Source of the DNA: Mesorhizobium norvegicum
Lineage (GTDB): Bacteria > Pseudomonadota > Alphaproteobacteria > Rhizobiales > Rhizobiaceae
Direction of reading: 5' to 3'
Length of the DNA: 64,000 nt
Assembly (NCBI RefSeq): GCF_004919685.1
Contig: NZ_SMYZ01000021.1
Location: forward strand, 7,203-71,202
Shown: positions 1-64,000 of the stretch, one piece after another
Layout: each line of letters begins with the position of its first letter
How positions within the stretch are numbered: position 1 is the first letter of the stretch
Made by a program: the position numbers and the translations under genes
Notes under the pieces: model-generated
Told to the model about the DNA's origin: nothing
The model's input: the letters and a program-made list of their open reading frames with translations, nothing else
Databases searched by the model: none

Positions 1-53
1 AGATTGGCAGCTTCGGCGCTCCGCTCATTCCTGCAACGTTGGCGATTGGCGAA

Positions 54-115
54 ACCAGAAACGACATCCGATCTCCCCCCTTGCGGGGGAGATGTCCGCA
101 GGACAGAGGGGGTGC
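54..115. repeat. Dispersed palindromic element downstream of polA
   Basis: A 9-bp perfect stem (atctccccc at 71-79 with gggggagat at 85-93) is followed by a purine-rich gatgtccgcaggacagaggg tail. This form of element recurs in rhizobial intergenic regions and resembles the larger element at 47959-48106. It lies just beyond the polA stop codon, so it could also end polA transcription. The remaining bases up to position 144 show no gene I can support. Confidence 0.5.
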
Positions 116-144
116 GAAGGATCGCGGCGCGTCCAGCCGCTAGA

Positions 145-3114
145 CTAATGCGCCTCGTCCCAGTTGTTGGCGGCCCGCGCGTCGACATGCAGCGGTACCG
201 ACATCGAAACCGCCGGCATCGCGGCGTTTTCCATGACATGACGGACGACCGGGATCGTCGCCTCGACTTCGCCCTCGATGGTCTCGAAGATCAGTTCGTC
301 ATGCACTTGCAACAGCATGCGTGCCGAAAGGCCCGCTTTTTCCAGCGCCTCCTCCATGCGGATCATGGCACGGCGGATGATGTCGGCGGCGGTGCCTTGC
401 AGGCGGGCGTTGATCGAGGCGCGCTCGTTGAACGCGCGGAGTGAGGGATTGGACGATCTTATGTCCGGGTAATGGATGCGGCGGCCGAAGATCGTTTCGA
501 CAAAGCCGTGCTCGCGGGCATAGGCCTTGGTCTCTTCGATGTAGTCTCGGATGCCGGGGAAGCGCTCGAAATATTTCTTGATGTAGTTGCTCGCCTCCTC
601 ACGCGGGATCGACAGCTGGTTGGCAAGGCCGAAGGCCGAGATGCCGTAGATGATGCCGAAATTGATCGCCTTGGCGCGGCGGCGGACTTCCGAAGGCATG
701 CCTTCGACCGGCACGTTGAACATTTCCGACGCGGTGATGGCGTGGATGTCGGCGCCGTCGGCAAAGGCCTGCCGCAGTTGCGGGATCTCGGCGACATGCG
801 CAAGTACCCGCAATTCGATCTGGCTGTAGTCGGCCGAGACCAGCCGATGGCTCTTGTCGGTGATGAAGGCGGTCCTGATCTTGCGGCCTTCGGCGGTGCG
901 CACCGGGATGTTCTGCAGGTTCGGATCGGAGGATGACAGGCGCCCCGTCGTCGTCGCGGCCAGCGCATAGGAGGTGTGGACGCGCTTGGTGTCGGGGTGG
1001 ATGAAGCCGGGTAGGGCATCGGTATAGGTTGACTTCAGCTTGGTCAGCTGTCGCCAGTCGACGATCTTGCGCGGCAGTTCGTGGCCCTCGGCGGCAAGGT
1101 CTTCGAGAAGCTGCGCCGATGTCGACCACTGGCCGGTCTTGGTTTTGGAGCCGCCGGGCAGGCCCATGCGCCCGAACAGGATGTCGCCGAGCTGCTTGGG
1201 CGAGCCGATGTTGATGCGCTCGCCGATGAGCTGGTAGATTTCCTCTTCGAGGCGAGCGGCGCCCTGTGCCAGTTCGCCGGACAGTCGCGACAGAATCTGA
1301 CGGTCGACCGAGATGCCGCGCTGTTCCATGCGCGCCAGCACCGGCACCAGCGGCCGTTCCAGCCGCTCATAGACCGACACCAGGCCCTTGGCGGCAAGCC
1401 GCGGTTTCAGCACCAGCCAGAGCCGCAGCGTCATATCGGCGTCTTCGGCGGCATGAGCGGTCGCCTTGTCGATGTCGACCTGATCGAAACCGACAGAGCT
1501 TTTGCCGGAGCCGGTGACGTCCTTGAGCAGGAGAGGGGTATGCCCCAGCCATTTCTCGGCAAGCGAGTCCAGGCCGTGACCATGGGGAGTGCCGGCATCG
1601 AGCACGTAGGAGATCAGCATGGTGTCGTCAAAAGGCACGACATCGATGCCATAACGGCTCATGACGACAAGATCGTATTTCAGGTTCTGCGCGACCTTGA
1701 GAACCGATCTGTCTTCCAGCAGCGGTTTCAGCAGGGCCAGCGCCTCGCGGAGAGGAATCTGGTTTTCGACCGCGCCACCGCCGAGCAGATCACCGTTGCC
1801 GCTCTTGTGGGTGAAAGGAATGTAGGCGGCGCGGCCGGGCGCCGTGGCGATGGATATGCCGATCAACTCGGCTTGCATCGGGTCAGAGGAAGTGGCCCTC
1901 ACATCGAACGCAGCAAGGCCGGTCTCCTTTGCCTCGGCTACCCAGGCTTTCAGGGTCGCGACGTCGCGAATGCATTGATAGGCTGACGTATCGATCTTGC
2001 GGGTGGCCGCGCTCTCCAGCCGCAATGCTGCGAGCAAGGAAGGGGTGTCGCCTTGCTTCGGTGTCGCTGTCGAAGGTGTTGTGGTTGCCGTTCCGCCGGC
2101 TTGGCCTGGCTCGGCGCCGGGCTCGCTTCGGGCAACGGCTGGCGCTCCGGATCCGACATCGGGGCCATGGGCGTTGTCGGCACGCTCAACCGTCACCGAC
2201 ACAGCCTGGACGTCGCCGGCCTCGGTGCCTGTCGCTTCCGCCACGCGGCGGGTCAGCGAGGTGAATTCCATGGTCTTGAGGAAGCCGATCAGCTTCGGCC
2301 CGTCCGGCGCATGCAGGACGAAATCGTCCAGCCCCTCGGCCACCGGCACGTCGTTCATCAGCGTCACCAACTGACGCGAAATGCGCGCCTTGTCGGCGTT
2401 GGCGATGATGGATTCGCGCCTCTTGTCCTGCTTGATCTCGCCGGCGCGGGCCAGCAGCGTGTCGAGGTCGCCGAATTGTTCGAGCAGTTGTGCCGCCGTC
2501 TTCGGCCCGATGCCGGGCACACCAGGCACATTGTCGACCGAGTCACCGGTCAGCGCCTGCAGGTCGACCATTTTCTCCGGCGGCACGCCCCATTTCTCGA
2601 TCACCTCCGGAATACCGATCTGGCGGTCCTTCATCGGGTCGTACATGCCGACCGTGTCGCCGACCAGCTGCATCAGATCCTTGTCGGAGGAGATGATGGT
2701 GGTGTCGCCGCCTGCTTCGCAGGCCAGCCTGGCATAAGTGGCGATCAGATCGTCGGCCTCGTAGCCTTCGATCTCGATGCAAGGGAGGTTGAACGCCCTG
2801 GTTGCCTGGCGGATGAGGCCGAATTGCGGGATCAGGTCTTCCGGCGGGGCCGAGCGGTTGGCCTTGTATTCGGGGTAGAGGTCGTTGCGGAAGGTTTTCG
2901 ACGAATAGTCGAAAATGACGGCGAAATGCGTCGGCACAATGCCTACATCGGTGTTGCGGGCGTCGAGCATCAGCTTCCACAGCATGTTGCAGAAGCCGGA
3001 AACGGCACCCACCGGCAGACCGTCGGATTTGCGGGTCAGTGGCGGCAGCGCATGGTAGGCACGGAAGATGTAGCCGGAGCCATCGACAAGGAAGAGATGA
3101 TCGCCTTTTTTCAT
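145..3114 (-). CDS. polA: DNA polymerase I
   Basis: This is the family A repair polymerase, which acts in Okazaki fragment processing and gap filling. The 989-residue protein has the usual three parts: a 5'-3' exonuclease/FEN domain (about 1-300, starting LFLVDGSGYIFRAYHALPP, with the helix-hairpin GVPGIGPKTA); a 3'-5' exonuclease-like fold (about 395-590); and the polymerase, with motif A DYSQIELRVLAHV, O-helix RRRAKAINFGIIYG and motif C LLQVHDELIFE. A Gly/Ala/Thr-rich linker joins the first two. The exonuclease site looks altered: motif I reads FDVRAT where E. coli has DTE, and motif III reads HAAED where E. coli has YAAED, while motif II (NLKYD) is intact. The start is the ATG before KKGDHLF; the upstream in-frame extension (to 3168) does not look like protein. 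Confidence 0.97.
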   Translation of the reverse strand: MKKGDHLFLVDGSGYIFRAYHALPPLTRKSDGLPVGAVSGFCNMLWKLMLDARNTDVGIVPTHFAVIFDYSSKTFRNDLYPEYKANRSAPPEDLIPQFGLIRQATRAFNLPCIEIEGYEADDLIATYARLACEAGGDTTIISSDKDLMQLVGDTVGMYDPMKDRQIGIPEVIEKWGVPPEKMVDLQALTGDSVDNVPGVPGIGPKTAAQLLEQFGDLDTLLARAGEIKQDKRRESIIANADKARISRQLVTLMNDVPVAEGLDDFVLHAPDGPKLIGFLKTMEFTSLTRRVAEATGTEAGDVQAVSVTVERADNAHGPDVGSGAPAVARSEPGAEPGQAGGTATTTPSTATPKQGDTPSLLAALRLESAATRKIDTSAYQCIRDVATLKAWVAEAKETGLAAFDVRATSSDPMQAELIGISIATAPGRAAYIPFTHKSGNGDLLGGGAVENQIPLREALALLKPLLEDRSVLKVAQNLKYDLVVMSRYGIDVVPFDDTMLISYVLDAGTPHGHGLDSLAEKWLGHTPLLLKDVTGSGKSSVGFDQVDIDKATAHAAEDADMTLRLWLVLKPRLAAKGLVSVYERLERPLVPVLARMEQRGISVDRQILSRLSGELAQGAARLEEEIYQLIGERINIGSPKQLGDILFGRMGLPGGSKTKTGQWSTSAQLLEDLAAEGHELPRKIVDWRQLTKLKSTYTDALPGFIHPDTKRVHTSYALAATTTGRLSSSDPNLQNIPVRTAEGRKIRTAFITDKSHRLVSADYSQIELRVLAHVAEIPQLRQAFADGADIHAITASEMFNVPVEGMPSEVRRRAKAINFGIIYGISAFGLANQLSIPREEASNYIKKYFERFPGIRDYIEETKAYAREHGFVETIFGRRIHYPDIRSSNPSLRAFNERASINARLQGTAADIIRRAMIRMEEALEKAGLSARMLLQVHDELIFETIEGEVEATIPVVRHVMENAAMPAVSMSVPLHVDARAANNWDEAH

Positions 3115-3251
3115 GTCGGCAGGGATAGCGCGGCGCGGCGGCTTGGTCCATGCCAAAGGCACCGGCACCCACCGGTTCCGGCAACACCCTGACAGAACGG
3201 CGGCGGGCCGGCCTGCTCACGCCCATGTTACAAAAGTGTAATCTTCGTGCC

Positions 3252-3280
3252 CTTGAATCGCCACGTTCAAAGACACAAAT
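3252..3280 (+). promoter_or_regulatory. Candidate promoter of the polA-linked sRNA
   Basis: A cttgaa -35 hexamer (3252-3257) is followed after 17 bases by acaaat (3275-3280). The -35 fits the rhizobial housekeeping consensus well; the -10 is weaker. Transcription would begin near 3287 and read into the three-hairpin RNA that follows. Confidence 0.45.
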
Positions 3281-3286
3281 AAAGGT

Positions 3287-3434
3287 CATCGGCAGTTTTC
3301 GCCGAGTCCGGAGCAAGGCCCGTCCCCCGCCTATCCCGGACACCTGCGGCAGCCTATCCCCCCTCTCCGGGCTGCCGCATCGTTTCGAGTGGAAGGCCGC
3401 CGTGGTTCCCCCTCCACCACGGCGGTCTTTTTTT
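3287..3434 (+). ncRNA. Three-hairpin trans-acting sRNA, alpha-r7 (Smr7C)-like
   Basis: Beside the polA start, on the opposite strand, three consecutive hairpins can be drawn. The first is gtccgg (3307-3312) with ccggac (3337-3342). The second is tgcggcagcc (3346-3355) with ggctgccgca (3370-3379). The third is ccgccgtgg (3397-3405) with ccacggcgg (3417-3425), followed by an uninterrupted T run (3428-3434), which makes a strong intrinsic terminator. Loops one and two are C-rich (cctatccc, cctatcccccc) and could pair with Shine-Dalgarno sequences. The roughly 148-nt length, three-hairpin form and polA linkage match what I recall of the rhizobial alpha-r7 family, first seen as Smr7C in Sinorhizobium meliloti. 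The family name is from memory; the hairpins are directly visible. Confidence 0.72.
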
Positions 3435-3453
3435 ACCTCAGACAGACGTTTGC

Positions 3454-3490
3454 AGCCCGTGGTCCAATGATCGCGGGCTTTTCGTTTTCC
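3454..3490 (+). terminator. Second intrinsic terminator-like hairpin
   Basis: agcccg (3454-3459) pairs with cgggct (3474-3479) and is followed by tttcgtttt. It sits 20 bases after the sRNA terminator and before the peptidase gene. It may be a backup terminator or an attenuator in the peptidase leader. Confidence 0.45.
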
Positions 3491-3535
3491 TGTCCTACCT
3501 TTACGGTTCCGGTTCTGAATCGAAAGGCTTCACAC

Positions 3536-4921
3536 ATGTCCGCAGTTTCCCCCGTCCTCGACCGTCTCGACAAGAACCTCGACCAGAGCCTCGAACGCCT
3601 GTTCGGCCTGCTCAGGATCAAGTCGATCTCCACCGATCCGGCCTATGCCGCCGACTGCCGCAAGGCGGCGGAATGGCTGGTGGCCGAACTCAAGCTGATC
3701 GGCTTCGACGCCAGCGTGCGCGATACGCCCGGACACCCAATGGTGGTCGCCCATCATGATGGCCCGGCCGGTGCGCCGCATGTGCTGTTCTACGGCCATT
3801 ATGACGTGCAGCCGGTCGACCCGATCGAATTGTGGGAAAGCGATCCGTTCGCGCCCGCTGTCAAGGAGGTCGGACCAGACCACAAGGTGATCACGGGACG
3901 CGGCTCGGCCGACGACAAGGGCCAGTTGATGACCTTCGTAGAGGCTTGCCGCGCCTGGAAACAGGTGCATGGCAATCTGCCGTGCCGCATCACCATCCTG
4001 TTCGAGGGCGAGGAGGAATCCGGCTCACCGTCGCTGAAGCCGTTCCTCGAGGCCAATGCCGACGAGCTCAAGGCTGATTTCGCGCTGGTCTGCGATACCG
4101 GCATGTGGGATCGCGACACGCCGTCGATCTGCGTCGGATTGCGCGGGCTGGTCGGTGAGGAGATCACGGTGAAGGCCGCCGACCGCGACCTGCATTCCGG
4201 CCTTTATGGCGGTGCTGCCGCCAACCCGATCCGCATCCTGGTCAAGGTTTTGGCCGATATCCACGACAAGGACGGCCACATCACCATTCCCGGCTTCTAT
4301 GACGGGGTCGAGGAAACGCCGTCGCAGATCCTGAAATCATGGGAGACGCTTGGCGAGACGGCCGAGACGTTCCTCGGGCCAGTCGGCCTGTCGATCCCGT
4401 CGGGCGAAAAGGGCCGCTCGGTGCTGGAATTGACCTGGGCGCGGCCGACGGCCGAGTTCAACGGCATCATCGGCGGCTACACCGGCAAGGGCTTCAAGAC
4501 GGTGATCGCGGCGGAAGCCTCGGCAAAAGTCTCCTTCCGCCTCGTCCACAAGCAGGATCCCCAGAAGATCCGCGCCGCGTTCCAGAAATTCGTCCAGGAG
4601 CGCATCCCGGCCGACTGCTCGGTCGAATTCCACCCGCATGGCGGCTCGCCGGCGATCCAGCTTTCCTACGACTCGCCGTTCCTGGCCAAGGCCAAGAATG
4701 CGCTGTCCGACGAATGGCCGAAGCCGGCGGTGACGACGGGCAGCGGCGGTTCGATCCCGGTGGTCGGCGATTTTCAGACCTATCTCGGCATGGAATCGCT
4801 GCTGGTCGGGTTCGGCCTCGACGACGACCGCATCCACTCGCCCAACGAAAAATACGAGCTCAGCTCCTTCCACAAGGGCCAGCGCTCCTGGGCACGGATT
4901 CTCGAAGCCTTGACGCGCTGA
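3536..4921 (+). CDS. M20/M25/M40 family dipeptidase
   Basis: This is a cytoplasmic di-zinc exopeptidase of the CNDP-like dipeptidase group, 461 residues. Metal ligands and catalytic residues appear in order: FYGHYDVQP (about 86-94), GRGSADDKGQ (about 121-130), the general base in FEGEEESGS (about 155-163), CDTGMWD (about 182-188), and a late histidine in DDRIHSPNEKYE. A dimerisation or lid domain lies between HSGLYGG and the C-terminal part. The start is the ATG before SAVSPVLDRLDKNL; the open frame extends upstream, but that part overlaps the terminator hairpins. Its native dipeptide substrate cannot be read from sequence, and the neighbours give no pathway clue. Confidence 0.93.
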   Translation: MSAVSPVLDRLDKNLDQSLERLFGLLRIKSISTDPAYAADCRKAAEWLVAELKLIGFDASVRDTPGHPMVVAHHDGPAGAPHVLFYGHYDVQPVDPIELWESDPFAPAVKEVGPDHKVITGRGSADDKGQLMTFVEACRAWKQVHGNLPCRITILFEGEEESGSPSLKPFLEANADELKADFALVCDTGMWDRDTPSICVGLRGLVGEEITVKAADRDLHSGLYGGAAANPIRILVKVLADIHDKDGHITIPGFYDGVEETPSQILKSWETLGETAETFLGPVGLSIPSGEKGRSVLELTWARPTAEFNGIIGGYTGKGFKTVIAAEASAKVSFRLVHKQDPQKIRAAFQKFVQERIPADCSVEFHPHGGSPAIQLSYDSPFLAKAKNALSDEWPKPAVTTGSGGSIPVVGDFQTYLGMESLLVGFGLDDDRIHSPNEKYELSSFHKGQRSWARILEALTR

Positions 4922-5045
4922 GCGGCGGGACCCTCGTTTTCCTGTTGATTTTTCAGCGGATCGCGGCGAGGACGGGCCACAAGACAAAAGCGCTACAGCG
5001 TCCCTTGCGGGGCAAGGGACGCGCAAGGCTCGACCGGAGAAGACA

Positions 5046-5666
5046 ATGGCCGATATCCGTTTCCATAAGCATGATCTGCCAGACCTCTCGCACTACAATG
5101 TCGGGGCGGTGGCCATCGACACCGAGACGCTCGGGCTCAATCCGCATCGCGACCGGCTGTGCGTGGTGCAGATTTCGCCTGGCGACGGCACGGCCGATGT
5201 CATCCAGATCGCGCCCGGCCAGAAGAAGGCGCCGAACCTCGTCAGCCTGCTGAGGAACCGTGGCATAACCAAGCTCTTCCATTTCGGCCGGTTCGATCTC
5301 GCCGTGCTCTACAATGCGTTCGGGGTAATGCCGGAGCCTGTGTTCTGCACCAAGATCGCCTCGCGGCTAACCCGCACTTACACCGACCGCCACGGGCTGA
5401 AAGACATCTGCTTCGAGCTTCTCGGCGTCGGCCTGTCCAAGGCGCAGCAATCGTCGGACTGGGCGGCCGAAACATTGTCGCCCGAACAGCTCGAATATGC
5501 GGCTTCCGATGTGCTCTATCTGCACCGGTTGCACGATGTGCTGGCCGGGCGGCTGGCGCGCGATGGGCGAACCAAGGAGGCCGATGCCTGCTTCCGCTTC
5601 CTGCCGACGCGTGCCAAACTCGATCTGATGGGCTGGGGCGAAGAGGATATCTTCGCCCACAGCTGA
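5046..5666 (+). CDS. rnd: Ribonuclease D-like 3'-5' exonuclease (short form)
   Basis: This is a DEDDy-type 3'-5' exoribonuclease domain of 206 residues. It shows AIDTETLGL (about 23-31, D-x-E), the second acidic motif in FHFGRFDLAVL (about 78-88) and YAASDVLYLHRLHD (about 154-167), which holds the tyrosine and last aspartate. It is only the catalytic domain: full-length RNase D proteins are roughly 370-390 residues and carry HRDC domains, which are absent. Such short forms are common in alphaproteobacteria, and a role in structured RNA 3' trimming is inferred. The gene stands alone after a 124-bp gap. Confidence 0.85.
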   Translation: MADIRFHKHDLPDLSHYNVGAVAIDTETLGLNPHRDRLCVVQISPGDGTADVIQIAPGQKKAPNLVSLLRNRGITKLFHFGRFDLAVLYNAFGVMPEPVFCTKIASRLTRTYTDRHGLKDICFELLGVGLSKAQQSSDWAAETLSPEQLEYAASDVLYLHRLHDVLAGRLARDGRTKEADACFRFLPTRAKLDLMGWGEEDIFAHS

Positions 5667-5762
5667 CGGTCGCTGAGGCGAGTTGCTGCCGATGGCCGGT
5701 TGGAACCAGATGCCGGCCGCCGCGTTCTGTCGGCTCAGTTTGTCGGTTCAAAGGGGGATGAC

Positions 5763-5963
5763 ATGGCGGACAGAAAGCCGATAGCGACCGCGCCGACCGA
5801 CGGCTCCAAAGTCTCCGTCACCTGGAAGGACAGCGACGGCGTGATCAACGAATCCATCGCGCAATATCGCGACGACGGCTGGTGGGTCTACACCGACAGT
5901 CACACGCAAAAGAAGGTCGAGCCGACCAGTTGGCGGCCTGCCGCAAGCGACGATGACGATTAG
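5763..5963 (+). CDS. Small conserved hypothetical protein, 66 aa
   Basis: A compact acidic protein without signal peptide or membrane segment: MADRKPIATAPTDGSKVSVT, a tryptophan-rich core (WKDSDG, DDGWWVYTDS, TSWRP) and an acidic DDDD tail. The run of W/Y residues and the PIATAPTDG start suggest a small beta-sheet fold, seen in many short rhizobial proteins. A clear ribosome site (aaaggggga) precedes this ATG, so it is preferred over the upstream in-frame ATG at 5700. Function unknown. Confidence 0.7.
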   Translation: MADRKPIATAPTDGSKVSVTWKDSDGVINESIAQYRDDGWWVYTDSHTQKKVEPTSWRPAASDDDD

Positions 5964-6088
5964 AGCAGTTCACCGTTTCACGGAAACGGCGAGCTGCTCT
6001 AACTCTTTGTTTTGACGCAACTCTCTAGGGGAAAGCGCTACGCTTTTGCCAGGAAAACCGCTTTACACTTTTCCTAGAATTGCTCTGG
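5962..6088. repeat. Two adjacent dispersed palindromes
   Basis: The first unit pairs agagcag (5962-5968, overlapping the preceding stop codon) with ctgctct (5994-6000), with an inner ccgttt/aaacgg stem. The second runs from about 6008 to 6088 (gttttgacgcaa to cttttcctagaattgctct) and is a variant of the element at 45828-45884. No gene is apparent between 5964 and 6201. Confidence 0.6.
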
Positions 6089-6201
6089 TGAGCGCGCCGC
6101 TGGCGAGGCCGGCTGCTTTCGAATAGCCTGAAGCCGTTGATATCGAGGCCGATTCGGAGCTTTCCGTTCCGCCGTCGCCCTCTTGCTCGGAGGAAATCGC
6201 T

Positions 6202-6456
6202 ATGGGTGTCGAAAGCCTGCTCGTCTTCATCATCATCGGTGCCATCGCCGGCTGGCTCGCCGGTCTCATCGTTTCCGGCTTCGGCTTCGGTCTGATCGGC
6301 AACATCATCGTCGGCATCGTCGGCGCGTTCATCGCCGGCTGGCTGTTCCCGCGGATCGGCTTCTCCATCGGCGGCGGCATTCTCGCCTCCATCATCCATG
6401 CCACCATCGGCGCCATCATCCTGCTGGTGCTGGTCAAGGTCCTGAAACGAGCCTGA
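6202..6456 (+). CDS. GlsB/YeaQ/YmgE family stress-response membrane protein
   Basis: An 84-residue inner-membrane protein made almost entirely of three hydrophobic helices rich in Gly and Ile: LLVFIIIGAIAGWLAGLIV, IGNIIVGIVGAFIAGWLF and ILASIIHATIGAIILLVLVKV. The glycine-zipper pattern and the LxxxIIGAIAGWLAG start are diagnostic of the transglycosylase-associated/GlsB family, whose members are often induced by envelope, acid or stationary-phase stress. It lies 25 bp upstream of another single-helix membrane protein, so the two may be cotranscribed. The biochemical role of the family is not established. Confidence 0.9.
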   Translation: MGVESLLVFIIIGAIAGWLAGLIVSGFGFGLIGNIIVGIVGAFIAGWLFPRIGFSIGGGILASIIHATIGAIILLVLVKVLKRA

Positions 6457-6481
6457 GGCTCGACAACGCAAAGAGCGCGCC

Positions 6482-6628
6482 ATGAAACAGAATACGCTCT
6501 ATCTCGTCATTGGCGCGCTCGTCGTCGTGGTCATCGCGCTCGGTATCTATGTCTATCGCGAGCAGACCAAGCCGAAGGGCGTCGAGCTCAAGATCGACGA
6601 CAAGGGCATCTCGATCCAGCAGAACTGA
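6482..6628 (+). CDS. Small single-helix membrane protein, 48 aa
   Basis: The reading frame begins MKQNTLYLVIGALVVVVIAL and ends DDKGISIQQN before a TGA at 6626-6628. It has an N-terminal membrane helix (about 6-24), a YREQTKPKG basic stretch and a short polar tail (VELKIDDKGISI). With Met-Lys first and only one helix, a type II (N-in) anchor or uncleaved signal is likely. It follows the GlsB-family gene by 25 bp. Codon use matches the neighbours and the frame is clean, so I regard it as a real small gene. Function unknown. Confidence 0.65.
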   Translation: MKQNTLYLVIGALVVVVIALGIYVYREQTKPKGVELKIDDKGISIQQN

Positions 6629-6658
6629 ACCGTCGATCGGTGGATGCGGGAGCGCGAC

Positions 6659-7573
6659 ATGGTGGCTTCTGACGCATCGGAAGGCGCTGATCGGCCCGCA
6701 ATCACCGTCGCGGAATGGGAGAGGCTGAACAGGCCGCCAAGGCGCGAGGCGCTGCTGCGCTATCATTGGCGGGTATTTCGCTTCCTGAGGTCATCCGCGC
6801 CGGTCAGCGAACTGCAGGGACGAGAGCAGGCTTTCCGCGATGCGATCATCGCTAGCGTGGCCTTCAACCGACCCGACGTGATCGAATGGCAAATACATCT
6901 CGTGCGCCGATATCTGGCCGAGCACGACAGCTACATCGTCTTCGACAACAGCAAGAAGGACGAGGCAAGGGAAGCAATCCGCGATCTCTGTCGTCGCCAG
7001 CATGTCCCCTATGTCGCCTTGCCGAGAAACAGGCTGGTTGTCAGCAGGTCGCACGGTCAAGCGCTCAACTGGATCGTGCGGAATTTCTTGCCCAGGTTCG
7101 GGCCGAAGCTCTTCGGCTTCATCGACCATGACATCTTTCCGACTGAACCATTTTCAATCCGCGCCCGGATGGAGGGCAAAAGCCTCTACGGCAGCGTGCG
7201 GCGCGATACACCGACACCGGGCGGCTGGTTCCTGTGGCCCGGTTTCTGTTTTTTCGACGGAAGCCTGCTGCGGCGACGGCTGGATTTCGCCCCGAGCTAC
7301 AAGTTTCATATGGATTCCGGCGCCGGCAACTGGCCGGTGCTCTACAGGTCGATCGATCCGACGCTGGTTCGGTTCGCTGAAAACAAATCGCTACGCTTCG
7401 GCGCGGGATATGATCAATCCGAGGATTTTTTCATGGTGGTCGATGGCTGGCTGCATGTGACGAACGCTTCGAACTGGAGACGACAGCAGATTGACAGGGG
7501 CGAACACATTCTCGCGCTGTTGCGGCAAGCCGGCGGTCCTGACCAGCCGGATGTGAAGTTCGAGCCTATCTGA
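6659..7573 (+). CDS. Putative GT-A-like glycosyltransferase
   Basis: About 304 residues, soluble. The middle holds FGFIDHDIFPTEPFS (about 153-167), a DxD-type metal/nucleotide-sugar motif, preceded by SYIVFDNSKKDEARE and QALNWIVRNFLPRFG, which fit the Rossmann-like half of a GT-A fold. Later the chain has GGWFLWPGFCFFDG and DQSEDFFMVVDGWLHVTN. This layout resembles family 2-like transferases that act on surface polysaccharide, but acceptor and donor are not predictable. The start at 6659 has a gggag site six bases upstream; an alternative ATG lies at 6644. No polysaccharide cluster surrounds it, so it is an orphan transferase. Confidence 0.6.
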   Translation: MVASDASEGADRPAITVAEWERLNRPPRREALLRYHWRVFRFLRSSAPVSELQGREQAFRDAIIASVAFNRPDVIEWQIHLVRRYLAEHDSYIVFDNSKKDEAREAIRDLCRRQHVPYVALPRNRLVVSRSHGQALNWIVRNFLPRFGPKLFGFIDHDIFPTEPFSIRARMEGKSLYGSVRRDTPTPGGWFLWPGFCFFDGSLLRRRLDFAPSYKFHMDSGAGNWPVLYRSIDPTLVRFAENKSLRFGAGYDQSEDFFMVVDGWLHVTNASNWRRQQIDRGEHILALLRQAGGPDQPDVKFEPI

Positions 7574-7657
7574 ACCAGACATCAAAGCCGGGCAGGGTTT
7601 GGCAATGGGCCGGGCCGACGAGACAGATTTTCAGCCTTCAATGCCAACGAGAGGCGC

Positions 7658-8671
7658 ATGACGATACACCAGATCGATTTCAAGGCAGGCGGTGCCGTGC
7701 GGGCCGCGCTTGCGGAAATCGGACGCACCGAAGACCTGCGCTTCTCGCCGGACAACCGGCTGCTGGCAATTGCCGGATATGCGCGCAAGCGCTGCCTGAT
7801 CCTGCGCATCGACGTCGAGACGGGACCTGATGGTCCAGGCGTCACACTTCACAATTTCATGGAGTTGACGTCCGACAGCATGGGCGAAATCCATGGTCTC
7901 GATTTCATCGATGATCGCACCCTGGCGATCGCCAACCGCGACGGGCTGGTTGCGCTGTTTGCTCTGCCGCGTGAAGAACCGGCTGGCCAGAGTCGTGAGA
8001 TCGCGGCCATTCGCCAGCTCCGAGGCAGGCGGCCCTACAAACTAAATTCGCCGGGCTCCGTCGCCGTCAGGCAGGAGTCGTACGGCCGCGTCAGCCTGCT
8101 GGTCTGCAACAACTACACGCATCTGGTCACACGGCACGTCGTTAACCGGTGGCTTGGCTATCGCGCTACAAGCAATCAGCTGTTTCTGAAGCGCGGTCTC
8201 GATATACCGGACGGCATTGCGCTCAGCCATGACGGAAAGTGGATCGCTGTCAGCAGCCACGGCACAAAGGATGTGAAGATCTACAGCATGTCCGCGTCGC
8301 TTGGACCGGACAGTGAACCGGCCGGTATCCTGCAGAATGCCGGCTATCCGCACGGCGTGCGCTTTACCGCTGACGATCGGCACATCCTCGTCGCCGACGC
8401 GGGCAGCCAGATGGTGCATGCCTATGCCGGCGACGGTGGCTGGAAGGAGCATCGCGAGCCCGCGCGCTCGGTTGCTGTGCTCGACGAGGCAACCTTCCTG
8501 CGCGGCAGGGCCAGTTTTGACGAGGGCGGGCCGAAAGGCCTCGATATCGACCGGTCCAACAGCGTCGTCGCGGTGACTTGCGAAGAGCAGGCGCTGGCCT
8601 TTTTCCCACTGGCGACGATACTCGGTGCAGTTGAAAATTGCCGGCAAGGCAGGACCATTGCACCGGCGTAG
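7658..8671 (+). CDS. Beta-propeller (WD40/YncE-like) protein
   Basis: 337 residues with repeated blade-like units: DLRFSPDNRLLAIAGYARKR (about 25-44), IALSHDGKWIAVSSHGTKDV (about 188-207) and GVRFTADDRHILVADAGSQM (about 230-249). Each has the SxDG/DDR turn followed by a hydrophobic strand. No signal peptide is visible, so it is probably cytoplasmic. It follows the glycosyltransferase-like gene by 84 bp on the same strand. Proteins of this form serve as scaffolds or lactonase-like enzymes; here neither role can be assigned. A gagagg ribosome site supports the start. Confidence 0.65.
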   Translation: MTIHQIDFKAGGAVRAALAEIGRTEDLRFSPDNRLLAIAGYARKRCLILRIDVETGPDGPGVTLHNFMELTSDSMGEIHGLDFIDDRTLAIANRDGLVALFALPREEPAGQSREIAAIRQLRGRRPYKLNSPGSVAVRQESYGRVSLLVCNNYTHLVTRHVVNRWLGYRATSNQLFLKRGLDIPDGIALSHDGKWIAVSSHGTKDVKIYSMSASLGPDSEPAGILQNAGYPHGVRFTADDRHILVADAGSQMVHAYAGDGGWKEHREPARSVAVLDEATFLRGRASFDEGGPKGLDIDRSNSVVAVTCEEQALAFFPLATILGAVENCRQGRTIAPA

Positions 8672-8785
8672 CGGCCGGAAGAGAGCCCAACCCGACATGG
8701 AATTAGAATGACGGATCGACGCTTCGGCGCTATGATGGCGGCATAGGGCGTTTGGGCCAACCAACCTAACCACTAGGAGGTTGCT

Positions 8786-9169
8786 ATGAAGCACCAAACA
8801 CTGGACCAACTGCATGCAGTGGCCGAGATCAACACCACACAGCCGGTAATGAGTCGAACCCAGCGTCTCGTACGTTGGGCCGAACTTCTTGAACGTGAGC
8901 CCAGCCGGCTCCTGAACGCGCTTGCCGGGACCGAATACCGTGCGCCGCCCGAGCGCGATGTGATGCGAGGCGATGGCTCGCCGATAACGGTTGCCTTCAC
9001 TGACCCCATTCTGCGCGACGAAGGTCTGAGAGACGACAGCTATGGCGAAGCCAAGCGCTTCTTCGAGTTGACCGACCACCAACTGCACGAGATTGTCTGC
9101 TACTGCCATGTTGGCGAGGTTATGCAATCGTCCAGGGCAGCGCTTTCGGTTCGTGCGGCGATCGGCTGA
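8786..9169 (+). CDS. Conserved hypothetical protein, 127 aa
   Basis: A soluble protein beginning MKHQTLDQLHAVAEINTTQP, with no membrane segment. A strong ribosome site (aggagg, seven bases upstream) fixes the start. The sequence contains RLVRWAELLEREPSRLLNAL, a likely amphipathic helix pair, and CYCHVGEVM with two closely spaced cysteines and a histidine (about 108-116), a possible metal or redox site. Neighbours give no pathway. Function unknown, but the clear start and complete frame make it a convincing gene. Confidence 0.68.
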   Translation: MKHQTLDQLHAVAEINTTQPVMSRTQRLVRWAELLEREPSRLLNALAGTEYRAPPERDVMRGDGSPITVAFTDPILRDEGLRDDSYGEAKRFFELTDHQLHEIVCYCHVGEVMQSSRAALSVRAAIG

Positions 9170-9547
9170 CGCATGTCCGCCAGGTGATCACCTGGTGACG
9201 AGATGATTTAGGGCGCGGTCCAACGCGAAGCTGCAACCATTTGCGATCGCGCCCTAACGAGGAACATGGTTGCATCGCCTGCCAAAGGCTTGTCCGCGCG
9301 GCAGTTGGCAGGAGTTGGGTCTTTGGCGCCCGAACAAAAATGCTGCGGTTTCTGATTGTTCTATCTTCGAGGGTGTGGAGCGCTCGCTAGCGCCAGAATA
9401 AGGGGCCTCGAACCGAGCGACAACGGCCAGACCCCAAGCATTTGATTATCAATCGCTTTGAATTTTTCCGACTTAACCCGCCTTTAAACCGCCGCATCTA
9501 CTCTTCAACCCGAACGCCATAGGCATCGGGGATATCAAGCACAGCGC
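9170..9547. other. Intergenic region with two palindromes, no gene seen
   Basis: This 378-bp stretch holds a 16-bp perfect palindrome (ccaggtgatcacctgg, 9180-9195) right after the preceding gene. It also holds a long-loop inverted repeat, ttagggcgcg (9208-9217) with cgcgccctaa (9248-9257). Neither has a T run. The rest is moderately AT-richer toward 9430-9480, where the promoter of the downstream penicillin-binding protein gene probably lies. No open frame in it has a credible start. Confidence 0.45.
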
Positions 9548-11824
9548 ATGGCGAACCGCAGAGACAGCCGCATCGAACCCAGTTTCGAGGGACCGCCGCA
9601 GGCGCGATCCTCGGCGGGTCTTTCGGCGAACGAGGAGGATCGCGTCGTGCCGAGCAACCGCAAAGCCTCCGCCAAACGCAAGCCGGCCAAAGGGAAATCG
9701 TCGCGCGGTGGGCGCGGCAGGAGCCGGCGCGGCCTGTTCGGCGTGCTCGGCCGGCTGTTCTACTGGTGCTTCGTGCTCGCCATCTGGGGCGGCATCGCGG
9801 TGGCCGGCATCGTCGTCTACTACGGCGCCAAGATGCCGGCGGCGACGACCTGGTCGATCCCCGACCGCGCGCCCAACATCAAGATCGTCTCGGCCGATGG
9901 CCAATTGCTCGCCAATCGCGGCATGAGCGGTGGCGAGGCGGTCGGCCTGCACGAAATGTCGCCCTATATCCCAGAGGCCGTCATCGCCATCGAGGATCGT
10001 CGCTTCTACTCGCATTTCGGCATCGACCCGATCGGCCTGTCGCGTGCCATGGTGACCAATGTTCTGGGCGGGCATTTCTCGCAGGGCGGTTCGACGCTGA
10101 CCCAGCAATTGGCCAAGAACCTGTTCCTGACGCCCGACCGCACGCTGGAGCGCAAGGTGCAGGAGGTGCTGCTGGCGCTATGGCTGGAGCACAAGCACAC
10201 CAAGGATCAGATCCTCGAAATGTACCTCAACAGGGTCTATTTCGGTTCCGGCGCCTATGGCGTCGAAGCGGCCTCGCGGCGTTATTTCGGCAAGAGCGCG
10301 CGCGACGTCACCCTGTCGGAAGCCGCATTGCTTGCCGGCCTGTTGAAGGCGCCGTCGCGGCTGTCGCCGGCACGCGATCCGAAGGCTGCCGAGGAACGCT
10401 CGCAGCTGGTGCTTGCCGCCATGCGCGACGAGGGCAAGATCAGCGCCAAGGAGCTGACCTCGGCGATGAGCGCGCCGGCAACGCGTGCGCCGTCCTACTG
10501 GACCGGCTCGGAGAACTATGTCGCCGACACCATCATGGAGGAACTGCCCGACCTGATCGGCGACGTGCGCGGCGACATCGTCGTCGACAGCACCGTCGAC
10601 CTGAACCTGCAGAAGCTCGCCGAGCAATCGATCCGCAGGCTGATCGACGACAGCGGCAAGAAGCTCAACGTCAGCCAGGGCGCCCTGGTGTCGATCGACG
10701 ATTCCGGTGCGGTGCGCGCCATGGTCGGCGGCTACGACTATTCGACGAGCCAGTTCGACCGCGCTTCGGAAGCACGCCGCCAGCCGGGCTCGGCGTTCAA
10801 GCCGTTCGTCTATATGGCCGCGCTTGAGGCCGGCCGCACTCCCGACAGCGTGCGCAACGATGCGCCGATCAAGATCGGCAACTGGACGCCCGACAATTAC
10901 GGCGGCAAGTATTTCGGCAAGGTGACGCTGGCCACCGCATTGGCCAAATCGCTGAATTCGGTTGCCGCCCAGCTGACCATGGAGGTCGGGCCGAACGCGG
11001 TTGTCGAGGCGGCGCACCGCATGGGCATCCAGTCCGACCTGCAATCCAACACCTCGATCGCGCTCGGCACCTCGGAAGTGACGCCGCTGGAGCTGACATC
11101 GGCCTATGTGCCCTTCGCCAATGGCGGCTACAAGCCGGACATCCATTTCATCCGCCGCGTGACGACCACCGACGGCAAGGTGCTCTACGACAGCGGTGGC
11201 GGCAGCGCGCCGCGTGTCGTCAAGCCCGAGATCGTCGGCATGATGAACTCTATGATGACGGGTACGGTCGAGACCGGCACCGCCCGGAAAGCGGCTTTCG
11301 CCTGGCCGTCCGCCGGCAAGACCGGCACCAGCCAGAATTCGCGCGACGCCTGGTTCGTCGGCTACACCGCCAACCTCACCACCGGTGTGTGGTTCGGCAA
11401 TGATGACGGCAGTCCGATGAAGAAGGTCACCGGCGGCGCACTGCCGGCGCAGGCATGGCACGAATTCATGGTCGCAGCCCACGAGGGCGTGCCGGTGCGG
11501 CCGCTGCCCGGCACCTGGAAATCGACGCCGGCCGACACCATCGTGCCCGATGAGATACCCTCGGCAAACAACACGCCACCGGCGCCGGTTCCATCCGCGT
11601 CCGTCGGCCAGCAGGCGCCGCAGGCGCGGCCAGCTGCGCCGGTCGCCCAGGCGCCAGCACCGGTCCGCGCGGCCCGTCCCGCCCAGACCGTCGATGCCAA
11701 TGGCCTTTCCATGCCGGAGGACGACGGCGCCACCGCCTCGATCAAGCACCCGGTGCCGCCAGGCAACGTCGGCGGTCCACGCAAGAAGCGGCAGACCTCG
11801 ATCCTCGATCTCCTTGGCGGCTAA
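9548..11824 (+). CDS. Class A penicillin-binding protein (PBP1A family)
   Basis: A bifunctional peptidoglycan synthase, 758 residues. A basic cytoplasmic tail (RKASAKRKPAKGKSSRGG) precedes one membrane anchor (about 68-95, LFYWCFVLAIWGGIAVAGIV). The GT51 glycosyltransferase domain has EDRRFYSHFGIDPIG (about 151-165) with the catalytic Glu and GGSTLTQQLAKNLF (about 181-194). The transpeptidase domain has the SxxK serine in QPGSAFKPF, an SxN-type SLNS, and KTGTSQN. The C-terminal 90 residues are Pro/Ala-rich and probably periplasmic. A GTG at 9647 with a gaggagg site upstream is an alternative start that removes 33 residues without touching a domain. Confidence 0.94.
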   Translation: MANRRDSRIEPSFEGPPQARSSAGLSANEEDRVVPSNRKASAKRKPAKGKSSRGGRGRSRRGLFGVLGRLFYWCFVLAIWGGIAVAGIVVYYGAKMPAATTWSIPDRAPNIKIVSADGQLLANRGMSGGEAVGLHEMSPYIPEAVIAIEDRRFYSHFGIDPIGLSRAMVTNVLGGHFSQGGSTLTQQLAKNLFLTPDRTLERKVQEVLLALWLEHKHTKDQILEMYLNRVYFGSGAYGVEAASRRYFGKSARDVTLSEAALLAGLLKAPSRLSPARDPKAAEERSQLVLAAMRDEGKISAKELTSAMSAPATRAPSYWTGSENYVADTIMEELPDLIGDVRGDIVVDSTVDLNLQKLAEQSIRRLIDDSGKKLNVSQGALVSIDDSGAVRAMVGGYDYSTSQFDRASEARRQPGSAFKPFVYMAALEAGRTPDSVRNDAPIKIGNWTPDNYGGKYFGKVTLATALAKSLNSVAAQLTMEVGPNAVVEAAHRMGIQSDLQSNTSIALGTSEVTPLELTSAYVPFANGGYKPDIHFIRRVTTTDGKVLYDSGGGSAPRVVKPEIVGMMNSMMTGTVETGTARKAAFAWPSAGKTGTSQNSRDAWFVGYTANLTTGVWFGNDDGSPMKKVTGGALPAQAWHEFMVAAHEGVPVRPLPGTWKSTPADTIVPDEIPSANNTPPAPVPSASVGQQAPQARPAAPVAQAPAPVRAARPAQTVDANGLSMPEDDGATASIKHPVPPGNVGGPRKKRQTSILDLLGG

Positions 11825-11912
11825 AGCGCGTCGCGCGCTTTAGAGCTTTGTCTATATGCGTGTCGTTGCTTCAAAGCCGAGGCCACTTTTGAGCGACATG
11901 CATTAGCGGCAA
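11822..11912. repeat. Dispersed palindromes after the penicillin-binding protein gene
   Basis: The stop codon of the preceding gene opens a tight hairpin (taaagcgcg, three-base loop, cgcgcttta; 11822-11842). It is followed by atgcgtgtcgt ... gcgacatgcatta, an imperfect inverted repeat typical of Mesorhizobium intergenic DNA. The hairpin has no T run, so termination is possible but not compelling. Confidence 0.5.
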
Positions 11913-11969
11913 CTCGCCTCTCGCCACTTCGGCGTCGTTCGGCTACATCTCCGGCCCGGAGACCCTGAA

Positions 11970-12722
11970 ATGGCTGAACTCGACACCAGAAAGACCATCG
12001 TGCTGACCGGCGCCAGCCGCGGCATCGGCCACGCCACGGTCAAGCGATTTTCGCGCGAGGGCTGGCGCGTCATCACCTGCTCGCGCCAGGCGTTCGCCGA
12101 GGACTGTCCCTGGCCGGCAGGTCCTGAGGACCACATCAAGGTCGATCTCGCCGACCAGGAGGATGTCGGTATCGCGGTGTCGGAAATCCGCCACCGGCTG
12201 GAAGCGCATGGCGGCCAGCTGCATGCGCTGGTCAACAATGCCGGCATTTCGCCGAAGCTCAAGGACGGCAACAGCCGCATGGACTCGATCGACACGCCGA
12301 TGCATGTCTGGCGCGACGTGTTCCAGGTCAATTTCTTCGCGCCGATCATGCTGGCGCGCGGACTGTTCAAGGAACTGGCGGCGGCCAAGGGCTCGATCGT
12401 CAACGTCACCTCGATCGCCGGCACCCGCGTGCATCCCTTTGCCGGCACCGCCTATGCGACATCGAAGGCGGCACTCGGCTCGCTGACGCGCGAGATGGCG
12501 CATGATTTCGGCCCGCACGGCATTCGCGTCAACGCCATCGCGCCCGGCGAGATCGACACCGCGATCCTGTCGCCGGGCACGGACAAGATCGTCGAGACGA
12601 TCCCGTTGAGAAGGCTCGGCACCACGGCCGAGGTCGCCGACATCATCTTCTTTCTGTGCTCGCAGCAGGCGTCCTATGTGACGGGCTCGGAAATCCACAT
12701 CAATGGCGGCCAGCATGTGTGA
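11970..12722 (+). CDS. SDR family NAD(P)-dependent oxidoreductase
   Basis: A classical short-chain dehydrogenase/reductase, 250 residues. The cofactor motif TGASRGIG is at about 12-19, the structural NNAG in LVNNAGIS at about 88-95, the catalytic Ser in NVTSIAG (about 144-150) and the catalytic Tyr-Lys in YATSKAA (about 161-167). The PG motif appears as APGEIDTAI. The sequence ends in the usual INGGQHV tail. The substrate cannot be assigned: the next gene is convergent and unrelated, and nothing upstream forms a pathway. Signature residues are complete, so it should be active. Confidence 0.92.
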   Translation: MAELDTRKTIVLTGASRGIGHATVKRFSREGWRVITCSRQAFAEDCPWPAGPEDHIKVDLADQEDVGIAVSEIRHRLEAHGGQLHALVNNAGISPKLKDGNSRMDSIDTPMHVWRDVFQVNFFAPIMLARGLFKELAAAKGSIVNVTSIAGTRVHPFAGTAYATSKAALGSLTREMAHDFGPHGIRVNAIAPGEIDTAILSPGTDKIVETIPLRRLGTTAEVADIIFFLCSQQASYVTGSEIHINGGQHV

Positions 12723-12748
12723 GCGGCCGACTTCAGGTCGAGGACTGC

Positions 12749-13669
12749 TCATTCCGCTAGGGTGAGAACGGCCTTGCCGCTGAAGCTGCGTTGTCGCAGT
12801 GCGTCCAGGGCTTGGGCAATGTCTGTCCACGGCACGGTCAGGGCCACGCGTGTTTCGAGCCGGCCGGCCGCGACCAGAGCGAGCAGCGAGGCGATGTCCG
12901 CGCCAATGCCTGGACCAGACGTGTAGTAGGCAAAAGTCTGAAGCCTCGCCCCTTCATGATCCGGAACGAACTGGCGGAATCCAATGGGCGTGAGTTCGCC
13001 GCTGCTCGAGCCGAACATGACGATGGTCCCGCCGGGTGCCACGCGTTCGATGGCGTGGGCGAGGCTTTTGCCGCCGACCGACTCGGTGATCAGCGAAAAC
13101 GGTCCCTCGGCCAGTTCGATCGCTTCGACAACCTGCTCGGCCCCAAGGTTACGGAGATCCTCGGCATGCCGGGCGGCGGCGATCGCGGTGACCGAGGCGC
13201 CTTGCAGGCGGGCAAGCTGGATCTGGAAACGACCGACCGCACCGCTTGCGCCGGTGATCAGGACCTGCTGGCCGGTCAGGTCGCCGCCATGGCGCAAAGT
13301 CCTCAGCGCCGTCGTGCCCGCGACCGGAAGCGTGGCTGCCGAAACGAAGCTGACGTCATCCGGCAAGACCGCGAGACGGTCGGTCGGAACGGCGACCCGT
13401 TCGGCCCAGCCGGCCTGGTCGACCAGAGCCGCAACCCGGGCGCCCATGGCTGGCCCGGAACCATCGGCTGCTGCCCGTTCGACAAACCCGACGATGTCCT
13501 GGCCCGGTATCCAGCCGTCCGGGCGAATGGCGAGCAGGCGCAGTTCGCCGCGGTTCAAAGAGGTCGCGCGGACCGAGACAAGCGCCTCGTTCGAGGCCGT
13601 TTGAGGCTCGGCAAGCTCCGCGATCCTCAGTCCGGTCGCGCTGTCGGAAGAGATGACTAGAGCGAGCAT
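12749..13669 (-). CDS. Zinc-free MDR/quinone oxidoreductase-type alcohol dehydrogenase family protein
   Basis: 306 residues with the medium-chain dehydrogenase/reductase fold. A GroES-like N-terminal half (RATSLNRGELRLL, PGQDIVGFVERAA) is followed by a nucleotide-binding half with VLITGASGAVGRFQIQLARL (about 137-156). The Cys/His zinc ligands of alcohol dehydrogenases are absent, which places it with NADPH-dependent quinone or enone reductases. It is transcribed away from an AraC-family regulator 192 bp off, an arrangement in which the regulator commonly controls the enzyme in response to an electrophile; that link is inferred. Confidence 0.87.
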   Translation of the reverse strand: MLALVISSDSATGLRIAELAEPQTASNEALVSVRATSLNRGELRLLAIRPDGWIPGQDIVGFVERAAADGSGPAMGARVAALVDQAGWAERVAVPTDRLAVLPDDVSFVSAATLPVAGTTALRTLRHGGDLTGQQVLITGASGAVGRFQIQLARLQGASVTAIAAARHAEDLRNLGAEQVVEAIELAEGPFSLITESVGGKSLAHAIERVAPGGTIVMFGSSSGELTPIGFRQFVPDHEGARLQTFAYYTSGPGIGADIASLLALVAAGRLETRVALTVPWTDIAQALDALRQRSFSGKAVLTLAE

Positions 13670-13861
13670 GGTTCATACCTCATTGCTGCGTGGTGGGCGC
13701 ATAGCCTTCGGGCGGCTGGTCTTGCCGGTTCGCAAGGCGGCCGCTGATCGAAGAACCCTGCACCAAGCTCCGGACGTGCTCATCCACAAGCCGGAACCTA
13801 TCGACTTTCTCTCCTGAATAATTTAGATATCAAAGCATTCGATCGCTAAAACTCGTCAATC
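13670..13861. promoter_or_regulatory. Divergent promoter region between oxidoreductase and AraC regulator
   Basis: This 192-bp gap serves both start codons. It becomes AT-rich near the regulator (ataatttagatatcaaagca, 13817-13836), which probably holds the -10 region of the araC-type gene. No clear long palindrome stands out. Confidence 0.4.
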
Positions 13862-14671
13862 ATGAGACAACCCCTCCGCTACCCCTGGCTCGATTTCGAT
13901 GTGGATGAGCGTTCCGAGCCGGTGATTGCCGTGCGCGTTGACGTCACCGAGACCAGGGCTGAGGTCCCCTCCCATTGGCACCGCAAAGGCCAACTTGTTT
14001 TCGTGCTCGGTGGTGGCGTCACCTGCCGCGTCCCGAGCGGTCTATGGATGGTGCCGCCGCATTGCGGCGTGTGGATTCCGGGCGGTATGGAGCACAGCAA
14101 TATCGCCACCGCCAATGCCCGGATTTTCTTCGTGTACATCGAGCCGGGAGCCGCAGATCTGCCAGACCGCTGCTGCACGCTTTCGATCTCGCCGCTGCTG
14201 CGCGAACTGATCATCGAGCTGTCCGATGGTGTGCAGGACGACGATTCACGGATGGCTGTGCTGTCCAAGGTTCTGCTCAGCGAGCTGCCGCGCATGCCTG
14301 TCCAGCAACTGCATATGCCGATATCGTCAGAGCCGCGCTTGAGACGGATCGCCGATGCTTTGGCTGAAAATCCTGCCGACCGCAGCAATCTGGCAGAATG
14401 GGCCAGGCGTGTCGCTCTCAGCGAGAGCAGCCTGGCACGCCTGGCGGTGAGAGAAACAGGCCTGAGCTTCGGACGCTGGCGCCAGCAATTGCATCTGATC
14501 GTCGCGATACGGGAACTGGCCTCGGGCGCGAGCGTGCAGCAGGTTTCGGCAGATCTCGGCTATGAGTCCGTCACAGCCTTCATCACCATGTTCAAGAAGG
14601 CGCTGGGCAAGCCGCCTGCGCAGTATCTCAGCAGCGTCGCGCAGAATGGCGGCTCTGCGTTCGTTGCGTGA
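13862..14671 (+). CDS. AraC family transcriptional regulator with cupin sensor domain
   Basis: 269 residues. The N-terminal half is a cupin ligand-binding fold (SHWHRKGQLVFVLGGGVTCR at about 39-58, then VWIPGGMEHSN). The C-terminal third contains two helix-turn-helix units: ANLAEWARRVALSESSLARL-type sequence around residues 178-200 and VQQVSADLGYESVTAFITMFKKALGKPPAQY (about 227-258), the signature second HTH of AraC proteins. It is divergent from the quinone-oxidoreductase-like gene and may regulate it and itself. The effector is unknown. Confidence 0.9.
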   Translation: MRQPLRYPWLDFDVDERSEPVIAVRVDVTETRAEVPSHWHRKGQLVFVLGGGVTCRVPSGLWMVPPHCGVWIPGGMEHSNIATANARIFFVYIEPGAADLPDRCCTLSISPLLRELIIELSDGVQDDDSRMAVLSKVLLSELPRMPVQQLHMPISSEPRLRRIADALAENPADRSNLAEWARRVALSESSLARLAVRETGLSFGRWRQQLHLIVAIRELASGASVQQVSADLGYESVTAFITMFKKALGKPPAQYLSSVAQNGGSAFVA

Positions 14672-14755
14672 TCAATTCGATTGAGGGCAGGTTGTCGAGT
14701 TCGACAGGCCAAATGCCGTCGCCGGCCACCGGCCTATCCGTTGACATGCGGAAGC

Positions 14756-16528
14756 TCAGGCCGCGGCACCCGGCTTGTGGCCAAGCACCTCTTCGACAAT
14801 GCCGCGGGCGATTTCGCGCTCGCCCATGATCACCGTGTCGGCGCCGAGGCCCTTGAGGTGCTCGACCTCGGCGTCGGAATGGGCGCGGGCGATGACGTTG
14901 ATGCCGGGGTTGGCGGCGCGTGCCCTGAGCACGATCTGGCCGGCCTCGAAGGCGTTGGGAATGGCCAGGATCAGCCGCTTCGCCCCTTCGGGATTGGCGG
15001 CGGCGAACACTTCGGCGTTGGCCGCGTTGCCGGAAACCGTCTCGATGCCATCGGCCTTCAGTCTGGCCAGCGTCTTGTCGGCATCCTCGACGACGAGGAA
15101 GGGCAAGGCGGCCTCTTTCAACGACGCACCGACGAGACTGCCGACGCGGCCGTAGCCGATCAGGATGGCGTGGTCGGTGAGGGTTGTCCTGGGCGGCGGC
15201 CCGTCTTCCGCTTTCGTCGTGGCTGCAACAGAGGCCACATGGCCCGGCTCCGTCGCCGGACCAACCGGCTTTGCCTCGGCCGGCGGTGCCGTCCTGGCGG
15301 CACGCCGCTCCAGCCATGGCTTCATCCAGTCGATGGCCAGGAACATCAGCGGGTTGAGGACGATCGACAGGATGGCGCCGGCCAGGATGAGGTCGCGACC
15401 TTGTTCGGGCAACAGTTTCAGCCCGACGCCGAGCTCGGCCAGGATGAAGGAGAATTCGCCGATCTGGGCAAGGCTTGCCGAGATCATCAGTGCCGTGGCC
15501 AGGGGATAACCGAAGGCAACGACGATGAGGAACGCCGCCAACGATTTGCCGATGACGATGATGGCCAGCGTCGCCAGGATCGGCCAGCCATTGCTGATCA
15601 GGCTGAACGGGTCGAACAGCATGCCGACCGAGACGAAGAACAGCACGGAGAAGGCATCGCGCAATGGCAGCGATTCTTCCGCCGCGCGGTGGCTGAGTTC
15701 GGACTCGCTCATGATCATGCCGGCGAAGAAGGCACCCAGCGCCAGCGAGACGCCGAACAGTTTGGCCGCGCCGAAGGCGACGCCGAGCGCTATGGCGAGC
15801 ACCGCCAGCCGGAACAATTCGCGCGAGCCGGTGTGGGCGACATAGTGCAGGATCCAGGGAATGACCCGGCGGCCGACCACCAGCATGACGACGACGAAAG
15901 CGGCGACCTTGGCCAGCGTGATGCCGACGACGCCCCAGATGCCGTAACTGGCCGGTAGCGACAGCAGGCCGCTCGCATGGGTGTCCACCTGCTCTTGGCC
16001 GCCGAGCACGCCGGCAAGCGCCGGCAGCAGCACCAGCGCCAGCACCATGGCCAGATCCTCGACGATCAGCCAGCCGACGGCGATGCGGCCGCGCTCGGTC
16101 TCGATCATCCGCCGCTCCTGCAGCGCGCGCAGCAACACCACGGTCGAGGCGACCGACAGCGCCAGGCCGAAAACCAGCCCCGCACCCATCGACCAGCCGA
16201 GCATCCAGGCAAGGCCGGCGCCGAGCGCGGTGGCAAAGCCGATCTGGACGATGGCGCCGGGCACGGCGATGGCGCGCACCGACAGCAGGTCCTTCAACGA
16301 GAAGTGCAGGCCGACGCCGAACATCAGCAGGATGACGCCGATTTCGGCGAGTTCGTTGGCAAGGCCGGCATCGGCGACGAAGCCGGGCGTGTTCGGCCCG
16401 ACCAACACGCCGGCTACGAGATAGCCGACCAGAGGCGGAATACGGAAGCGGTTGGCGAGAGCGCCGAAGACGAAAGCCAGCCCCAGACCGGCGACGATGG
16501 TGGCGATAAGGGGCGTGTCATGCGGCAT
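14756..16528 (-). CDS. CPA2 family cation:proton antiporter with RCK/TrkA-N domain (KefB/YbaL-type)
   Basis: An inner-membrane monovalent cation/proton antiporter, 590 residues. Roughly a dozen hydrophobic segments fill residues 5-400, including PPLVGYLVAGVLVGPNTPGF, LMFGVGLHFSLKDLL and VASTVVLLRALQERRMIETE, characteristic of the Kef/CPA2 fold. After a linker, a Rossmann RCK domain begins HAILIGYGRVGSLVGASLKE (about 462-481) and extends to the C-terminus. The N-terminal extension upstream of MPHDTPLIATIV is rejected because it is basic and low in helix content. A role in K+ efflux or pH homeostasis under electrophile stress is inferred from the family. Confidence 0.9.
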   Translation of the reverse strand: MPHDTPLIATIVAGLGLAFVFGALANRFRIPPLVGYLVAGVLVGPNTPGFVADAGLANELAEIGVILLMFGVGLHFSLKDLLSVRAIAVPGAIVQIGFATALGAGLAWMLGWSMGAGLVFGLALSVASTVVLLRALQERRMIETERGRIAVGWLIVEDLAMVLALVLLPALAGVLGGQEQVDTHASGLLSLPASYGIWGVVGITLAKVAAFVVVMLVVGRRVIPWILHYVAHTGSRELFRLAVLAIALGVAFGAAKLFGVSLALGAFFAGMIMSESELSHRAAEESLPLRDAFSVLFFVSVGMLFDPFSLISNGWPILATLAIIVIGKSLAAFLIVVAFGYPLATALMISASLAQIGEFSFILAELGVGLKLLPEQGRDLILAGAILSIVLNPLMFLAIDWMKPWLERRAARTAPPAEAKPVGPATEPGHVASVAATTKAEDGPPPRTTLTDHAILIGYGRVGSLVGASLKEAALPFLVVEDADKTLARLKADGIETVSGNAANAEVFAAANPEGAKRLILAIPNAFEAGQIVLRARAANPGINVIARAHSDAEVEHLKGLGADTVIMGEREIARGIVEEVLGHKPGAAA

Positions 16529-16752
16529 TGTGTATGGAGCGCCTTTCAAAATCAGCAATGTCGGATGGGCGCCGCCCGAAGCCGCCGCCTGTTTGCAATA
16601 TGGTGGATGGGGTGTCGGCGATGCAACCCGCAAAGCCATGAAATCGACGGTGCGGCCGCAAAAACTTGACCGGCAGCCGAAGAAGCCGCCGGCCGGATTT
16701 GAATTCGCGCGATGATATTGCGTTCCGATCCGGCGCGATCGATCGACACCAA

Positions 16753-17202
16753 TCAGGTTGCCTGCAGCAGGGCCTCGATCTCTGGTATGGCGCGGTTGGT
16801 CAGTGTCTTGGGAATTTCGGCGGTCACCCTGTCCTCGACTTCCTTGTGCAGCTTCTTGCGCATTGCCCCAAGCAGCATCGGCGGTGCGACAAGCACGATC
16901 TCCTTGAACTCGCCGCTATGGGCGAGCTTGTAGAGCCGGGCGGCGATCTCATCGGCGAAACGCTCCTTGCCGATGCGGTGCCAGTCCGTGTCCTCGACCG
17001 CGCTGCGGTGCACGGAGGGACCATCATTGTATCGGCCCGGGCTGTCACTGCCTTGCTCACGGGTGGGCGGGTTGTCCTGCTGCATTTCCTGCACCACCTC
17101 GAGATTCGGATATTTGTTGTCACCGGCGTTCCTGAGGAAAAGCGCCTTCTCGCCATCGGCCACCATGACCCAGATGCCGTGCTTCAGATTGATTGTGCTC
17201 AT
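16753..17202 (-). CDS. Host attachment family protein (Host_attach/AtsE type)
   Basis: 149 residues, soluble. The start KHGIWVMVADGEKALFLRNA (about 7-26) gives the first strand-turn of the fold, HRSAVEDTDWHRIGKERFAD (about 65-84) the conserved centre, and EIVLVAPPMLLGAMRKKL (about 101-118) the diagnostic APPxxLGxLR region of the Host_attach domain, which resembles eRF1-type baeRF domains. The family was named from an Agrobacterium plant-attachment locus, but its biochemical action is unclear. It is monocistronic and divergent from the cys operon. Confidence 0.85.
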   Translation of the reverse strand: MSTINLKHGIWVMVADGEKALFLRNAGDNKYPNLEVVQEMQQDNPPTREQGSDSPGRYNDGPSVHRSAVEDTDWHRIGKERFADEIAARLYKLAHSGEFKEIVLVAPPMLLGAMRKKLHKEVEDRVTAEIPKTLTNRAIPEIEALLQAT

Positions 17203-17368
17203 GATGACAGGTTCCTTCTAGGGCCGCGCGGGCATCTTGTGACATGCCGCGGCCGGGTTTCGATCCGACGTGATGGGCTGTTTGGGGAACGCGCCCCGAA
17301 CCGGTAATGTTCCAACCAGACCCTCGCGGGTATCGGTCATTCGGGTCATCCAATGCCTGCGGCTTTAA

Positions 17369-17385
17369 TCTACTAAATTGGTAGA
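17369..17385. promoter_or_regulatory. Palindromic operator candidate upstream of the sulfate assimilation operon
   Basis: tctactaaattggtaga is a 17-bp dyad with one mismatched pair, set in a local AT-rich patch (about 17365-17400) 236 bp before cysG and 167 bp from the divergent attachment-family gene. Its CTAC/GTAG ends with an A/T core resemble sites bound by Rrf2-family dimers such as CymR- or IscR-type regulators of cysteine and Fe-S metabolism; that match is inferred. The rest of the 17203-17620 gap holds an 8-bp hairpin (cgggatgc 17505-17512 with gcatcccg 17529-17536) and no gene. Confidence 0.45.
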
Positions 17386-17620
17386 ATTTAGAAAAAACTG
17401 TTTTGCGGCATTTGTCGTCGGGCGCTAAAAGACCTACAAATCAAGGCCTGCGACAGCGGCTTGAATCCGCTCCATCCGCCAACGAGGAATATTTTTCTCT
17501 TGGCCGGGATGCTTTCAGAAAAGCGATTGCATCCCGACAGGCGATGCGCGAGTGCGTTCCTTCTGGTTTCTCACGCCCGCGCGTAGAACTGCAAGCCTGT
17601 TCAGGATTCCGCTCGCGCCC

Positions 17621-19072
17621 ATGTCGCACACTGCTCCCAAACTCAATGCCTTTCCTGTCTTCATGCGGGTCGAGGGGCAGACCGTGGCCATCGTCGGCGG
17701 CGGCGAAGAGGCGCTGGCCAAGGCGCGGCTGATCGGACAGTCGAGCGCGGTCCTGCGCATCATTGCGGAACACGCCGAGCCCGACCTGCTCGCCTTCATC
17801 GCCCAGACCGGCACGAACCATCTTGCCGCCGCCTACGACGCGTCGCAGCTCGAAGGCGCGGTCATGGTGTTTGCCGCCAGCGGCGACGAGGAACTCGATC
17901 GCCGTGTGGTCACGGATGCGCGCCGCTTAAGCATTCCGGTCAATGCCGTCGACCGGCCAGAGCTTTGCGATTTCTTCACCCCGGCGCTGGTCAACCGCGC
18001 GCCGGTCGCCATAGCCATCGGCACGGAAGGTGCAGGCCCGGTGCTTGCCCAGATGCTGCGCGGCCGCATCGACCGCATGCTGTCGCCGTCGCTCGGGCCG
18101 CTGGCAATTCTTGCCGCTTCGTTTCGCGGGGCTGCCGAGAAGCTGCTGCCGAGAGGCAATGCCCGCCGCCGCTTCTGGAATGATTTCTTCGCTGGCGCTC
18201 CTGCCCGCGCGGCTGAAGCCGGCCAGCTTTCGCAGGCGCATGACGCCGCCGTCGATCTTCTGCTGTCGAACACGCCTGCTTGCGGCCACATCGCCCTGGT
18301 CGGCGCCGGTCCAGGCGCCGAGGATCTTTTGACCTTGCGTGCCCATCGTTTGCTGATGGAAGCCGATGTCATCGTCCATGATGCGCTGGTGCCGGAGGCG
18401 GTCGTTGCCATGGGTCGCCGTGATGCCGAGCGCCTGCCGGTCGGAAAACGCAAGGGCTGCCACAGCAAGAGCCAGGCTGAAATCAATGCGCTGCTGGTCG
18501 AGCTTGGCCGTGAAGGCAAGCGCGTCGTGCGGCTGAAGTCGGGCGATCCGCTGGTGTTCGGCCGGGCCGGCGAAGAGATGGCGGCACTGCGTGATGCCGG
18601 CATCGCCTATGAGGTGGTTCCGGGCGTCACCGCGGCCTTTGCCGCCGCCGCCGATTTTGAACTGCCGCTGACCTTGCGCGGTGTTTCCTCGTCGATGGTG
18701 TTCACCACCGGCCATGACCTCAAGGGCAATTCGCTGCCCGACTGGGCCAAGCTCGCCATTTCCGGCGCCACGGTCGCCGTCTATATGGGCCGCTCGGTCG
18801 CGGCCGAGGTTGCCGGCCGGCTGATCGAGGCCGGGCTGTCGCCGGATACGGCGGTGGCCGTGGTCGAGAATGCCAGCCTCGCCAACCGTCGCCGCTTCCA
18901 CGGCACGCTTGCCGACCTGCCGTCGCTGGAAGCGCGGGCCGATCTTTCCGGCCCGGTCATGACCATCATCGGCGATGCGGTCGCCGGCGCCAATTTTGAA
19001 CGGTCCGAGCCGCTCGCGGCACACAGGCATGAAGGCGCGTCCAGTTCGGTCGCCGAAGGAGTTCAGCAATGA
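17621..19072 (+). CDS. cysG: Siroheme synthase CysG (multifunctional)
   Basis: Makes siroheme, the prosthetic group of sulfite reductase, from uroporphyrinogen III. The 483-residue protein fuses an N-terminal precorrin-2 dehydrogenase/ferrochelatase (VAIVGGGEEALAKARLI at about 22-38, NAVDRPELCDFFTPA at about 108-122) to a C-terminal SAM uroporphyrinogen-III methyltransferase (HIALVGAGPGAEDLLTLRA at about 223-241, VVRLKSGDPLVFGRAGEE, YEVVPGVTAAFAAAA). The start is the ATG before SHTAPKLNAF; the 23-residue upstream extension is unlikely. It heads a five-gene operon; its stop overlaps the next start (ATGA), indicating translational coupling. Confidence 0.95.
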   Translation: MSHTAPKLNAFPVFMRVEGQTVAIVGGGEEALAKARLIGQSSAVLRIIAEHAEPDLLAFIAQTGTNHLAAAYDASQLEGAVMVFAASGDEELDRRVVTDARRLSIPVNAVDRPELCDFFTPALVNRAPVAIAIGTEGAGPVLAQMLRGRIDRMLSPSLGPLAILAASFRGAAEKLLPRGNARRRFWNDFFAGAPARAAEAGQLSQAHDAAVDLLLSNTPACGHIALVGAGPGAEDLLTLRAHRLLMEADVIVHDALVPEAVVAMGRRDAERLPVGKRKGCHSKSQAEINALLVELGREGKRVVRLKSGDPLVFGRAGEEMAALRDAGIAYEVVPGVTAAFAAAADFELPLTLRGVSSSMVFTTGHDLKGNSLPDWAKLAISGATVAVYMGRSVAAEVAGRLIEAGLSPDTAVAVVENASLANRRRFHGTLADLPSLEARADLSGPVMTIIGDAVAGANFERSEPLAAHRHEGASSSVAEGVQQ

Positions 19073-19374
19073 AGATACTGACCGCCAACCGCCTCACCGA
19101 CGGCATTGCCGTCTGGTACGCCGATGGGGGCTGGGCCGAGACGGTCGACCATGCCGACCTTGCCCATGACAAGGCGGCCGAGGATCGGCTCGAGGCAATC
19201 GGCGCCAAGGCGTATGCGGCCAACGAAGTGGTCGACGTGAATTTGATCGATGCGGACGTCGTCAACGGCGTCGTCGAGCCGGTGCGGTTGCGCGAGAAGA
19301 TCCGCGCTGCCGGCCCGACCATCCGCAGCGATCTCGGCAAGCAGGCTGCCAAGCAGGCAACTTGGGCAGCATAA
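19069..19374 (+). CDS. DUF2849 domain-containing protein
   Basis: 101 residues, soluble, acidic N-terminal half (MKILTANRLTDGIAVWYADG) and a basic-Ala C-terminus. It overlaps cysG by four bases and ends 43 bp before cysI. Members of this family sit almost always between cysG and cysI in alphaproteobacteria, so a helper role in sulfite reductase assembly or electron delivery is plausible. No catalytic residues or cysteines are present, which argues against direct redox or metal chemistry. Confidence 0.88.
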   Translation: MKILTANRLTDGIAVWYADGGWAETVDHADLAHDKAAEDRLEAIGAKAYAANEVVDVNLIDADVVNGVVEPVRLREKIRAAGPTIRSDLGKQAAKQATWAA

Positions 19375-19417
19375 CCAAGACACCAGGCATGGGCGGACGC
19401 GCCCTGAAAGACGAAGC

Positions 19418-21088
19418 ATGTACCGTTACGATGAGTTCGACCACGATTTTGTCCAGGCCCGCGTCGCCGAGTTCAGCGACCAGGTCCAGCGCCGGCTGGC
19501 CGGCGAGATCACCGAGGACCAGTTCCGGCCGCTCAGGCTGATGAACGGCGTTTATCTTCAGCTGCACGCCTACATGCTGCGCATCGCGGTGCCCTATGGC
19601 ACGCTGAACGGCAAGCAGTTGCGTATGCTCGGCCACATCGCCCGCAAATACGACAAGGGCTACGGCCATTTCACCACGCGCCAGAACATCCAGTTCAACT
19701 GGCCGGCGCTGTCGGACATTCCGGCGATCCTGGCCGATCTGGCAAGCGTCGAGATGCACGCCATCCAGACCAGCGGCAATTGCATCCGCAATGTCACCGC
19801 CGACCATTTCGCCGGTGCCGCAGCCGATGAGGTCGCCGATCCGCGGCCCTATGCGGAAATCCTGCGCCAGTGGTCGTCGGTGCATCCGGAATTCTCGTTC
19901 CTGCCGCGCAAGTTCAAGATCGCGGTGACGGGTGCCGAGCGCGACCGCGCCGCCATCCAGACGCATGACATCGGCCTGCATCTGAAGAAGAACGCTGCCG
20001 GCGAACTGGGTTTCGCCGTCTATATCGGCGGCGGCCAGGGCCGCACGCCGATGGTGGCCCGCAAGATCCGCGACTTCCTGCCGGAAGCCGACCTCTTGTC
20101 CTACTGCACGGCGATCCTGCGCGTTTACAACCTCTATGGCCGCCGCGACAACAAGTACAAGGCGCGCATCAAGATCCTCGTGCACGAGACCGGCGTCGAG
20201 GAAATCACCCGCCAGGTCGAGGCCGAGTGGCAGGAGTTGAAGAACGCCGAGCTGAAGCTGCCGGAAGCCGATATCCGCGCCATCGAGGCCTATTTCGCGC
20301 CGCCGGCGCTCACCGAGCGGCCGGAAGGCGACCAGGCGGTCAAGCTGGCGCGTCTGGATTCCAAAGGGTTCTCGGAGTGGCTCGACCAGAACGTCGTGAC
20401 GCACCGCCATCCCGACTACGCGGCGGTGACGATCTCGCTCAAGGGCATCGGCGAGGTGCCGGGCGACGCCTCGGACAGCCAGATGGAAGCGGTCGCCGAC
20501 ATCGCCGAGACATATGCCTTTGACGAGCTGCGCGTCAGCCATGAGCAGAACTTGATCCTGCCGCATGTGGCGCGCGCTGACCTCAAGGCGGTCTATGATG
20601 CGCTGGTCGGCATCGGCCTGGCGACGGCCAATTCCAATTTGATATCGGACATCATCGCTTGCCCGGGCCTCGATTATTGCGCGCTGGCGACGGCGCGCTC
20701 GATTCCGATCGCGCAGGAAATCTCGCGCCGCTTCGCCTCGCTGGAACGGCAGCGCGAGATCGGCGAACTGAAGCTGAAGATCTCCGGCTGCATCAACGCC
20801 TGCGGCCATCACCATGTCGGCCATATCGGCATCCTCGGCGTCGAGAAGAAGGGCTCCGAGCTCTATCAGGTGACACTGGGCGGCTCGGCCGACGAGAACA
20901 CCTCGGTCGGCGAGATTATCGGCCGCGGCTTCTCCTCGGAAGAGATCACCGACGCCATCGAGCAGATCGTCGAGACCTATCTCGGCCTTCGGCTCGACCC
21001 ACAAGAAAAATTCATCGACGCCTACCGCCGTGTCGGTCCCGCGCCGTTCAAGGAGGCGCTCTATGCTGGCGAAACCAAGGCCGCTTGA
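19418..21088 (+). CDS. cysI: Assimilatory nitrite/sulfite reductase hemoprotein
   Basis: Reduces sulfite to sulfide with six electrons, using a coupled [4Fe-4S]-siroheme centre. The 556-residue protein has the two ferredoxin-like repeats of the family. The N-terminal repeat contains YGHFTTRQNIQFNWP (about 83-97) and NCIRNVTADHFAG. The cluster ligands are CPGLDYC (about 414-420) and CINACGHHHVGHIG (about 459-472), giving CxxxxxC and CxxxC. No flavoprotein subunit (cysJ) is nearby, so electrons probably come from ferredoxin or a DUF-family partner. The start is the ATG before YRYDEFDHDFV. Its end overlaps cysH by 26 bp. Confidence 0.94.
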   Translation: MYRYDEFDHDFVQARVAEFSDQVQRRLAGEITEDQFRPLRLMNGVYLQLHAYMLRIAVPYGTLNGKQLRMLGHIARKYDKGYGHFTTRQNIQFNWPALSDIPAILADLASVEMHAIQTSGNCIRNVTADHFAGAAADEVADPRPYAEILRQWSSVHPEFSFLPRKFKIAVTGAERDRAAIQTHDIGLHLKKNAAGELGFAVYIGGGQGRTPMVARKIRDFLPEADLLSYCTAILRVYNLYGRRDNKYKARIKILVHETGVEEITRQVEAEWQELKNAELKLPEADIRAIEAYFAPPALTERPEGDQAVKLARLDSKGFSEWLDQNVVTHRHPDYAAVTISLKGIGEVPGDASDSQMEAVADIAETYAFDELRVSHEQNLILPHVARADLKAVYDALVGIGLATANSNLISDIIACPGLDYCALATARSIPIAQEISRRFASLERQREIGELKLKISGCINACGHHHVGHIGILGVEKKGSELYQVTLGGSADENTSVGEIIGRGFSSEEITDAIEQIVETYLGLRLDPQEKFIDAYRRVGPAPFKEALYAGETKAA

Positions 21089-21827
21089 CCGTATTGCCGA
21101 TGTCGATGACGGCATCGCCGCCAAGGCGGCGGGACTCGATGCGCTTTACGGTCATCTGAAGCCGCTCGAGATCATCGAACGCTCGGCCCGCGAACTGTTC
21201 CTCGACGAGATCGCTGCGGTGTCGTCGTTCGGCGCGGACTCGGCTGTGCTGCTGCACATGATCGCCAAGATCGACCGGACGCTGCCGGTCATCTTCCTCG
21301 ACACCGGCAAGCATTTCGAGGAGACGCTCGGCTATCGCGACGCGCTTGCCGCCGATTTCGGGCTGACCAATATAAGGGTGATCAAGCCAGAGGAAGCGGC
21401 GCTCGAACGGATCGATCCGACGGGCAATCTGCACCAGAGCAACACCGACGCCTGCTGCGACGTGCGCAAGGTTGAGCCGCTGGCGCGGGGCGTTGCCCCC
21501 TTCCGTGCCTGGTTCACCGGCCGCAAGCGCTTCCAGGCCTCGACCCGGGCGGCACTTCCGGTGTTCGAAGCGGTCGGCCCGCGCATCCGTATCAATCCGC
21601 TGGCGCACTGGACGACATCGGATCAGGCGGACTATATGCGCGCGCATGCGCTGCGCGAAAATCCGCTGGTCGCCTATGGCTATCTGTCGATCGGCTGCTT
21701 CCCGTGCACGCAGCCCGTGCAGCCGGGCGAGGACGCGCGCAGCGGCCGCTGGGCCGGTCATGCCAAGACCGAGTGCGGCATTCACCTGTCGGGGCTGGAG
21801 AAGTCGCTGACCGACGCATCCCTTTAG
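21063..21827 (+). CDS. cysH: Adenylylsulfate (APS) reductase CysH
   Basis: Reduces activated sulfate to sulfite with thioredoxin. 254 residues: nucleotide-binding region VSSFGADSAVLLHMI (about 53-67), DTGKHFEETL (about 80-89) and the C-terminal catalytic KTECGIHL (about 237-244). Two cysteine pairs, ACCDVRK (about 129-135) and GCFPCT (about 215-220), are the four [4Fe-4S] ligands that mark the APS-using rather than PAPS-using form. A ribosome site (aaggaggcg) lies inside the cysI end, so the ATG at 21063 is preferred over the in-frame start at 21030. Translation is likely coupled to cysI. Confidence 0.92.
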   Translation: MLAKPRPLDRIADVDDGIAAKAAGLDALYGHLKPLEIIERSARELFLDEIAAVSSFGADSAVLLHMIAKIDRTLPVIFLDTGKHFEETLGYRDALAADFGLTNIRVIKPEEAALERIDPTGNLHQSNTDACCDVRKVEPLARGVAPFRAWFTGRKRFQASTRAALPVFEAVGPRIRINPLAHWTTSDQADYMRAHALRENPLVAYGYLSIGCFPCTQPVQPGEDARSGRWAGHAKTECGIHLSGLEKSLTDASL

Positions 21828-21860
21828 GGTATGTAGATATTCAGCCGGCCTGCAAACGGC

Positions 21861-21922
21861 AGCTTCCTGCGCTTCCGGTGCTCACGTACTTCAAGTACGC
21901 TACGCTCCGGTTCTCGGAAGCC
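21861..21922. repeat. REP-like palindrome inside the cys operon
   Basis: A long imperfect palindrome centred on gtacttcaagtac (about 21886-21898), with outer arms gcttcc and ggaagc, lies between cysH and the DUF934 gene. The same kind of unit is common in rhizobial intergenic DNA. Sitting within the operon it could stabilise the upstream mRNA or attenuate the last gene. Confidence 0.6.
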
Positions 21923-21992
21923 ACCATTTTCGGCGCGGCCTGACCTGAATCTCAACACACAATGAGCTTCTTTGAGTTTTTAGGAATTTTTG

Positions 21993-22526
21993 ATGACTGA
22001 ACCGACGATACCGGAGACCCGCCTCTGGACCCCGACAGGTTTTCGCGAGGACGATTGGGCCTATGCCGAAAACGCGGATGCGCTTTCCGGCAATGGCCGC
22101 TTCATCCTGCCGCTGCAGGCGTTTCTCGATCTCGAGCCGGAGGTGCGCCGGTCAGCCAAGGAGCGGCTCGGCGTCGTGCTGCAGCCGGGCGATCAGCTCG
22201 AAAAGATCGCCGATCTGCTCGACCAGCTGCCTTTGGTGACGCTGGCCTTCCCGGCCTTCAACGATGGACGCTCCTTCTCCAAGGGTGAGTTGCTGCGCAG
22301 CCGCTACGATTTCGAAGGTGCGATGCGCGCCACCGGGCAGGTTCTGGTCGACCAATTGCCGCATATGCTGCGGCTTGGCTTCGATGAGTTCGAGATCTCG
22401 AATCCGGTGCTGTTGAAGCGGCTGGAGGAGGGCCGCACCGGCGGGTTGGGGCTCTACTACCAGCCAGCCGCCGTGCCGGAGCCCAAGGGCCCAAAATATT
22501 CCTGGCGCCGCCTTCGCAACAGCTGA
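21993..22526 (+). CDS. DUF934 domain-containing protein
   Basis: 177 residues, soluble. It shows the DUF934 features DRL-like spacing with GRFILPLQAFLDLEP, LGVVLQPGDQLEKIADLLDQ, VTLAFPAFNDGRSFSKGELL (about 80-99) and GFDEFEI near the C-terminus. It lies downstream of cysG-DUF2849-cysI-cysH, and this linkage is conserved in many proteobacteria, implying a role in sulfite reduction that has not been demonstrated biochemically. It is 165 bp after cysH with a repeat between, so it may also have its own promoter. Start: ATG at 21993; a TTG lies one codon upstream. Confidence 0.88.
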   Translation: MTEPTIPETRLWTPTGFREDDWAYAENADALSGNGRFILPLQAFLDLEPEVRRSAKERLGVVLQPGDQLEKIADLLDQLPLVTLAFPAFNDGRSFSKGELLRSRYDFEGAMRATGQVLVDQLPHMLRLGFDEFEISNPVLLKRLEEGRTGGLGLYYQPAAVPEPKGPKYSWRRLRNS

Positions 22527-22622
22527 CGCAACGGTAGTTCCGTACGCCTTTACATCAGCTGTGATCGGGCCTTCTCTTGGTCGTCCGGACGGAAACATCC
22601 GCCGGGTGAGAGGGAGGAGATC

Positions 22623-24227
22623 ATGGATTTCGACTATGTCATTGCCGGCGGCGGGTCCGCTGGCTGCACGCTTGCCGCGCGGCTCTCCGAAGATCCATCG
22701 AAAACGGTCTGCCTGATCGAAGCCGGCGGCGAGGGCAAAGATCTGCTCATCCGCGCCCCGGCAGGCGTCATCGCGCTGCTGCCGGGTCGGCCGAAGATCA
22801 ACAACTGGGCGTTCGAGACGGTGCCGCAGCAGGGGCTTGGCGGGCGCAAGGGTTACCAGCCGCGCGGCAAGGCGCTGGGTGGTTCCAGTGCGATCAATGC
22901 CATGCTCTACACACGCGGACACCACGGCGACTATGACGAATGGGCCGATCTCGGCTGCACCGGCTGGTCATGGGACGAGGTGCTGCCGTATTTCCAGCGG
23001 GCCGAAGGCAATGAGCGCGGCACCGATGCCCTGCATGGCGGCGACGGGCCGCTGCGGGTTGCCGAACAGCAAGAGCCACGTGCGCTCTCCCGGGCCTTTG
23101 TCGAGGCCTGCGGCGAAAACCAGATCCGTCGCAACGATGATTTCAATGGACCGGAGCAGGAAGGGGCGGGGCTTTATCAGGTCACGCAATTCTGGGGCGA
23201 ACGCCGCAATGGCGAGCGCTGCTCGGCGGCGGCCGCCTATCTGCATCCGGCCATGGACCGCCCAAACCTTACCGTCATCACCGGCGCGCATGCCACGGGC
23301 ATCGTCCTTGACGGCAAGCGGGCCACCGGCGTGCGCTACCGCGTGGGCAAGGGCGAAGCCGTTGCGAAAGCCAGGCGCGAGGTCATCGTCTGCGGTGGTG
23401 CCTTCGGCTCGCCGCAGCTCTTGTTGCTGTCCGGGATCGGGCCAGCTGTCGAGCTTGCAGCGCACGGAATTCCGGTCGTTCATGAGTTGCCCGGCGTCGG
23501 TAAGAACCTGCAGGATCATCTCGACTTCATCATGGGCTGGACATCAAGGGATGCCGACATGATGGGCATCGGCCTGCGCGGTCTGCCTGGCCTGCTGCGG
23601 CATCTGCGGCGCTGGCGCAAGGACGGCAGCGGCATGATCGCCACGCCCTACGCGGAGGGCGGCGCCTTCCTCAAGTCCGACCCGGCGATCGATCGGCCCG
23701 ATCTGCAATTGCATTTCTGCATCGCCATCGTCGATGACCATGGCCGCAAGCTGCATATGGGCTATGGCTTCTCATGCCATGTCTGCGTGCTGCGGCCGCA
23801 GTCGCGCGGCGAGGTCGGGCTGTCGACGCCGGACCCGCTGGCGCCACCGCGCATCGATCCGCGATTTCTGTCCGACGAACGCGACGCCGAGCTTTTGCTC
23901 AAGGGCGCCAGAATGATGCGCGCCATATTGGAGGCGCCGTCGCTGGCCAAATACCGCCATAAGGAAATCTACACCGCCGGCGTTTCGAGCGATGCCGAGC
24001 TGATGGCGCATATCCGGGCTCGTGCCGATACGATCTATCACCCGGTCGGCACCTGCAAGATGGGCATCGACGATATGGCCGTGGTCGACCCGCAGCTTCG
24101 CGTGCACGGCATGCAAGCCTTGCGTGTTGTCGACGCCTCGGTGATGCCGACGTTGATCGGTGGCAACACCAACGCGCCAACCATCATGATCGCCGAAAAG
24201 GCAGCTGATATGATCAAGGCTGCCTGA
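22623..24227 (+). CDS. GMC family oxidoreductase (choline dehydrogenase-like)
   Basis: An FAD-dependent alcohol oxidase/dehydrogenase, 534 residues. The N-terminal dinucleotide motif is DYVIAGGGSAGCTLAARLSE (about 4-23). The GMC signature 1 region is GRKGYQPRGKALGGSSAINAM (about 76-96), and signature 2 is GAFGSPQLLLLSGIGPA (about 260-276). The catalytic His lies in YHPVGTCKMG (about 473-482), with the second active residue in GGNTNAPTIMIAEKAADM. It resembles BetA, but no betaine genes adjoin, so the alcohol substrate is open. A gggaggaga ribosome site supports the start. Confidence 0.92.
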   Translation: MDFDYVIAGGGSAGCTLAARLSEDPSKTVCLIEAGGEGKDLLIRAPAGVIALLPGRPKINNWAFETVPQQGLGGRKGYQPRGKALGGSSAINAMLYTRGHHGDYDEWADLGCTGWSWDEVLPYFQRAEGNERGTDALHGGDGPLRVAEQQEPRALSRAFVEACGENQIRRNDDFNGPEQEGAGLYQVTQFWGERRNGERCSAAAAYLHPAMDRPNLTVITGAHATGIVLDGKRATGVRYRVGKGEAVAKARREVIVCGGAFGSPQLLLLSGIGPAVELAAHGIPVVHELPGVGKNLQDHLDFIMGWTSRDADMMGIGLRGLPGLLRHLRRWRKDGSGMIATPYAEGGAFLKSDPAIDRPDLQLHFCIAIVDDHGRKLHMGYGFSCHVCVLRPQSRGEVGLSTPDPLAPPRIDPRFLSDERDAELLLKGARMMRAILEAPSLAKYRHKEIYTAGVSSDAELMAHIRARADTIYHPVGTCKMGIDDMAVVDPQLRVHGMQALRVVDASVMPTLIGGNTNAPTIMIAEKAADMIKAA

Positions 24228-24420
24228 TTGGAATTCTGGTCGAACCAGTGGGGCTGGTTTTGCCTGTTGTGGAATACTCTGTGAGGATGCTGGTGCCAAT
24301 CGACATCAACTGGTCTTACCAATTGTGCGATTTGCGCTTTCCCTTTCGCCATCCTGCCCTTAGGATAGGTCCATTATTTCGCGATCCGAAATAAATATGG
24401 CCACAAGGGAGGAACCGGAA

Positions 24421-25041
24421 ATGGCTGGCAAGAAGATACTGATGCTCGTTGGCGAGTTCAGCGAGGAATATGAGATTTTCGTCTTTGAGCAGGCGATGCA
24501 TGCGGTTGGCCACACCGTGCATGTCGTCTGCCCGGACAAGAAGGCGGGCGATATATTGAAAACGTCGCTGCACGACTTCGAAGGCCACCAGACCTACACG
24601 GAAAAACTTGGCCACGACTACATCCTCAACAAGACGTTTTCCGAGGTGGACCCAGCCGGATACGACGCCGTCTATGCGGCGGGCGGGCGCGGGCCGGAAT
24701 ACATCCGCATCGACAAGCGGGTACAGGCGCTGGTGCGGCATTTCCACGAGGCCGGCAAGCCGATCTTCACCATCTGCCATGGCGTGCAGATACTGATCGC
24801 TGTCGACGGCGTGGTGCGGGGCCGGGAAGTCGCCGCACTCCATTACTGCGAGCCGGAGGTCACGCTCGCCGGCGGCATCTATATCGACGTTGCGCCGACC
24901 GGCGCCCATGTCGACGGCAATCTCGTTTCAGCCAAGGGCTGGCCGGGCCTGTCCAACTTCATCCGCGAATGCCTGAAGGTGCTGGGCACCGAGATCCGCC
25001 ATGGCGAGATCCTGATGCGTGACGAGCGCCAGGCGGCCTGA
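24421..25041 (+). CDS. DJ-1/PfpI family protein
   Basis: 206 residues with the glutamine-amidotransferase-like fold of the DJ-1/PfpI superfamily. The nucleophile is the Cys in FTICHGVQIL (about 115-124), followed by a His as in PfpI; the partnering Glu is in VGEFSEEYEIF (about 10-20). YAAGGRGPEYIRIDKRVQAL gives the strand-loop before the elbow. Members act as glyoxalase III, deglycase-like or chaperone proteins, or proteases; which applies here is not clear. The gggagg site 10 bases upstream favours this ATG over the one at 24397. Nearest neighbours are redox enzymes. Confidence 0.88.
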   Translation: MAGKKILMLVGEFSEEYEIFVFEQAMHAVGHTVHVVCPDKKAGDILKTSLHDFEGHQTYTEKLGHDYILNKTFSEVDPAGYDAVYAAGGRGPEYIRIDKRVQALVRHFHEAGKPIFTICHGVQILIAVDGVVRGREVAALHYCEPEVTLAGGIYIDVAPTGAHVDGNLVSAKGWPGLSNFIRECLKVLGTEIRHGEILMRDERQAA

Positions 25042-25055
25042 TCCAGGATTTTGGG

Positions 25056-25083
25056 CCGCCGTGCCAATGGCGCGGCGGTCTTG
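25056..25083. terminator. Bidirectional terminator-like hairpin
   Basis: ccgccgtgcc (25056-25065), loop aat, and ggcgcggcgg (25069-25078) form a 10-bp stem with one G-T pair between two convergent genes. The following tcttgct has a weak T run on the plus strand, so efficiency is uncertain. Confidence 0.5.
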
Positions 25084-26106
25084 CTACACCGCCGCCCGTG
25101 CCTCGCGGAACGACACCAGCTTGCGGCGGTTCTCGTCCCACAGTGCAAGTTTGACGCAGCGCAGGCTTTCGAGCAGCGTGACGCGGCCGATGTTGCGCAG
25201 TTCGGGATAATCCCGCAGCACTTCCTGCAACCGGTAGCAAGGCACCTTGGCAGAGAGGTGGTGGACGTGATGGACACCGATATTGCCGGTGAACCAGTTC
25301 AGCACCGGCGGCAGGTCGTAATAGGACGATCCGTGCAGGGCGGCGTGCTGGAATTCCCAGTCGGCATCCTTCGCCCATTCCGTTTCCTCGAACTGGTGCT
25401 GGACGTAGAACAGCCAGATGCCGGCTGAACCGGCGAGGATGACGATCGGCAGATGGACCACCAGGAACGCGCCGGGGCCGACGAACCAGATGACGACGGC
25501 TGCTGCAACCGCGATGCCAAGATTGGTGGTCATCGACGACACCCAGGGCGTCAGGCCGCCGCGCATCATGCCGACGGGCAGCCTTTGCTCGAAGATGAAC
25601 AGCCAGATCGGCCCGAGCCCGAACATCACCAGCGGGTGGCGATAGAGACGATAGGCAAGACGGCCTCGCCATGACATCTGCCGGTATTCGGCAACGGTCA
25701 GCGTCCTGATGTCGCCCATGCCGCGTTCGTCGAGATTGCCGGCGCTGGCATGATGCGTCGCGTGAGCGCGCCGCCAGCAATCGTAGGGCGTCAGCGTCAG
25801 GATGCCGAGCGCGCGGCCGATCCAGTCGTCCGCGTAGCGATTGGCGAAGAAGGAGCCGTGGCCGCAATCGTGCTGGATCATGAAGATGCGCACCAGAAAC
25901 CCGGCCGCGGGAAGGATCAGGATCAGTCCCCACCAATGGCCATAGGCATAGGCCGCCGAGGACAATCCCCAGAGCACGGCGAACGGGATGAGTGTGATGG
26001 CGAGTTCGATGGTGCTGCGCCGCCTGTCAGGCTTCTTGTAGCGCGCCAGAATCTTCAACCAGGCGCGCTTGCTGTTGGCGACCGCCTCAGGGGAAATCAT
26101 GTTCAT
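25084..26106 (-). CDS. Membrane fatty acid desaturase family protein
   Basis: About 340 residues, integral membrane, di-iron. Three histidine boxes are present: HDCGHGSFF (about 76-84), HATHHASAG (about 112-120) and HVHHLSAK (about 276-283). Hydrophobic hairpins lie around 33-70 and 160-210. The architecture matches acyl-lipid (delta-9/12-type) desaturases, so a role in membrane fluidity or modification of fatty acids in lipids is likely; position specificity cannot be read. Start is ATG 26106 (MNMISPEAV), with a second ATG two codons later. Convergent with the DJ-1 gene across a hairpin. Confidence 0.9.
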   Translation of the reverse strand: MNMISPEAVANSKRAWLKILARYKKPDRRRSTIELAITLIPFAVLWGLSSAAYAYGHWWGLILILPAAGFLVRIFMIQHDCGHGSFFANRYADDWIGRALGILTLTPYDCWRRAHATHHASAGNLDERGMGDIRTLTVAEYRQMSWRGRLAYRLYRHPLVMFGLGPIWLFIFEQRLPVGMMRGGLTPWVSSMTTNLGIAVAAAVVIWFVGPGAFLVVHLPIVILAGSAGIWLFYVQHQFEETEWAKDADWEFQHAALHGSSYYDLPPVLNWFTGNIGVHHVHHLSAKVPCYRLQEVLRDYPELRNIGRVTLLESLRCVKLALWDENRRKLVSFREARAAV

Positions 26107-26289
26107 CAGGAAGCATAGGCGGGGTGCCACGCCACCGCAAGACAGCAATCACGCAAAATTACTGTGCGTAATTGTCGCGTGGTGGCGGTCGAGCCTGCCA
26201 ACCGCCGGCCCGACCCATTGATGATACGCCGCCGAAGTGGCTGGCTTTCAAGTCCGATCGTTCAGGAATCCGAAGCTCTCTTTGTCGCG

Positions 26290-26490
26290 TTACCGCCGGC
26301 GCCAACCGACGTCACCGTTCTCCGCTCCGTCGAGGCGGTCGAGCAATTCTCTGAATCGGTCAGGGATGTCGGCCTCGGTGCGGAAGGCCGGCAAGGTGCG
26401 CAGAAAGCGCGTCACCGTCTCGGCGCCGAACTGGCGTCTGACCTCGGTGGCCAGCTTTTCTGCCTTTTCGCCCTTGTTGCGGGTCATCAT
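26290..26490 (-). CDS. Small conserved hypothetical protein, 66 aa
   Basis: A highly charged helical protein: MMTRNKGEKAEKLATEVRRQ, then FGAETVTRFLRTLPAF and ADIPDRFRELLDRLD. There is no membrane segment or cysteine. An aggattttgag ribosome site lies seven bases upstream of the first ATG; the open frame continues upstream to 26565 but without a comparable start site. Amphipathic helices and the DRFRELLDRL end suggest a small regulator or adaptor. Function unknown. Confidence 0.55.
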   Translation of the reverse strand: MMTRNKGEKAEKLATEVRRQFGAETVTRFLRTLPAFRTEADIPDRFRELLDRLDGAENGDVGWRRR

Positions 26491-26657
26491 CTCAAAATCC
26501 TGTGTCGGCTTCGAAACTCCTCCAGCAAGGGAATGGTTCCCGCATAACGCCTTTGTGGCAAGCAAAGCCGGCGGTTAGGGTAAAATTTGAACTAAAATCG
26601 AAATGCCTTGGCTGTCATTGTCCAGCCCTGACGGATCGCCTCCACTATCGCTTACCC

Positions 26658-26686
26658 CTTGATTTTTGGCTGCCAAACCTCGATAT
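26658..26686 (+). promoter_or_regulatory. Candidate grpE promoter
   Basis: cttgat (26658-26663), 17-base spacer, cgatat (26681-26686), close to the rhizobial CTTGAC-N17-CTATAT pattern. This predicts a leader of about 37 nt ahead of grpE. No CIRCE-type inverted repeat is evident, so HrcA control at this site is not supported. Confidence 0.5.
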
Positions 26687-26729
26687 CGGGCACAAAATCC
26701 ACATCATTCGAGATTGACGGGAAACGGCG

Positions 26730-27365
26730 ATGAGCGACCAGGCAAAAGACGAACGCGCGCCCGATGAAGTCGAGGCGACCGAGGCCACTGCCGAGCGCAC
26801 GGAAGGCAGCATCGACGGCGACTATGAAGCCCTTGTGCGGCTGCTGAAGGAAAATGAAGAGCTGAAGGACCGCGCGCTGCGCGTGGCGGCCGAGATGGAA
26901 AACCTGCGTCGTCGCACGGCGCGCGACGTGCATGACGCGCGCACCTATGCGGTCGCGAATTTCGCGCGCGACATGCTGTCGGTGTCGGACAATCTGCGCC
27001 GCGCGCTGGACGCTATCCCCGCCGAGGCCAAGGCGTCGGGTGACGCCGGCTTCAAGGCGCTGATCGAAGGCGTCGACTTGACCGAGCGCGCCATGCTGTC
27101 GGCGCTGGAACGGCATGGGGTCAAGAAGCTCGCGCCTGAAGGCGAGAAGTTCGATCCCAATTTCCACCAGGCGATGTTCGAAGTGCCCAACCCGGATGTT
27201 CCGGCCAATACGGTGGTCCAGGTCGTGCAGCCGGGCTATTCGATCGGCGACCGCGTGCTGCGCCCGGCCATGGTCGGCGTCGCCAAGGGCGGTCCGAAGC
27301 TTGCCGCCGCTGAAGCGCCGGTCGAGCCGGGGCCGGTGAACGAACAGGCTGAGAAGGATGCGTGA
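26730..27365 (+). CDS. grpE: Nucleotide exchange factor GrpE
   Basis: Cochaperone that promotes ADP release from DnaK. 211 residues: an acidic disordered start ([20 protein letters not shown]), a long coiled-coil helix (about 35-85, [20 protein letters not shown]), and the C-terminal beta-domain with [20 protein letters not shown] (about 147-166) and [20 protein letters not shown]. Length and motifs are standard for alphaproteobacteria. dnaK-dnaJ is not in the window. A consensus-like promoter lies 44 bp upstream. Confidence 0.96.
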
Positions 27366-27470
27366 GGTAGGGAGTAGGGAGTAGGCAGTAGGGAAACTAG
27401 GGCAGTCGTATCAATCGCGCGGCTTCGTGCTATTCATACTGCCTAATCCCTAATTCCTACTGCCTTAGCC
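27366..27470. repeat. Short-unit inverted repeat element (gggagta type), left of the TRIC gene
   Basis: Immediately after the grpE stop, heptad-like units (tagggag tagggag taggcag taggg) run about 28 bp. Their complementary counterpart (cctaatccctaattcctactgcc) lies 50 bp further on, so the RNA can fold into a long imperfect hairpin. A second element of the same design lies at 28106-28195 on the other side of the next gene. Confidence 0.65.
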
Positions 27471-27472
27471 TC

Positions 27473-28105
27473 ATGAACTCCATCGCGCTTCTCGACTATG
27501 CCGGTGTCGCCGTCTTCGCGGCGACCGGGGCGCTTGCGGCCTCGCGCAAGCAGCTCGACATTATCGGCTTCCTGTTCCTGGCCAGCGTCACCGGGATAGG
27601 CGGCGGCACGCTTCGCGACGTCATCCTCAACCTGCCGGTTTTCTGGGTCGCCAACTCCAGCTATGTGCTGATCTGCGCCGTGGTTGCGGTGCTGGTCTTC
27701 TTCAGCGCGCACCGTGTCGAATCGCGCTGGAAATGGCTGCTCTGGCTCGACGCCATCGGGCTCGCCGCCTTTTCGGTGATGGGCGCGGCCAAGGGACTTG
27801 CGATTACCGGTTCGCCGGTCGTCTCCGTCATCACCGGCGTGCTCACCGCCACTTTCGGCGGCATTCTGCGCGACCTCCTTGCCGGCGAGCCATCGGTGCT
27901 GCTCAGGCCCGAAATCTACGTCACGGCAGCCCTTGCGGGTGCCGGGCTCTACACACTTGGCGATCTTGCCGGACTGCCGCCGCTCGCCTCGGACCTCGCC
28001 GGTTTTGCGGCGGCGTTCCTCGTGCGTGGCGGCGCGCTCAAATTCGGCTGGTCGTTTCCGTCCTACAAGAGCCGACCCGGCCGACGGCCGGAAGACATTC
28101 CGTGA
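27473..28105 (+). CDS. Trimeric intracellular cation channel (TRIC/UPF0126) family protein
   Basis: 210 residues, seven hydrophobic segments in two repeats of three plus one. The repeated signatures are FLASVTGIGGGTLRDVIL (about 36-53) and ITGVLTATFGGILRDLLAGE (about 121-140), each with the GGG/GGxxRD motif that lines the pore in TRIC channels. Prokaryotic members form homotrimeric K+/Na+-conducting channels; some are linked to amino-acid-associated transport. No partner gene adjoins, and repeats bracket the gene on both sides, so it is likely transcribed alone. Confidence 0.9.
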   Translation: MNSIALLDYAGVAVFAATGALAASRKQLDIIGFLFLASVTGIGGGTLRDVILNLPVFWVANSSYVLICAVVAVLVFFSAHRVESRWKWLLWLDAIGLAAFSVMGAAKGLAITGSPVVSVITGVLTATFGGILRDLLAGEPSVLLRPEIYVTAALAGAGLYTLGDLAGLPPLASDLAGFAAAFLVRGGALKFGWSFPSYKSRPGRRPEDIP

Positions 28106-28195
28106 AAGGAGCGAATAGCGAATAGGGAGTAGCGAATAGGGGTTAAGCGGGACAAAGCCCGCTACATTCTATTCGCTATTCGCTATTCGCTATCA
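28106..28195. repeat. Short-unit inverted repeat element (gcgaata type), right of the TRIC gene
   Basis: gcgaatagcgaatagggagtagcgaata on the left is complementary to tattcgctattcgctattcgctat on the right, around a central agcggg ... cccgct hairpin. The element fills the convergent gap and reaches into the olsB stop codon (28193-28195). It may work as a bidirectional terminator. Confidence 0.65.
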
Positions 28196-29080
28196 CGCCG
28201 CGAAGCGCTGGGCTTCCCCGCCGTAATAATTGACGTAGCGGGCGCCGATTTCCTTGACCGGCATGACGACGAACACGTCGACCGTCGAGAATTCGCGATC
28301 GATGACGCAGCCGTCACCGATGCGGGCACCGACGCGCAGATAGCCCTTGACCAAAGGCGGCATCGCCGCGATCGCCGCCTTGGCATTGACCGCCTCGATC
28401 GGCATCAGATCCATCGAGCAGTAGCGCCCGGTGACGGCGCGCACGTCCCAGGCCGAATTCGTCCGGCAGTGATGGGCGAGGTAGGTGAGCGCCTCAGCAT
28501 GCGCCGCCGGCACGGTGCCGTGGAAGGACGCGCAACCGGTCATCACACCGATTTCGTAATGGTTGATGTAAGCCCAGATGCCTTGCCACAGCGCCTCGAT
28601 TGTGCGCTTCGAGCGGTATTCCGGCAAAACGCAGGAGCGGCCGAGTTCGAGAAAACGCTGGCCGGGGTGACGAGCGATGAGCTTGGTCAGCTCAAATTCG
28701 CCTTCCGAATAGAACCCTCCGGCCGTGGCCGCGATTTCTTGCCGCAGCAGCCGATACGTGCCGACGATGCGGCGATGTTCGGGGCCGGAAAGCGTGGTGT
28801 CCAAAACCAGCAGATGGTCGCAGAGCGGATCGAACCGGTCGGCATCACGGCGGTCATGGGCCTGGAACAGGTCCTTCCTGGCGCCAAGTTCGTCGTAAAA
28901 CACCCGGTAGCGCACTTCCTGCGCGGCCGCGATCTCGGCTTCGTTGCGAGCGAGCCGCACTTCAAGATTGCCTATACGGCCCAGTGCCGCGCCCTTTATG
29001 ACGCAATCGACGTTACGTCCGGCAAGCAAGGCGCTGCTGGCGTTCGGCCGAGTGTCACATTCCGGCATAACTGTATGCAC
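28193..29080 (-). CDS. olsB: Ornithine-acyl[acyl carrier protein] N-acyltransferase OlsB
   Basis: First step of ornithine lipid synthesis: transfers a 3-hydroxyacyl group from ACP to the alpha-amino group of ornithine. 295 residues, GNAT-like fold: LEVRLARNEAEIAAAQEVRY (about 39-58), FDPLCDHLLVLD (about 83-94), RIVGTYRLLRQE (about 103-114), FELTKLIA and LELGRSCVLPEYRSK (about 143-157). The length equals the Sinorhizobium protein as I recall it. The start is a GTG with a gaaggag site eight bases upstream; an ATG four codons later is a weaker choice. A Pho-box-like site lies about 52 bp upstream. OlsA, the second enzyme, is not adjacent. Confidence 0.9.
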   Translation of the reverse strand: MHTVMPECDTRPNASSALLAGRNVDCVIKGAALGRIGNLEVRLARNEAEIAAAQEVRYRVFYDELGARKDLFQAHDRRDADRFDPLCDHLLVLDTTLSGPEHRRIVGTYRLLRQEIAATAGGFYSEGEFELTKLIARHPGQRFLELGRSCVLPEYRSKRTIEALWQGIWAYINHYEIGVMTGCASFHGTVPAAHAEALTYLAHHCRTNSAWDVRAVTGRYCSMDLMPIEAVNAKAAIAAMPPLVKGYLRVGARIGDGCVIDREFSTVDVFVVMPVKEIGARYVNYYGGEAQRFAA

Positions 29081-29131
29081 GAGTGATTCTCCTTCGAGCC
29101 ATCCCTCTTGGCACGGGGATACGGTGTAGGT

Positions 29132-29149
29132 GCAACAGGATTGTGACAG
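29132..29149 (-). promoter_or_regulatory. PhoB-box-like site upstream of olsB
   Basis: Read on the minus strand the site is CTGTCAC-AATC-CTGTTGC, two 7-bp direct repeats separated by four bases, against the PhoB half-site CTGTCAT (six and five matches of seven). It lies 52-69 bp before the olsB start. Replacement of phospholipids by ornithine lipids under phosphate limitation is known in rhizobia, so PhoB activation is the natural inference. Confidence 0.6.
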
Positions 29150-29250
29150 TACCGTGATACGACGTCGTGGGCAATACTTCGTCGGCTGGCGAATACGATC
29201 AACCGGCTACGTTTAAGTGATCGCGCAGCTCGGAATGGGCGGTGGAAAGC

Positions 29251-31542
29251 TCAGGCCGCGACGACCTGTCCCTCTACGGCATTGACCAGCGCCTCAGGGT
29301 CGAGCGGCTTGGTGACAAAGCCGCTGGCGCCATGGGCCAGCACCGCATGGCGGGTCTTTTCCTGGCTGTCGGCCGACAGCACCATGATCGGCACCGGCGA
29401 CACGGCGGTTTCTTCCTCATGGCGGCGGATGGCGGCAATCGCGTCCAGCCCGTCCATGACCGGCATATGCAGATCCATCAAGACCACGTCGAAGCGGTCT
29501 CTGTGCCCGGCGCCGGTGACGGCCTCGACGGCGGCCTTGCCGTTGCCGACCACCTTGACGCGATGCCCGGCCTTCAACAGCGTGGCGCGGGCCAGCATGG
29601 CGTTGATGTCATTGTCCTCGGCGATCAGCACCGACAGGCCGCGCTGGCGGTTGCCGACGGCGCGCAGCGTCGGCGCGCCGCGCTTTTCCGGCTGCGGCTG
29701 GGCGAGGCTGGGAGCATGGCTGCTCAACAGCACACGCAGAAGCGTTCCGCCACGCACCGGCCTGGCCAGGAAGGTTGCGTAGCCGCTGGCGCGGAACTCG
29801 CCAAGCATGCCGCGGTCGGTCGGCGCGATCAAAGTGATGGCCTCGCAGTCGGAGAAACCGCTCTGGCGCAGGCGCTTGAGTAGCCTTCCGTCGCTTTCTT
29901 CCATGGCCGCATCGACCAGAATCACATCGCAGCCGGCGGCGAAGGGCGCGGCCTGTGCGGCGGTGGTGGCGACGTCGACCGCGCCGCCATTGGCGCGGAT
30001 GGTGCGGGCGATGGCGTCGGCCTCGACGGCGTTTTTCGACAGGATCACCGCGCGTCTGCCCGAGAGCGCGTTCTGGCGGCCCTGCGGCGCTTCGGTGGCC
30101 GCTATCGCCGGGATTTCGAAGACGAACTCGGATCCCTGGCCGAGCCGGCTGGATACCGAGATCGTGCCGCCCATGGCGGCCACTAGGCGCCTGGAGATGG
30201 CAAGGCCGAGGCCGGCCCCGCCATGCGTGCGCGTCGACGTGCCGTCGGCCTGCTCGAACTCCTCGAAAATGCGTTCCAGGTCCTCATCATGCAGGCCCGG
30301 ACCGGTATCGGCGATGGTGAAGCATACGCGGTCGCTGGTTTCGGTGCGCGCGCGTGCGATGCTCACCAACACGCCGCCGCTGTCGGTGAACTTGATGGCG
30401 TTGCCGATAAGGTTGAGCAGCACCTGCCTGACCTTGCCCGGATCGGCGGTGATCAACTGCGGCACGTCGGGTTCGACATGGCAGCCCAGCCCGATACCCT
30501 TGGCGAAGGCGCGCGCGGCCAGCAACTCGATGATGTTGTCGGCGATCTCGCGCACCGACATCGGCTGCGGCTCCGGGTCGAAGCGCCCGGCTTCGATCTT
30601 GGAGTAGTCGAGAAGATCCTCGATCAAGGCAAGCAATGCGCTGGCCGAGGTCGAGACGGCGCCGACATAGGTCTGCTGCTCCGGCGACAGGCTGGTGTCG
30701 GCCAGCAACCTGGCCATGCCCATGATGCCGTTCATCGGCGTGCGAATTTCATGGCTGACGGTGGCGAGGAAGCGCGATTTGGCCTGGCTGGCATATTCGG
30801 CCCGCTCGCGTGCGGTGATCAGCGAGGATTCGGCGCGTTTGCGGGCGGTGATGTCGCGAGCGATCGCGCGATGCGAAACCGCATCGCTGTCCTTGTCGCG
30901 CACCGACAGTTCGATCCACGAGAACCAACGCGGCCCGCTCGGCGTACTGATGGCGACATCGGTGGAACTCAGGCACTCATGGTCGGAAAAGGCGGCATCG
31001 GGAACGATGCCGACCTCGATGCCGAGCTCCGCCAGGGTCTTGCCGGCAAGGTCGCGTTGATCGATTTCGACGAGATCGGCGAAGACCTTGTTGGCATAGA
31101 CGATGTAGCCATCGCGGTCGCGATGGATGACGAGATCACCAAGCGCGTCGATCAGGCCGCGAAAGCGCTCATCGCTCTCCTGCATTTCCCACATGCGGTC
31201 GGCCAGCGTCTCGATCTCGGCGCGGCTGCGGGCAGTAGTTTCGTCAAGAAGGGCGGCGGTGCGGTGTTCGCTCCGCCTGGCGCGCAGATGCATGGCAAGG
31301 CCGGCAAGGCCGGTTGCCAGCAATGCGACGCTGATGAAGATCGGTGCCCCGGTCAAATGCGCCAGGCCGGCCACCACGACGATGGCGACGAATGTCAGAA
31401 AGGGCAGGCCTTCGCGCCTGGAGAATTCCGGCTCGGGCACCAGCGTCGGCGCGGCTACGAAGCGCCGCGTCGACGTCGGCGGGGGCGCCGCATCGACGTC
31501 GTCACCAGTGTCCGCCTCTTGGCTGCCGGATTCCGCGATCAT
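29251..31542 (-). CDS. Hybrid sensor histidine kinase with PAS domain and two receiver domains
   Basis: 763 residues. Two membrane helices (about 48-90), then a coiled segment, a PAS domain (about 125-235, [19 protein letters not shown]) ending in the [12 protein letters not shown] linker, and a HisKA domain with H-box [13 protein letters not shown] (about 262-274). The ATPase follows, with [15 protein letters not shown] and [13 protein letters not shown]. Receiver 1 (about 500-610) is degenerate: it starts [12 protein letters not shown] without the acidic pair. Receiver 2 (about 640-760) is intact, with [20 protein letters not shown] and VTKPLD. The ligand and partner regulator are unknown; no response-regulator gene is adjacent. 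Confidence 0.92.
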
Positions 31543-31686
31543 GCGAAATCCTTGCCAGACAGAGATTATGGAAAATTGCGGCGGATCGTTCGAATTTTAG
31601 CGGATGAGCGCTTTTTGCTGCCGCAGCGGCGGATTTGCCACCAGAAATGGCGATTTCCGTCCGCCTTCCCCGGCAGTCGAGCGGGT

Positions 31687-32676
31687 TCACATGTTCACGA
31701 CGACGCGGCCGCGGATCTTGCCGTCGACGATGTCGCGCGCGGCATCGATGATGCCGTCGAAACCGATGGTCCTGGACAGGCTGGCGAGCTTCTGCAGATC
31801 GAGGTCGGTGCCGATGCGTCGCCATGCCTCGAGGCGGACTGCCTTCGGCGCCATCACCGAATCGATGCCGAGCAATGAGACGCCACGCAGGATGAAGGGA
31901 GCGACGCTGGTCGGCAGGTCCATGCCGCCGGCCAGGCCGCATGCGGCGACCGCGCCGCCATAAGAGGTCATCGAGAGCACATTGGCCAGCGTGTGGCTGC
32001 CGACGGCGTCGACGCCGCCGGCCCAGCGCTCCTTGGCCAGCGGCTTGGCCGGCTGGGCAAGCTCGTCGCGCGATATCACTTCGGCGGCGCCAAGGTTGAT
32101 CAAATAGGGGCTTTCGGCATTGCGGCCGGTGGAAGCAATGACATGGTAGCCGAGGCTGGACAGGATCGAGACCGCGACCGAGCCCACGCCGCCGGCCGCC
32201 CCCGTCACCACCACCGGGCCGCGATCGGGCAGGATGCCGTGCCGCTCCAGGGCCATGACGCAGAGCATGGCGGTATAGCCTGCGGTGCCGACGGCCATCG
32301 CGTCATGCGGGCTGATGCCTTGCGGGAGCGGCACCAGCCAGTCGCCCTTGACGCGGGCGCGGCCGGCGTAGGCACCGAAATGGGTTTCGCCGACGCCCCA
32401 GCCGTTCAGGATGACCTTGTCACCAGCGCGCCAGTCGGGATGGGAAGACGAGATGACGGTGCCGGCGAAATCGATGCCCGGCACCAGCGGCCAGCGGCGG
32501 ATCACCGGCGCCTTGCCTGTGATGGCCAGGCCATCCTTGTAGTTCACCGTCGTCGCCTCGACCGCGACGGTGACATCGCCTTCCATCAGGTCGGCTTCGG
32601 TGAGATCGGTCACGGTTACCGACTGCTTTTTCTCGGCGTCGCGCGAAACGAGGATGGCTTTGAAGGTTTCGGACAT
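31687..32676 (-). CDS. acuI: AcuI-type acryloyl-CoA reductase / YhdH family MDR oxidoreductase
   Basis: NADPH-dependent MDR protein of 329 residues. Landmarks: VEATTVNYKDGLAITGKAPV (about 40-59), PLVPGIDFAGTV (about 63-74), GTAGYTAMLCVMALE and the cofactor motif VVVTGAAGGVGSVAVSILS (about 148-166). The NYKDG and FILRGVSLLGIDSVMAP segments are typical of the YhdH/AcuI group, which reduces acrylyl-CoA to propionyl-CoA. That function detoxifies acrylyl-CoA in 3-hydroxypropionate or DMSP metabolism, which is not evident from neighbours. The start at 32676 has ggagaaag upstream; nine residues of the longer frame are dropped. Confidence 0.8.
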   Translation of the reverse strand: MSETFKAILVSRDAEKKQSVTVTDLTEADLMEGDVTVAVEATTVNYKDGLAITGKAPVIRRWPLVPGIDFAGTVISSSHPDWRAGDKVILNGWGVGETHFGAYAGRARVKGDWLVPLPQGISPHDAMAVGTAGYTAMLCVMALERHGILPDRGPVVVTGAAGGVGSVAVSILSSLGYHVIASTGRNAESPYLINLGAAEVISRDELAQPAKPLAKERWAGGVDAVGSHTLANVLSMTSYGGAVAACGLAGGMDLPTSVAPFILRGVSLLGIDSVMAPKAVRLEAWRRIGTDLDLQKLASLSRTIGFDGIIDAARDIVDGKIRGRVVVNM

Positions 32677-32730
32677 CTCTTTCTCCGCGATCTTTGGCGA
32701 CATGAACTGTGCGGCGATGGCCGCACGGGG

Positions 32731-33258
32731 TCAATCTTTGGAAGGCCTGGCTTTGGAAGGCCCGGCTTTGGAAGGCTTGGCGTTTGAAGGCCTGGGCTCG
32801 CGCCGCCAGCCGAACAGCTCGTCGAAGACGACCAGCGCCGCACCCACCGAGATGAAGGCGTCGGCAAGGTTGAAGACGGCGAAGGACCAGACCGGCGTAT
32901 GGAACAGGATGTAGTCGATGACGTGGCCGTAGACGGCGCGGTCGATCAGATTGCCGAGCGCACCGCCGACGATCAGCGCAAAACCGGTGCGGGCAAGGAT
33001 CTGGGACGGCGCGATCCGCGTCGCCAGGAACAGCACGAAGGCAACGACCGCAAGCGAAATGACGATCAGCCCGGTGTCGCCGAAGGACGAGAACATCGAG
33101 AAGGCGATGCCGGTGTTGTAGGTGCGAAACAGCGCCAGGAAAGGCACCAGATCGAGCTTTTCCTGAAAGGCGAGACTGGTCTCGACCAGGTGTTTTATCC
33201 ATTGGTCAAGCGCGATGGCCGCGACGACGAGCAGTGCGTAGGGAGACCATGATCTCAC
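32731..33258 (-). CDS. lspA: Lipoprotein signal peptidase (signal peptidase II)
   Basis: Removes signal peptides from diacylglyceryl-prolipoproteins at the inner membrane. 175 residues, four membrane helices. Catalytic aspartates lie in GGALGNLIDRAVYGHVIDY (about 112-130) and FAVFNLADAFISVG (about 141-154). RTYNTGIAFSMF is the conserved box after the first loop. The C-terminal 20 residues (PSNAKPSKAGPSKARPSKD) are encoded by a 15-bp tandem repeat and are an unusual basic tail. The start is GTG; the nearby ATG is out of frame. Ends 54 bp from acuI. Confidence 0.95.
   Translation of the reverse strand: MRSWSPYALLVVAAIALDQWIKHLVETSLAFQEKLDLVPFLALFRTYNTGIAFSMFSSFGDTGLIVISLAVVAFVLFLATRIAPSQILARTGFALIVGGALGNLIDRAVYGHVIDYILFHTPVWSFAVFNLADAFISVGAALVVFDELFGWRREPRPSNAKPSKAGPSKARPSKD
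32736..32795 (-). repeat. Four 15-bp tandem units in the lspA 3' end
   Basis: ctttggaaggcctgg at 32736-32750 is repeated with one or a few changes at 32751-32765, 32766-32780 and 32781-32795. In frame it codes for P-S-K-A-x pentapeptides at the C-terminus of LspA. Unit number could vary between strains by replication slippage. Confidence 0.85.
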
Positions 33259-33271
33259 GGGCAGGCAACCT

Positions 33272-34129
33272 TCATTGCTGATCCACGATTGGTTCGAGCT
33301 TCAGCGCGCCGCGCCGGATCTCGAACAGCATGATGCCGGTGGCAACGGCCAGATTGAGCGAATCGGCACGGCCCGCTTGCGGAATCCTGAGCAGCCTGTC
33401 GCAACTCGCAGCCAGGCTTTCGGGCAGTCCCTGCTGCTCGTTGCCCATCATCAGCAGCACGGGTCCACGGGAAAAATCGACCGAGCGGTAGTCGACGGCG
33501 CCTTTCAGGTGGGTGCCGGCGACGAGGCCTGAAAACCCGCCTCGCCAGGCAAGGAAAGCCTCGGTTGTCGCCTTGGCCACCGGCACGGCAAAGATCGAGC
33601 CCATGGTGGCGCGCACTGTCTCCACGGAAAAAGGATCGGTGGTGTCGCCGACCAGGATGACGCCCTTGGCGCCGACGGCATCGATGGTGCGGATGACGGT
33701 GCCGAGATTGCCGGGATCGCGCACCCGGTCGAGCGCCACCCAGACGTCGCCATTGTCAGCGCGGACATCCTTCAAGGCCAGGAATTTTTGCGAAAAGACG
33801 CCGACCACCATTTGCGGATTGTCGCGACGGGTGATGGCGACGAGCACCTTTTCCGACACTTCGAGCACCATGCCGCCGGCTGCAACCGTGCGTGCCGCGA
33901 CCTTCTCCACCGCCGCGTTGCCGCGCCCGGCCTTGGCGAAAACCAATGTCCTGATGTGCCAGCCGAGATCGAGCGCATCGATGACCAGCTTCAGTCCTTC
34001 GGCCATGAAGGCGTTCTGCTGGTCGCGGAATTTCTTCTGCGCGAGCGCCTTGATGTCCTTGACCAGCGGATTGGCGAGGCTGGTGACTTCCTTCACCTGC
34101 CCGGGTGCGCCTGCGTGCCGCTCGTTCAT
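33272..34129 (-). CDS. TrmH/SpoU family RNA methyltransferase
   Basis: A SPOUT-fold rRNA/tRNA 2'-O-ribose methyltransferase, 285 residues. The N-terminal substrate-binding part (about 1-105) contains VTSLANPLVKDIKALAQKKF. The catalytic knot has motif 1 ALDRVRDPGNLGTVIRTIDA (about 131-150), motif 2 LMMGNEQQGLPESL (about 226-239) and motif 3 IPQAGRADSLNLAVATGIML (about 249-268). RlmB-like 23S rRNA methylation is the closest family function, but the exact nucleotide is not determinable. It lies 13 bp upstream of lspA on the same strand and probably shares its transcript. Confidence 0.92.
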   Translation of the reverse strand: MNERHAGAPGQVKEVTSLANPLVKDIKALAQKKFRDQQNAFMAEGLKLVIDALDLGWHIRTLVFAKAGRGNAAVEKVAARTVAAGGMVLEVSEKVLVAITRRDNPQMVVGVFSQKFLALKDVRADNGDVWVALDRVRDPGNLGTVIRTIDAVGAKGVILVGDTTDPFSVETVRATMGSIFAVPVAKATTEAFLAWRGGFSGLVAGTHLKGAVDYRSVDFSRGPVLLMMGNEQQGLPESLAASCDRLLRIPQAGRADSLNLAVATGIMLFEIRRGALKLEPIVDQQ

Positions 34130-34146
34130 TCAGGACTCCCGGGCAT

Positions 34147-35238
34147 TCAGGCCACCCAACGCGAAAACAATGAGGTCGAAAGCGCCCGGCCGGCGGACTT
34201 TTCTCGGATGATCAGCTCACCCGATTCGATCTTGCCGCCCATGCCGGCAAAGGTGTCGCGCATCAAGGCATGGATGGCGAAGAAGGAGGCGCGGATCGAA
34301 TAGGCGGTCAGCACCACGGCAAGCGGCTTCGGCGTCAGGATCGCGCGGCAAAGGTCGGTCAAATCAGGCAGGTTCTCGAACAATTGCCAGACCTCGCCCT
34401 TGGGGCCGCGGCCATAGGCCGGCGGGTCGAACAGGATGATGTCGTAGCGGCTGCCGCGGCGCTCCTCGCGCTCGGCGAATTTCACCGCGTCGTCGACGAT
34501 CCAGCGGATCGGCTTGCTGCCGAGCCCAGCCATCTCCTGATTTTCGCGGGCCCAGCCGATCGCTTTCTTCGAGGCATCGACATGGGTGACCTCGGCGCCG
34601 GCGCGGGCTGCCACCAGCGAGGCAAGACCGGTATAGCCGAACAGGTTCAGCACCTTGACCGGCCGCTTCGCCGCCGCGATCAGCCCGGCCATGTGGTCCC
34701 AGTGCGAGGCCTGCTCGGGAAAGACGCCGACATGGCGAAACGAGGTGAAACGGCCGAGATAGTCGATGCCGTCATGCTTCATCGGCCAGGTCTCGCCGAG
34801 CGGCGTCTTGGGGAAACGCCAGCGGCCGATGCCTTCCTCGTCGGTATCACCGGTGAAGATGGCGTCGGCGCGCTCCCAGTCTTTTGCCGGCAAGGCCTTT
34901 TGCCAGATCGCCTGGCCCTCGGGCCGCACGATCCGGTAAGGGCCGTATTGTTCGAGCTTCTGACCGGCGCCGCTGTCGAGCAGCGCATAATCGGCATTGG
35001 GCGCGACTTCCAGGATCACAGGAAGCTGCTCGCTGGGCAGAGCGCCTTCGCGGCGGGCCAGGATGCGCGGCGCCGCTTTCGGCTCGGAACGGTTGTCCGC
35101 CTTCGCCTCGTGCCGCTCGCGCGGCGGCGCTTCCGGTCGGGCAGGAGCCTGGCCGGTACGCGGACGTGACGCGTCCGCCGCACCCTTTGCGGATGGATGC
35201 GGACGGTTGTCGCGGCGTTTGTCGCGAAAAGACTTCAA
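34147..35238 (-). CDS. Class I SAM-dependent rRNA methyltransferase (RlmI/RlmK-like)
   Basis: About 363 residues. The first 80 are basic and low in complexity. The middle part resembles the RlmI-type domain preceding the catalytic fold (GPYRIVRPEGQAIWQKALP, HVGVFPEQASHWDHM). The SAM site is VLNLFGYTGLASLVAARAGA (about 196-215), VTHVDASKKAIGWA and the catalytic loop ILFDPPAYGRGPKG (about 266-279). 23S rRNA m5C methylation is inferred. No ATG start is available near the beginning; TTG at 35238 has ggag upstream, and an alternative TTG lies at 35295. Gap to the next gene: 17 bp, so it likely heads the trmH-lspA operon. Confidence 0.83.
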   Translation of the reverse strand: MKSFRDKRRDNRPHPSAKGAADASRPRTGQAPARPEAPPRERHEAKADNRSEPKAAPRILARREGALPSEQLPVILEVAPNADYALLDSGAGQKLEQYGPYRIVRPEGQAIWQKALPAKDWERADAIFTGDTDEEGIGRWRFPKTPLGETWPMKHDGIDYLGRFTSFRHVGVFPEQASHWDHMAGLIAAAKRPVKVLNLFGYTGLASLVAARAGAEVTHVDASKKAIGWARENQEMAGLGSKPIRWIVDDAVKFAEREERRGSRYDIILFDPPAYGRGPKGEVWQLFENLPDLTDLCRAILTPKPLAVVLTAYSIRASFFAIHALMRDTFAGMGGKIESGELIIREKSAGRALSTSLFSRWVA

Positions 35239-35374
35239 GCGGGGGCAACTCCGAGCGGCGTGGCCGCTTTTGACATAGGGCAACCGGCTTCGCAACCAAG
35301 TCCGACACGCCGGCCTTCCCGGTTTATGTCGGCCGGCGATGGACCAATGTCAAAGAAACAGGCAAATCTGCTGG

Positions 35375-36064
35375 ATGTCCCGCTCCGAACGCCTGCTCGA
35401 CCTGATCCAGTCCTTGCGTCGGCATCGCCGGCCGGTGAGCGGGCAGGCGCTGGCCGATGAGCTTGGGATTTCGATCCGCACGCTCTACCGAGATATTGCG
35501 ACGCTGCAGGGCCAAGGTGCGCCGATCGAGGGTGAGGCGGGGCTGGGTTATGTGCTGAAGCCCGGCTTCATGCTGCCGCCGCTGATGTTCAGCGACGAGG
35601 AGATCGAAGCCATGGTGCTCGGCTCGCGCTGGGTCGCCAAGCAGCCGGACCAGCGTCTCTCGGCCGCCGCCGCCAATGCTTTGGCCAAGATCGCCGCCGT
35701 GCTGCCGGACGATCTGCGCGAGGATCTCGACGCGAGCACACTGCTGGTCGGCCCTCCCGCCGCGGCCATCGAGGGCATCGACCTTGGTCTGGTGCGGCAG
35801 GCCATCCGCAACGAGCGCAAGCTCGGCTTTTTATACCGCGATGCTGGCGGCGCCGCGTCCGAACGTGTGGTTTGGCCGTTTGCGCTGGGGTTCTTCGACA
35901 AGGTGCGGGTGGTGGTGGCGTGGTGCGAGATGCGGCAAGATTTCCGGCATTTTCGCGCCGATCGCATCGCCGAGCTTCAAGCAACAGATACGCGCTATCC
36001 GCGCCGTCGCCAGGCACTGCTCAAGGAATGGCGGGCGACGCTCGACAAGCCGCGTGGTTCGTGA
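35375..36064 (+). CDS. YafY family transcriptional regulator (HTH-WYL)
   Basis: 229 residues. N-terminal winged helix (RSERLLDLIQSLRRHRRPVS at about 2-21, ALADELGISIRTLYRDI at about 24-40) and a WYL-type sensor domain (about 130-215, RNERKLGFLYRDAGG, VVWPFALGFFDKVRVVVAWC, FRHFRADRI). WYL proteins sense nucleotides, nucleic acids or small effectors; the target here is unknown. It lies 74 bp before the VOC gene on the same strand. The start at 35375 (MSRSERLL) is the conventional one; the open frame extends 12 codons further upstream. Confidence 0.9.
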   Translation: MSRSERLLDLIQSLRRHRRPVSGQALADELGISIRTLYRDIATLQGQGAPIEGEAGLGYVLKPGFMLPPLMFSDEEIEAMVLGSRWVAKQPDQRLSAAAANALAKIAAVLPDDLREDLDASTLLVGPPAAAIEGIDLGLVRQAIRNERKLGFLYRDAGGAASERVVWPFALGFFDKVRVVVAWCEMRQDFRHFRADRIAELQATDTRYPRRRQALLKEWRATLDKPRGS

Positions 36065-36138
36065 CGGCTGCTGCCAGAAACTGACAGTAGCCTATCCTAT
36101 GGTCGCCAAGTCGAAACGCTGAACCTTGGAGAGCAGAC

Positions 36139-36534
36139 ATGACCACCCCGAATTTCGTCATCCTCTATGTCGACCAGCCGCAACAGAGCGGTGCCTTCTA
36201 CGGTGCACTGCTCGGCCGTGAGCCGGTCGAAAGTTCGCCGACCTTCGTGCTGTTCGTTCTCGACAACGGCTTCAAGCTCGGCCTCTGGTCGCGCCACACG
36301 GTGGAGCCGGCTGCTGCCGCGGCAGGCGGCGGCGCCGAAATCGTCTTTGCGCTGCATACGCCCGATGCGGTCGATGCCACTCATGCCGACTGGTCCGGGC
36401 GCGGGCTGACAATCCTGCAGACGCCGACCGACATGGATTTCGGCCGCACCTTCGTTGCGCTCGATCCCGACAATCATCGCCTGCGCGTCTACTGGCTGTC
36501 CGATGGGGAACAGGCCAATGGGGAACAAAAATGA
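36139..36534 (+). CDS. VOC family (glyoxalase/bleomycin resistance-like) protein
   Basis: 131 residues with one vicinal-oxygen-chelate module: two beta-alpha-beta-beta-beta halves ([20 protein letters not shown] at about 5-24; [20 protein letters not shown] at about 68-87) and the terminal [16 protein letters not shown] (about 106-121). Family members bind a metal at the repeated H/E sites or sequester small toxins; the catalytic set is not decidable. It overlaps the following EVE gene by four bases (ATGA) and follows the YafY regulator. Confidence 0.85.
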
Positions 36535-36968
36535 GCGCGTACTGGATCGCGGTGGCCTCCGCCGAGCATGTCCGGCGCGGCCGTGCCGCCGGCTTCATGC
36601 AGGTCAACCACGGCAAGGCGGCACCGCTGCGTCGCGTCAAGCCCAGCGATGGCATCATCTATTATTCGCCGACCATCATTATGGGCCAGAAAGACGGCCT
36701 GCAGGCTTTCACCGCAATCGGCACGGTGCGGGAAGGCGAACCCTATCAGGGCGTCATGGGTGGCGGTTTCACACCGTTCCGCCGCGACGTCGAGTGGACA
36801 GCGGCTGAAGAAACGCCGATCAAGCCGTTACTCGACAGGCTGGACTTCACCGCCGGAAAGTCGAACTGGGGTTATCAGCTTCGGTTCGGCCTTTTCGAAA
36901 TCGGGGATCACGATTTTCGTGTCATCGCCGAGGCGATGGGCGCCAAAATGGCTGCTATAGTAAACTAG
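36531..36968 (+). CDS. EVE domain-containing protein (UPF0310)
   Basis: 145 residues, PUA-like EVE fold throughout: [20 protein letters not shown] start, [20 protein letters not shown] (about 23-42), [20 protein letters not shown], and [17 protein letters not shown] domains bind modified cytosine or related nucleobases in RNA or DNA and sometimes work in defence systems or RNA modification reading; here no defence gene adjoins. It starts inside the VOC stop codon, so the two are translationally coupled. Its stop codon shares bases with the convergent gene that follows. Confidence 0.88.
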
Positions 36969-37930
36969 GCGGTGAGCGCCTTGTAGACGGCAATGCCGGC
37001 GGCAAGGTCCTCGAGCGCCGCGCCGACCGACTTGAACAGCGTGATCTCGTCGGCGCTTTCGCGGCCCTTCTTCTGGCCGCGCGCCAATTCGTGCAGATCG
37101 GCGACGATGGCTTCCGGCTTCAGCACGCCGGAGGCCAGCGGCTGCACGATGTCGCCGGCTTCCTTGGTGGCGCCGGCGCGGGTGTCGACATAGACGCGGG
37201 CGAGCCTGATCGCATCATCATCGCTTTCGCGCATCGTAGGCGTAAAGCCGCCGACCAGGTCGACATGGGTTCCCGGCCGCAACAATGCGCCCTTGATCAA
37301 TGGCGTGGTCGTGATCGTCGCCGAGGAGATGATGTCGGCCTGCCCAAGCTCGGCATCGAGATCACTTGCGGCGCTGGCCGCGAAGCCTTCGGCGCGCAGA
37401 TCGGCCGCGACCTTCTCGGCATTGGCCGGGGTGCGGTTCCAGATGCGGATGGTCTTGATCGGCCGCACGGCTGAGTGCGCCTTGGCGAGGAAGGGCGACA
37501 GCGCGCCGGCGCCGACCACAAGCAGCCGCGAGGCATCGTCGCGGGCCATATAGGAGGCCGCAAGTGCCGAAGCGCAGGCCGTGCGCCATTGGGTCAACCG
37601 CTGGCCGTCGATCAAGGCCTCGGGTTCGCCGGTGGCGCCGTTGAGCAGGAGATAGAGCCCCATCACCGCGGGCTTGCCGATGGCGTTGTTGTCGGGCGAA
37701 ACGGTGACGATCTTGACGCCGACGTGACCACCGGCCGACGTGCCGGCCGCGTTGAGGTCGGTCCAGGCCGGCATCAAAAGCAGGGTGGAGGCCGCGCCAT
37801 CGGGCCGTTCGATCGTATGATGGTGCCTGACCGGCTGCACCGCACCGTCGCGAAACGCCGTGCGCAGCGTCTCGACCAATCCGGGAAAGGTCAGCGCATG
37901 GTCGACCTCTGCGGCCGAAATGGTCAGCAT
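36965..37930 (-). CDS. Ornithine cyclodeaminase/mu-crystallin family protein
   Basis: 321 residues. The fold begins [20 protein letters not shown] (about 2-21), with [18 protein letters not shown] (about 114-131), the NAD-binding [20 protein letters not shown] (about 133-152) and [17 protein letters not shown] (about 198-214). Family activities include ornithine cyclodeaminase, alanine dehydrogenase and ketimine reductase; substrate is not clear. The start is the ATG before LTISAAEV; the longer arginine-rich frame upstream overlaps the LapA gene and is rejected. Convergent with the EVE gene, sharing ctag in the two stop codons. Confidence 0.88.
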
Positions 37931-37967
37931 GAAAAACTCCGTGGGGACAAAACCGCCGACAGGCGGT

Positions 37968-38348
37968 TCAAGTGGTCGGCTTCGGCAATGCCGACCCTTG
38001 GGCCGACCCTTGAGCCGCCCCCTGGGCCGATCCTTGGACCGGGCTTTGCGGTGCCGCCGGCGCACGGCTGACCGCCTGGCGCAGGTTCTCGGCCTCGACG
38101 CCACGCTGGCGCGCCAGCTTGCGGTAGCGGCCCTGCTTGACCCAGGTTGCCAGGCTGCCGACGATCATGCCGATGGCGAGCGCCAGGAACAAGAAGATGA
38201 ACAGCGGCAAAGTCAGTGTCAGCTTGGGATTGCCGGGGTTGAACGGATCCAGCGTGAAGGCGACCAGTTCGCGATTGGCAACGGCGAGTGCGATCAGGAT
38301 GATCGCCAGGGGCACGAAGATCACGATGAGCATGAAGCGATTGAACAT
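37968..38348 (-). CDS. LapA family (DUF1049) membrane protein
   Basis: 126 residues, two membrane helices (about 5-24, LIVIFVPLAIILIALAVANR; about 47-67, LPLFIFLFLALAIGMIVGS) with the NRELVAFTLDPF loop between and a basic cytoplasmic part (WVKQGRYRKLARQRG). The tail is a Gly/Ala/Gln/Ser repeat (QGSAQGAAQGSAQGSA). LapA-domain proteins assist LPS assembly complexes in Escherichia coli (LapA/YciS). It lies 54 bp after ihfB on the same strand, a common rhizobial pair. Confidence 0.87.
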   Translation of the reverse strand: MFNRFMLIVIFVPLAIILIALAVANRELVAFTLDPFNPGNPKLTLTLPLFIFLFLALAIGMIVGSLATWVKQGRYRKLARQRGVEAENLRQAVSRAPAAPQSPVQGSAQGAAQGSAQGSALPKPTT

Positions 38349-38402
38349 GATGTTTTCCGTCGGAAGCTGGCCTGTCCGAAAGGCCGTCTGGCGCTGACGC
38401 GC

Positions 38403-38687
38403 CTACTTGCCGCCGTTCAGCCTTTCACGCAGTTCCTTGCCGGTCTTGAAGAACGGCACCCATTTCTCCTCGACCTCGACGGATTCGCCGGTGCGCGGAT
38501 TGCGGCCGGTGCGGGCGGGACGGTTTTTCACCGAAAAAGCGCCGAAGCCACGCAACTCGACCCGGTTGCCTTCGGCAAGGGCGTCGGTGATTTCATCGAA
38601 GATCGCGCCGACGATGTTTTCGACGTCGCGCAGGAAAAGATGCGGATTGCGCGTGGCAATAATCTGCACAAGTTCGGACTTGATCAT
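38403..38687 (-). CDS. ihfB: Integration host factor subunit beta
   Basis: Nucleoid protein that bends DNA as a heterodimer with IhfA. 94 residues with the HU/IHF fold: [20 protein letters not shown] (about 2-21), [20 protein letters not shown] (about 39-58), the DNA-wrapping arm with [12 protein letters not shown] (about 61-72) containing the Pro that intercalates, and [17 protein letters not shown]. The family signature is complete. It lies downstream of sppA by 83 bp; the two are cotranscribed in many rhizobia. IHF acts with sigma-54, whose gene is 4 kb away. Confidence 0.96.
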
Positions 38688-38770
38688 GAGACGGGTCCCC
38701 GTGAAAGCAGTGCGGTCAAATTTATGAGGATGATTTTATTTGCTTTTTTCACTTGCCCCCAAACGGCATC

Positions 38771-39727
38771 TCAAGGGTGCCAGACGGAAACGAGACCGTC
38801 AAGAAACAAGCGGTCGGCACCGAGTTCATGGATGACGTCGCTGCTATAGGCCGGCAGGCCGAGCGCATTGCCGATCGTTTGCGCCATCGCCTTGGAGAAC
38901 AGGAAGCCGCCGCGCCGTTCAGTGTCCTTCCATTCGACGACCTTGAGTTTGGCATCGACGCCCTTGGTCGCCAGCCAGTCGACCGCTTCGGTCTCGCCGC
39001 CGACGGCGTCGATCAGTCCGTTGGCGACACCCTGGCGACCGGTGAAGATCGAGCCGTCGGCAAGCACCAGCGCTTGCTCGCGGGTCATCTTGCGGCGCTC
39101 GGCAACGATGCCGACAAACCAGTCGTAGCTGTCGAGGATGAGCTTGCGGACCATGGCGCGCTCGTCGTCATTGGTCGGCTTGAAAGGCGAGGGGGCGGCT
39201 TTCAGCGGCGAGGACTTCACTTCCTCCAGCTTGACGCCGAGCTTGTCCATCAGGCCGCTGACATCGGGATACTGGATCAACACGCCGATCGAGCCGACGA
39301 TCGAAGTCTTGCGGGCAACGATGTGATCGGCGGCACTGGCGATCATATAGCCCGCCGATGCGGCGAGCGTGCCGACTTCCGCCACCACCGGCTTGTCGGC
39401 AGCCAGCTTGCGCACCTCTTCATAGATCGATTCACCGCCGACCGTGGTGCCGCCAGGCGAATCGATCGACAGGATCACGCCTTTCACCTTCGACGACAGG
39501 CGGATGGTTTCCAGCCGCTTGATCAGTTCCTCGTCCTCGGTGATGGTGCCTTCGATCCTGACCTTGGCGATATGGTCGACCGCCGAGCCGCCGAAATCGT
39601 CGCCATAGAACCAGGCTGAAAGCGCAATCACCCCAAGTGCAACGATGCCTATGGCGACGACGCGCCAGAATGTCAGCTTGCGCCGCAAACGGCGGCGGTC
39701 GATCAGGTCGTCGGCTCTCAGTGCCAT
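38771..39727 (-). CDS. sppA: Signal peptide peptidase SppA (36K type)
   Basis: A membrane-anchored serine protease that degrades cleaved signal peptides, 318 residues. One N-terminal helix (about 21-41, VVAIGIVALGVIALSAWF) anchors it with the catalytic part in the periplasm. The S49 core has KGVILSIDSPGGTTVGGESI (about 82-101), the nucleophile Ser in GTLAASAGYMIASAADHIVA (about 118-137) and the downstream SIVGSIGVL. The length corresponds to the short SppA form that assembles as an octamer. Adjacent to ihfB. Confidence 0.93.
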   Translation of the reverse strand: MALRADDLIDRRRLRRKLTFWRVVAIGIVALGVIALSAWFYGDDFGGSAVDHIAKVRIEGTITEDEELIKRLETIRLSSKVKGVILSIDSPGGTTVGGESIYEEVRKLAADKPVVAEVGTLAASAGYMIASAADHIVARKTSIVGSIGVLIQYPDVSGLMDKLGVKLEEVKSSPLKAAPSPFKPTNDDERAMVRKLILDSYDWFVGIVAERRKMTREQALVLADGSIFTGRQGVANGLIDAVGGETEAVDWLATKGVDAKLKVVEWKDTERRGGFLFSKAMAQTIGNALGLPAYSSDVIHELGADRLFLDGLVSVWHP

Positions 39728-39901
39728 GGTCAGCCTTTCAGTCGGCGGGAGGAGACGCTTTTAGACCATGATCCTTCCATCGGGAAGCAGTTCTCTTTCC
39801 CGGCAGTGTCTCAGTTTGAAATTTGCGGAAACGCCTAATCCTTTGGCCGAGTTGTGCAAACGCCCTATATACCGGCAAAAGGCATAGGCATAGGAGACGT
39901 C

Positions 39902-40096
39902 ATGATCGCCAAACACACAACCGCCGAAGATATGGCTCGAACTGTAGGTGTTGACCCGAACACATTCCGCGAAGCGTTGCGTAATGTGAAGCACCCTCGG
40001 AAACGCAACACTGATTGGGAAGTGAAAATTGGCAGCCCATCGTATTCGGGAATGCGCACCGTTCTTGTTGGTCTCATACGGCGGAAGGCGGCCTGA
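39902..40096 (+). CDS. Small hypothetical protein with HTH-like start, 64 aa
   Basis: Sequence MIAKHTTAEDMARTVGVDPN then TFREALRN resembles the first helices of short rhizobial proteins that carry an HTH-like or MATE-like 'AEDIAxxVGVDPKxFRxALR' unit. It ends in GSPSYSGMRTVLVGLIRRKA. A ribosome site (taggagacgtc) supports this ATG. No membrane segment or catalytic residue is seen. A fragment of another short gene follows at 40113, so the locus may be an eroded pair. Confidence 0.5.
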   Translation: MIAKHTTAEDMARTVGVDPNTFREALRNVKHPRKRNTDWEVKIGSPSYSGMRTVLVGLIRRKAA

Positions 40097-40112
40097 CGCT
40101 GACCGGATCTAA

Positions 40113-40220
40113 GGCCAAAAGCGTCCCGCCGAAGTGATCGGCAACGCCGTTAGCACCATGCGCATTGCCAACATCAAGCCGCCGACCAACGCGCTTCTCT
40201 GGTTTCAAATTTCAAACTGA
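40113..40220 (+). pseudogene. Remnant of a short conserved rhizobial gene
   Basis: An open stretch without a start codon translates GQKRPAEVIGNAVSTMRIAN then IKPPTNALLWFQISN and stops. The segment RPAEVIGNAVSTMRIA resembles the N-terminus of short rhizobial proteins (PADVIGNAVxVMRIATGE), after which similarity ends. I read this as a truncated copy. The call rests on memory of that family and is tentative. The remainder of the gap up to 40490 shows nothing convincing. Confidence 0.33.
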
Positions 40221-40490
40221 CCTCTTTCCCACACGACGGGACAATCGGCGCGGATGGTCGAGATGGCCATGCCGCATACACGATCGACCGGGCCGGCCAG
40301 GCGGGGCATCCGACATCTCCCCTCACGTATTTGTGCATTCACCGCGAGGTCGGGCGGCGAGACAGACAGCTGATAAATTTTACCCCGCGTGTCTGTTTCT
40401 GCTATGAAGAACGGGCAGTTGTGCGGACCTGGTTTTCATCTGTACAAGTGCGGCTGTCACATTTTTGCAGTTTTCGTGGGCTTGTGCTTG

Positions 40491-40519
40491 CTTGAAGGCG
40501 CCGGCGTCCCACCTATAGG
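40491..40519 (+). promoter_or_regulatory. Candidate promoter of the lptC-lptA-lptB operon
   Basis: cttgaa (40491-40496), 17-base spacer, tatagg (40514-40519), a good match to rhizobial housekeeping promoters, 41 bp before lptC. It lies in an intergenic stretch (40221-40560) with no gene. Confidence 0.6.
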
Positions 40520-40560
40520 CGATGCTCCCGGGTGGGCAGGGGTTTAGAAGAAAGCAGTGA

Positions 40561-41274
40561 ATGTTAGCGCGACCGAATGAACCGACCGACGCCGAGATGG
40601 AGTTGGTCCCCCAGGCGGACGGCCGGACGCGTGGCGACGCGTTCGACCGCGCGCAACGTCATTCGCGCCGCGTGCGCATTCTCAAGTTTGCGGTGCCGCT
40701 GGCTGCGGCCCTGATCGCCATCGCTTTCCCGGTCTACTCCTATCTGGCCGCACCCATCTCCGTGAAGGTTCAGGCGGAAGGCACCGCCTTTTCCAACGGC
40801 AAGCTGGTGATGGCCAATCCCAAGCTCAACGGTTTCACCAAGCAGAAGCAGCCCTATTCGATGACCGCGCTGCGCGCCATTCAGGATGTCAGCACGCAAG
40901 GTATCATCGAACTGGAAGGCATCGACGCCAAGGTGCCGATCGCGCCCGACAATGTAGCGGCGGTCAAGGCCTCGCACGGCACCTACGATCGCGACGGCAA
41001 TACGATGAACCTGACCAGCGACGTGACGATCACCACAACCGACGGCATGCAGGCCAAGTTCAAATCGGTCTTCCTCGACATGGGCAAAGGCACTATGAAG
41101 ACGGGAGATCCCGTCGATGTCAGCCGTGGCGGGTCGCGGATCCAGGCGGATTCGATGTCGGTCCAGGACAATGGCAAGATTCTGGTTTTCGAGAACAAAG
41201 TGCGCGTCAACATCGATTCCGCCGCCTTGAAGACGGCAGAGGGAAACAGCGGAGAAACCAATGCGGCTCAGTAG
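40561..41274 (+). CDS. lptC: LPS export ABC transporter periplasmic protein LptC
   Basis: Bitopic inner-membrane protein that passes LPS from the LptBFG transporter to LptA. 237 residues: cytoplasmic basic start, one membrane helix (about 43-64, FAVPLAAALIAIAFPVYSYL), then the beta-jellyroll periplasmic domain (about 80-215) with EGTAFSNGKLVMANPKLNG, ASHGTYDRDGNTMNLTSDVT and VDVSRGGSRIQADSMSVQDN. It overlaps lptA by 14 bp. The family's sequence is weakly conserved, but position beside lptA and lptB secures the call. Confidence 0.92.
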   Translation: MLARPNEPTDAEMELVPQADGRTRGDAFDRAQRHSRRVRILKFAVPLAAALIAIAFPVYSYLAAPISVKVQAEGTAFSNGKLVMANPKLNGFTKQKQPYSMTALRAIQDVSTQGIIELEGIDAKVPIAPDNVAAVKASHGTYDRDGNTMNLTSDVTITTTDGMQAKFKSVFLDMGKGTMKTGDPVDVSRGGSRIQADSMSVQDNGKILVFENKVRVNIDSAALKTAEGNSGETNAAQ

Positions 41275-41845
41275 TTCGACGCGGCTCGCGGCTGCAACTT
41301 CAGCGTTGCTGCTGCTCGGACTTGTGCCGTCATGGGCGCAGACCACCAGCCAATCAGGCCTCAAACTGTCCGGCGACAAGCCGATCCAGATCGAAAGCGA
41401 CAAGCTGGAGGTCCGCCAGGCCGAAAGTATCGCCATCTTCACGGGCAATGTCAGCGTCGTCCAGGGCCCGACATTGATGAAGGCCGGCAAGATGATGGTC
41501 TATTACGTCAAGGACCCCAACGCCGGCGCCAAGGGCGCGGAAGCGGCTGGCGCGGCAGCCATGACCGGCTCGGCCAACATCGATCACCTTGAGATCTCCG
41601 ACAAGGTTTACATCAAGTCGGATGCGCAGGTCGCGACCGGCGATCAAGGCAGCTTCGATATGAAGAGCCAGGTGCTGGTGCTTTCGGGCAAAAAGGTCGT
41701 TCTGTCGCAGAACGACAACGTTCTGGTCGGCTGCAAGCTCACCGTGCAGATGAAAAGCGGGTTGGCCCAGGTTGATCCATGCGCTGGGCAACGCGTCCAG
41801 ATGTCGATCACGCCGCCGCCGAAATCGGGAGCGACGAACCCCTGA
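41261..41845 (+). CDS. lptA: LPS transport periplasmic protein LptA (OstA)
   Basis: Forms the periplasmic bridge for LPS between inner and outer membranes. 194 residues: a cleavable signal peptide (about 1-26, [20 protein letters not shown]), then the OstA jellyroll with [20 protein letters not shown] (about 39-58), [20 protein letters not shown] (about 59-78) and [20 protein letters not shown] (about 127-146). Start overlaps lptC and stop overlaps the lptB ATG (TGATG), so the three are coupled. Confidence 0.93.
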
Positions 41846-42663
41846 TGGCCAGCCTGTCGTCGCTGACGGCGCGTCTTCCGGGGCGGGCCGCTGGCAAGCT
41901 TTCGGCGCCGGCCACGGTGACCGTCGATGCGGGAAAGTTCAAGGGAACCCTGATCGCAAAGGGTTTGACCAAGAGCTACAAGGGCCGCAAGGTCGTCAGC
42001 GGCGTCACCATCGGCGTGCGTGCCGGCGAGGCCGTTGGATTGCTTGGTCCCAATGGCGCCGGCAAGACGACCTGTTTCTACATGGTCACGGGCCTGGTGC
42101 CGGTGGATGAAGGCACGATCGAGATCGACGGCTTCGACGTCACGTCGATGCCGATGTACCGTCGCGCCCGCCTCGGCATCGGCTATCTGCCGCAGGAAGC
42201 GTCGATTTTCCGTGGCCTCAATGTCGAGCAGAATATCCGTGCCGTGCTGGAAGTGGTCGAAAAGGACCGCAAGGTGCGCGAGCGCAATCTCGACGAACTG
42301 CTTGAGGAATTCCACATCAGCCATCTGCGCAAGGCGCCATCCATGTCGCTCTCGGGCGGCGAGCGGCGACGCCTGGAAATCGCACGTGCGCTCGCGACGC
42401 GTCCGGCCTACATGCTGCTCGACGAGCCTTTTGCCGGCATCGATCCGATCGCCGTCGCCGACATCCAGCAATTGGTGCGCCACCTGACGGCGCGCGGCAT
42501 CGGCGTCCTCATCACCGATCACAATGTGCGCGAAACGCTCGGACTGATCGACCGCGCCTACATCATCCATGCCGGCCAGGTGCTGACCCATGGAAGGGCC
42601 GACGAAGTGGTGGCAAACCCGGATGTGCGGCGACTTTACCTCGGCGAGGGTTTTACGCTCTGA
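41845..42663 (+). CDS. lptB: LPS export ABC transporter ATP-binding protein LptB
   Basis: Cytoplasmic ATPase that powers LPS extraction by LptFG. About 272 residues; a ~33-residue N-terminal extension precedes the ABC core. Walker [12 protein letters not shown] (about 70-80), Q-loop in [23 protein letters not shown] signature [15 protein letters not shown] (about 169-183), Walker [14 protein letters not shown] (about 190-202) and the switch His in [10 protein letters not shown]. The start overlaps the lptA stop; a longer frame from 41779 is possible but overlaps lptA fully. lptF and lptG are not in the window. Confidence 0.95.
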
Positions 42664-42862
42664 GCGTGAAATTTGTTTCCTGACACGATTTTTGCGGTTC
42701 GCGCGGCTCTTTTTCCTCGATTTTGCTCCGAGATAACGCTCCGGTAAGCGGGTTTTGCTAGCAATTGCCTTGACAAGCAAAAGCTGGGCCAGTTTCTATG
42801 GCCGGCTGCAAAATTCTTTTCCGGAAGTCCGGATGCGTAGACGAGGCGTTTGAAACCGAACC

Positions 42863-44389
42863 ATGGCGTTGGCGGCCAAACTACAGCTACGACAATCGCA
42901 GTCGCTGGTGATGACGCCGCAGCTGATGCAGTCGATTCGGCTGCTGCAATTCACCCATGTCGAACTCGAGCATTTCATCGACGAGGAAATCGAGCGCAAC
43001 CCGCTGCTGGAGCGCGCCGAACCGCAGGACGATGCCGCCGGTGATCAGGCGCAGAAGATCGAGGCGGAGCCGCAAGCCACCACTGACGGTGACTGGTTCG
43101 AAAACGAGACGCAGTGGAGCGCCGAGGCGATCTCGGACAAGCTCGACACGTCGCTGGAAAACCTGTTTCCCGACGATCCGGGCACCAGCGAGCGGCTCGG
43201 TCCCGACCTGACGGCGCAATGGAAATCGGCTTCCGGCAATGGCGCGAGTTCCTCATCCGAGGGTTTCGACGCCGGCGACATGGCGGCCGCAGCGATCACG
43301 CTGCGCGACCATGTCGGCGAACAGGTCGCGCTCGCCTTCGCCGACCCGGCCGCGCGGCTGATCGCCGCCGACCTCGCCGACGGCCTAGACGAGACCGGCT
43401 ATTTGCGCGCCGACATGGCCGAGATCGCCGCTCGTCTCGGTACCGACGCCGCCGCTGTGGGGAAGGTGCTGGCGGTGTGCCAGACTTTCGAGCCGGCGGG
43501 CCTGTTCGCCCGCGACCTTGCCGAATGCCTGTCGCTGCAGCTTGCCGTGCGCGACCGGCTCGATCCGGCGATGAAGGCGCTGATCGCCAATCTCGAACTG
43601 CTGGCGCGGCGCGATTTCCACGCATTGAAACGGATCTGCGGCGTCGACGAGGAGGATCTGCTCGACATGCTGGCTGAGATCCGGGCACTCGATCCCCGGC
43701 CGGGCATGGCGTTTTCGGGCGGCGCCAGCGATGCGATCGTCGCCGATGTCGAGGTGCGTGCCGCCAATGACGGCAGCTGGACGGTCGAGCTCAATGCCGA
43801 AACGCTGCCGCGCGTTTTGGTCGACCATATCTATTTCGCCCAGGTCTCGCCGCAGACGAAGAATCAGGCGGAAAAGGATTTTCTGGCCGAATGCCTGCAG
43901 AACGCCAATTGGCTGACGCGCAGCCTCGACCAGCGGGCGAAGACCATCCTCAAGGTCGCTTCGGAAATCGTTCGCCAGCAGGATGCCTTCCTCGTCCATG
44001 GCGTGCGCCAGCTGAAACCGCTCAACCTGCGCACGGTGGCCGATGCCATCGGCATGCACGAATCGACGGTCAGCCGGGTCACCGCGAACAAATACATGCT
44101 GACGCCGCGCGGCGTGTTCGAGCTTCGCTACTTCTTCACCGCCTCGATCGCGGCGTCGGGCGGCGGCGATGCGCATTCCTCGGAAGCCGTGCGCGACCGC
44201 ATCAAGCAATTGATCGACGAGGAAAAACCGGTCGACGTGCTTTCAGACGATGCGATCGTCGACATGTTGCGCGAGAGCGGCGTCGATATTGCCAGGCGCA
44301 CGGTCGCCAAGTACCGGGAAGGCATGAATATTCCCTCCTCGGTGCAGCGCCGGCGCGAGAAACGGGCGCTGGCCAGCGCCGGCCGCTGA
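42863..44389 (+). CDS. rpoN: RNA polymerase sigma-54 factor RpoN
   Basis: Alternative sigma factor for nitrogen assimilation, nif/fix, dct and motility promoters, 508 residues. Region I (about 1-50) is Gln/Leu-rich (QSQSLVMTPQLMQSIRLLQF), region II is acidic, and region III includes the core-binding and DNA-binding parts, with an HTH in LNLRTVADAIGMHESTVSRV (about 389-408). The RpoN box ARRTVAKYRE (about 474-483) is exact. Activity requires enhancer-binding AAA+ proteins. Located after lptB, before hpf and ptsN, the standard proteobacterial order. Confidence 0.97.
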   Translation: MALAAKLQLRQSQSLVMTPQLMQSIRLLQFTHVELEHFIDEEIERNPLLERAEPQDDAAGDQAQKIEAEPQATTDGDWFENETQWSAEAISDKLDTSLENLFPDDPGTSERLGPDLTAQWKSASGNGASSSSEGFDAGDMAAAAITLRDHVGEQVALAFADPAARLIAADLADGLDETGYLRADMAEIAARLGTDAAAVGKVLAVCQTFEPAGLFARDLAECLSLQLAVRDRLDPAMKALIANLELLARRDFHALKRICGVDEEDLLDMLAEIRALDPRPGMAFSGGASDAIVADVEVRAANDGSWTVELNAETLPRVLVDHIYFAQVSPQTKNQAEKDFLAECLQNANWLTRSLDQRAKTILKVASEIVRQQDAFLVHGVRQLKPLNLRTVADAIGMHESTVSRVTANKYMLTPRGVFELRYFFTASIAASGGGDAHSSEAVRDRIKQLIDEEKPVDVLSDDAIVDMLRESGVDIARRTVAKYREGMNIPSSVQRRREKRALASAGR

Positions 44390-44421
44390 GGCCGCCCGAT
44401 TTTCCACAGGCCCGCACTTCA

Positions 44422-44450
44422 TTGACAAGCCGCGGTGAAGTGGCTAGAAG
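44422..44450 (+). promoter_or_regulatory. Candidate promoter upstream of hpf
   Basis: ttgaca (44422-44427), 17-base spacer, tagaag (44445-44450). This would give a leader of about 200 nt ahead of hpf, with a short gcccg/cgggc hairpin just after the -10. The leader has no coding frame of note. Confidence 0.45.
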
Positions 44451-44655
44451 CCCGCCCGCATGAGACGGGCTAGATGCCTGCATGCGGATGGTCCGTCACG
44501 ACGTTGGCCTCGGGACGGTCAAAGGGCGGCTTGTGATCAACCGGAAAAGTTCGGATTTAAAATCGGCGCGAGTGACGCCGCAAAGCTTGTGCGCACGGAT
44601 CACGAGTATAAACTCGGGCCAGTTTGAAGCCTGAGCAAGGAAGGTCAGTTTTCAG

Positions 44656-45240
44656 ATGAATCTGCGCATATCGGGAAAACACATGGATATCGGCGATGCG
44701 TTCCGCACACGCATCAACGATCGTGTCGGCGAAGCGATCGGCAAGTATTTCGATCGCGGCTTTGCCGGACACGTCACTGTCATCAAATCGGGCTCGCGCT
44801 ATTCGGCGGATTGCATGATCAGGCTGGATTCCGGCGCTTCGCTGCAGGCCACCGGCGATGCCCAGGATCCGACGCTTGCCTTCGAGGCGGCGGCGGATCG
44901 TCTGGAGACCCGGCTGAGGCGTTACAAGCGCCGGCTGAAATCGCACAATTCGGGCGCCGCCAATGGCGAGCCGACCGACATTGCCTATACGGTGATGGCG
45001 CCGCTTGCCGATGACGACGAGGACATTCCGGAGAATTTCGCGCCGGCCATCGTCGCCGAATCAACCATGACGCTGAAGACCATGTCGGTGGCGTCGGCGG
45101 TCATCGAGCTCGACACCAAGGACAGCCCGGTCTTCGTCTTCCGCAACGCCGGAAACGACCATCTCAACATCGTCTATCGCCGGCCCGATGGAAACATCGG
45201 CTGGATCGACCCGTCCACCACCAAGGTCGCACAAGCGTGA
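44656..45240 (+). CDS. hpf: Ribosome hibernation-promoting factor (long form)
   Basis: Binds the 30S decoding region and dimerises ribosomes in stationary phase or starvation. 194 residues: N-terminal ribosome-binding HPF/YfiA domain (about 1-98, MNLRISGKHMDIGDAFRTRI, GHVTVIKSGSRYSADCMIRL, ADRLETRLRRYKRRLKSHN), a flexible linker and a C-terminal dimerisation domain (about 135-190, MSVASAVIELDTKDSPVFVF, GNIGWIDP). The two-domain long form makes 100S ribosomes without RMF. It sits between rpoN and ptsN. Confidence 0.95.
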   Translation: MNLRISGKHMDIGDAFRTRINDRVGEAIGKYFDRGFAGHVTVIKSGSRYSADCMIRLDSGASLQATGDAQDPTLAFEAAADRLETRLRRYKRRLKSHNSGAANGEPTDIAYTVMAPLADDDEDIPENFAPAIVAESTMTLKTMSVASAVIELDTKDSPVFVFRNAGNDHLNIVYRRPDGNIGWIDPSTTKVAQA

Positions 45241-45290
45241 CAAGGGTCGCACGGGCGTGACGACAAGGGTCGCACGGTGACGACAAGGGA
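45225..45290. repeat. Direct repeats spanning the hpf stop codon
   Basis: The unit gtgacaagggtcgcacgggc and shorter variants (gtgacgacaagggtcgcacg, gtgacgacaaggg) recur three times in a row across the hpf stop codon and the following gap to ptsN. They look like recent slippage duplications. Confidence 0.6.
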
Positions 45291-45352
45291 TAAAAGCCGG
45301 CCGCACGAGGGGTGAGGACTGGTGACGGTAGGCGAACAAGGGATTTTCAAGC

Positions 45353-45817
45353 ATGGATCTGAGCGATCTTATCAACGTTCCGGCGATATTGCCGGCGTTG
45401 AAGGCGAACTCCAAGAAGCAGCTGCTGCAACTGCTGTCCGAACGGGCAGCTGCGATTTCGGGCATTCCGGAGCGGGAAGTGTTCGACACCATCCTGCAGC
45501 GTGAGCGGCTGGGCTCGACCGGCGTCGGCAACGGCATCGCCATTCCGCACGGCAAGCTGGCCGGCGTGAAGCGCATCGCCGGGGTTTTCGCCCGGCTGGA
45601 GACGCCTGTCGATTTCGAATCGCTGGACGATCAGCCGGTCGATCTGGTGTTTCTGCTGCTGGCGCCGGAAGGGGCGGGCGCCGACCATCTCAAGGCACTG
45701 TCGCGCATCGCGCGGGTGCTGCGCGACGCCGACACGGTGGCCAAGATCAGGGGTACGCGCGACGCCGCGGCGATCCACGCGCTGTTGTCGGACACCCAGG
45801 CCTCGCACGCGGCCTGA
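45353..45817 (+). CDS. ptsN: PTS IIA-like nitrogen regulatory protein PtsN
   Basis: Terminal phosphoacceptor of the nitrogen-related PTS (PtsP-PtsO-PtsN), controlling K+ transport, carbon/nitrogen balance and, in rhizobia, symbiotic traits. 154 residues, EIIA-fructose fold. The phosphorylated His lies in VGNGIAIPHGKLAGVKRIAG (about 57-76); RAAAISGIPEREVFDTILQR and VDLVFLLLAPEGAGADHLKA are also typical. Downstream of hpf and the direct repeats, followed by a strong terminator. Regulation depends on phosphorylation state. Confidence 0.95.
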   Translation: MDLSDLINVPAILPALKANSKKQLLQLLSERAAAISGIPEREVFDTILQRERLGSTGVGNGIAIPHGKLAGVKRIAGVFARLETPVDFESLDDQPVDLVFLLLAPEGAGADHLKALSRIARVLRDADTVAKIRGTRDAAAIHALLSDTQASHAA

Positions 45818-45827
45818 TATTTTTATC

Positions 45828-45884
45828 TGTTTTTACGCAATTCCGGACGGAAAACCGTTACACACTTTTCCTGGAATTGCTTTG
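45828..45884. repeat. Dispersed palindrome (gcaattcc ... ggaattgc)
   Basis: gcaattcc (45837-45844) and ggaattgc (45873-45880) form the ends, with aaaaccg ... cttttcc between. It is a variant of the second element at 5962-6088 and belongs to a Mesorhizobium-type family. Confidence 0.6.
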
Positions 45885-45897
45885 AATTGAGACGACC

Positions 45898-45930
45898 TCA
45901 AGGGCCGCCATGGGCGGCCCTTTCCGTTTC
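45898..45930 (+). terminator. Intrinsic terminator after ptsN
   Basis: agggccgcc (45901-45909), loop atg, ggcggccct (45913-45921), then ttccgttt. A perfect 9-bp GC stem. It ends the rpoN-hpf-ptsN direction and, read in reverse, could also stop the convergent DUF1150 transcript. Confidence 0.65.
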
Positions 45931-45945
45931 AGCCGGAAATTGCTG

Positions 45946-46200
45946 TCAGTGAATGGCGACCGTGGTCAGGTCGTTTTCCATGGCGCCGGCCAAAGCGCGG
46001 TCACGCGCGTCGGAAAGCAGGATCGGCTGGCCATTGGCCGCAAACAGCGCCCACAGTTCCATGCCGGGAGCGATTTCGCCGAGATTCGGGAAACGGCCGA
46101 GCAATTCGTCGCTCGAGACCTTTCTGAGATAGGCGACCGAGCCCTCGCCGAGATGGGCGAATTCGCCATTGGTCATGGTGATAGTTTCAGTTCTGGTCAT
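45946..46200 (-). CDS. DUF1150 family protein
   Basis: 84 residues, soluble, acidic-neutral. The family core EFAHLGEGSVAYLRKVSSDE (about 13-32) is followed by ELWALFAANGQPILLSDARD (about 48-67) and the end ALAGAMENDLTTVAIH. DUF1150 proteins are small and occur in Rhizobiales beside the Hsp20 gene, as here (65 bp downstream of it), so a stress or heat-shock connection is likely. No catalytic residue is recognisable. Confidence 0.85.
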   Translation of the reverse strand: MTRTETITMTNGEFAHLGEGSVAYLRKVSSDELLGRFPNLGEIAPGMELWALFAANGQPILLSDARDRALAGAMENDLTTVAIH

Positions 46201-46265
46201 TTCAAAGCCTCCTTGGCGCGAGGACGCCGCTCAAGGCCATCCCGCATGAGAGCCATCGGTAAAGA

Positions 46266-46691
46266 TCAGTCTTTCACCGATATGTTTATTTTCCGTACCA
46301 GCCGTTCGGACTCCGGCCGATCGAGGTCGATCGACAAAAGGCCGTTCTTCAGCTCCGCCGCGATCACCCGCATGCCGTCGGCCAGCACGAAACAGCGCTG
46401 GAACTGGCGTGCGGCGATGCCGCGATGAAGAAATTCGCGCTCGGTGTCGTCGGTCTGACGGCCGCGCACGACCAGCTGGTTTTCCTCCGTAGTGACATCG
46501 AGATCGCTTTCGGCGAAACCGGCGACCGCCAATGTGATGCGCAACCTCTCGGTCTTGCCGTCGGCGCCGCTGAGGCGTTCGATGTTGTAGGGAGGGTAGC
46601 TGTCACCGGATTTCGCCAGGCGTTCCAGGGTCTTTTCCATGGCGTCGAAGCCAAGCAGAAGCGGGCTGGAAAAGGGCGTCATTCGGCTCAT
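46266..46691 (-). CDS. Small heat shock protein, Hsp20/IbpA family
   Basis: ATP-independent holdase that binds unfolding proteins. 141 residues: short N-terminal arm (MSRMTPFSSPLLLGFDAMEK), alpha-crystallin domain (about 35-125, YPPYNIERLSGADGKTERLR, ITLAVAGFAESDLDVTTEEN, QLVVRGRQTDDTEREFLHRG) and the terminal INISVKD lacking a clear I-x-I/V tail except NIS. The start is chosen at MSRMTPFSS, where an agagga site sits nine bases upstream; the leader carries a ROSE-type thermometer signature and a heat-shock-like promoter. Confidence 0.93.
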   Translation of the reverse strand: MSRMTPFSSPLLLGFDAMEKTLERLAKSGDSYPPYNIERLSGADGKTERLRITLAVAGFAESDLDVTTEENQLVVRGRQTDDTEREFLHRGIAARQFQRCFVLADGMRVIAAELKNGLLSIDLDRPESERLVRKINISVKD

Positions 46692-46753
46692 GTTACACTG
46701 TCCTCTCAAGAGCGACATAAAGTGGAAAAACCCAGATGGCATTTTTCCCGATG
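46692..46753 (-). promoter_or_regulatory. ROSE-type RNA thermometer in the hsp20 leader
   Basis: In the leader RNA a UCGCU (plus-strand 46711-46715) faces AGGA of the ribosome site (46701-46704). The pair folds as guc/gac and cuc/gag with one unpaired G, loop UUGA. U(U/C)GCU opposite AGGA with an unpaired or G-G-paired G is the defining core of ROSE elements. A second hairpin upstream pairs ggaaaaa with tttttcc (about 46724-46748). The element fits between the predicted start of transcription and ATG. Melting at heat-shock temperature would free the ribosome site. Confidence 0.7.
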
Positions 46754-46759
46754 GTCTTG

Positions 46760-46788
46760 ATATGGTCCGCCCCGCGACCAAGTTCAAG
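46760..46788 (-). promoter_or_regulatory. Heat-shock-like promoter of hsp20
   Basis: On the minus strand CTTGAA, 17-base spacer, CCATAT. The -35 matches RpoH in alphaproteobacteria exactly and the -10 begins with CC as in RpoH sites; sigma-70 use is also possible. It predicts a leader of about 62 nt. Confidence 0.6.
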
Positions 46789-47006
46789 CCGTCAAAAGAC
46801 CCGCCCAAAAAGACCAGGTCGTGGACTCACAGGAATGATCGACATGGCGCTTGAAACGGCGAGCAGATGCAAGGAGAAGCGCGCAGGTCGGGATTGTCTT
46901 CCCCGGTCGAGCGGTTCGACATTGCAGCTCGCGGCCGCTTCGGCGTCATTTGGATGTTTCGATCAGATTCATTCAGGTCCACGGCCTCGCCAAACAAGGA
47001 ATTGAA

Positions 47007-47948
47007 ATGCCTCAATCACGCAAGATCATCATCGACACGGATCCCGGCCAGGATGATGCCGTCGCCATTTTGCTGGCGCTCGGCAGCGCCGAGCTGGAGA
47101 TCGTCGGCATCACAGCGGTTGCCGGCAACGTGCCGCTGAAGCTTACCGAAAAGAATGCCCGCAAGATCTGCGAGCTGGCCGGCCGGCCTGACATCAAGGT
47201 CTATGCCGGCGCCATCCGGCCCCTGATGCGCGAACTGGTCACCGCCGAGGAAGTGCATGGCAAGACCGGCCTCAACGGACCGCAATTGCCCGAACCGACG
47301 ATGAAGCTGCAGGACCAATACGCGGTCGATTTCATCGTCGAGACGCTGATGAAGGAAGAAAGCGGCACGATCACGCTTTGCCCGCTCGGCCCGCTGACCA
47401 ACATTGCGCTGGCGCTGATCCGCGAGCCGCGCATCGCACCGCGCATCAAGGAAATCGTGCTGATGGGCGGCGGCTTCTTCGAAGGCGGCAATGTCACGCC
47501 GTCGGCCGAATTCAACATCTATGTCGATCCGCATGCCGCCGATGTCGTGCTCAAATCCGGCATTCCGATCGTGATGATGCCGCTTGACGTCACCCACAAG
47601 GCGCTGACCACCGCCAAGCGCACGCAGGCCTTCCGCGCGCTCGGCACCAAGGTCGGCACCGCGACCGCCGAGATGCTGGAATTCTTCGAGCGCTTCGATG
47701 AGGAGAAATATGGCACCGATGGCGGGCCGCTGCACGACCCCTGCGTCATCGCCTATCTGTTGAAGCCGGACCTGTTCAAGGGCCGCAACTGCAACGTCAG
47801 CGTGGAGACCAATTCGGAACTGACCATGGGCATGACCGTGATCGACTGGTGGGGCGTCACCAAGCGGCCAAAGAACGCCATGGTGATGCGCGACATCGAC
47901 CATGACGGCTTTTTCGCCTTGCTGGTGGAGCGGCTGGGGCGGCTTTAG
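47007..47948 (+). CDS. Nucleoside hydrolase (IU-nucleoside hydrolase family)
   Basis: Hydrolyses ribonucleosides to base and ribose in salvage, 313 residues. The calcium-binding start IIIDTDPGQDDAVAILLALG (about 7-26) is the diagnostic DxDxxxDD. Further: ICPLGPLTN-type TLCPLGPLTNIALAL, MGGGFFEGGNVTPSAEFNIY (about 151-170) and DPCVIAYLLKPDLF with the catalytic His in LHDPC. The start ATG is preceded by aaggaa; the longer frame upstream is unlikely. A ribokinase gene 2.4 kb on could use the ribose, although it is on the other strand. Confidence 0.93.
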   Translation: MPQSRKIIIDTDPGQDDAVAILLALGSAELEIVGITAVAGNVPLKLTEKNARKICELAGRPDIKVYAGAIRPLMRELVTAEEVHGKTGLNGPQLPEPTMKLQDQYAVDFIVETLMKEESGTITLCPLGPLTNIALALIREPRIAPRIKEIVLMGGGFFEGGNVTPSAEFNIYVDPHAADVVLKSGIPIVMMPLDVTHKALTTAKRTQAFRALGTKVGTATAEMLEFFERFDEEKYGTDGGPLHDPCVIAYLLKPDLFKGRNCNVSVETNSELTMGMTVIDWWGVTKRPKNAMVMRDIDHDGFFALLVERLGRL

Positions 47949-47958
47949 GGGGCTTTTT

Positions 47959-48106
47959 ACCTTCTCCCCTTGTGGGAGAAGGTGGCCGAGCGAAGCGAGG
48001 TCGGATGAGGGGTGTTCCAGCTTGGCAAAGACGGCGATCCTTCACGCACCCCTCAACCGTCTCGGCGCTGCGCGCCGATCCACCTTCTCCCTCAAGGGGA
48101 GAAGGT
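47959..48106. repeat. Large dispersed palindromic element
   Basis: accttctccccttgtgggag on the left and its counterpart accttctccctcaaggggag on the right flank a central segment with cgagcgaagcgaggtcggat and ggcgctgcgcgcc. It fills the convergent gap. This kind of element is frequent in Mesorhizobium and related genomes and resembles rhizobial RIME-like repeats; the match is from memory. Confidence 0.65.
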
Positions 48107-48116
48107 AAAGGCGGTC

Positions 48117-48731
48117 TTACTTCGACCGCGAAAACGCCAGCCACAGGCCGCCACCGACCATGAAGCTGCCGCTGATCCTCGACAAAAGCTTGATGCGGCT
48201 GGCCGACAGCAGACGCCCGGCGCGGCCGGCGGCCAGTGCATAGGTCGAATCCGACATGGCCGCGAAGATCATGGCGGTGAGACCCATGACGGCGATCTGC
48301 AGCGAATAGTTGCCTTGCGGCGAAATGAACTGCGGAAAGAAGGCGCCGAAGAAGATCAGCGTCTTGGGGTTGCTGAGCGCCACCAGCAGGCCCTGCAGGA
48401 AGAAGCCGCCACGCGGTTTCCTCGCTGTTCCGTCAGCGTTCAGCGTGCCCTTGGAACGGAACATCTGCACGCCCATCCAGATCAGATAGGCGGCGCCGAT
48501 CAGCCTGACCCACTCGAACCAGTGGCCCATGCCCGAAATCAGCGTGTTGAGGCCGATGCCGACGATGGCGATCATCACGGCAAGCCCGGCCTGCGTGCCG
48601 GCGACGTTGGCGAGACCGGCGCGGGAGCCATGGCGGATGCTGTTGGCGATGATCAGCGTGACCGTCGGACCGGGCACCAAGATGATGACGATGCAAGCGA
48701 CGACATAGGCAGCGTAGAGTTCGAGCGACAT
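48117..48731 (-). CDS. LysE/RhtB family amino acid exporter
   Basis: Inner-membrane efflux protein of 204 residues with six hydrophobic segments. The family signature VACIVIILVPGPTVTLIIAN (about 11-30) contains the conserved PGP near the first helix end; SRAGLANVAGTQAGLAV, LIGAAYLIWMGVQMFRSKG and LLVALSNPKTLIFFGAFFPQ (about 114-133) are also typical. Substrates include lysine, arginine, homoserine or threonine; none is indicated by context. Separate from the amidase gene, with a repeat upstream. Confidence 0.9.
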   Translation of the reverse strand: MSLELYAAYVVACIVIILVPGPTVTLIIANSIRHGSRAGLANVAGTQAGLAVMIAIVGIGLNTLISGMGHWFEWVRLIGAAYLIWMGVQMFRSKGTLNADGTARKPRGGFFLQGLLVALSNPKTLIFFGAFFPQFISPQGNYSLQIAVMGLTAMIFAAMSDSTYALAAGRAGRLLSASRIKLLSRISGSFMVGGGLWLAFSRSK

Positions 48732-48748
48732 GATTTTTCCCTAGTTGG

Positions 48749-48797
48749 AGCATGATCTTTTCCGAAAACCGGTTCCCACTTTTCGGGATCATGCTCT
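48749..48797. repeat. Dispersed palindrome (agcatgatc ... gatcatgct)
   Basis: agcatgatc (48749-48757) and gatcatgct (48787-48795) bracket ttttccgaaaaccggttccc and acttttcgg. This is a very common Rhizobiales intergenic repeat. Confidence 0.75.
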
Positions 48798-48899
48798 AGG
48801 AATGCCTGCGATGCGGCGCAGCTGAGGACAATCAATGCATGGCGGCACTGCCGATGCAAGCCGATGCGCGAAGCGCCGCGACACGCCGGTGCATGCGGC

Positions 48900-50354
48900 T
48901 CAGGCGCTGGCGCCGGACTGCCAGGGCAGCGTCGCCTCATAGGCCGCCGCCGCCTTCAGTACGGCAAGGTCGCCGCGTGGCCGGCCGATCAGCTGCATGC
49001 CCATCGGCCTACCCTTGTCGTCGAAGCCGACCGGCACGTTGACCGCCGGGCAGCCGCCCAAGGTCGCGAAGGCGGAAACCTGCATCCAGCGGTGGTAGCT
49101 GTCCATTGCGCGTCCGGCGACCTCACGGGGCCAATGCGTGCCTATATCGAAGGGGAAGACCTGCGCGGTCGGCAGCGCAATGAGGTCATAGCGGTCGAAG
49201 AGCGACAGCAGCGTGCGATGCCAGGACGTACGGATAACCGAAGCCGCGCGGATCTGCGGTGCCGTCAGCCGCATTGCGTTCTCCACCTCCCAGATGGCTT
49301 CCGGCTTGAGCAGGCCGCGCTTGGCGGGATCGTCATAGTGGGTTTTGAGCGCGCAGCCGCTGCCGGCCTGGCGCAGCGTCACGAAGGCCTGCCACAGCGC
49401 TTCGAAATCGAAATCCGGCAGCAAGGGTTCGGTCAGGAAGGACGCATCCGCAAAGCGGCCTAGTGCTGCCTCGCAAAGTTCAAGAATACCGGATTCGAGC
49501 GGCAGATGACCGCCGAGGTCGCCGAGCCAGGCGATGCGGCCACCAGCCGCTGCCGCGCCGAGCCCTTCGAGGAAGGAACCCGGTTTCTCATAGGACAATG
49601 GCGCGCGCGGGTGGTAACCCGCCTGCACATCGAGCAGCAGCGCCATGTCACGGACGTTGCGGCCCATCGGCCCATCGACGCCCATCTGCGCATGAAAAAC
49701 CTCGAAGTCGGGTCCGCCGGGGACAAGCCCCTGTGACGGGCGGAAGCCGTAGACATTGTTCCAGGCGGCCGGATTGCGCAGCGAGCCGCCAAAGTCGCTG
49801 CCATCGGCGACGGGCACCATGTCGAGCGCCAGCGCCACCGCCGCGCCGCCGCTCGAGCCGCCGGCGGTCAGGGCCGGATCGAAGGCGTTCAGCGTCGGCC
49901 CGAACACGCTGTTGTAGGTGTTGGAGCCAAGCCCGAATTCGGGGACGTTGGTCTTGCCGATGATGATGGCGCCGGCGTTTCGAATGCGCTCGACGAAGAA
50001 ATCGTCTTCCTGCGGCACGAAATCGGCGAAGATCGGCGAGCCGAGGGAGGTTCTGAGGCCCGTGGTCGAGGCGAGATCCTTGATGGCGATCGGCAGGCCG
50101 AAGAGCGGGCCGGCTTCGGCTCGCGCCAGGCTGGCATCGGCCGCATCGGCTTCGCGCAGGATATCGCCGCGGTCGCGCAAGGAGACGATGGCGTTGACCA
50201 GCGGGTTGACCGCCTCGATGCGGTCGAGGAATGCCGTCATCACCTCGCGCACGGAAAGTGTCTTCTGGCGGATCGCGGCGGCGAGTTCGACAGCGGACAG
50301 GCGGCAGATCTCGCCGGCCGGCGGCACAGCATGTTTCGTTTGAGGGCGCAGCAT
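48900..50354 (-). CDS. Amidase (amidase signature family)
   Basis: Ser-cisSer-Lys hydrolase, 484 residues. Catalytic Lys lies in GLPIAIKDLAS (about 78-88), cis-Ser in the signature LTAGGSSGGAAVALALDMVP (about 150-169), and the nucleophile Ser in DGSDFGGSLRNPAAWNNVYG (about 172-191). The start is the ATG before LRPQTKHAVPP, one base after the ribokinase stop codon, so the two are cotranscribed. Substrate could be an aryl or alkyl amide; a nucleobase-derived or carbamoyl substrate is possible given the ribokinase but unproven. Confidence 0.92.
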   Translation of the reverse strand: MLRPQTKHAVPPAGEICRLSAVELAAAIRQKTLSVREVMTAFLDRIEAVNPLVNAIVSLRDRGDILREADAADASLARAEAGPLFGLPIAIKDLASTTGLRTSLGSPIFADFVPQEDDFFVERIRNAGAIIIGKTNVPEFGLGSNTYNSVFGPTLNAFDPALTAGGSSGGAAVALALDMVPVADGSDFGGSLRNPAAWNNVYGFRPSQGLVPGGPDFEVFHAQMGVDGPMGRNVRDMALLLDVQAGYHPRAPLSYEKPGSFLEGLGAAAAGGRIAWLGDLGGHLPLESGILELCEAALGRFADASFLTEPLLPDFDFEALWQAFVTLRQAGSGCALKTHYDDPAKRGLLKPEAIWEVENAMRLTAPQIRAASVIRTSWHRTLLSLFDRYDLIALPTAQVFPFDIGTHWPREVAGRAMDSYHRWMQVSAFATLGGCPAVNVPVGFDDKGRPMGMQLIGRPRGDLAVLKAAAAYEATLPWQSGASA

Positions 50355-50355
50355 C

Positions 50356-51261
50356 TCAACGGGTTTCCTGCAACGCCTGATCGACATCCCTGGCGAGCGG
50401 GATTGCCGGCTGGGCGCCAGGCTTCAGGCAGGCCAGCGAGCCGGCCGCGCCGGCGCGCGCCAGCGCCTGTTCGAGCGTGAGACGGGCAGAGAGGCCGGCG
50501 GCAAAATAACCGCAGAACGTATCCCCGGCGCCGACCGTGTCGACAGGGCTGATCTTCATTGCCAGAACGGTGAGGAAATCGGTCGGCGTCGCCGCCATCA
50601 CGCCGTCGCCGCCGAGCGTGACGACGATGGTTCGGCCGGTTTTCGCGGCGAAGTCGCGCATCCGTGCCGCCCGGTCGCGGCCGTTCAGGGCCAGCGCTTC
50701 GCCATAGAGGTCGAATTCGGTCTCGTTGGCGACGGCATAGTCTGCCTTGCCGAGAAAGCCGGCTGCCTTGCCCTGGAAAGGGGCTGTGTTGAGCACGGTG
50801 ATGGCGCCGGCCGCTCTTGCCTGGTCGAGGGCGGCATCGACGGTCGCCAGCGGGATCTCATGTTGCAGCAGCACGACATCGCCCTTTTTCAGGAAGGCTT
50901 TGGAGAGATCACCGGGCAGGACGGAGGCGTTGGCGCCCGGCACCACGGCGATGATGTTCTCGCCGTCGTCGCCGACCATGATCAGCGCCGTGCCGGTCGA
51001 AGCAAAGGTCTCGGCGACGCCGGACAGGTCGACCATGCCGTCGCGCAGCAATGCCAGCGCCTCGGCAGCGAAGCTGTCCTTGCCGACGGCGCCGACCATA
51101 CGCACCGAGGCGCCGGCGCGCGCGGCGGCCAGCGCCTGGTTGGCACCCTTGCCGCCAGGCGCGGTGGTGAAGGCCGAGCCGCCTACCGTCTCGCCGGGGC
51201 TCGGCAAGCGGTCGACATTGGCGATAAGGTCGAGGTTGATCGAGCCGATGACGATAATCAA
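50356..51261 (-). CDS. rbsK: Ribokinase (PfkB family)
   Basis: Phosphorylates ribose at O5, 301 residues. N-terminal INLDLIANVDRLPSPGETV (about 8-26), the GGKGANQALAAARAGASVRM signature 1 (about 37-56), anion hole and base in SPVDTVGAGDTFCGYFAAGL (about 244-263). The sequence ends without unusual extension. Start is TTG with an aggagg site seven bases upstream. It precedes the amidase by one base and probably forms its operon. It could use ribose from nucleoside hydrolase. Confidence 0.92.
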   Translation of the reverse strand: MIIVIGSINLDLIANVDRLPSPGETVGGSAFTTAPGGKGANQALAAARAGASVRMVGAVGKDSFAAEALALLRDGMVDLSGVAETFASTGTALIMVGDDGENIIAVVPGANASVLPGDLSKAFLKKGDVVLLQHEIPLATVDAALDQARAAGAITVLNTAPFQGKAAGFLGKADYAVANETEFDLYGEALALNGRDRAARMRDFAAKTGRTIVVTLGGDGVMAATPTDFLTVLAMKISPVDTVGAGDTFCGYFAAGLSARLTLEQALARAGAAGSLACLKPGAQPAIPLARDVDQALQETR

Positions 51262-51415
51262 GCAAGGCCTCCTGGCAGCGCAAATTCAAAATGTCGGAGC
51301 GTCCTTTGTGCGTCCGGGCGAACGCAGGTCGTTCCAATCGCGCGGGAAGCTAACCTGTAAGGCCGCGGCTTGCCAGACCACGCGAATGGTCCAGCTCGAT
51401 TTGAGGTATCGTGGC

Positions 51416-51898
51416 TTATTCACAGCGCACGGTGACCGTGCCCTGATAGGTGCCGGCGGGAAAGATACCGCTCGACTTGGTGGCGGTGAGGTCGACCTGC
51501 ATCGGGTGGGTGCCGTTGACGACCCGCTGCGGCACACTTCCGTTGATGTCGACCCCCGAGCCATCGAGGCGGAAGACCGAAGCGAAGGTCACGTTGGTGC
51601 CGCCGCCGCTCGGCGCGGACGAGAATGCGGCAGGCGCCGGCGCCGAAACCGAATAGCAGTCCAGCAAGTTGAGCAAGGAGCACAGCAGGGAGCTTGCCAC
51701 GATGGTGGCGCTTGCGCTCGATCCGCCGGCCTGTTTGGAACCCAGTATGCTGATGGCGGGATTTGCGGTCATCGTTCCCGATGCCCCGACCATGATGGTG
51801 CAAGTGCCGATGATCGCCGCTTGCAGCGGAAGGCAGAAGCCGGCAAGTGCTGCCATTGCAAGCAGCGCGCGGCTATTTCTTCTTCTTTTTCTTGCCAT
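51416..51898 (-). CDS. SCPU/pilin-like exported protein, last gene of a four-gene operon
   Basis: 160 residues: signal peptide (MARKRRRNSRALLAMAALAG, cut near LPLQA), then a Ser/Gly/Thr-rich beta domain. Cys occurs in IIGTCTIMVGASG near the mature N-terminus, in LLCSLLNLLDCYS, and in the final TVTVRCE. The N-terminal Cys and last-residue-but-one Cys mirror those of the first gene in the operon (GTVAPTCTLVV; TVTLRCE). In SCPU-domain and chaperone-usher pilins such a pair links the first and last strands. The start overlaps the upstream gene by 26 bp. Family assignment is inferred; role in surface fibre or coat is likely. Confidence 0.6.
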   Translation of the reverse strand: MARKRRRNSRALLAMAALAGFCLPLQAAIIGTCTIMVGASGTMTANPAISILGSKQAGGSSASATIVASSLLCSLLNLLDCYSVSAPAPAAFSSAPSGGGTNVTFASVFRLDGSGVDINGSVPQRVVNGTHPMQVDLTATKSSGIFPAGTYQGTVTVRCE

Positions 51899-52382
51899 CG
51901 CTTCCGGTCCTGATGCTCCAGCCTTCGTTGGCCCATCCGGGTGATGCGGCCGCGGGAGCGCTGGCGGCAACGCTCGCCGTCTGGCCGTCGGCGCCGAGGC
52001 CCATTTTGAGGAGCTTCAGCTCCAGTTGCAGGCGCTCGACCTCAAGCTCATAGAGGCGGCTGCAATCGACGCGCTTCGGCGTACGCCCGATCGGGATCAC
52101 CACCCGACCATAGGTGGCAACGCTGTTGTCCGACTGGCTGTTGCCTCTGATAACGCCGAGATCGACATAGGCGCCGGAGCCGGAGACGGCGGAACGGCAA
52201 GTGGTGCCGTCCGCGGCATGGACCTCGTCCTGGCCCTGGGGCAAGGTTACGCCGGGCAGGTTGAAGCCGCTCTCGTTCTGATTGAGGTTGTAGACATCCT
52301 CGGCCCCGGCGGGCGAGACATTCGCAAACGCAGCCGCGAGCGCAATCGTCAAGACTTGCGGTGCCCAAAAAACTTTCCGCAT
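51873..52382 (-). CDS. Exported protein of unknown function with C-terminal coiled region
   Basis: 169 residues: signal peptide (about 1-27, VLTIALAAAFANVSPAGA), then DVYNLNQNESGFNLPGVTLP, a central SGSGAYVDLGVIRGNSQSDN region with Cys in GTTCRSAV and VDCSRLY, an amphipathic helix (about 108-128, YELEVERLQLELKLLKMGL) and a terminal poly-lysine KKKKKK. The RVDCSRLYELEVERLQLE motif recurs in short rhizobial exported proteins, as I recall. It is flanked by a chaperone-like and a pilin-like gene and overlaps both neighbours, so it belongs to the same surface system. Confidence 0.62.
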   Translation of the reverse strand: MRKVFWAPQVLTIALAAAFANVSPAGAEDVYNLNQNESGFNLPGVTLPQGQDEVHAADGTTCRSAVSGSGAYVDLGVIRGNSQSDNSVATYGRVVIPIGRTPKRVDCSRLYELEVERLQLELKLLKMGLGADGQTASVAASAPAAASPGWANEGWSIRTGSDGKKKKKK

Positions 52383-52741
52383 ATCTGTGCCCTTATCTGC
52401 GTCTGTTGATTGGGAAAGGGGATGCTTTCGGTACAGATACGCACTTTACGCTCGGTGGTGCCGTCAAAGGGCACGACCACAAGGACGGGACGGGAAGCCT
52501 GGGAAGCCAGTTGGAAGACATTCGGAGAGATCCTGGCGTCTACTGGCTGAAAATCCTGATCGTAGACGTGGATTTCGACCTGGATCTTCCGGTCGTAGGG
52601 ATTGGCGGGGAAAACGCGGACCGCAAAGACGTCGGTGAAGCTGTTGACCTCGCCGCGCATCGGCGACATCGACTGAGCCTTGGCGGCAATGGGCGCCAAT
52701 CCGACGGCCAGTGCCGTCGCCAGGATTCGAGCATGTTTCAA
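52349..52741 (-). CDS. Half-size PapD-like periplasmic chaperone
   Basis: About 130 residues: signal peptide (MKHARILATALAVGLAPIAA), then one Ig-like domain with VNSFTDVFAVRVFPANPYDR, KIQVEIHVYDQDFQPVDARI, ISPNVFQLASQASRPVLVVV and RKVRICTESIPFP. This reads like the first domain of pilus chaperones, whose G1 strand caps subunits; the second domain (full length about 230) is missing. Two Cys (RICTES, QICGKF) could pair. Start is TTG with ggaggggtcc directly upstream; GTG 52759 is an alternative. It overlaps the downstream gene by 34 bp. Confidence 0.62.
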   Translation of the reverse strand: MKHARILATALAVGLAPIAAKAQSMSPMRGEVNSFTDVFAVRVFPANPYDRKIQVEIHVYDQDFQPVDARISPNVFQLASQASRPVLVVVPFDGTTERKVRICTESIPFPNQQTQIRAQICGKFFGHRKS

Positions 52742-52763
52742 GGACCCCTCCTTCGCCACGGCG

Positions 52764-53234
52764 TCATTCGCAGCGCAGCGTTACCGTTGCCTGATAGTTG
52801 CCGTTGGCGAAGCGGTTGCTGCCGCCCTTGGTGCCGGCGAGGTGGACCGAGACGAGATCGGCGCCGGGAGTGCTGATGCTGGTAGCCGAGCCGGTCTCAA
52901 CGATAGAATGCGCACCAGCGGCGGAGTAGGTCGGCGTCCAGGTCGTCGATGTGCTGTCGGCCGACGGCGCCGTCGTGGTGGTGACCGGATCGACACTGAG
53001 CGACACACCTCCGGTCGTCGTCAGCGTCACGGTTCCGGCAGAACCGCCGCTGTTGTGGGAGCTGAGGGACTGGAGATCGGGGCTGACCGTCATCGTGCCG
53101 GTGGTGGCAACGACAAGCGTGCAGGTGGGCGCGACCGTGCCATTGAAAATGACATTTTGCGTCGTGGCCAAAGCGGTCTGGTCGATGCTGGCAACCAGCA
53201 GAGCTGCGCCGAAGGCGGCGCGAAACAGTGCCAT
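52764..53234 (-). CDS. Pilin-like exported subunit, first gene of the operon
   Basis: 156 residues: signal peptide (LFRAAFGAALLVASIDQTAL, cut near ALA-TTQ), then a Thr/Ser/Gly-rich beta protein. NVIFNGTVAPTCTLVVATTG (about 27-46) places a Cys near the mature start, and the chain ends GNYQATVTLRCE. Between are alternating strands (TMTVSPDLQSLSSHNSGGSA, GVSLSVDPVTTTTAPSADST). The N-terminal pattern NGTV..TCTL is that of chaperone-usher-type subunits and SCPU proteins. No usher gene follows. It starts 220 bp from the next gene, downstream of an AT-rich stretch. Confidence 0.62.
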   Translation of the reverse strand: MALFRAAFGAALLVASIDQTALATTQNVIFNGTVAPTCTLVVATTGTMTVSPDLQSLSSHNSGGSAGTVTLTTTGGVSLSVDPVTTTTAPSADSTSTTWTPTYSAAGAHSIVETGSATSISTPGADLVSVHLAGTKGGSNRFANGNYQATVTLRCE

Positions 53235-53454
53235 CGAGACCTCCTATCAAGCCGGATCGCCCGAATTAATATGGGTCATCATCACTTTATCGTGGTTAAT
53301 TTAGAGTTAACTAAAATAACTTCTGAAAATAACAGCTACAGAAACCGGAGGTTGCCTTCGGTTGTAAGAAATAAAACTGAAGCTGAAATCATATTTATAT
53401 TGGATACATCTGATATCTACATATTTCTTCGGCTGTAATTGGGAAAATCGATAT
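53235..53454 (-). promoter_or_regulatory. AT-rich control region of the pilin-like operon
   Basis: From about 53280 to 53450 the DNA is strikingly AT-rich for this chromosome, with gttaatttagagttaacta (53298-53316), an imperfect palindrome, and runs such as gaaatcatatttatattgga. Such islands are typical targets of silencers (MucR/Ros or H-NS-like proteins in alphaproteobacteria). The operon promoter should lie here. No gene is seen within it. Confidence 0.5.
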
Positions 53455-54330
53455 TCACGACACTTGTCCTGCCTCCCAGCCCAGGATGGCGCGCTTGCGG
53501 GTCAGGCCCCAGTGATAGCCGGTGAGGTCGCCGGACTTGCCGATCGCGCGGTGGCAGGGAACCACGAAAGAGAGCGGGTTGGCGCCGTTCGCCGCACCGA
53601 CGGCACGGCTGGCGGACGGCGCGCCGATGCTGGCGGCGATCGAGGAATAGGTGCGGGCCTTGCCCATCGGGATCTTGAGCAGCGCCTCCCAGACGCGAAC
53701 CTGGAAGTCGGTACCGATCATGACGACATGCAGCGGCTGGTCGGGGCGCCACAGCGCTGGGTCGAAGATGCGCGCGGCATAGGGGCCTGTAGCAGTCATG
53801 TCCTCGACATAGATGGCGTTCGGCCAACGGCTGGACATGTCGGCGAAGGCGGCGCGCTCCTCGCCGGGGTCGTTGAAGGCGAGGCCGGCAAGCCCGCGGT
53901 CGGTGGCCATGATGAGGGCGGTGCCGAAGGGCGAGGAATGGTAGCCGTAGCGGATGGTGAGCCCGGCGCCGCGCGTCTTGTAGTCGCCCGGCGACATCGC
54001 CTCATGGGTGACGAACAGGTCATGCAGCCGGCCCGGGCCGGACATGCCCAGTTCGAACGATGTTTCGAGCAGCGGCATGCCGGAATCGAGCAGTCTGCGC
54101 GCATGATCCAGTGTCACCGCCTGCAGGAAAGCCTTGGGCGACAGGCCGGCCCAGCGGGTGAAGAGTTTTTGCAGGCCGGTCGGCGTCTCGCCGACCTCCT
54201 CCGCCAGCTCTTCGAGGGAAGGCTGGTCGCGGTAGTCGAGGCTGATCTTCTCGATGGCACGGCGCACGATTTCATAGTCGCTGCCTTGCGGCGTGATGTC
54301 CTTTTTGAGGACTGCTGTGTGTGTGCTCAT
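53455..54330 (-). CDS. Ada-like HTH-methylated-DNA-protein cysteine methyltransferase
   Basis: Repairs O6-alkylguanine by irreversible transfer to cysteine. 291 residues: AraC-type HTH part (about 20-105, SLEELAEEVGETPTGLQKLF, LLETSFELGMSGPGRLHDLF), then the MGMT fold with a short N-terminal lobe and the catalytic core FQVRVWEALLKIPMGKARTY (about 212-231), PSASRAVGAANGANPLSFVV and acceptor motif PCHRAIG (about 260-266). The Ada N-terminal zinc methyl-phosphotriester domain is absent, so methyl sensing must differ from E. coli Ada. The start is the ATG before STHTAVLK. Confidence 0.9.
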   Translation of the reverse strand: MSTHTAVLKKDITPQGSDYEIVRRAIEKISLDYRDQPSLEELAEEVGETPTGLQKLFTRWAGLSPKAFLQAVTLDHARRLLDSGMPLLETSFELGMSGPGRLHDLFVTHEAMSPGDYKTRGAGLTIRYGYHSSPFGTALIMATDRGLAGLAFNDPGEERAAFADMSSRWPNAIYVEDMTATGPYAARIFDPALWRPDQPLHVVMIGTDFQVRVWEALLKIPMGKARTYSSIAASIGAPSASRAVGAANGANPLSFVVPCHRAIGKSGDLTGYHWGLTRKRAILGWEAGQVS

Positions 54331-54445
54331 GGAACTGTCTCCTTGAGCCGGAATATCGCCCCTTGGGGCGTCGATCGCCACCCGAAACTTGCCTTCTTGC
54401 GGCGCATACCCAGATAGACACGGGATTCGTGTCCAGGAGTCGCTC

Positions 54446-55261
54446 ATGGCTGGCGAAAAAGTAAATCTCACCGGGGCAAAAGAGACCTTGCTGATGACGC
54501 TCTACGGCAAGGCGCTGGAGAGCCGGTTGCCGGATTCGCTGCTCGGGGATCATTTCGCCGACGAGGCGGTTCGCAAGATCGACTATGATTTCTCCAGGCT
54601 CAAGGTCGACGACAATCTTGGCGTCGGCCTGGCGATCAGGGCAAAGACGCTGGACGTCCGCGTTGAGGATTTTCTCGCCAGAACTCCTGACGCCATCGTG
54701 CTGCATCTCGGTTGCGGGCTCGATACGCGCATCTTACGTGTCGATCCAACACCGGGCGTGGACTGGTTCGATGTCGACTACCCCGAGGTGATCGAGCTCA
54801 GGCGCAAGCTTTACCCGTCCCGGGAGCATTATCATCTGGTGGCTTCGTCGGTGACCGAGCCGGATTGGCTGGCTGAGGTGCCCCGCAATCGCCCGGCGAT
54901 CGTGGTGGCGGAAGGGCTGACGCCCTATCTCCCTGCCGACGAAGGGCCACGCCTGTTTGCGCGGCTTGTCTCGCATCTTGCCAGCGGTGAGCTGGTGTTC
55001 GACGCCTACAGCCGTTTCGGCCTGAAGCTGCTTCGCCTCAATCCGACCATCAAGGCGACGGGCGCCGAGGTCCACTGGGCGATCGACGATCCGCATGAGC
55101 TGGAGCGAGCCGTTCCGAAGCTGCGATTCGTCGAGGACATCTCGGCATACAAGCCTGAACACGCCGCCCGCATGGGCTGGTTCGCGAAACTGTTCGTTCG
55201 CCTGTGGAGACACATTCCCGCATTGCGCAAAGTCGGCAGGCTTTTGCGCTACCGCTTCTAG
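54446..55261 (+). CDS. Class I SAM-dependent methyltransferase (LCM/TcmP-like)
   Basis: 271 residues with the leucine carboxyl methyltransferase-like fold. TLLMTLYGKALESRLPDSLL (about 13-32) gives the N-terminal signature of the PF04072-type group; the SAM motif is VLHLGCGLDTRILRVDP (about 81-97), then DWFDVDYPEVIELRRKLYP (about 102-120) and AEGLTPYLPADEG (about 154-166). Members methylate carboxyls or phenolic hydroxyls of small molecules; substrate unknown. Divergent from the ada-like gene. An aggag site seven bases upstream supports the start. Confidence 0.88.
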   Translation: MAGEKVNLTGAKETLLMTLYGKALESRLPDSLLGDHFADEAVRKIDYDFSRLKVDDNLGVGLAIRAKTLDVRVEDFLARTPDAIVLHLGCGLDTRILRVDPTPGVDWFDVDYPEVIELRRKLYPSREHYHLVASSVTEPDWLAEVPRNRPAIVVAEGLTPYLPADEGPRLFARLVSHLASGELVFDAYSRFGLKLLRLNPTIKATGAEVHWAIDDPHELERAVPKLRFVEDISAYKPEHAARMGWFAKLFVRLWRHIPALRKVGRLLRYRF

Positions 55262-55263
55262 AA

Positions 55264-55758
55264 TCAGCGCGTCTTGGCGGTCGCCAGCGCTCGTGAAAAA
55301 GCCGTGGCAAAGCTCTCTCGGGAGTCTGGGTCCAGGAAAGATCCGATCGGCACGGTCTGGCCTTGCCCTTCAACCGTCATCCTGGTGATGCCGATCTCGG
55401 CGTGACGGGCGACCGAAAACCGCGCCCAGAACGGATTGAAGCGATGCGCTTCCGATTTACCGGATGGCGCCGTCTTGCGGATGTCGAGGCTGGTGCGCGA
55501 GACCGAGACTTCCTCGCGTGCGCGGGCGGCTCGGTAGTTGACGCGAAAGGCGATGTAGACGCCGACCACATCGAGGCCGAAGAAGCCGAACACCGGCCAG
55601 GCGCCGCGCGACAGGAAAAACGCGCCTGGCACCAGCCAGCCGAACAGCAGAGCCCCCATCAGGATGAAGAAGCCTGTCCGGCCCAGCGACCGGTGCGGGG
55701 TCAGTAGCGCCTGAAAGAATGGCTCGTCGGCCTGAAACGAGGCGTTTGTGTCGCTCAT
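55264..55758 (-). CDS. DUF2244 domain-containing membrane protein
   Basis: 164 residues: two membrane helices (about 27-47, TGFFILMGALLFGWLVPGAF; about 54-72, PVFGFFGLDVVGVYIAFRVN) after a PFFQALLTPHRSLGRTG leader, then a cytoplasmic domain with YRAARAREEVSVSRTSLDIR and NPFWARFSV. The PHRSLGxxGF...R-x-N-Y-R-x-A pattern is diagnostic of DUF2244. Function unknown; the gene is commonly next to nth, as here, where it is divergent by 22 bp. Confidence 0.9.
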   Translation of the reverse strand: MSDTNASFQADEPFFQALLTPHRSLGRTGFFILMGALLFGWLVPGAFFLSRGAWPVFGFFGLDVVGVYIAFRVNYRAARAREEVSVSRTSLDIRKTAPSGKSEAHRFNPFWARFSVARHAEIGITRMTVEGQGQTVPIGSFLDPDSRESFATAFSRALATAKTR

Positions 55759-55780
55759 GGCGGGACATTATAGGAGGGAA

Positions 55781-56587
55781 ATGGCGAGCCCCAAGTCCAA
55801 AGAGTCTTCGATGCCCAAAAAAGAACTGTTGCCCGGACGACGCGATGGGTCGAACGCGAAGCCGCGCCCGCGGCCGGTGCGACGCATTTCGCGCTACAGC
55901 CCGGCCGAAGTGCACGAGATTTTCCGGCGCTTTTCCGTCCAGCGGCCCGAACCGAAGGGCGAGCTTGAACATGTCAACGCCTTCACCTTGCTGGTCGCGG
56001 TGGTGCTGTCGGCGCAAGCCACGGACGCCGGCGTCAACAAGGCGACGCGGGCGCTGTTCAAGGTCGCCGACACGCCGCAGAAGATGCTGGCGCTGGGCGA
56101 AGCCAAGGTCGGCGACTACATCAGAACCATCGGGCTCTGGCGCAACAAGGCCAAGAACGTGATTGCGCTGTCGCAAGCGCTGATCCGCGACCATGGCGGC
56201 GAGGTGCCCGACGACCGCGATGAATTGGTCAAGCTGCCGGGCGTCGGGCGCAAGACCGCCAATGTCGTGCTCAACATGGCCTTCGGCCAGCACACGATGG
56301 CGGTCGACACGCACATTCTCCGCATTGGCAACCGGCTTGGGTTGGCGCCCGGCAAGACACCGGAACAGGTCGAGCAGGGGCTGCTCAAGATCATCCCGGA
56401 CGAATATATGCGCCACGCGCATCACTGGCTGATCCTGCACGGCCGCTATGTCTGCAAGGCGCGCAAGCCGGATTGCACGGCCTGCGTCATCGCCGACATC
56501 TGCAAGGCGCAGGAGAAGACAACCGATGTGCCGGCACCGCTGGTGCCGATCGCTCCTCTTGAAATGGCTTCGGCGGTAGATCAGTAG
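55781..56587 (+). CDS. nth: Endonuclease III (DNA glycosylase/AP lyase)
   Basis: Base excision repair of oxidised pyrimidines, 268 residues. The N-terminal ~35 are basic and extended compared with E. coli. The HhH-GPD motif is LVKLPGVGRKTANVVLNMAF (about 159-178) with the catalytic Lys; the Asp is in VDTHILRIGNRLG (about 185-197); the [4Fe-4S] ligands are CKARKPDCTACVIADIC (about 227-243), C-x6-C-x2-C-x5-C. taggaggga five bases upstream fixes the start. The stop overlaps the convergent DUF2214 gene by seven bases. Confidence 0.95.
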   Translation: MASPKSKESSMPKKELLPGRRDGSNAKPRPRPVRRISRYSPAEVHEIFRRFSVQRPEPKGELEHVNAFTLLVAVVLSAQATDAGVNKATRALFKVADTPQKMLALGEAKVGDYIRTIGLWRNKAKNVIALSQALIRDHGGEVPDDRDELVKLPGVGRKTANVVLNMAFGQHTMAVDTHILRIGNRLGLAPGKTPEQVEQGLLKIIPDEYMRHAHHWLILHGRYVCKARKPDCTACVIADICKAQEKTTDVPAPLVPIAPLEMASAVDQ

Positions 56588-57036
56588 CCGTAGCCGCGCG
56601 CCATCGCCGCCGCGAAGACCGGGATCAGCAGGAAGATGGAAGCCTCGGCGCGGATGTAAGTCTTCACGGACGCAAGCTCGGTCGCCGGCACCAGGAACGA
56701 GGGATTGGCGCTTGCCTGCCTGTTCCAGGAAATGAAGCGGACGGTCGGGATGATCGACAGCAGGCCGACCACGCCAAACGCCGCCATCTTGGCCCAGAAC
56801 ACCCAGTTGTAGACGTAGAATTCCCAGCCCTTGAGGCCATAGAAGATGCGGCCGATGCCGACGATGATGATCAGCGCGGCGATGATGCCGTAGTGGCGAT
56901 CGATGCCGGCGAGCCGCTTGAGCGTCGGGGCGGCCAGATCGCCGCGGATCAGCACGAATTCGGCGCCGATGATCCCCGCCAGCGAAAACACCAGCACATG
57001 ATGGAAGATCGCCAGCACAAGATCGGTGGTGTCCAT
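56581..57036 (-). CDS. DUF2214 family membrane protein
   Basis: 151 residues, four hydrophobic segments (FHHVLVFSLAGIIGAEFVLI, IIAALIIIVGIGRIFYGLKG, NWVFWAKMAAFGVVGLLSII, AEASIFLLIPVFAAAMARGY). The DxHYGxxA...R...G...Y..NW.FW.K pattern matches the DUF2214 family. The longer upstream frame is arginine-rich and rejected; the ATG before DTTDLVLAIFHH is used. Function unknown; a heme-binding His (HHV, RHYG) is possible. Confidence 0.88.
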   Translation of the reverse strand: MDTTDLVLAIFHHVLVFSLAGIIGAEFVLIRGDLAAPTLKRLAGIDRHYGIIAALIIIVGIGRIFYGLKGWEFYVYNWVFWAKMAAFGVVGLLSIIPTVRFISWNRQASANPSFLVPATELASVKTYIRAEASIFLLIPVFAAAMARGYGY

Positions 57037-57238
57037 GCTTTTTCCCTTGGGTTTGATGGCGCGCCGGCCCGCGCCTGAAAAAAGGGTCGCGCCGGCAGGT
57101 GTTGAATCAGCCTGTGGTGAAAGTAACACCGTCGCGCAAGATTCCCATAGCGGCGCCTGGATGATCGGCCGCGTTGCCCTGGCCCTTGCACCAGACCGGC
57201 GATTTGCTAAGCGCTGACCATCCGGGCGAGGCAGATCC

Positions 57239-57772
57239 ATGAACAATTCACCAGCGACCAGCGCTCCTGTCATCGAGACGAAGCGAACCATCCTGCGGGC
57301 ACACCGGATGGGCGATTTCGACGCCTATGCCACGATGTGGACCAATCCCGTCGTCACCCGTTTCATCGGCGGCAAGCCGCGCACGCGCGAAGAGAGCTGG
57401 ATGCGCTTCCTGCGTCACGCCGGCCTGTGGTCGCTGCTCGGCTACGGTTTCTGGGCGATCGAGGAGAAGGCGACGGGCCGTTTCATCGGCGAGGCCGGCT
57501 TTCACGATCTCAAGCGCGATATGGAGCCGTCGATCGAAGGCATTCCCGAGGCCGGCTGGGCGCTGGTTCCGGCCGTGCACGGGGCGGGCTTCGCCACCGA
57601 GGTGGTCGGCCGCGTGCTCGCATGGGGCGAAGAGACGTTCGGGCGGGAGAAGACCGTCTGCATCATCGATCCGGAAAACACCGCTTCGCTGAGGGTTGCC
57701 GCGAAGTGCGGTTACCGGGAAGTGGTGCAGACCACCTATCACGACGCCCCGACCATCCTGCTGGCGCGGTGA
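57239..57772 (+). CDS. GNAT family N-acetyltransferase
   Basis: 177 residues, RimJ/RimL-type Acetyltransf_3 domain. ETKRTILRAHRMGDFDAYAT (about 13-32) opens the fold, GYGFWAIEEKATGRFIGEAG (about 68-87) gives strands 2-4, EAGWALVPAVHGAGFATEVV (about 101-120) carries the CoA pyrophosphate loop (GxGFA), and VCIIDPENTASLRVAAKCGY (about 138-157) is the conserved PxNxxSxxVxxKxGF element. Acceptor unknown; ribosomal-protein or small-molecule acetylation is typical. Confidence 0.9.
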   Translation: MNNSPATSAPVIETKRTILRAHRMGDFDAYATMWTNPVVTRFIGGKPRTREESWMRFLRHAGLWSLLGYGFWAIEEKATGRFIGEAGFHDLKRDMEPSIEGIPEAGWALVPAVHGAGFATEVVGRVLAWGEETFGREKTVCIIDPENTASLRVAAKCGYREVVQTTYHDAPTILLAR

Positions 57773-57842
57773 CCCTAACCGGCGTCATCGACTGGACATA
57801 TCCGCTCTGCTAGCATCGATTGGTGCGAAGGGGGGACGATCG

Positions 57843-58943
57843 ATGCGTGCATTCAAGACGATAGCCATCAAGTTTTTCTGGGCGATGCTGGTGCTCATGC
57901 TGGCCGGACGGCTGGCGGCAGCCGACGCGACTGTGCCCACCGCCGATATCGAGGGCGCCGCCGACAACCATCTCGCCAAGCGCTACGAAGGCTCGTTCAT
58001 CGTCTCCTATGGGAAATTGGCCTTTACGGACTTCAGCGTGCCGCTGTCGCCGCTGAAGCCGAGCGCCGACCCGGACGCGCGCGATGCGATGAACAACCGT
58101 GTCTTCGCACCCGACAAGAAGGCCGAGGTCGAGGGCGCTTTGACCCGCATCGCCTATGTGCTGCCGGCCGAGCGCTCGCCGCTCGAAGTGCTGCGCAACT
58201 ATCAGGATGTGATCGAGGCGGCCGGCGGCGAAACCTTGTTCGAATGCAAGAAGGAGGAATGCGGTGGCGCCGCTGACCGCTCGTCGAGCGGCGGCGGCGG
58301 CGACATGAGCCTGACGATGTATTCCTTCCATGAGAGCGATCTGAAGGACGCGGCATTCTCCAATGGCGCCTGCGCGCAGACCTCCGGCATCAACGACCAG
58401 CGCTATTTCTCGGCCAAGGTGCCGCAGGACGGCGGCGACGCCTATGTGACCGTGCAGACCTATTCGATGACCGACGATCTCTACTGCAAGGAGCTTAACG
58501 GCCGCACCGTTGCCATCGTCCAGGTGCTGGAACCCAAGGCGCGCGACAAGAAGATGGTGGTCGTCGAGGCGGCCAAGATGGCGGATTCGCTCTCCGCCAC
58601 CGGCAGCATTTCGCTCTACGGCATCTTCTTCGACACCGACAAGGCCGACATCAAGCCGGAGTCGGAACCAACACTGAAGGAAATTTCGATGCTGCTGGCC
58701 AACGACCCGAAGATGGCCGTCATCGTCGTCGGCCACACCGACAATCAGGGCGCCTTCGACTACAATCTCGACCTGTCGTCGCGACGGGCGCAAGCGGTCA
58801 AGGCGGCACTTGTGTCGAAATACGGCATCGACGGGGCGCGGCTGACCGCAGCCGGCGCCGGCATGATGGCGCCTGTCGCCAGCAATGACGATGACGCGGG
58901 CCGCGCCAAGAATCGCCGTGTGGTTCTGGTCAAGTTGAACTGA
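57843..58943 (+). CDS. OmpA family protein with N-terminal periplasmic domain
   Basis: 366 residues: signal peptide (about 1-27, FFWAMLVLMLAGRLAAADA), an unassigned domain (about 30-230) with two Cys pairs (FECKKEECGG and ACAQT/YCKEL) and a glycine-rich SSSGGGG stretch, and a C-terminal OmpA/MotB peptidoglycan-binding domain (about 260-366): SLYGIFFDTDKADIKPESEP, VVGHTDNQGAFDYNLDLSSR, RAQAVKAALV, KNRRVVL. It probably anchors an envelope protein to peptidoglycan. aagggggg upstream supports the start. Confidence 0.88.
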   Translation: MRAFKTIAIKFFWAMLVLMLAGRLAAADATVPTADIEGAADNHLAKRYEGSFIVSYGKLAFTDFSVPLSPLKPSADPDARDAMNNRVFAPDKKAEVEGALTRIAYVLPAERSPLEVLRNYQDVIEAAGGETLFECKKEECGGAADRSSSGGGGDMSLTMYSFHESDLKDAAFSNGACAQTSGINDQRYFSAKVPQDGGDAYVTVQTYSMTDDLYCKELNGRTVAIVQVLEPKARDKKMVVVEAAKMADSLSATGSISLYGIFFDTDKADIKPESEPTLKEISMLLANDPKMAVIVVGHTDNQGAFDYNLDLSSRRAQAVKAALVSKYGIDGARLTAAGAGMMAPVASNDDDAGRAKNRRVVLVKLN

Positions 58944-58969
58944 GCGAGCCTTCCCGACGAGGACGCATT

Positions 58970-59731
58970 CTACGACACGGCATCCGCCGCGAGGCTTGCC
59001 TGCTCGAGCATGGAGGCGTCCTCGCCGAAGGCGCGGGTGGCGCGGGCCGCCGCCTCGAGCAGCGGACGCTTCATGCGCTGGAGAAATGCCGCGTCGACGC
59101 GCGTGCTGGGTCCGGCCAGCGTCAGGGCGCCGAGCAGGACGCGCCCCGGCCCGAACACCGGCGCCGACACGCCCGCCGTGTCGGGATCGCGGTCGCCGAT
59201 GGCGAGACAGTTGCAGGTCTTGCGGATGGTCTCGTAGGGTTCGCCCTGCTGGCCTGAAAACGCCGCAAGCACGCGACCGCCCGAGCCGACCAGCAAGGGC
59301 AGGACGTCGCCTTCGCGTATCGTGTAGCGGATCGCGTGCTTGGATTCGACGCGGTAGAGACAGGTGCGGACGTCGCCCGAGCGAACATAGAAGGCAACGC
59401 TTTCCCAGCTTCGTTCGGAAAGGTCGCGCATGATCGGCAACAGGATATCGATCGCCACCACCGAACGCTGATAGAGCGCACCGAGGCGAAATGTGGCAGG
59501 TCCGACGCGGTAGCGCCCGTCGTCGAGGCGCTCGAGCAATCGTCCGCGCAACAGGGAATTCGCCAGCCGCAGGATGGTGCTCTTGTAGAGGCCGGTGCGC
59601 GCCGCGATTTCGGCCAGGCTGAGCGACCGGTCGGCCGTGGTGAAGGCATCGAGGATGGCGATTGCCCGATCAAGTGCTGCAACACCTTCGGCCGATGCGC
59701 GCCGGATTTCCGATTTGCTTGGTGAGTCCAT
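58970..59731 (-). CDS. IclR family transcriptional regulator
   Basis: 253 residues. N-terminal winged HTH (about 14-75, AALDRAIAILDAFTTADRSL, SLAEIAARTGLYKSTILRLA) and C-terminal effector domain (about 90-240, VGPATFRLGALYQRSVVAID, ESVAFYVRSGDVRTCLYRVE, YTIREGDVLPLLVGSGGRVL). It is divergent from tctC with an inverted repeat between and presumably controls the transporter-CoA-transferase operon. The open frame extends far upstream through the intergenic region and tctC, but only the ATG at 59731 is credible. Confidence 0.92.
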   Translation of the reverse strand: MDSPSKSEIRRASAEGVAALDRAIAILDAFTTADRSLSLAEIAARTGLYKSTILRLANSLLRGRLLERLDDGRYRVGPATFRLGALYQRSVVAIDILLPIMRDLSERSWESVAFYVRSGDVRTCLYRVESKHAIRYTIREGDVLPLLVGSGGRVLAAFSGQQGEPYETIRKTCNCLAIGDRDPDTAGVSAPVFGPGRVLLGALTLAGPSTRVDAAFLQRMKRPLLEAAARATRAFGEDASMLEQASLAADAVS

Positions 59732-59786
59732 TGCGGTTCCAATTCGAAGAAGGCCGAGCCGAGCGACTGTGTCGCGCCACCAATAC

Positions 59787-59823
59787 GTTCTGTCTAGTAG
59801 AATATCGTTTCCGTTGACAGAAC
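59787..59823. promoter_or_regulatory. Inverted repeat, operator candidate between iclR and tctC
   Basis: gttctgtc (59787-59794) and gacagaac (59816-59823) are perfect 8-bp arms with a 21-bp spacer. Arms spaced two helical turns apart suit a regulator tetramer such as an IclR protein. Confidence 0.5.
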
Positions 59824-59914
59824 TCCGTAACATCTGCTTGAACTTGATTACGGGTCTGGATGCAGGCGCGTTTTGGCAGGCACCGGAGGAGGTGTCGTGA
59901 TCTGGAGGAATCCC

Positions 59915-60892
59915 ATGCTGAACAGACGCAGATTTTTGATGAGCACCGCAGCCGCGGGCGCCGCCGGGCTGGTGGCGTCGCATCTCTCTCCAGCTTTCGC
60001 CGAGGGTGCACCCCAGATCCAGATTTTCGTACCGGCGGCACCAGGCGGCGGCTGGGACCAGACGGGGCGCACCATCGACCAGGTGCTGCGCAGTGAAAAA
60101 CTGATCTCCGGCTCGCAGATCACCAATGTCGGCGGCGCCGGCGGCACTGTCGGCTTGCCGCAGTTCATCAGCCAGTGGAACGGCAAGGGCAATACGCTGA
60201 TGGTTGCCGGCATGGTCATGGTTGGCGCCATCATCGCCAACAAATCCGCCAACAACCTCACCGAAGTCACGCCCATCGCCCGCCTTACGGGCGAGTTCGA
60301 GGCGCTGGTGGTGCCGGCGGACTCGCCGTTCAAGACGGCCGCCGATTTCGTCGCCGCGCTGAAGGCCGATCCGACAAAGGTTCCTGTCGCTGGCGGCTCG
60401 GCCGGCGGTTCGGACCACATTCTGTTCGGCTTGATTGCCAAGACCGTCGGCGTGCCGGCAACCAACCTTTCCTATGTGCCGTTCGCCGGCGGCGGCGAGG
60501 CGCTGTCGGCGCTGCTCGGCAACCAGGTCGCGGCCGGCATCTCCGGCTTTGGCGAGTTCTCCGAGCAGATCAAGGCGGGTGCGCTCAGGCTGCTCGCCAT
60601 CTCGGCTGACAAGCGCCAGGACGGCATCGACGCGCCGACGATGAGGGAAGCCGGCATCGATGTCGAGCTGTTCAACTGGCGCGGTGTCTTCGCACCGCCC
60701 GGCGTTTCCGACGCCGACAAGGCGGCGATGGTCACAATGATCGAGACCATGGCCAAGAGCGATGCATGGGCAACCGAGTGCAAAAACCGCAACTGGACGC
60801 CCATCCTTTTGACTGGCGACGACTACGCAAAATTCCTCACCGAGGACACGGCCCGCATCACCGCGATCCTCAAGGATCTCGGCCTCGCCTGA
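59915..60892 (+). CDS. Tripartite tricarboxylate transporter substrate-binding protein (TctC family)
   Basis: Periplasmic binding component, 325 residues. Twin-arginine-type signal (LNRRRFLMSTAAAGAAGLVA, cut near AFA-EG). Mature start IQIFVPAAPGGGWDQTGRTI (about 35-54) is the conserved TTT motif; VAGGSAGGSDHILFGLIAKT (about 158-177) and YVPFAGGGEALSALLGNQVA (about 188-207) form the Bug-type carboxylate pocket. The ATG at 59915 has ctggagg upstream. Substrate: a carboxylate, probably di- or tricarboxylic or aromatic, not determined. Confidence 0.9.
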   Translation: MLNRRRFLMSTAAAGAAGLVASHLSPAFAEGAPQIQIFVPAAPGGGWDQTGRTIDQVLRSEKLISGSQITNVGGAGGTVGLPQFISQWNGKGNTLMVAGMVMVGAIIANKSANNLTEVTPIARLTGEFEALVVPADSPFKTAADFVAALKADPTKVPVAGGSAGGSDHILFGLIAKTVGVPATNLSYVPFAGGGEALSALLGNQVAAGISGFGEFSEQIKAGALRLLAISADKRQDGIDAPTMREAGIDVELFNWRGVFAPPGVSDADKAAMVTMIETMAKSDAWATECKNRNWTPILLTGDDYAKFLTEDTARITAILKDLGLA

Positions 60893-60900
60893 TGTCTTCA

Positions 60901-60932
60901 GGGGGCGGTTAGAGTGCCGCCCCCTTCCCATT
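60901..60932 (+). terminator. Stem-loop between tctC and tctB
   Basis: gggggcgg (60901-60908), 8-base loop, ccgccccc (60917-60924), then ttcccattt. An intercistronic stem after a binding-protein gene commonly stabilises the upstream mRNA and reduces membrane-component expression. The T run is short, so partial termination is likely. Confidence 0.55.
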
Positions 60933-61014
60933 TCGCCTGCCGCATGGACATATCATGCGGCGAAACTGCGGATGCGGCCGGCTGGAGGATGCCGGCCACC
61001 TTGGGAGGACACCG

Positions 61015-61551
61015 ATGAGCACCAGCGACCAGCAGGCGGCGCCCCCGCGCCTTGCCGTGCCCGAATTGTTGATCGGCGTCGGGCTTCTGGCCTGCGCCGG
61101 GGCTGTAGCCTGGCAGACCCTGGCGATCCCGGTGTCGCCGCTCTATTCCAAGGTCGGGCCGACCGTCTTTCCCTATATCACCATGACCGGCATGATCGTG
61201 CTTTCGCTGCTGCTCATCCTCGCCGCGCTGCGCGGCGGCTGGCAGCCGGAGGAAGAAAAGGAAACGCCGACCGACTGGAAGGCGATGGGCATCGTCGTTG
61301 CCGGGCTGGTGGCGAACCTGGTGCTGATCCAGCCGCTCGGCTTCACCGCCGCCTCGGTCGTTATGTTCGTGCTCGTCTGCTACGGCTTCGGCAGCAAGAA
61401 TACGCTGCGCGATGCGCTGCTCGGTCTGATCCTGGCGCTTGCCGCCTATTTCGGCTTTGCCAGGGCGCTTGGAGTCAACATCGGCGCCGGCTTCATCGAA
61501 AACCAGCTGAACACGGTGATCGATGCGATCATCGGCGCGTTGAGGGGCTGA
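61015..61551 (+). CDS. Tripartite tricarboxylate transporter TctB family protein
   Basis: Small membrane subunit, 178 residues, four helices: [60 protein letters not shown] and [34 protein letters not shown] (about 41-54) is the conserved GPxxFP motif of TctB. It lies between tctC and tctA with a 3-bp gap before tctA. It follows a stem-loop, suggesting lower expression than tctC. Confidence 0.9.
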
Positions 61552-61555
61552 CGCC

Positions 61556-63079
61556 ATGGAAACGCTCGGTCATCTCGCACATGGATTTTCCGTCGCCTTC
61601 ACGCCGGTGAACCTGATGTGGTGCCTGCTCGGCACCACGCTCGGCACCGCCATCGGCGTGCTGCCCGGCCTCGGGCCGGCGCTGACCATCGCGCTGCTGC
61701 TGCCGATCACCTACCAGGTGGCGCCGGAAGCGTCCTTCATCCTGTTTGCCGGCATCTACTACGGCGCCATGTATGGTGGTTCGACGACGTCGATCCTGCT
61801 CAACACGCCCGGCGAAAGCGCCACCATCGTCACCGCGCTGGAAGGCAACAGGATGGCGCGGTCCGGCCGTGGCGGTGCAGCCCTCGCCACCTCGGCGATC
61901 GGCTCGTTCGTCGCCGGCACGATCGGCACGATGGGCGTCGCCTTTCTGGCGCCGGTGGTGGTCAAGTTCGCGCTGGCCTTCGGCCCGGCCGAATATTTCT
62001 CGCTGATGGTGCTGGCCTTCATCACGGTTTCGGCGGTGCTGGGCTCCTCGTCCGTGCGTGGCCTGACCAGCCTGTTCGCCGGCTTCGTCATCGGCATGAT
62101 CGGCGTCGACCTGCAGACCGGCCAGCCGCGCTTCACCTTCGGCACGAACGAACTGCTCGACGGCGTCGATGTCATCATCGCCGCCGTTGGCCTGTTTGCC
62201 GTCGGCGAGACGCTCTACATGGCCTCGCGCCGCTATGCCGGCAAGGACGAGATCGTGCCGCTGAAGGGCTCGCTCTACATGACTGCGGCCGAGTGGGGGC
62301 GTTCGTGGAAACCCTGGCTGCGCGGCGCTGCTATCGGCTTCCCGATCGGCGCCATGCCGGCCGGCGGCGCCGAAATCCCGACCTTCCTGTCCTATGCGAT
62401 CGAAAAGAAGCTGTCGAAGCACAAGGAGGAGTTCGGCACGGTCGGCGCCATCGAGGGCGTCGCCGGTCCCGAGGCGGCCAACAATGCGTCCGCGGCCGGC
62501 GTGCTGGTGCCGATGCTGACGCTTGGCCTGCCGACCTCGGCGACGGCGGCAATCATGCTGTCGGCGTTCCAGAGCTACGGCATCAATCCCGGGCCGCTGC
62601 TTCTGACGACCCAGGGCGACCTCGTCTGGGGGTTGATCGCCAGCCTGTTCATTGCCAACGTCATCCTCGTCATCCTCAACCTGCCGCTGATCGGGCTGTG
62701 GGTGCGGCTGCTGAAAATCCCGGCGCCGCAGCTCTACGCCGGCATCCTGGTGTTCGCCACGGTCGGCACCTATGGCATTTCGCAATCGCCCATCGACCTC
62801 GTCATCCTCTACCTGCTGGGGGCGGCCGGCTTCCTGATGCGGCGCTTCGATTTCCCGACCGCGCCCGTCATCATCGGCATGATCCTGGGGCCACTCGCAG
62901 AAACCCAGTTTCGCCGGGCGATGACCATCTCGAATGGCGACTGGTCGGTGTTTTACACCCACAAGCTGTCGCTCACGCTGCTGACGCTCGCCTTCATCGG
63001 CCTCGCCGGCCCGCATATCTGGGCCTTCATCGAGCATCGGCGCCGGCGCGGACCGGAGCATGTGCCCGGCGATGCCTGA
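61556..63079 (+). CDS. Tripartite tricarboxylate transporter permease TctA
   Basis: Large membrane subunit, 507 residues, about 11-12 helices. The conserved [20 protein letters not shown] (about 22-41) and [20 protein letters not shown] (about 64-83) are the signature of the TctA family; [20 protein letters not shown] (about 261-280) and [20 protein letters not shown] repeat it in the second half. It starts 5 bp after tctB. Transport is secondary, ion-coupled uptake of the ligand captured by TctC. Confidence 0.95.
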
Positions 63080-63094
63080 TCGATCCCTGATGCC

Positions 63095-64000
63095 ATGACA
63101 GAACTGCTTTCCGGTATCCGCGTCCTCGACCTGACCAACGTCCTGGCCGGCCCCTATTGCGCCTATCAGCTGGCGCTGCTCGGCGCCGACGTCATCAAGG
63201 TCGAGGCACCGCAAGGCGGCGACCTGGCACGCCAGCTCGGCGGCTCACCAAAGCTCAACAGCGCCGGCATGGGCGCCTCGTTCCTGGCGCAGAACGCCGG
63301 CAAACGATCGGTGGTGCTCGACCTCAAGAAGCAAGCGGATCGCGAGCGCTTCCTCGATCTGGTCGCCAGCGCCGATGCGCTGGTGGAGAATTTCCGCCCG
63401 GGCGTGATGGATCGGCTCGGCCTTGGCTACGAGGCGCTGAAGGCGGTCCGTCCCGGCCTCGTCTATTGCGCGATATCGGGTTTCGGCCAGACCGGGCCGA
63501 TGCGCGACAATCCCGCCTATGACCAGATCATCCAGGGCCTGTCGGGGATCATGAGCATCACCGGTACGCCGGAGACGGCGCCGCTGCGTGTCGGCTATCC
63601 CGTCGCCGACACGCTTGGCGGACTGGTCGGCGCGTTCGCCATCGCCTCGGCGCTGGTGCGGCAGAAGACGAGCGGCGAGGGCGCTTTTCTCGACGTCTCG
63701 ATGCTCGAATGCACGCTTTCCGCGCTTGGCTGGCCGGTCTCCAACTACCTGACCGCAGGTGTCGATCCCCAGCCGATGGGCAATGAGAACATGACCGCGG
63801 CACCCTCCGGCGCCTTTCGCACCGGCGACGGGCTCATCAACATCGCCGCCAACAAGCAGGAGCAGTTCGTGACGCTGTGCCGGCTGATCGGCCGGCCGGA
63901 CCTGGCCGGGGACGCCCGCTTTGCCGAGCGCGAGACGCGCAAGCGCAACCGTGCGGCGCTGAAAGTCGAGATCGAGGACGCCCTGGCGGGCGCCCCGGCG
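63095..64000 (+). CDS. CaiB/BaiF family CoA-transferase (truncated by window end)
   Basis: Open frame of 302 codons without a stop at the window edge; full members are about 390-420 residues. It begins MTELLSGIRVLDLTNVLAGP with the class III CoA-transferase start (LDLTNVLAGPYCAYQLALLG), then VIKVEAPQGGD, VENFRPGVMDRLGLGYEAL and CAISGFGQTGPMRDNPAYDQ, in which the Asp is the acyl-CoA nucleophile. It is 15 bp after tctA. Formyl-, succinyl- or itaconyl-CoA-type transfer is typical; the substrate here is probably the carboxylate brought in by the Tct transporter. Confidence 0.92.
   Translation, partial: MTELLSGIRVLDLTNVLAGPYCAYQLALLGADVIKVEAPQGGDLARQLGGSPKLNSAGMGASFLAQNAGKRSVVLDLKKQADRERFLDLVASADALVENFRPGVMDRLGLGYEALKAVRPGLVYCAISGFGQTGPMRDNPAYDQIIQGLSGIMSITGTPETAPLRVGYPVADTLGGLVGAFAIASALVRQKTSGEGAFLDVSMLECTLSALGWPVSNYLTAGVDPQPMGNENMTAAPSGAFRTGDGLINIAANKQEQFVTLCRLIGRPDLAGDARFAERETRKRNRAALKVEIEDALAGAPA

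Follow-up and report, generated by a model that had tools for sequence, protein, structure and literature searches.

A gene module of rhizobia and phages that encodes a predicted single-domain pilus chaperone and pilin-like subunits without a linked usher

Current understanding is that pili built by donor-strand exchange require an usher, and a locus that appears to encode pilin-like subunits and a chaperone with no usher beside them raises the question of what such a gene set could build. The locus lies in the 64,000-nucleotide stretch of Mesorhizobium norvegicum DNA analyzed here (the window), part of a genome of 8.27 Mb, and consists of four overlapping or closely spaced minus-strand genes in the order S1-B-C-S2 at positions 51416 to 53234 (Table 1). 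It is flanked in the window by ribokinase-like and Ada-like genes, both named by eye. A preliminary description had proposed a minimal secreted-fiber or coat system that either uses another export route or borrows an usher encoded elsewhere. Of that interpretation, this study retained the chaperone, the subunits, and the absence of an usher but not the borrowed usher. The recognition of C as the hallmark protein, of S-B-C as the core, and of the module in phages goes beyond it.

Table 1. Features of the module, in window coordinates
Feature	Position	Strand	Description	Basis or further features
S1 (gene A)	52764..53234	-	Predicted pilin-like subunit, 156 aa; VIFNGTVAPT extension before Cys38; end ..TLRCE	AF2 model, mean pLDDT 91.4; Foldseek and VIA pilin matches; donor-strand-like motif
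B	52349..52741	-	Predicted single-domain PapD-type chaperone, 130 aa; TTG start	AF2 model, mean pLDDT 86.3; Foldseek and VIA matches to chaperone N-domains
C	51873..52382	-	Secreted protein, 169 aa; conserved Cys 62 and 107; PHROG 37374	Heptad-like helix (by eye); C-terminal W..GW motif
S2 (gene D)	51416..51898	-	Pilin-like, 160 aa, without N-terminal extension; proposed tip subunit	
C/S2 overlap	51873..51898	-	Origin of the C poly-Lys tail and of the basic signal-peptide start of S2	Direct reading

The arrangement first described, with overlaps or a 22-bp gap between four minus-strand genes, agrees with the coordinates, start codons, and dN/dS ratios obtained here. The start of B at position 52741 lies behind a GGAGG and is fitted by the 22-nt gap to S1, while C overlaps B by 34 nt and S2 overlaps C by 26 nt, with the S2 ATG at position 51898 inside the 3′ end of C. 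As median dN/dS ratios were only 0.19 to 0.20 per gene (largest value, 0.431; 48 of 49 loci, with all four genes comparable with those of the window), the four genes are real and under purifying selection. Sec-like N termini were recognized by eye on all four proteins, in line with the signal peptides of the earlier reading. The poly-Lys end that had been pointed out in the third protein, C, is present, and C has no Pfam match. However, this end and the basic MARKRRR start of S2 come from one stretch of bases read in different frames, and poly-Lys is absent from more distant C proteins. The tail is therefore a by-product of overlapping frames and offers no functional clue, and C itself belongs to a listed phage protein family (PHROG 37374).

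Structure prediction points to a chaperone-like fold for B. Most of the core of the B model had pLDDT values above 90, and ranks 1 to 22 of a Foldseek search of the PDB were all pilus-chaperone entries (best E value, 1.6e-5), including SafB, DraB, Caf1M, FaeE, FimC, and CsuC, with MSP domains next. VIA placed B residues 23 to 130 on the first domain of Caf1M with a Z score of 11.2 over 105 residues. As unrelated Ig-like domains reach a Z score of 10.3 against the same model, the strength of the assignment lies in the unbroken run of chaperones. B proteins are about 115 to 140 amino acids long and have one domain, the second chaperone domain being absent. Overall, B is predicted with confidence to be the N-terminal domain of a PapD-type chaperone and nothing more, in line with the half-size PapD-like chaperone proposed previously.

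Profile comparison (hhalign) of B with 15 conventional chaperone N-domains gave 6% and no significant link, and the value was still not significant (24%) when viral B proteins were included. The kinship of B with conventional chaperones thus rests on fold. In PapD, Arg8 and Lys112 form the basic pair that anchors the subunit C terminus. Residues R29 and K123 of B match this pair by position only; R/K is kept in rhizobia, and several phage B proteins lack R29. Of 27 distinct viral or plasmid tails, 26 have a Lys or Arg after the second Cys of B; this residue was absent from three jumbo-phage B proteins and from those of the bacterial genomes G917, G1133, and G1149.

The two outer genes of the module encode proteins that had been described as beta-rich subunits with matching Cys placement and RCE ends. 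Among 53 aligned S proteins both Cys residues were invariant and the final Glu nearly so. The top eight Foldseek matches of the S1 model were all chaperone-usher pilins or pilin domains, albeit with weak E values (from 5.8e-3), and included CfaB, CS17, CsuA/B, PapG, and a P-pilus rod. VIA Z scores did not exceed 6.5, which is within the background range of the tool, and the nonpilins CanA (cannula; 6.3) and PorA (6.1) were interspersed. The putative assignment of a pilin-like Ig fold to S1 accordingly reflects the ranking of the matches and not their significance, consistent with the earlier view of the subunits. The residues before Cys38 of S1 form an unpaired coil in the monomer model. S2 begins almost at its Cys and has no such extension; it could therefore accept a strand but not donate one, as a tip subunit would.

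A donor-strand-like pattern (hydrophobic-x-Phe/Leu-x-Gly/Ala/Val-x-hydrophobic, located 2 to 6 residues before the first Cys) was present in the sequences of all 80 S genes directly before B. It was found in 12 of 76 other S genes, 8 of these 12 occurrences lying inside the signal peptide. With a different pattern applied earlier, 34 of the 53 aligned S proteins matched, compared with 6.8% of shuffled N termini. In viral S proteins a looser motif was detected in 29 of 39 distinct N termini, a count that is unsure because a signal-peptide Cys was sometimes taken. All of these patterns were picked after the sequences had been viewed. A similar stretch precedes the first Cys of FimA, FimI, FimF, and FimG of Escherichia coli K-12, as judged by eye only. 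In some genera an extra S gene follows S2, and there the donor-strand-like motif is again present (L096, L097, and L098).

The C protein is the conserved hallmark of the module. Window C matches PHROG 37374, a family listed as of unknown function, with an E value of 1e-10. When 14 C proteins of rhizobial, viral, and plasmid origin were aligned, the Cys pair and the Leu-Tyr that follows its second member were invariant; the Leu-Tyr is not kept in C of two jumbo phages or of G1133 and G1149. Most rhizobial C proteins have the W..GW end after a variable linker. C adjoins or overlaps B at almost all loci, consistent with the two proteins acting together. In a C tree the rhizobial proteins grouped with the plasmid row, with no direction of transfer apparent; this tree was built without any marine rows, some of the Vibrio-phage rows, and two more rows, one of which had been read on the wrong strand.

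The profile check suggested in the preliminary description (SCPU, PapD_N, fimbrial) gave no match, and Pfam, including its Usher profile, matched none of the module proteins. Sequence searches of Pfam, NCBIfam, PADLOC, and the PDB with S, B, and C returned noise only. Among phage families, window S2 matched PHROG 25895 with an E value of only 0.028, and window B had no PHROG match. Two candidate families were considered and taken as chance: PF21254 for C (5 of 29 C members; best E value, 0.005) and CsgH for S (1 of 48 S members; E value, 0.23). A literature search limited to one open-access library turned up no account of a pilus chaperone module with a single-domain chaperone or without an usher.

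The module recurs in related genomes. Within the bacterial family, B was detected in 26 of 199 genomes, representing 15 of 109 genera. The 49 loci returned by a search with C belong to Mesorhizobium, Aminobacter, and three records whose names give only a higher rank, and both genes flanking the module in the window were present in 46 of them, so that the module is an old resident locus within this group. The operon is also present in Mesorhizobium ciceri WSM1271 (L045). One Mesorhizobium locus (L064) carries two S genes before B and is without both flanking genes. Gene order is kept across genera: the survey of synteny, another check raised by the preliminary description, yielded S-B-C-S in 63 of 79 loci, with S-B-C-S-S and S-B-C in 5 each and six other variants once each in the remaining 16 (some genomes were entered twice, and some loci are cut by locus ends). 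The S-B-C unit is tandemly repeated in genomes G123 and G040. S, B, and C were present in all 17 neighborhoods compared (16 of about 19 kb and the window). The next most common group, encoded at 41.3 to 42.7 kb of the window and probably a large family counted together, occurred in 6 of 17, and other groups occurred in 4 of 17 among the first 30 groups listed, with reading-frame shadows of S, B, and C set aside. The core is therefore S-B-C, and S2 is an addition.

Wider searches gave lower bounds, because scoring was confined to a few top candidates in each genome. A class-level search with the rhizobial C profile detected C in at least 2 of 385 genomes, the second being an assembly with 10% contamination whose match contains a stop. 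A wider C profile (A5) identified at least 9 of 398 genomes of the phylum (4 of 212 genera). Five of these belong to the genus of the window, its own genome included, and one is another alphaproteobacterium with S-B-C. The remaining three (G917, G1133, and G1149) come from other families and have the order B-C-S, with weak S matches (E values, 0.0025 to 0.0034).

Beyond the rhizobia, S-B-C occurs in Vibrio phages (siphophages and T5-like phages) and marine viral contigs, as well as on a Vibrio plasmid and on a small number of other proteobacterial chromosomes. Profile comparison of the rhizobial proteins with five viral or plasmid sequences each gave 97.9% for S, 97.1% for B, and 99.7% for C; taken singly against the rhizobial profiles, two proteins matched weakly (Vibrio plasmid S, E value 0.048; phage K251 g3 B, E value 0.073). 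Queries with the proteins of Vibrio phage K251 g3 returned 185 phage records for C (180 Vibrio, 3 Erwinia, and 2 Klebsiella) and 179 each for B and S, all Vibrio, many of these records being near-identical isolates or duplicates. S, B, and C were consecutive in 62 of 68 viral loci, 4 of the other 6 being cut by contig ends; four contigs had been fetched twice. In marine contigs the genes are part of a longer block, X1-X2-S-B-C-CC, which was complete in 43 of the 68 viral loci. In this block (e.g., L161:3801-6902, among L141-L205), X1 corresponds to phrog_20531, X1 and X2 look exported, and CC, with a single hydrophobic segment, resembles a coiled-coil protein.

The C gene of Vibrio phage K251 g3 (L148:4947-5285) is annotated from an internal ATG, and an in-frame upstream TTG adds a signal peptide; the added N-terminal stretch is conserved in related phages. 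Shortened starts were also seen in K478b (L149), vB_VhaS-tm (L150), and Ceto (L212). The Vibrio nigripulchritudo plasmid encodes S, a two-domain S-like protein, B, and C. Its B gene (L140:5547-5948) has a GTG start, lies between the S-like gene and C, and is not in the PLSDB gene table, which is incomplete; an EAL-domain gene follows C. A C relative was also located at positions 1097403-1097828 of a Vibrio sp. THAF190c plasmid (NZ_CP045339.1), where no gene is listed.

A query with C of Klebsiella phage Eowyn returned 24 records (13 Klebsiella, 6 named Serratia, 3 Erwinia, 1 Stenotrophomonas, and 1 Raoultella), and the gene order in the three Klebsiella jumbo phages examined is B-C-S. Their C is certain (98.9% in profile comparison), and their B is likely (85.7% versus viral B and 1% versus rhizobial B alone). 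The S assignment is based on position, size, and two Cys residues only, with a profile link to S of at most 3.7%. As a separate line of evidence, a search of predicted viral structures with the rhizobial B model placed a 116-residue Eowyn protein at rank 2 (E value, 2.9e-4); the annotated Eowyn B gene comprises 116 codons plus a stop.

These findings would be best accommodated by a donor-strand pilin module that dispenses with an usher, a reading to which we give even chances. It starts from the observed gene set, order, conservation, and lack of a linked usher and from the predicted folds of B and S1; strand exchange, polymerization, export or surface exposure, and the role of C are inferred. 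Sec would export all parts, and B, as a single PapD-type domain, would complete the open Ig fold of S in the periplasm via its last (G1) strand. S1 might then release B and take up the N-terminal strand of the following S1, giving a short fiber or coat, with S2, which has no donor strand, as a receiving-only end or cap. C could substitute for the usher as an anchor or assembly factor. The fold match of B, the ranking of S1, the motif in every S gene before B, the coil extension, the repeated S-B-C units, and the lack of an usher profile (PF00577) match in 29 of 34 genomes count in favor of this reading. The lack of a profile or Pfam link, the low S1 Z scores, basic residues that are not universal, the incomplete and post hoc motif in viral S proteins, and the lack of a pore-like component count against it. 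A broader proposal, which we hold more tentatively, is that S-B-C forms a distinct class of secreted fiber or coat, a minimal three-protein donor-strand machine without usher common to phages (siphophages, T5-like, and marine phages, with B and C in jumbo phages) and proteobacterial chromosomes. In infecting phages it might serve to remodel the surface of the host, and in bacteria it might be kept as a surface structure or phage shield.

Phage contexts bear on the main rival to this pilin reading. A large PHROG 10818 protein is encoded directly upstream of S in all four Vibrio phages scanned. In Vibrio phage Ceto, S-B-C lies between large proteins, adjoins a tail-fiber assembly gene, and precedes holin and endolysin genes, and in one marine contig the module lies among tail and head genes. 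Envelope action during infection would be the common denominator of the phage contexts. Such neighbors are consistent with a nonpolymeric secreted blocker, in which S, matured by B and held by C, would cover receptors or alter the surface. Its role in phages would be superinfection exclusion or the protection of progeny against debris, and bacterial copies would be a resident form of this shield. The Sec-like starts of S, B, and C, seen by eye, indicate that these proteins would act outside the cytoplasm, and T5 offers a parallel, as its receptor-blocker gene lies beside the receptor-binding gene. However, a monomer would not readily account for a donor-strand-like motif in each of the 80 S genes before B, and three jumbo phages have no annotated fiber or lysis genes beside the module. 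Receptor blocking remains the main rival, though a somewhat unlikely one.

It is less probable still that strand exchange builds a polymer or scaffold that stays in the periplasm. No recurrent outer membrane protein was found beside the module in the 17 neighborhoods, as would suit a nonexported product, but the additional S genes and the resemblance of S2 to a tip point to a displayed structure, and C could be the missing anchor.

A chaperone-usher system that borrows an unlinked usher, as the preliminary description had allowed, would find ushers in the family (PF00577 in 22 of 199 genomes). A profile search detected no PF00577 match in the genome of the window, and only 2 of the 26 genomes with B had one. 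With B in 26 and PF00577 in 22 of 199 genomes and both in 2, co-occurrence is about what independence gives, if the two 199-genome lists are taken as one set. Conventional chaperones (PF00345, PapD_N) were likewise present in 2 of 26 genomes of an overlapping set. Eight further module-bearing genomes included three with PF00577, one of them below the curated cutoff, each away from the module. Altogether, among 34 distinct module-bearing genomes, 29 had no match, 5 had a match elsewhere, and none had one beside the module, which agrees with the earlier statement that the operon has no usher or two-domain chaperone, B having one domain. Borrowing is thus quite improbable. One locus filed in the family (L107, genome G158) does encode an usher (E value, 1e-164) beside a PapD-like chaperone and is possibly contamination (value 4). 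A curli-like system is more doubtful than any other reading: curli systems include small Ig-like periplasmic chaperones, but CsgG (PF03783) was found in 3 of 26 module genomes and not in the genome of the window.

If the usher-less reading is true, the module would show how such polymers can be made or anchored by a much smaller set of proteins. It may represent an undescribed means of building or coating the cell surface. Its presence in unrelated phages would also suggest a role for three PHROG families listed without function. These families, PHROG 25895, 25455, and 37374, contain S, B, and C of K251 g3 (E values, 5e-40, 5e-43, and 6e-49, respectively); all are of unknown function, and PHROG links them neither to pili nor to each other.

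Among characterized systems, the archaic chaperone-usher systems of the Rhizobiaceae occur in the same bacterial family and have two-domain chaperone and pilin genes beside an usher; the distribution of B is independent of theirs, and a profile link is not detectable. The chaperone-usher pathway as a whole (PapD, FimC, and Caf1M; Fim, Pap, CFA, and Csu) shares with the module the predicted chaperone N-domain fold of B and predicted pilin-like subunits with a donor-strand-like N-terminal extension. In contrast to that pathway, the module lacks an usher gene and the second chaperone domain, has the extra conserved protein C, and has no protein that belongs to a Pfam family; none of its components resembles an outer membrane pore. 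As both an usher and a two-domain chaperone define chaperone-usher systems, the module was not classed as one. Overall, it probably works like the periplasmic half of those systems.
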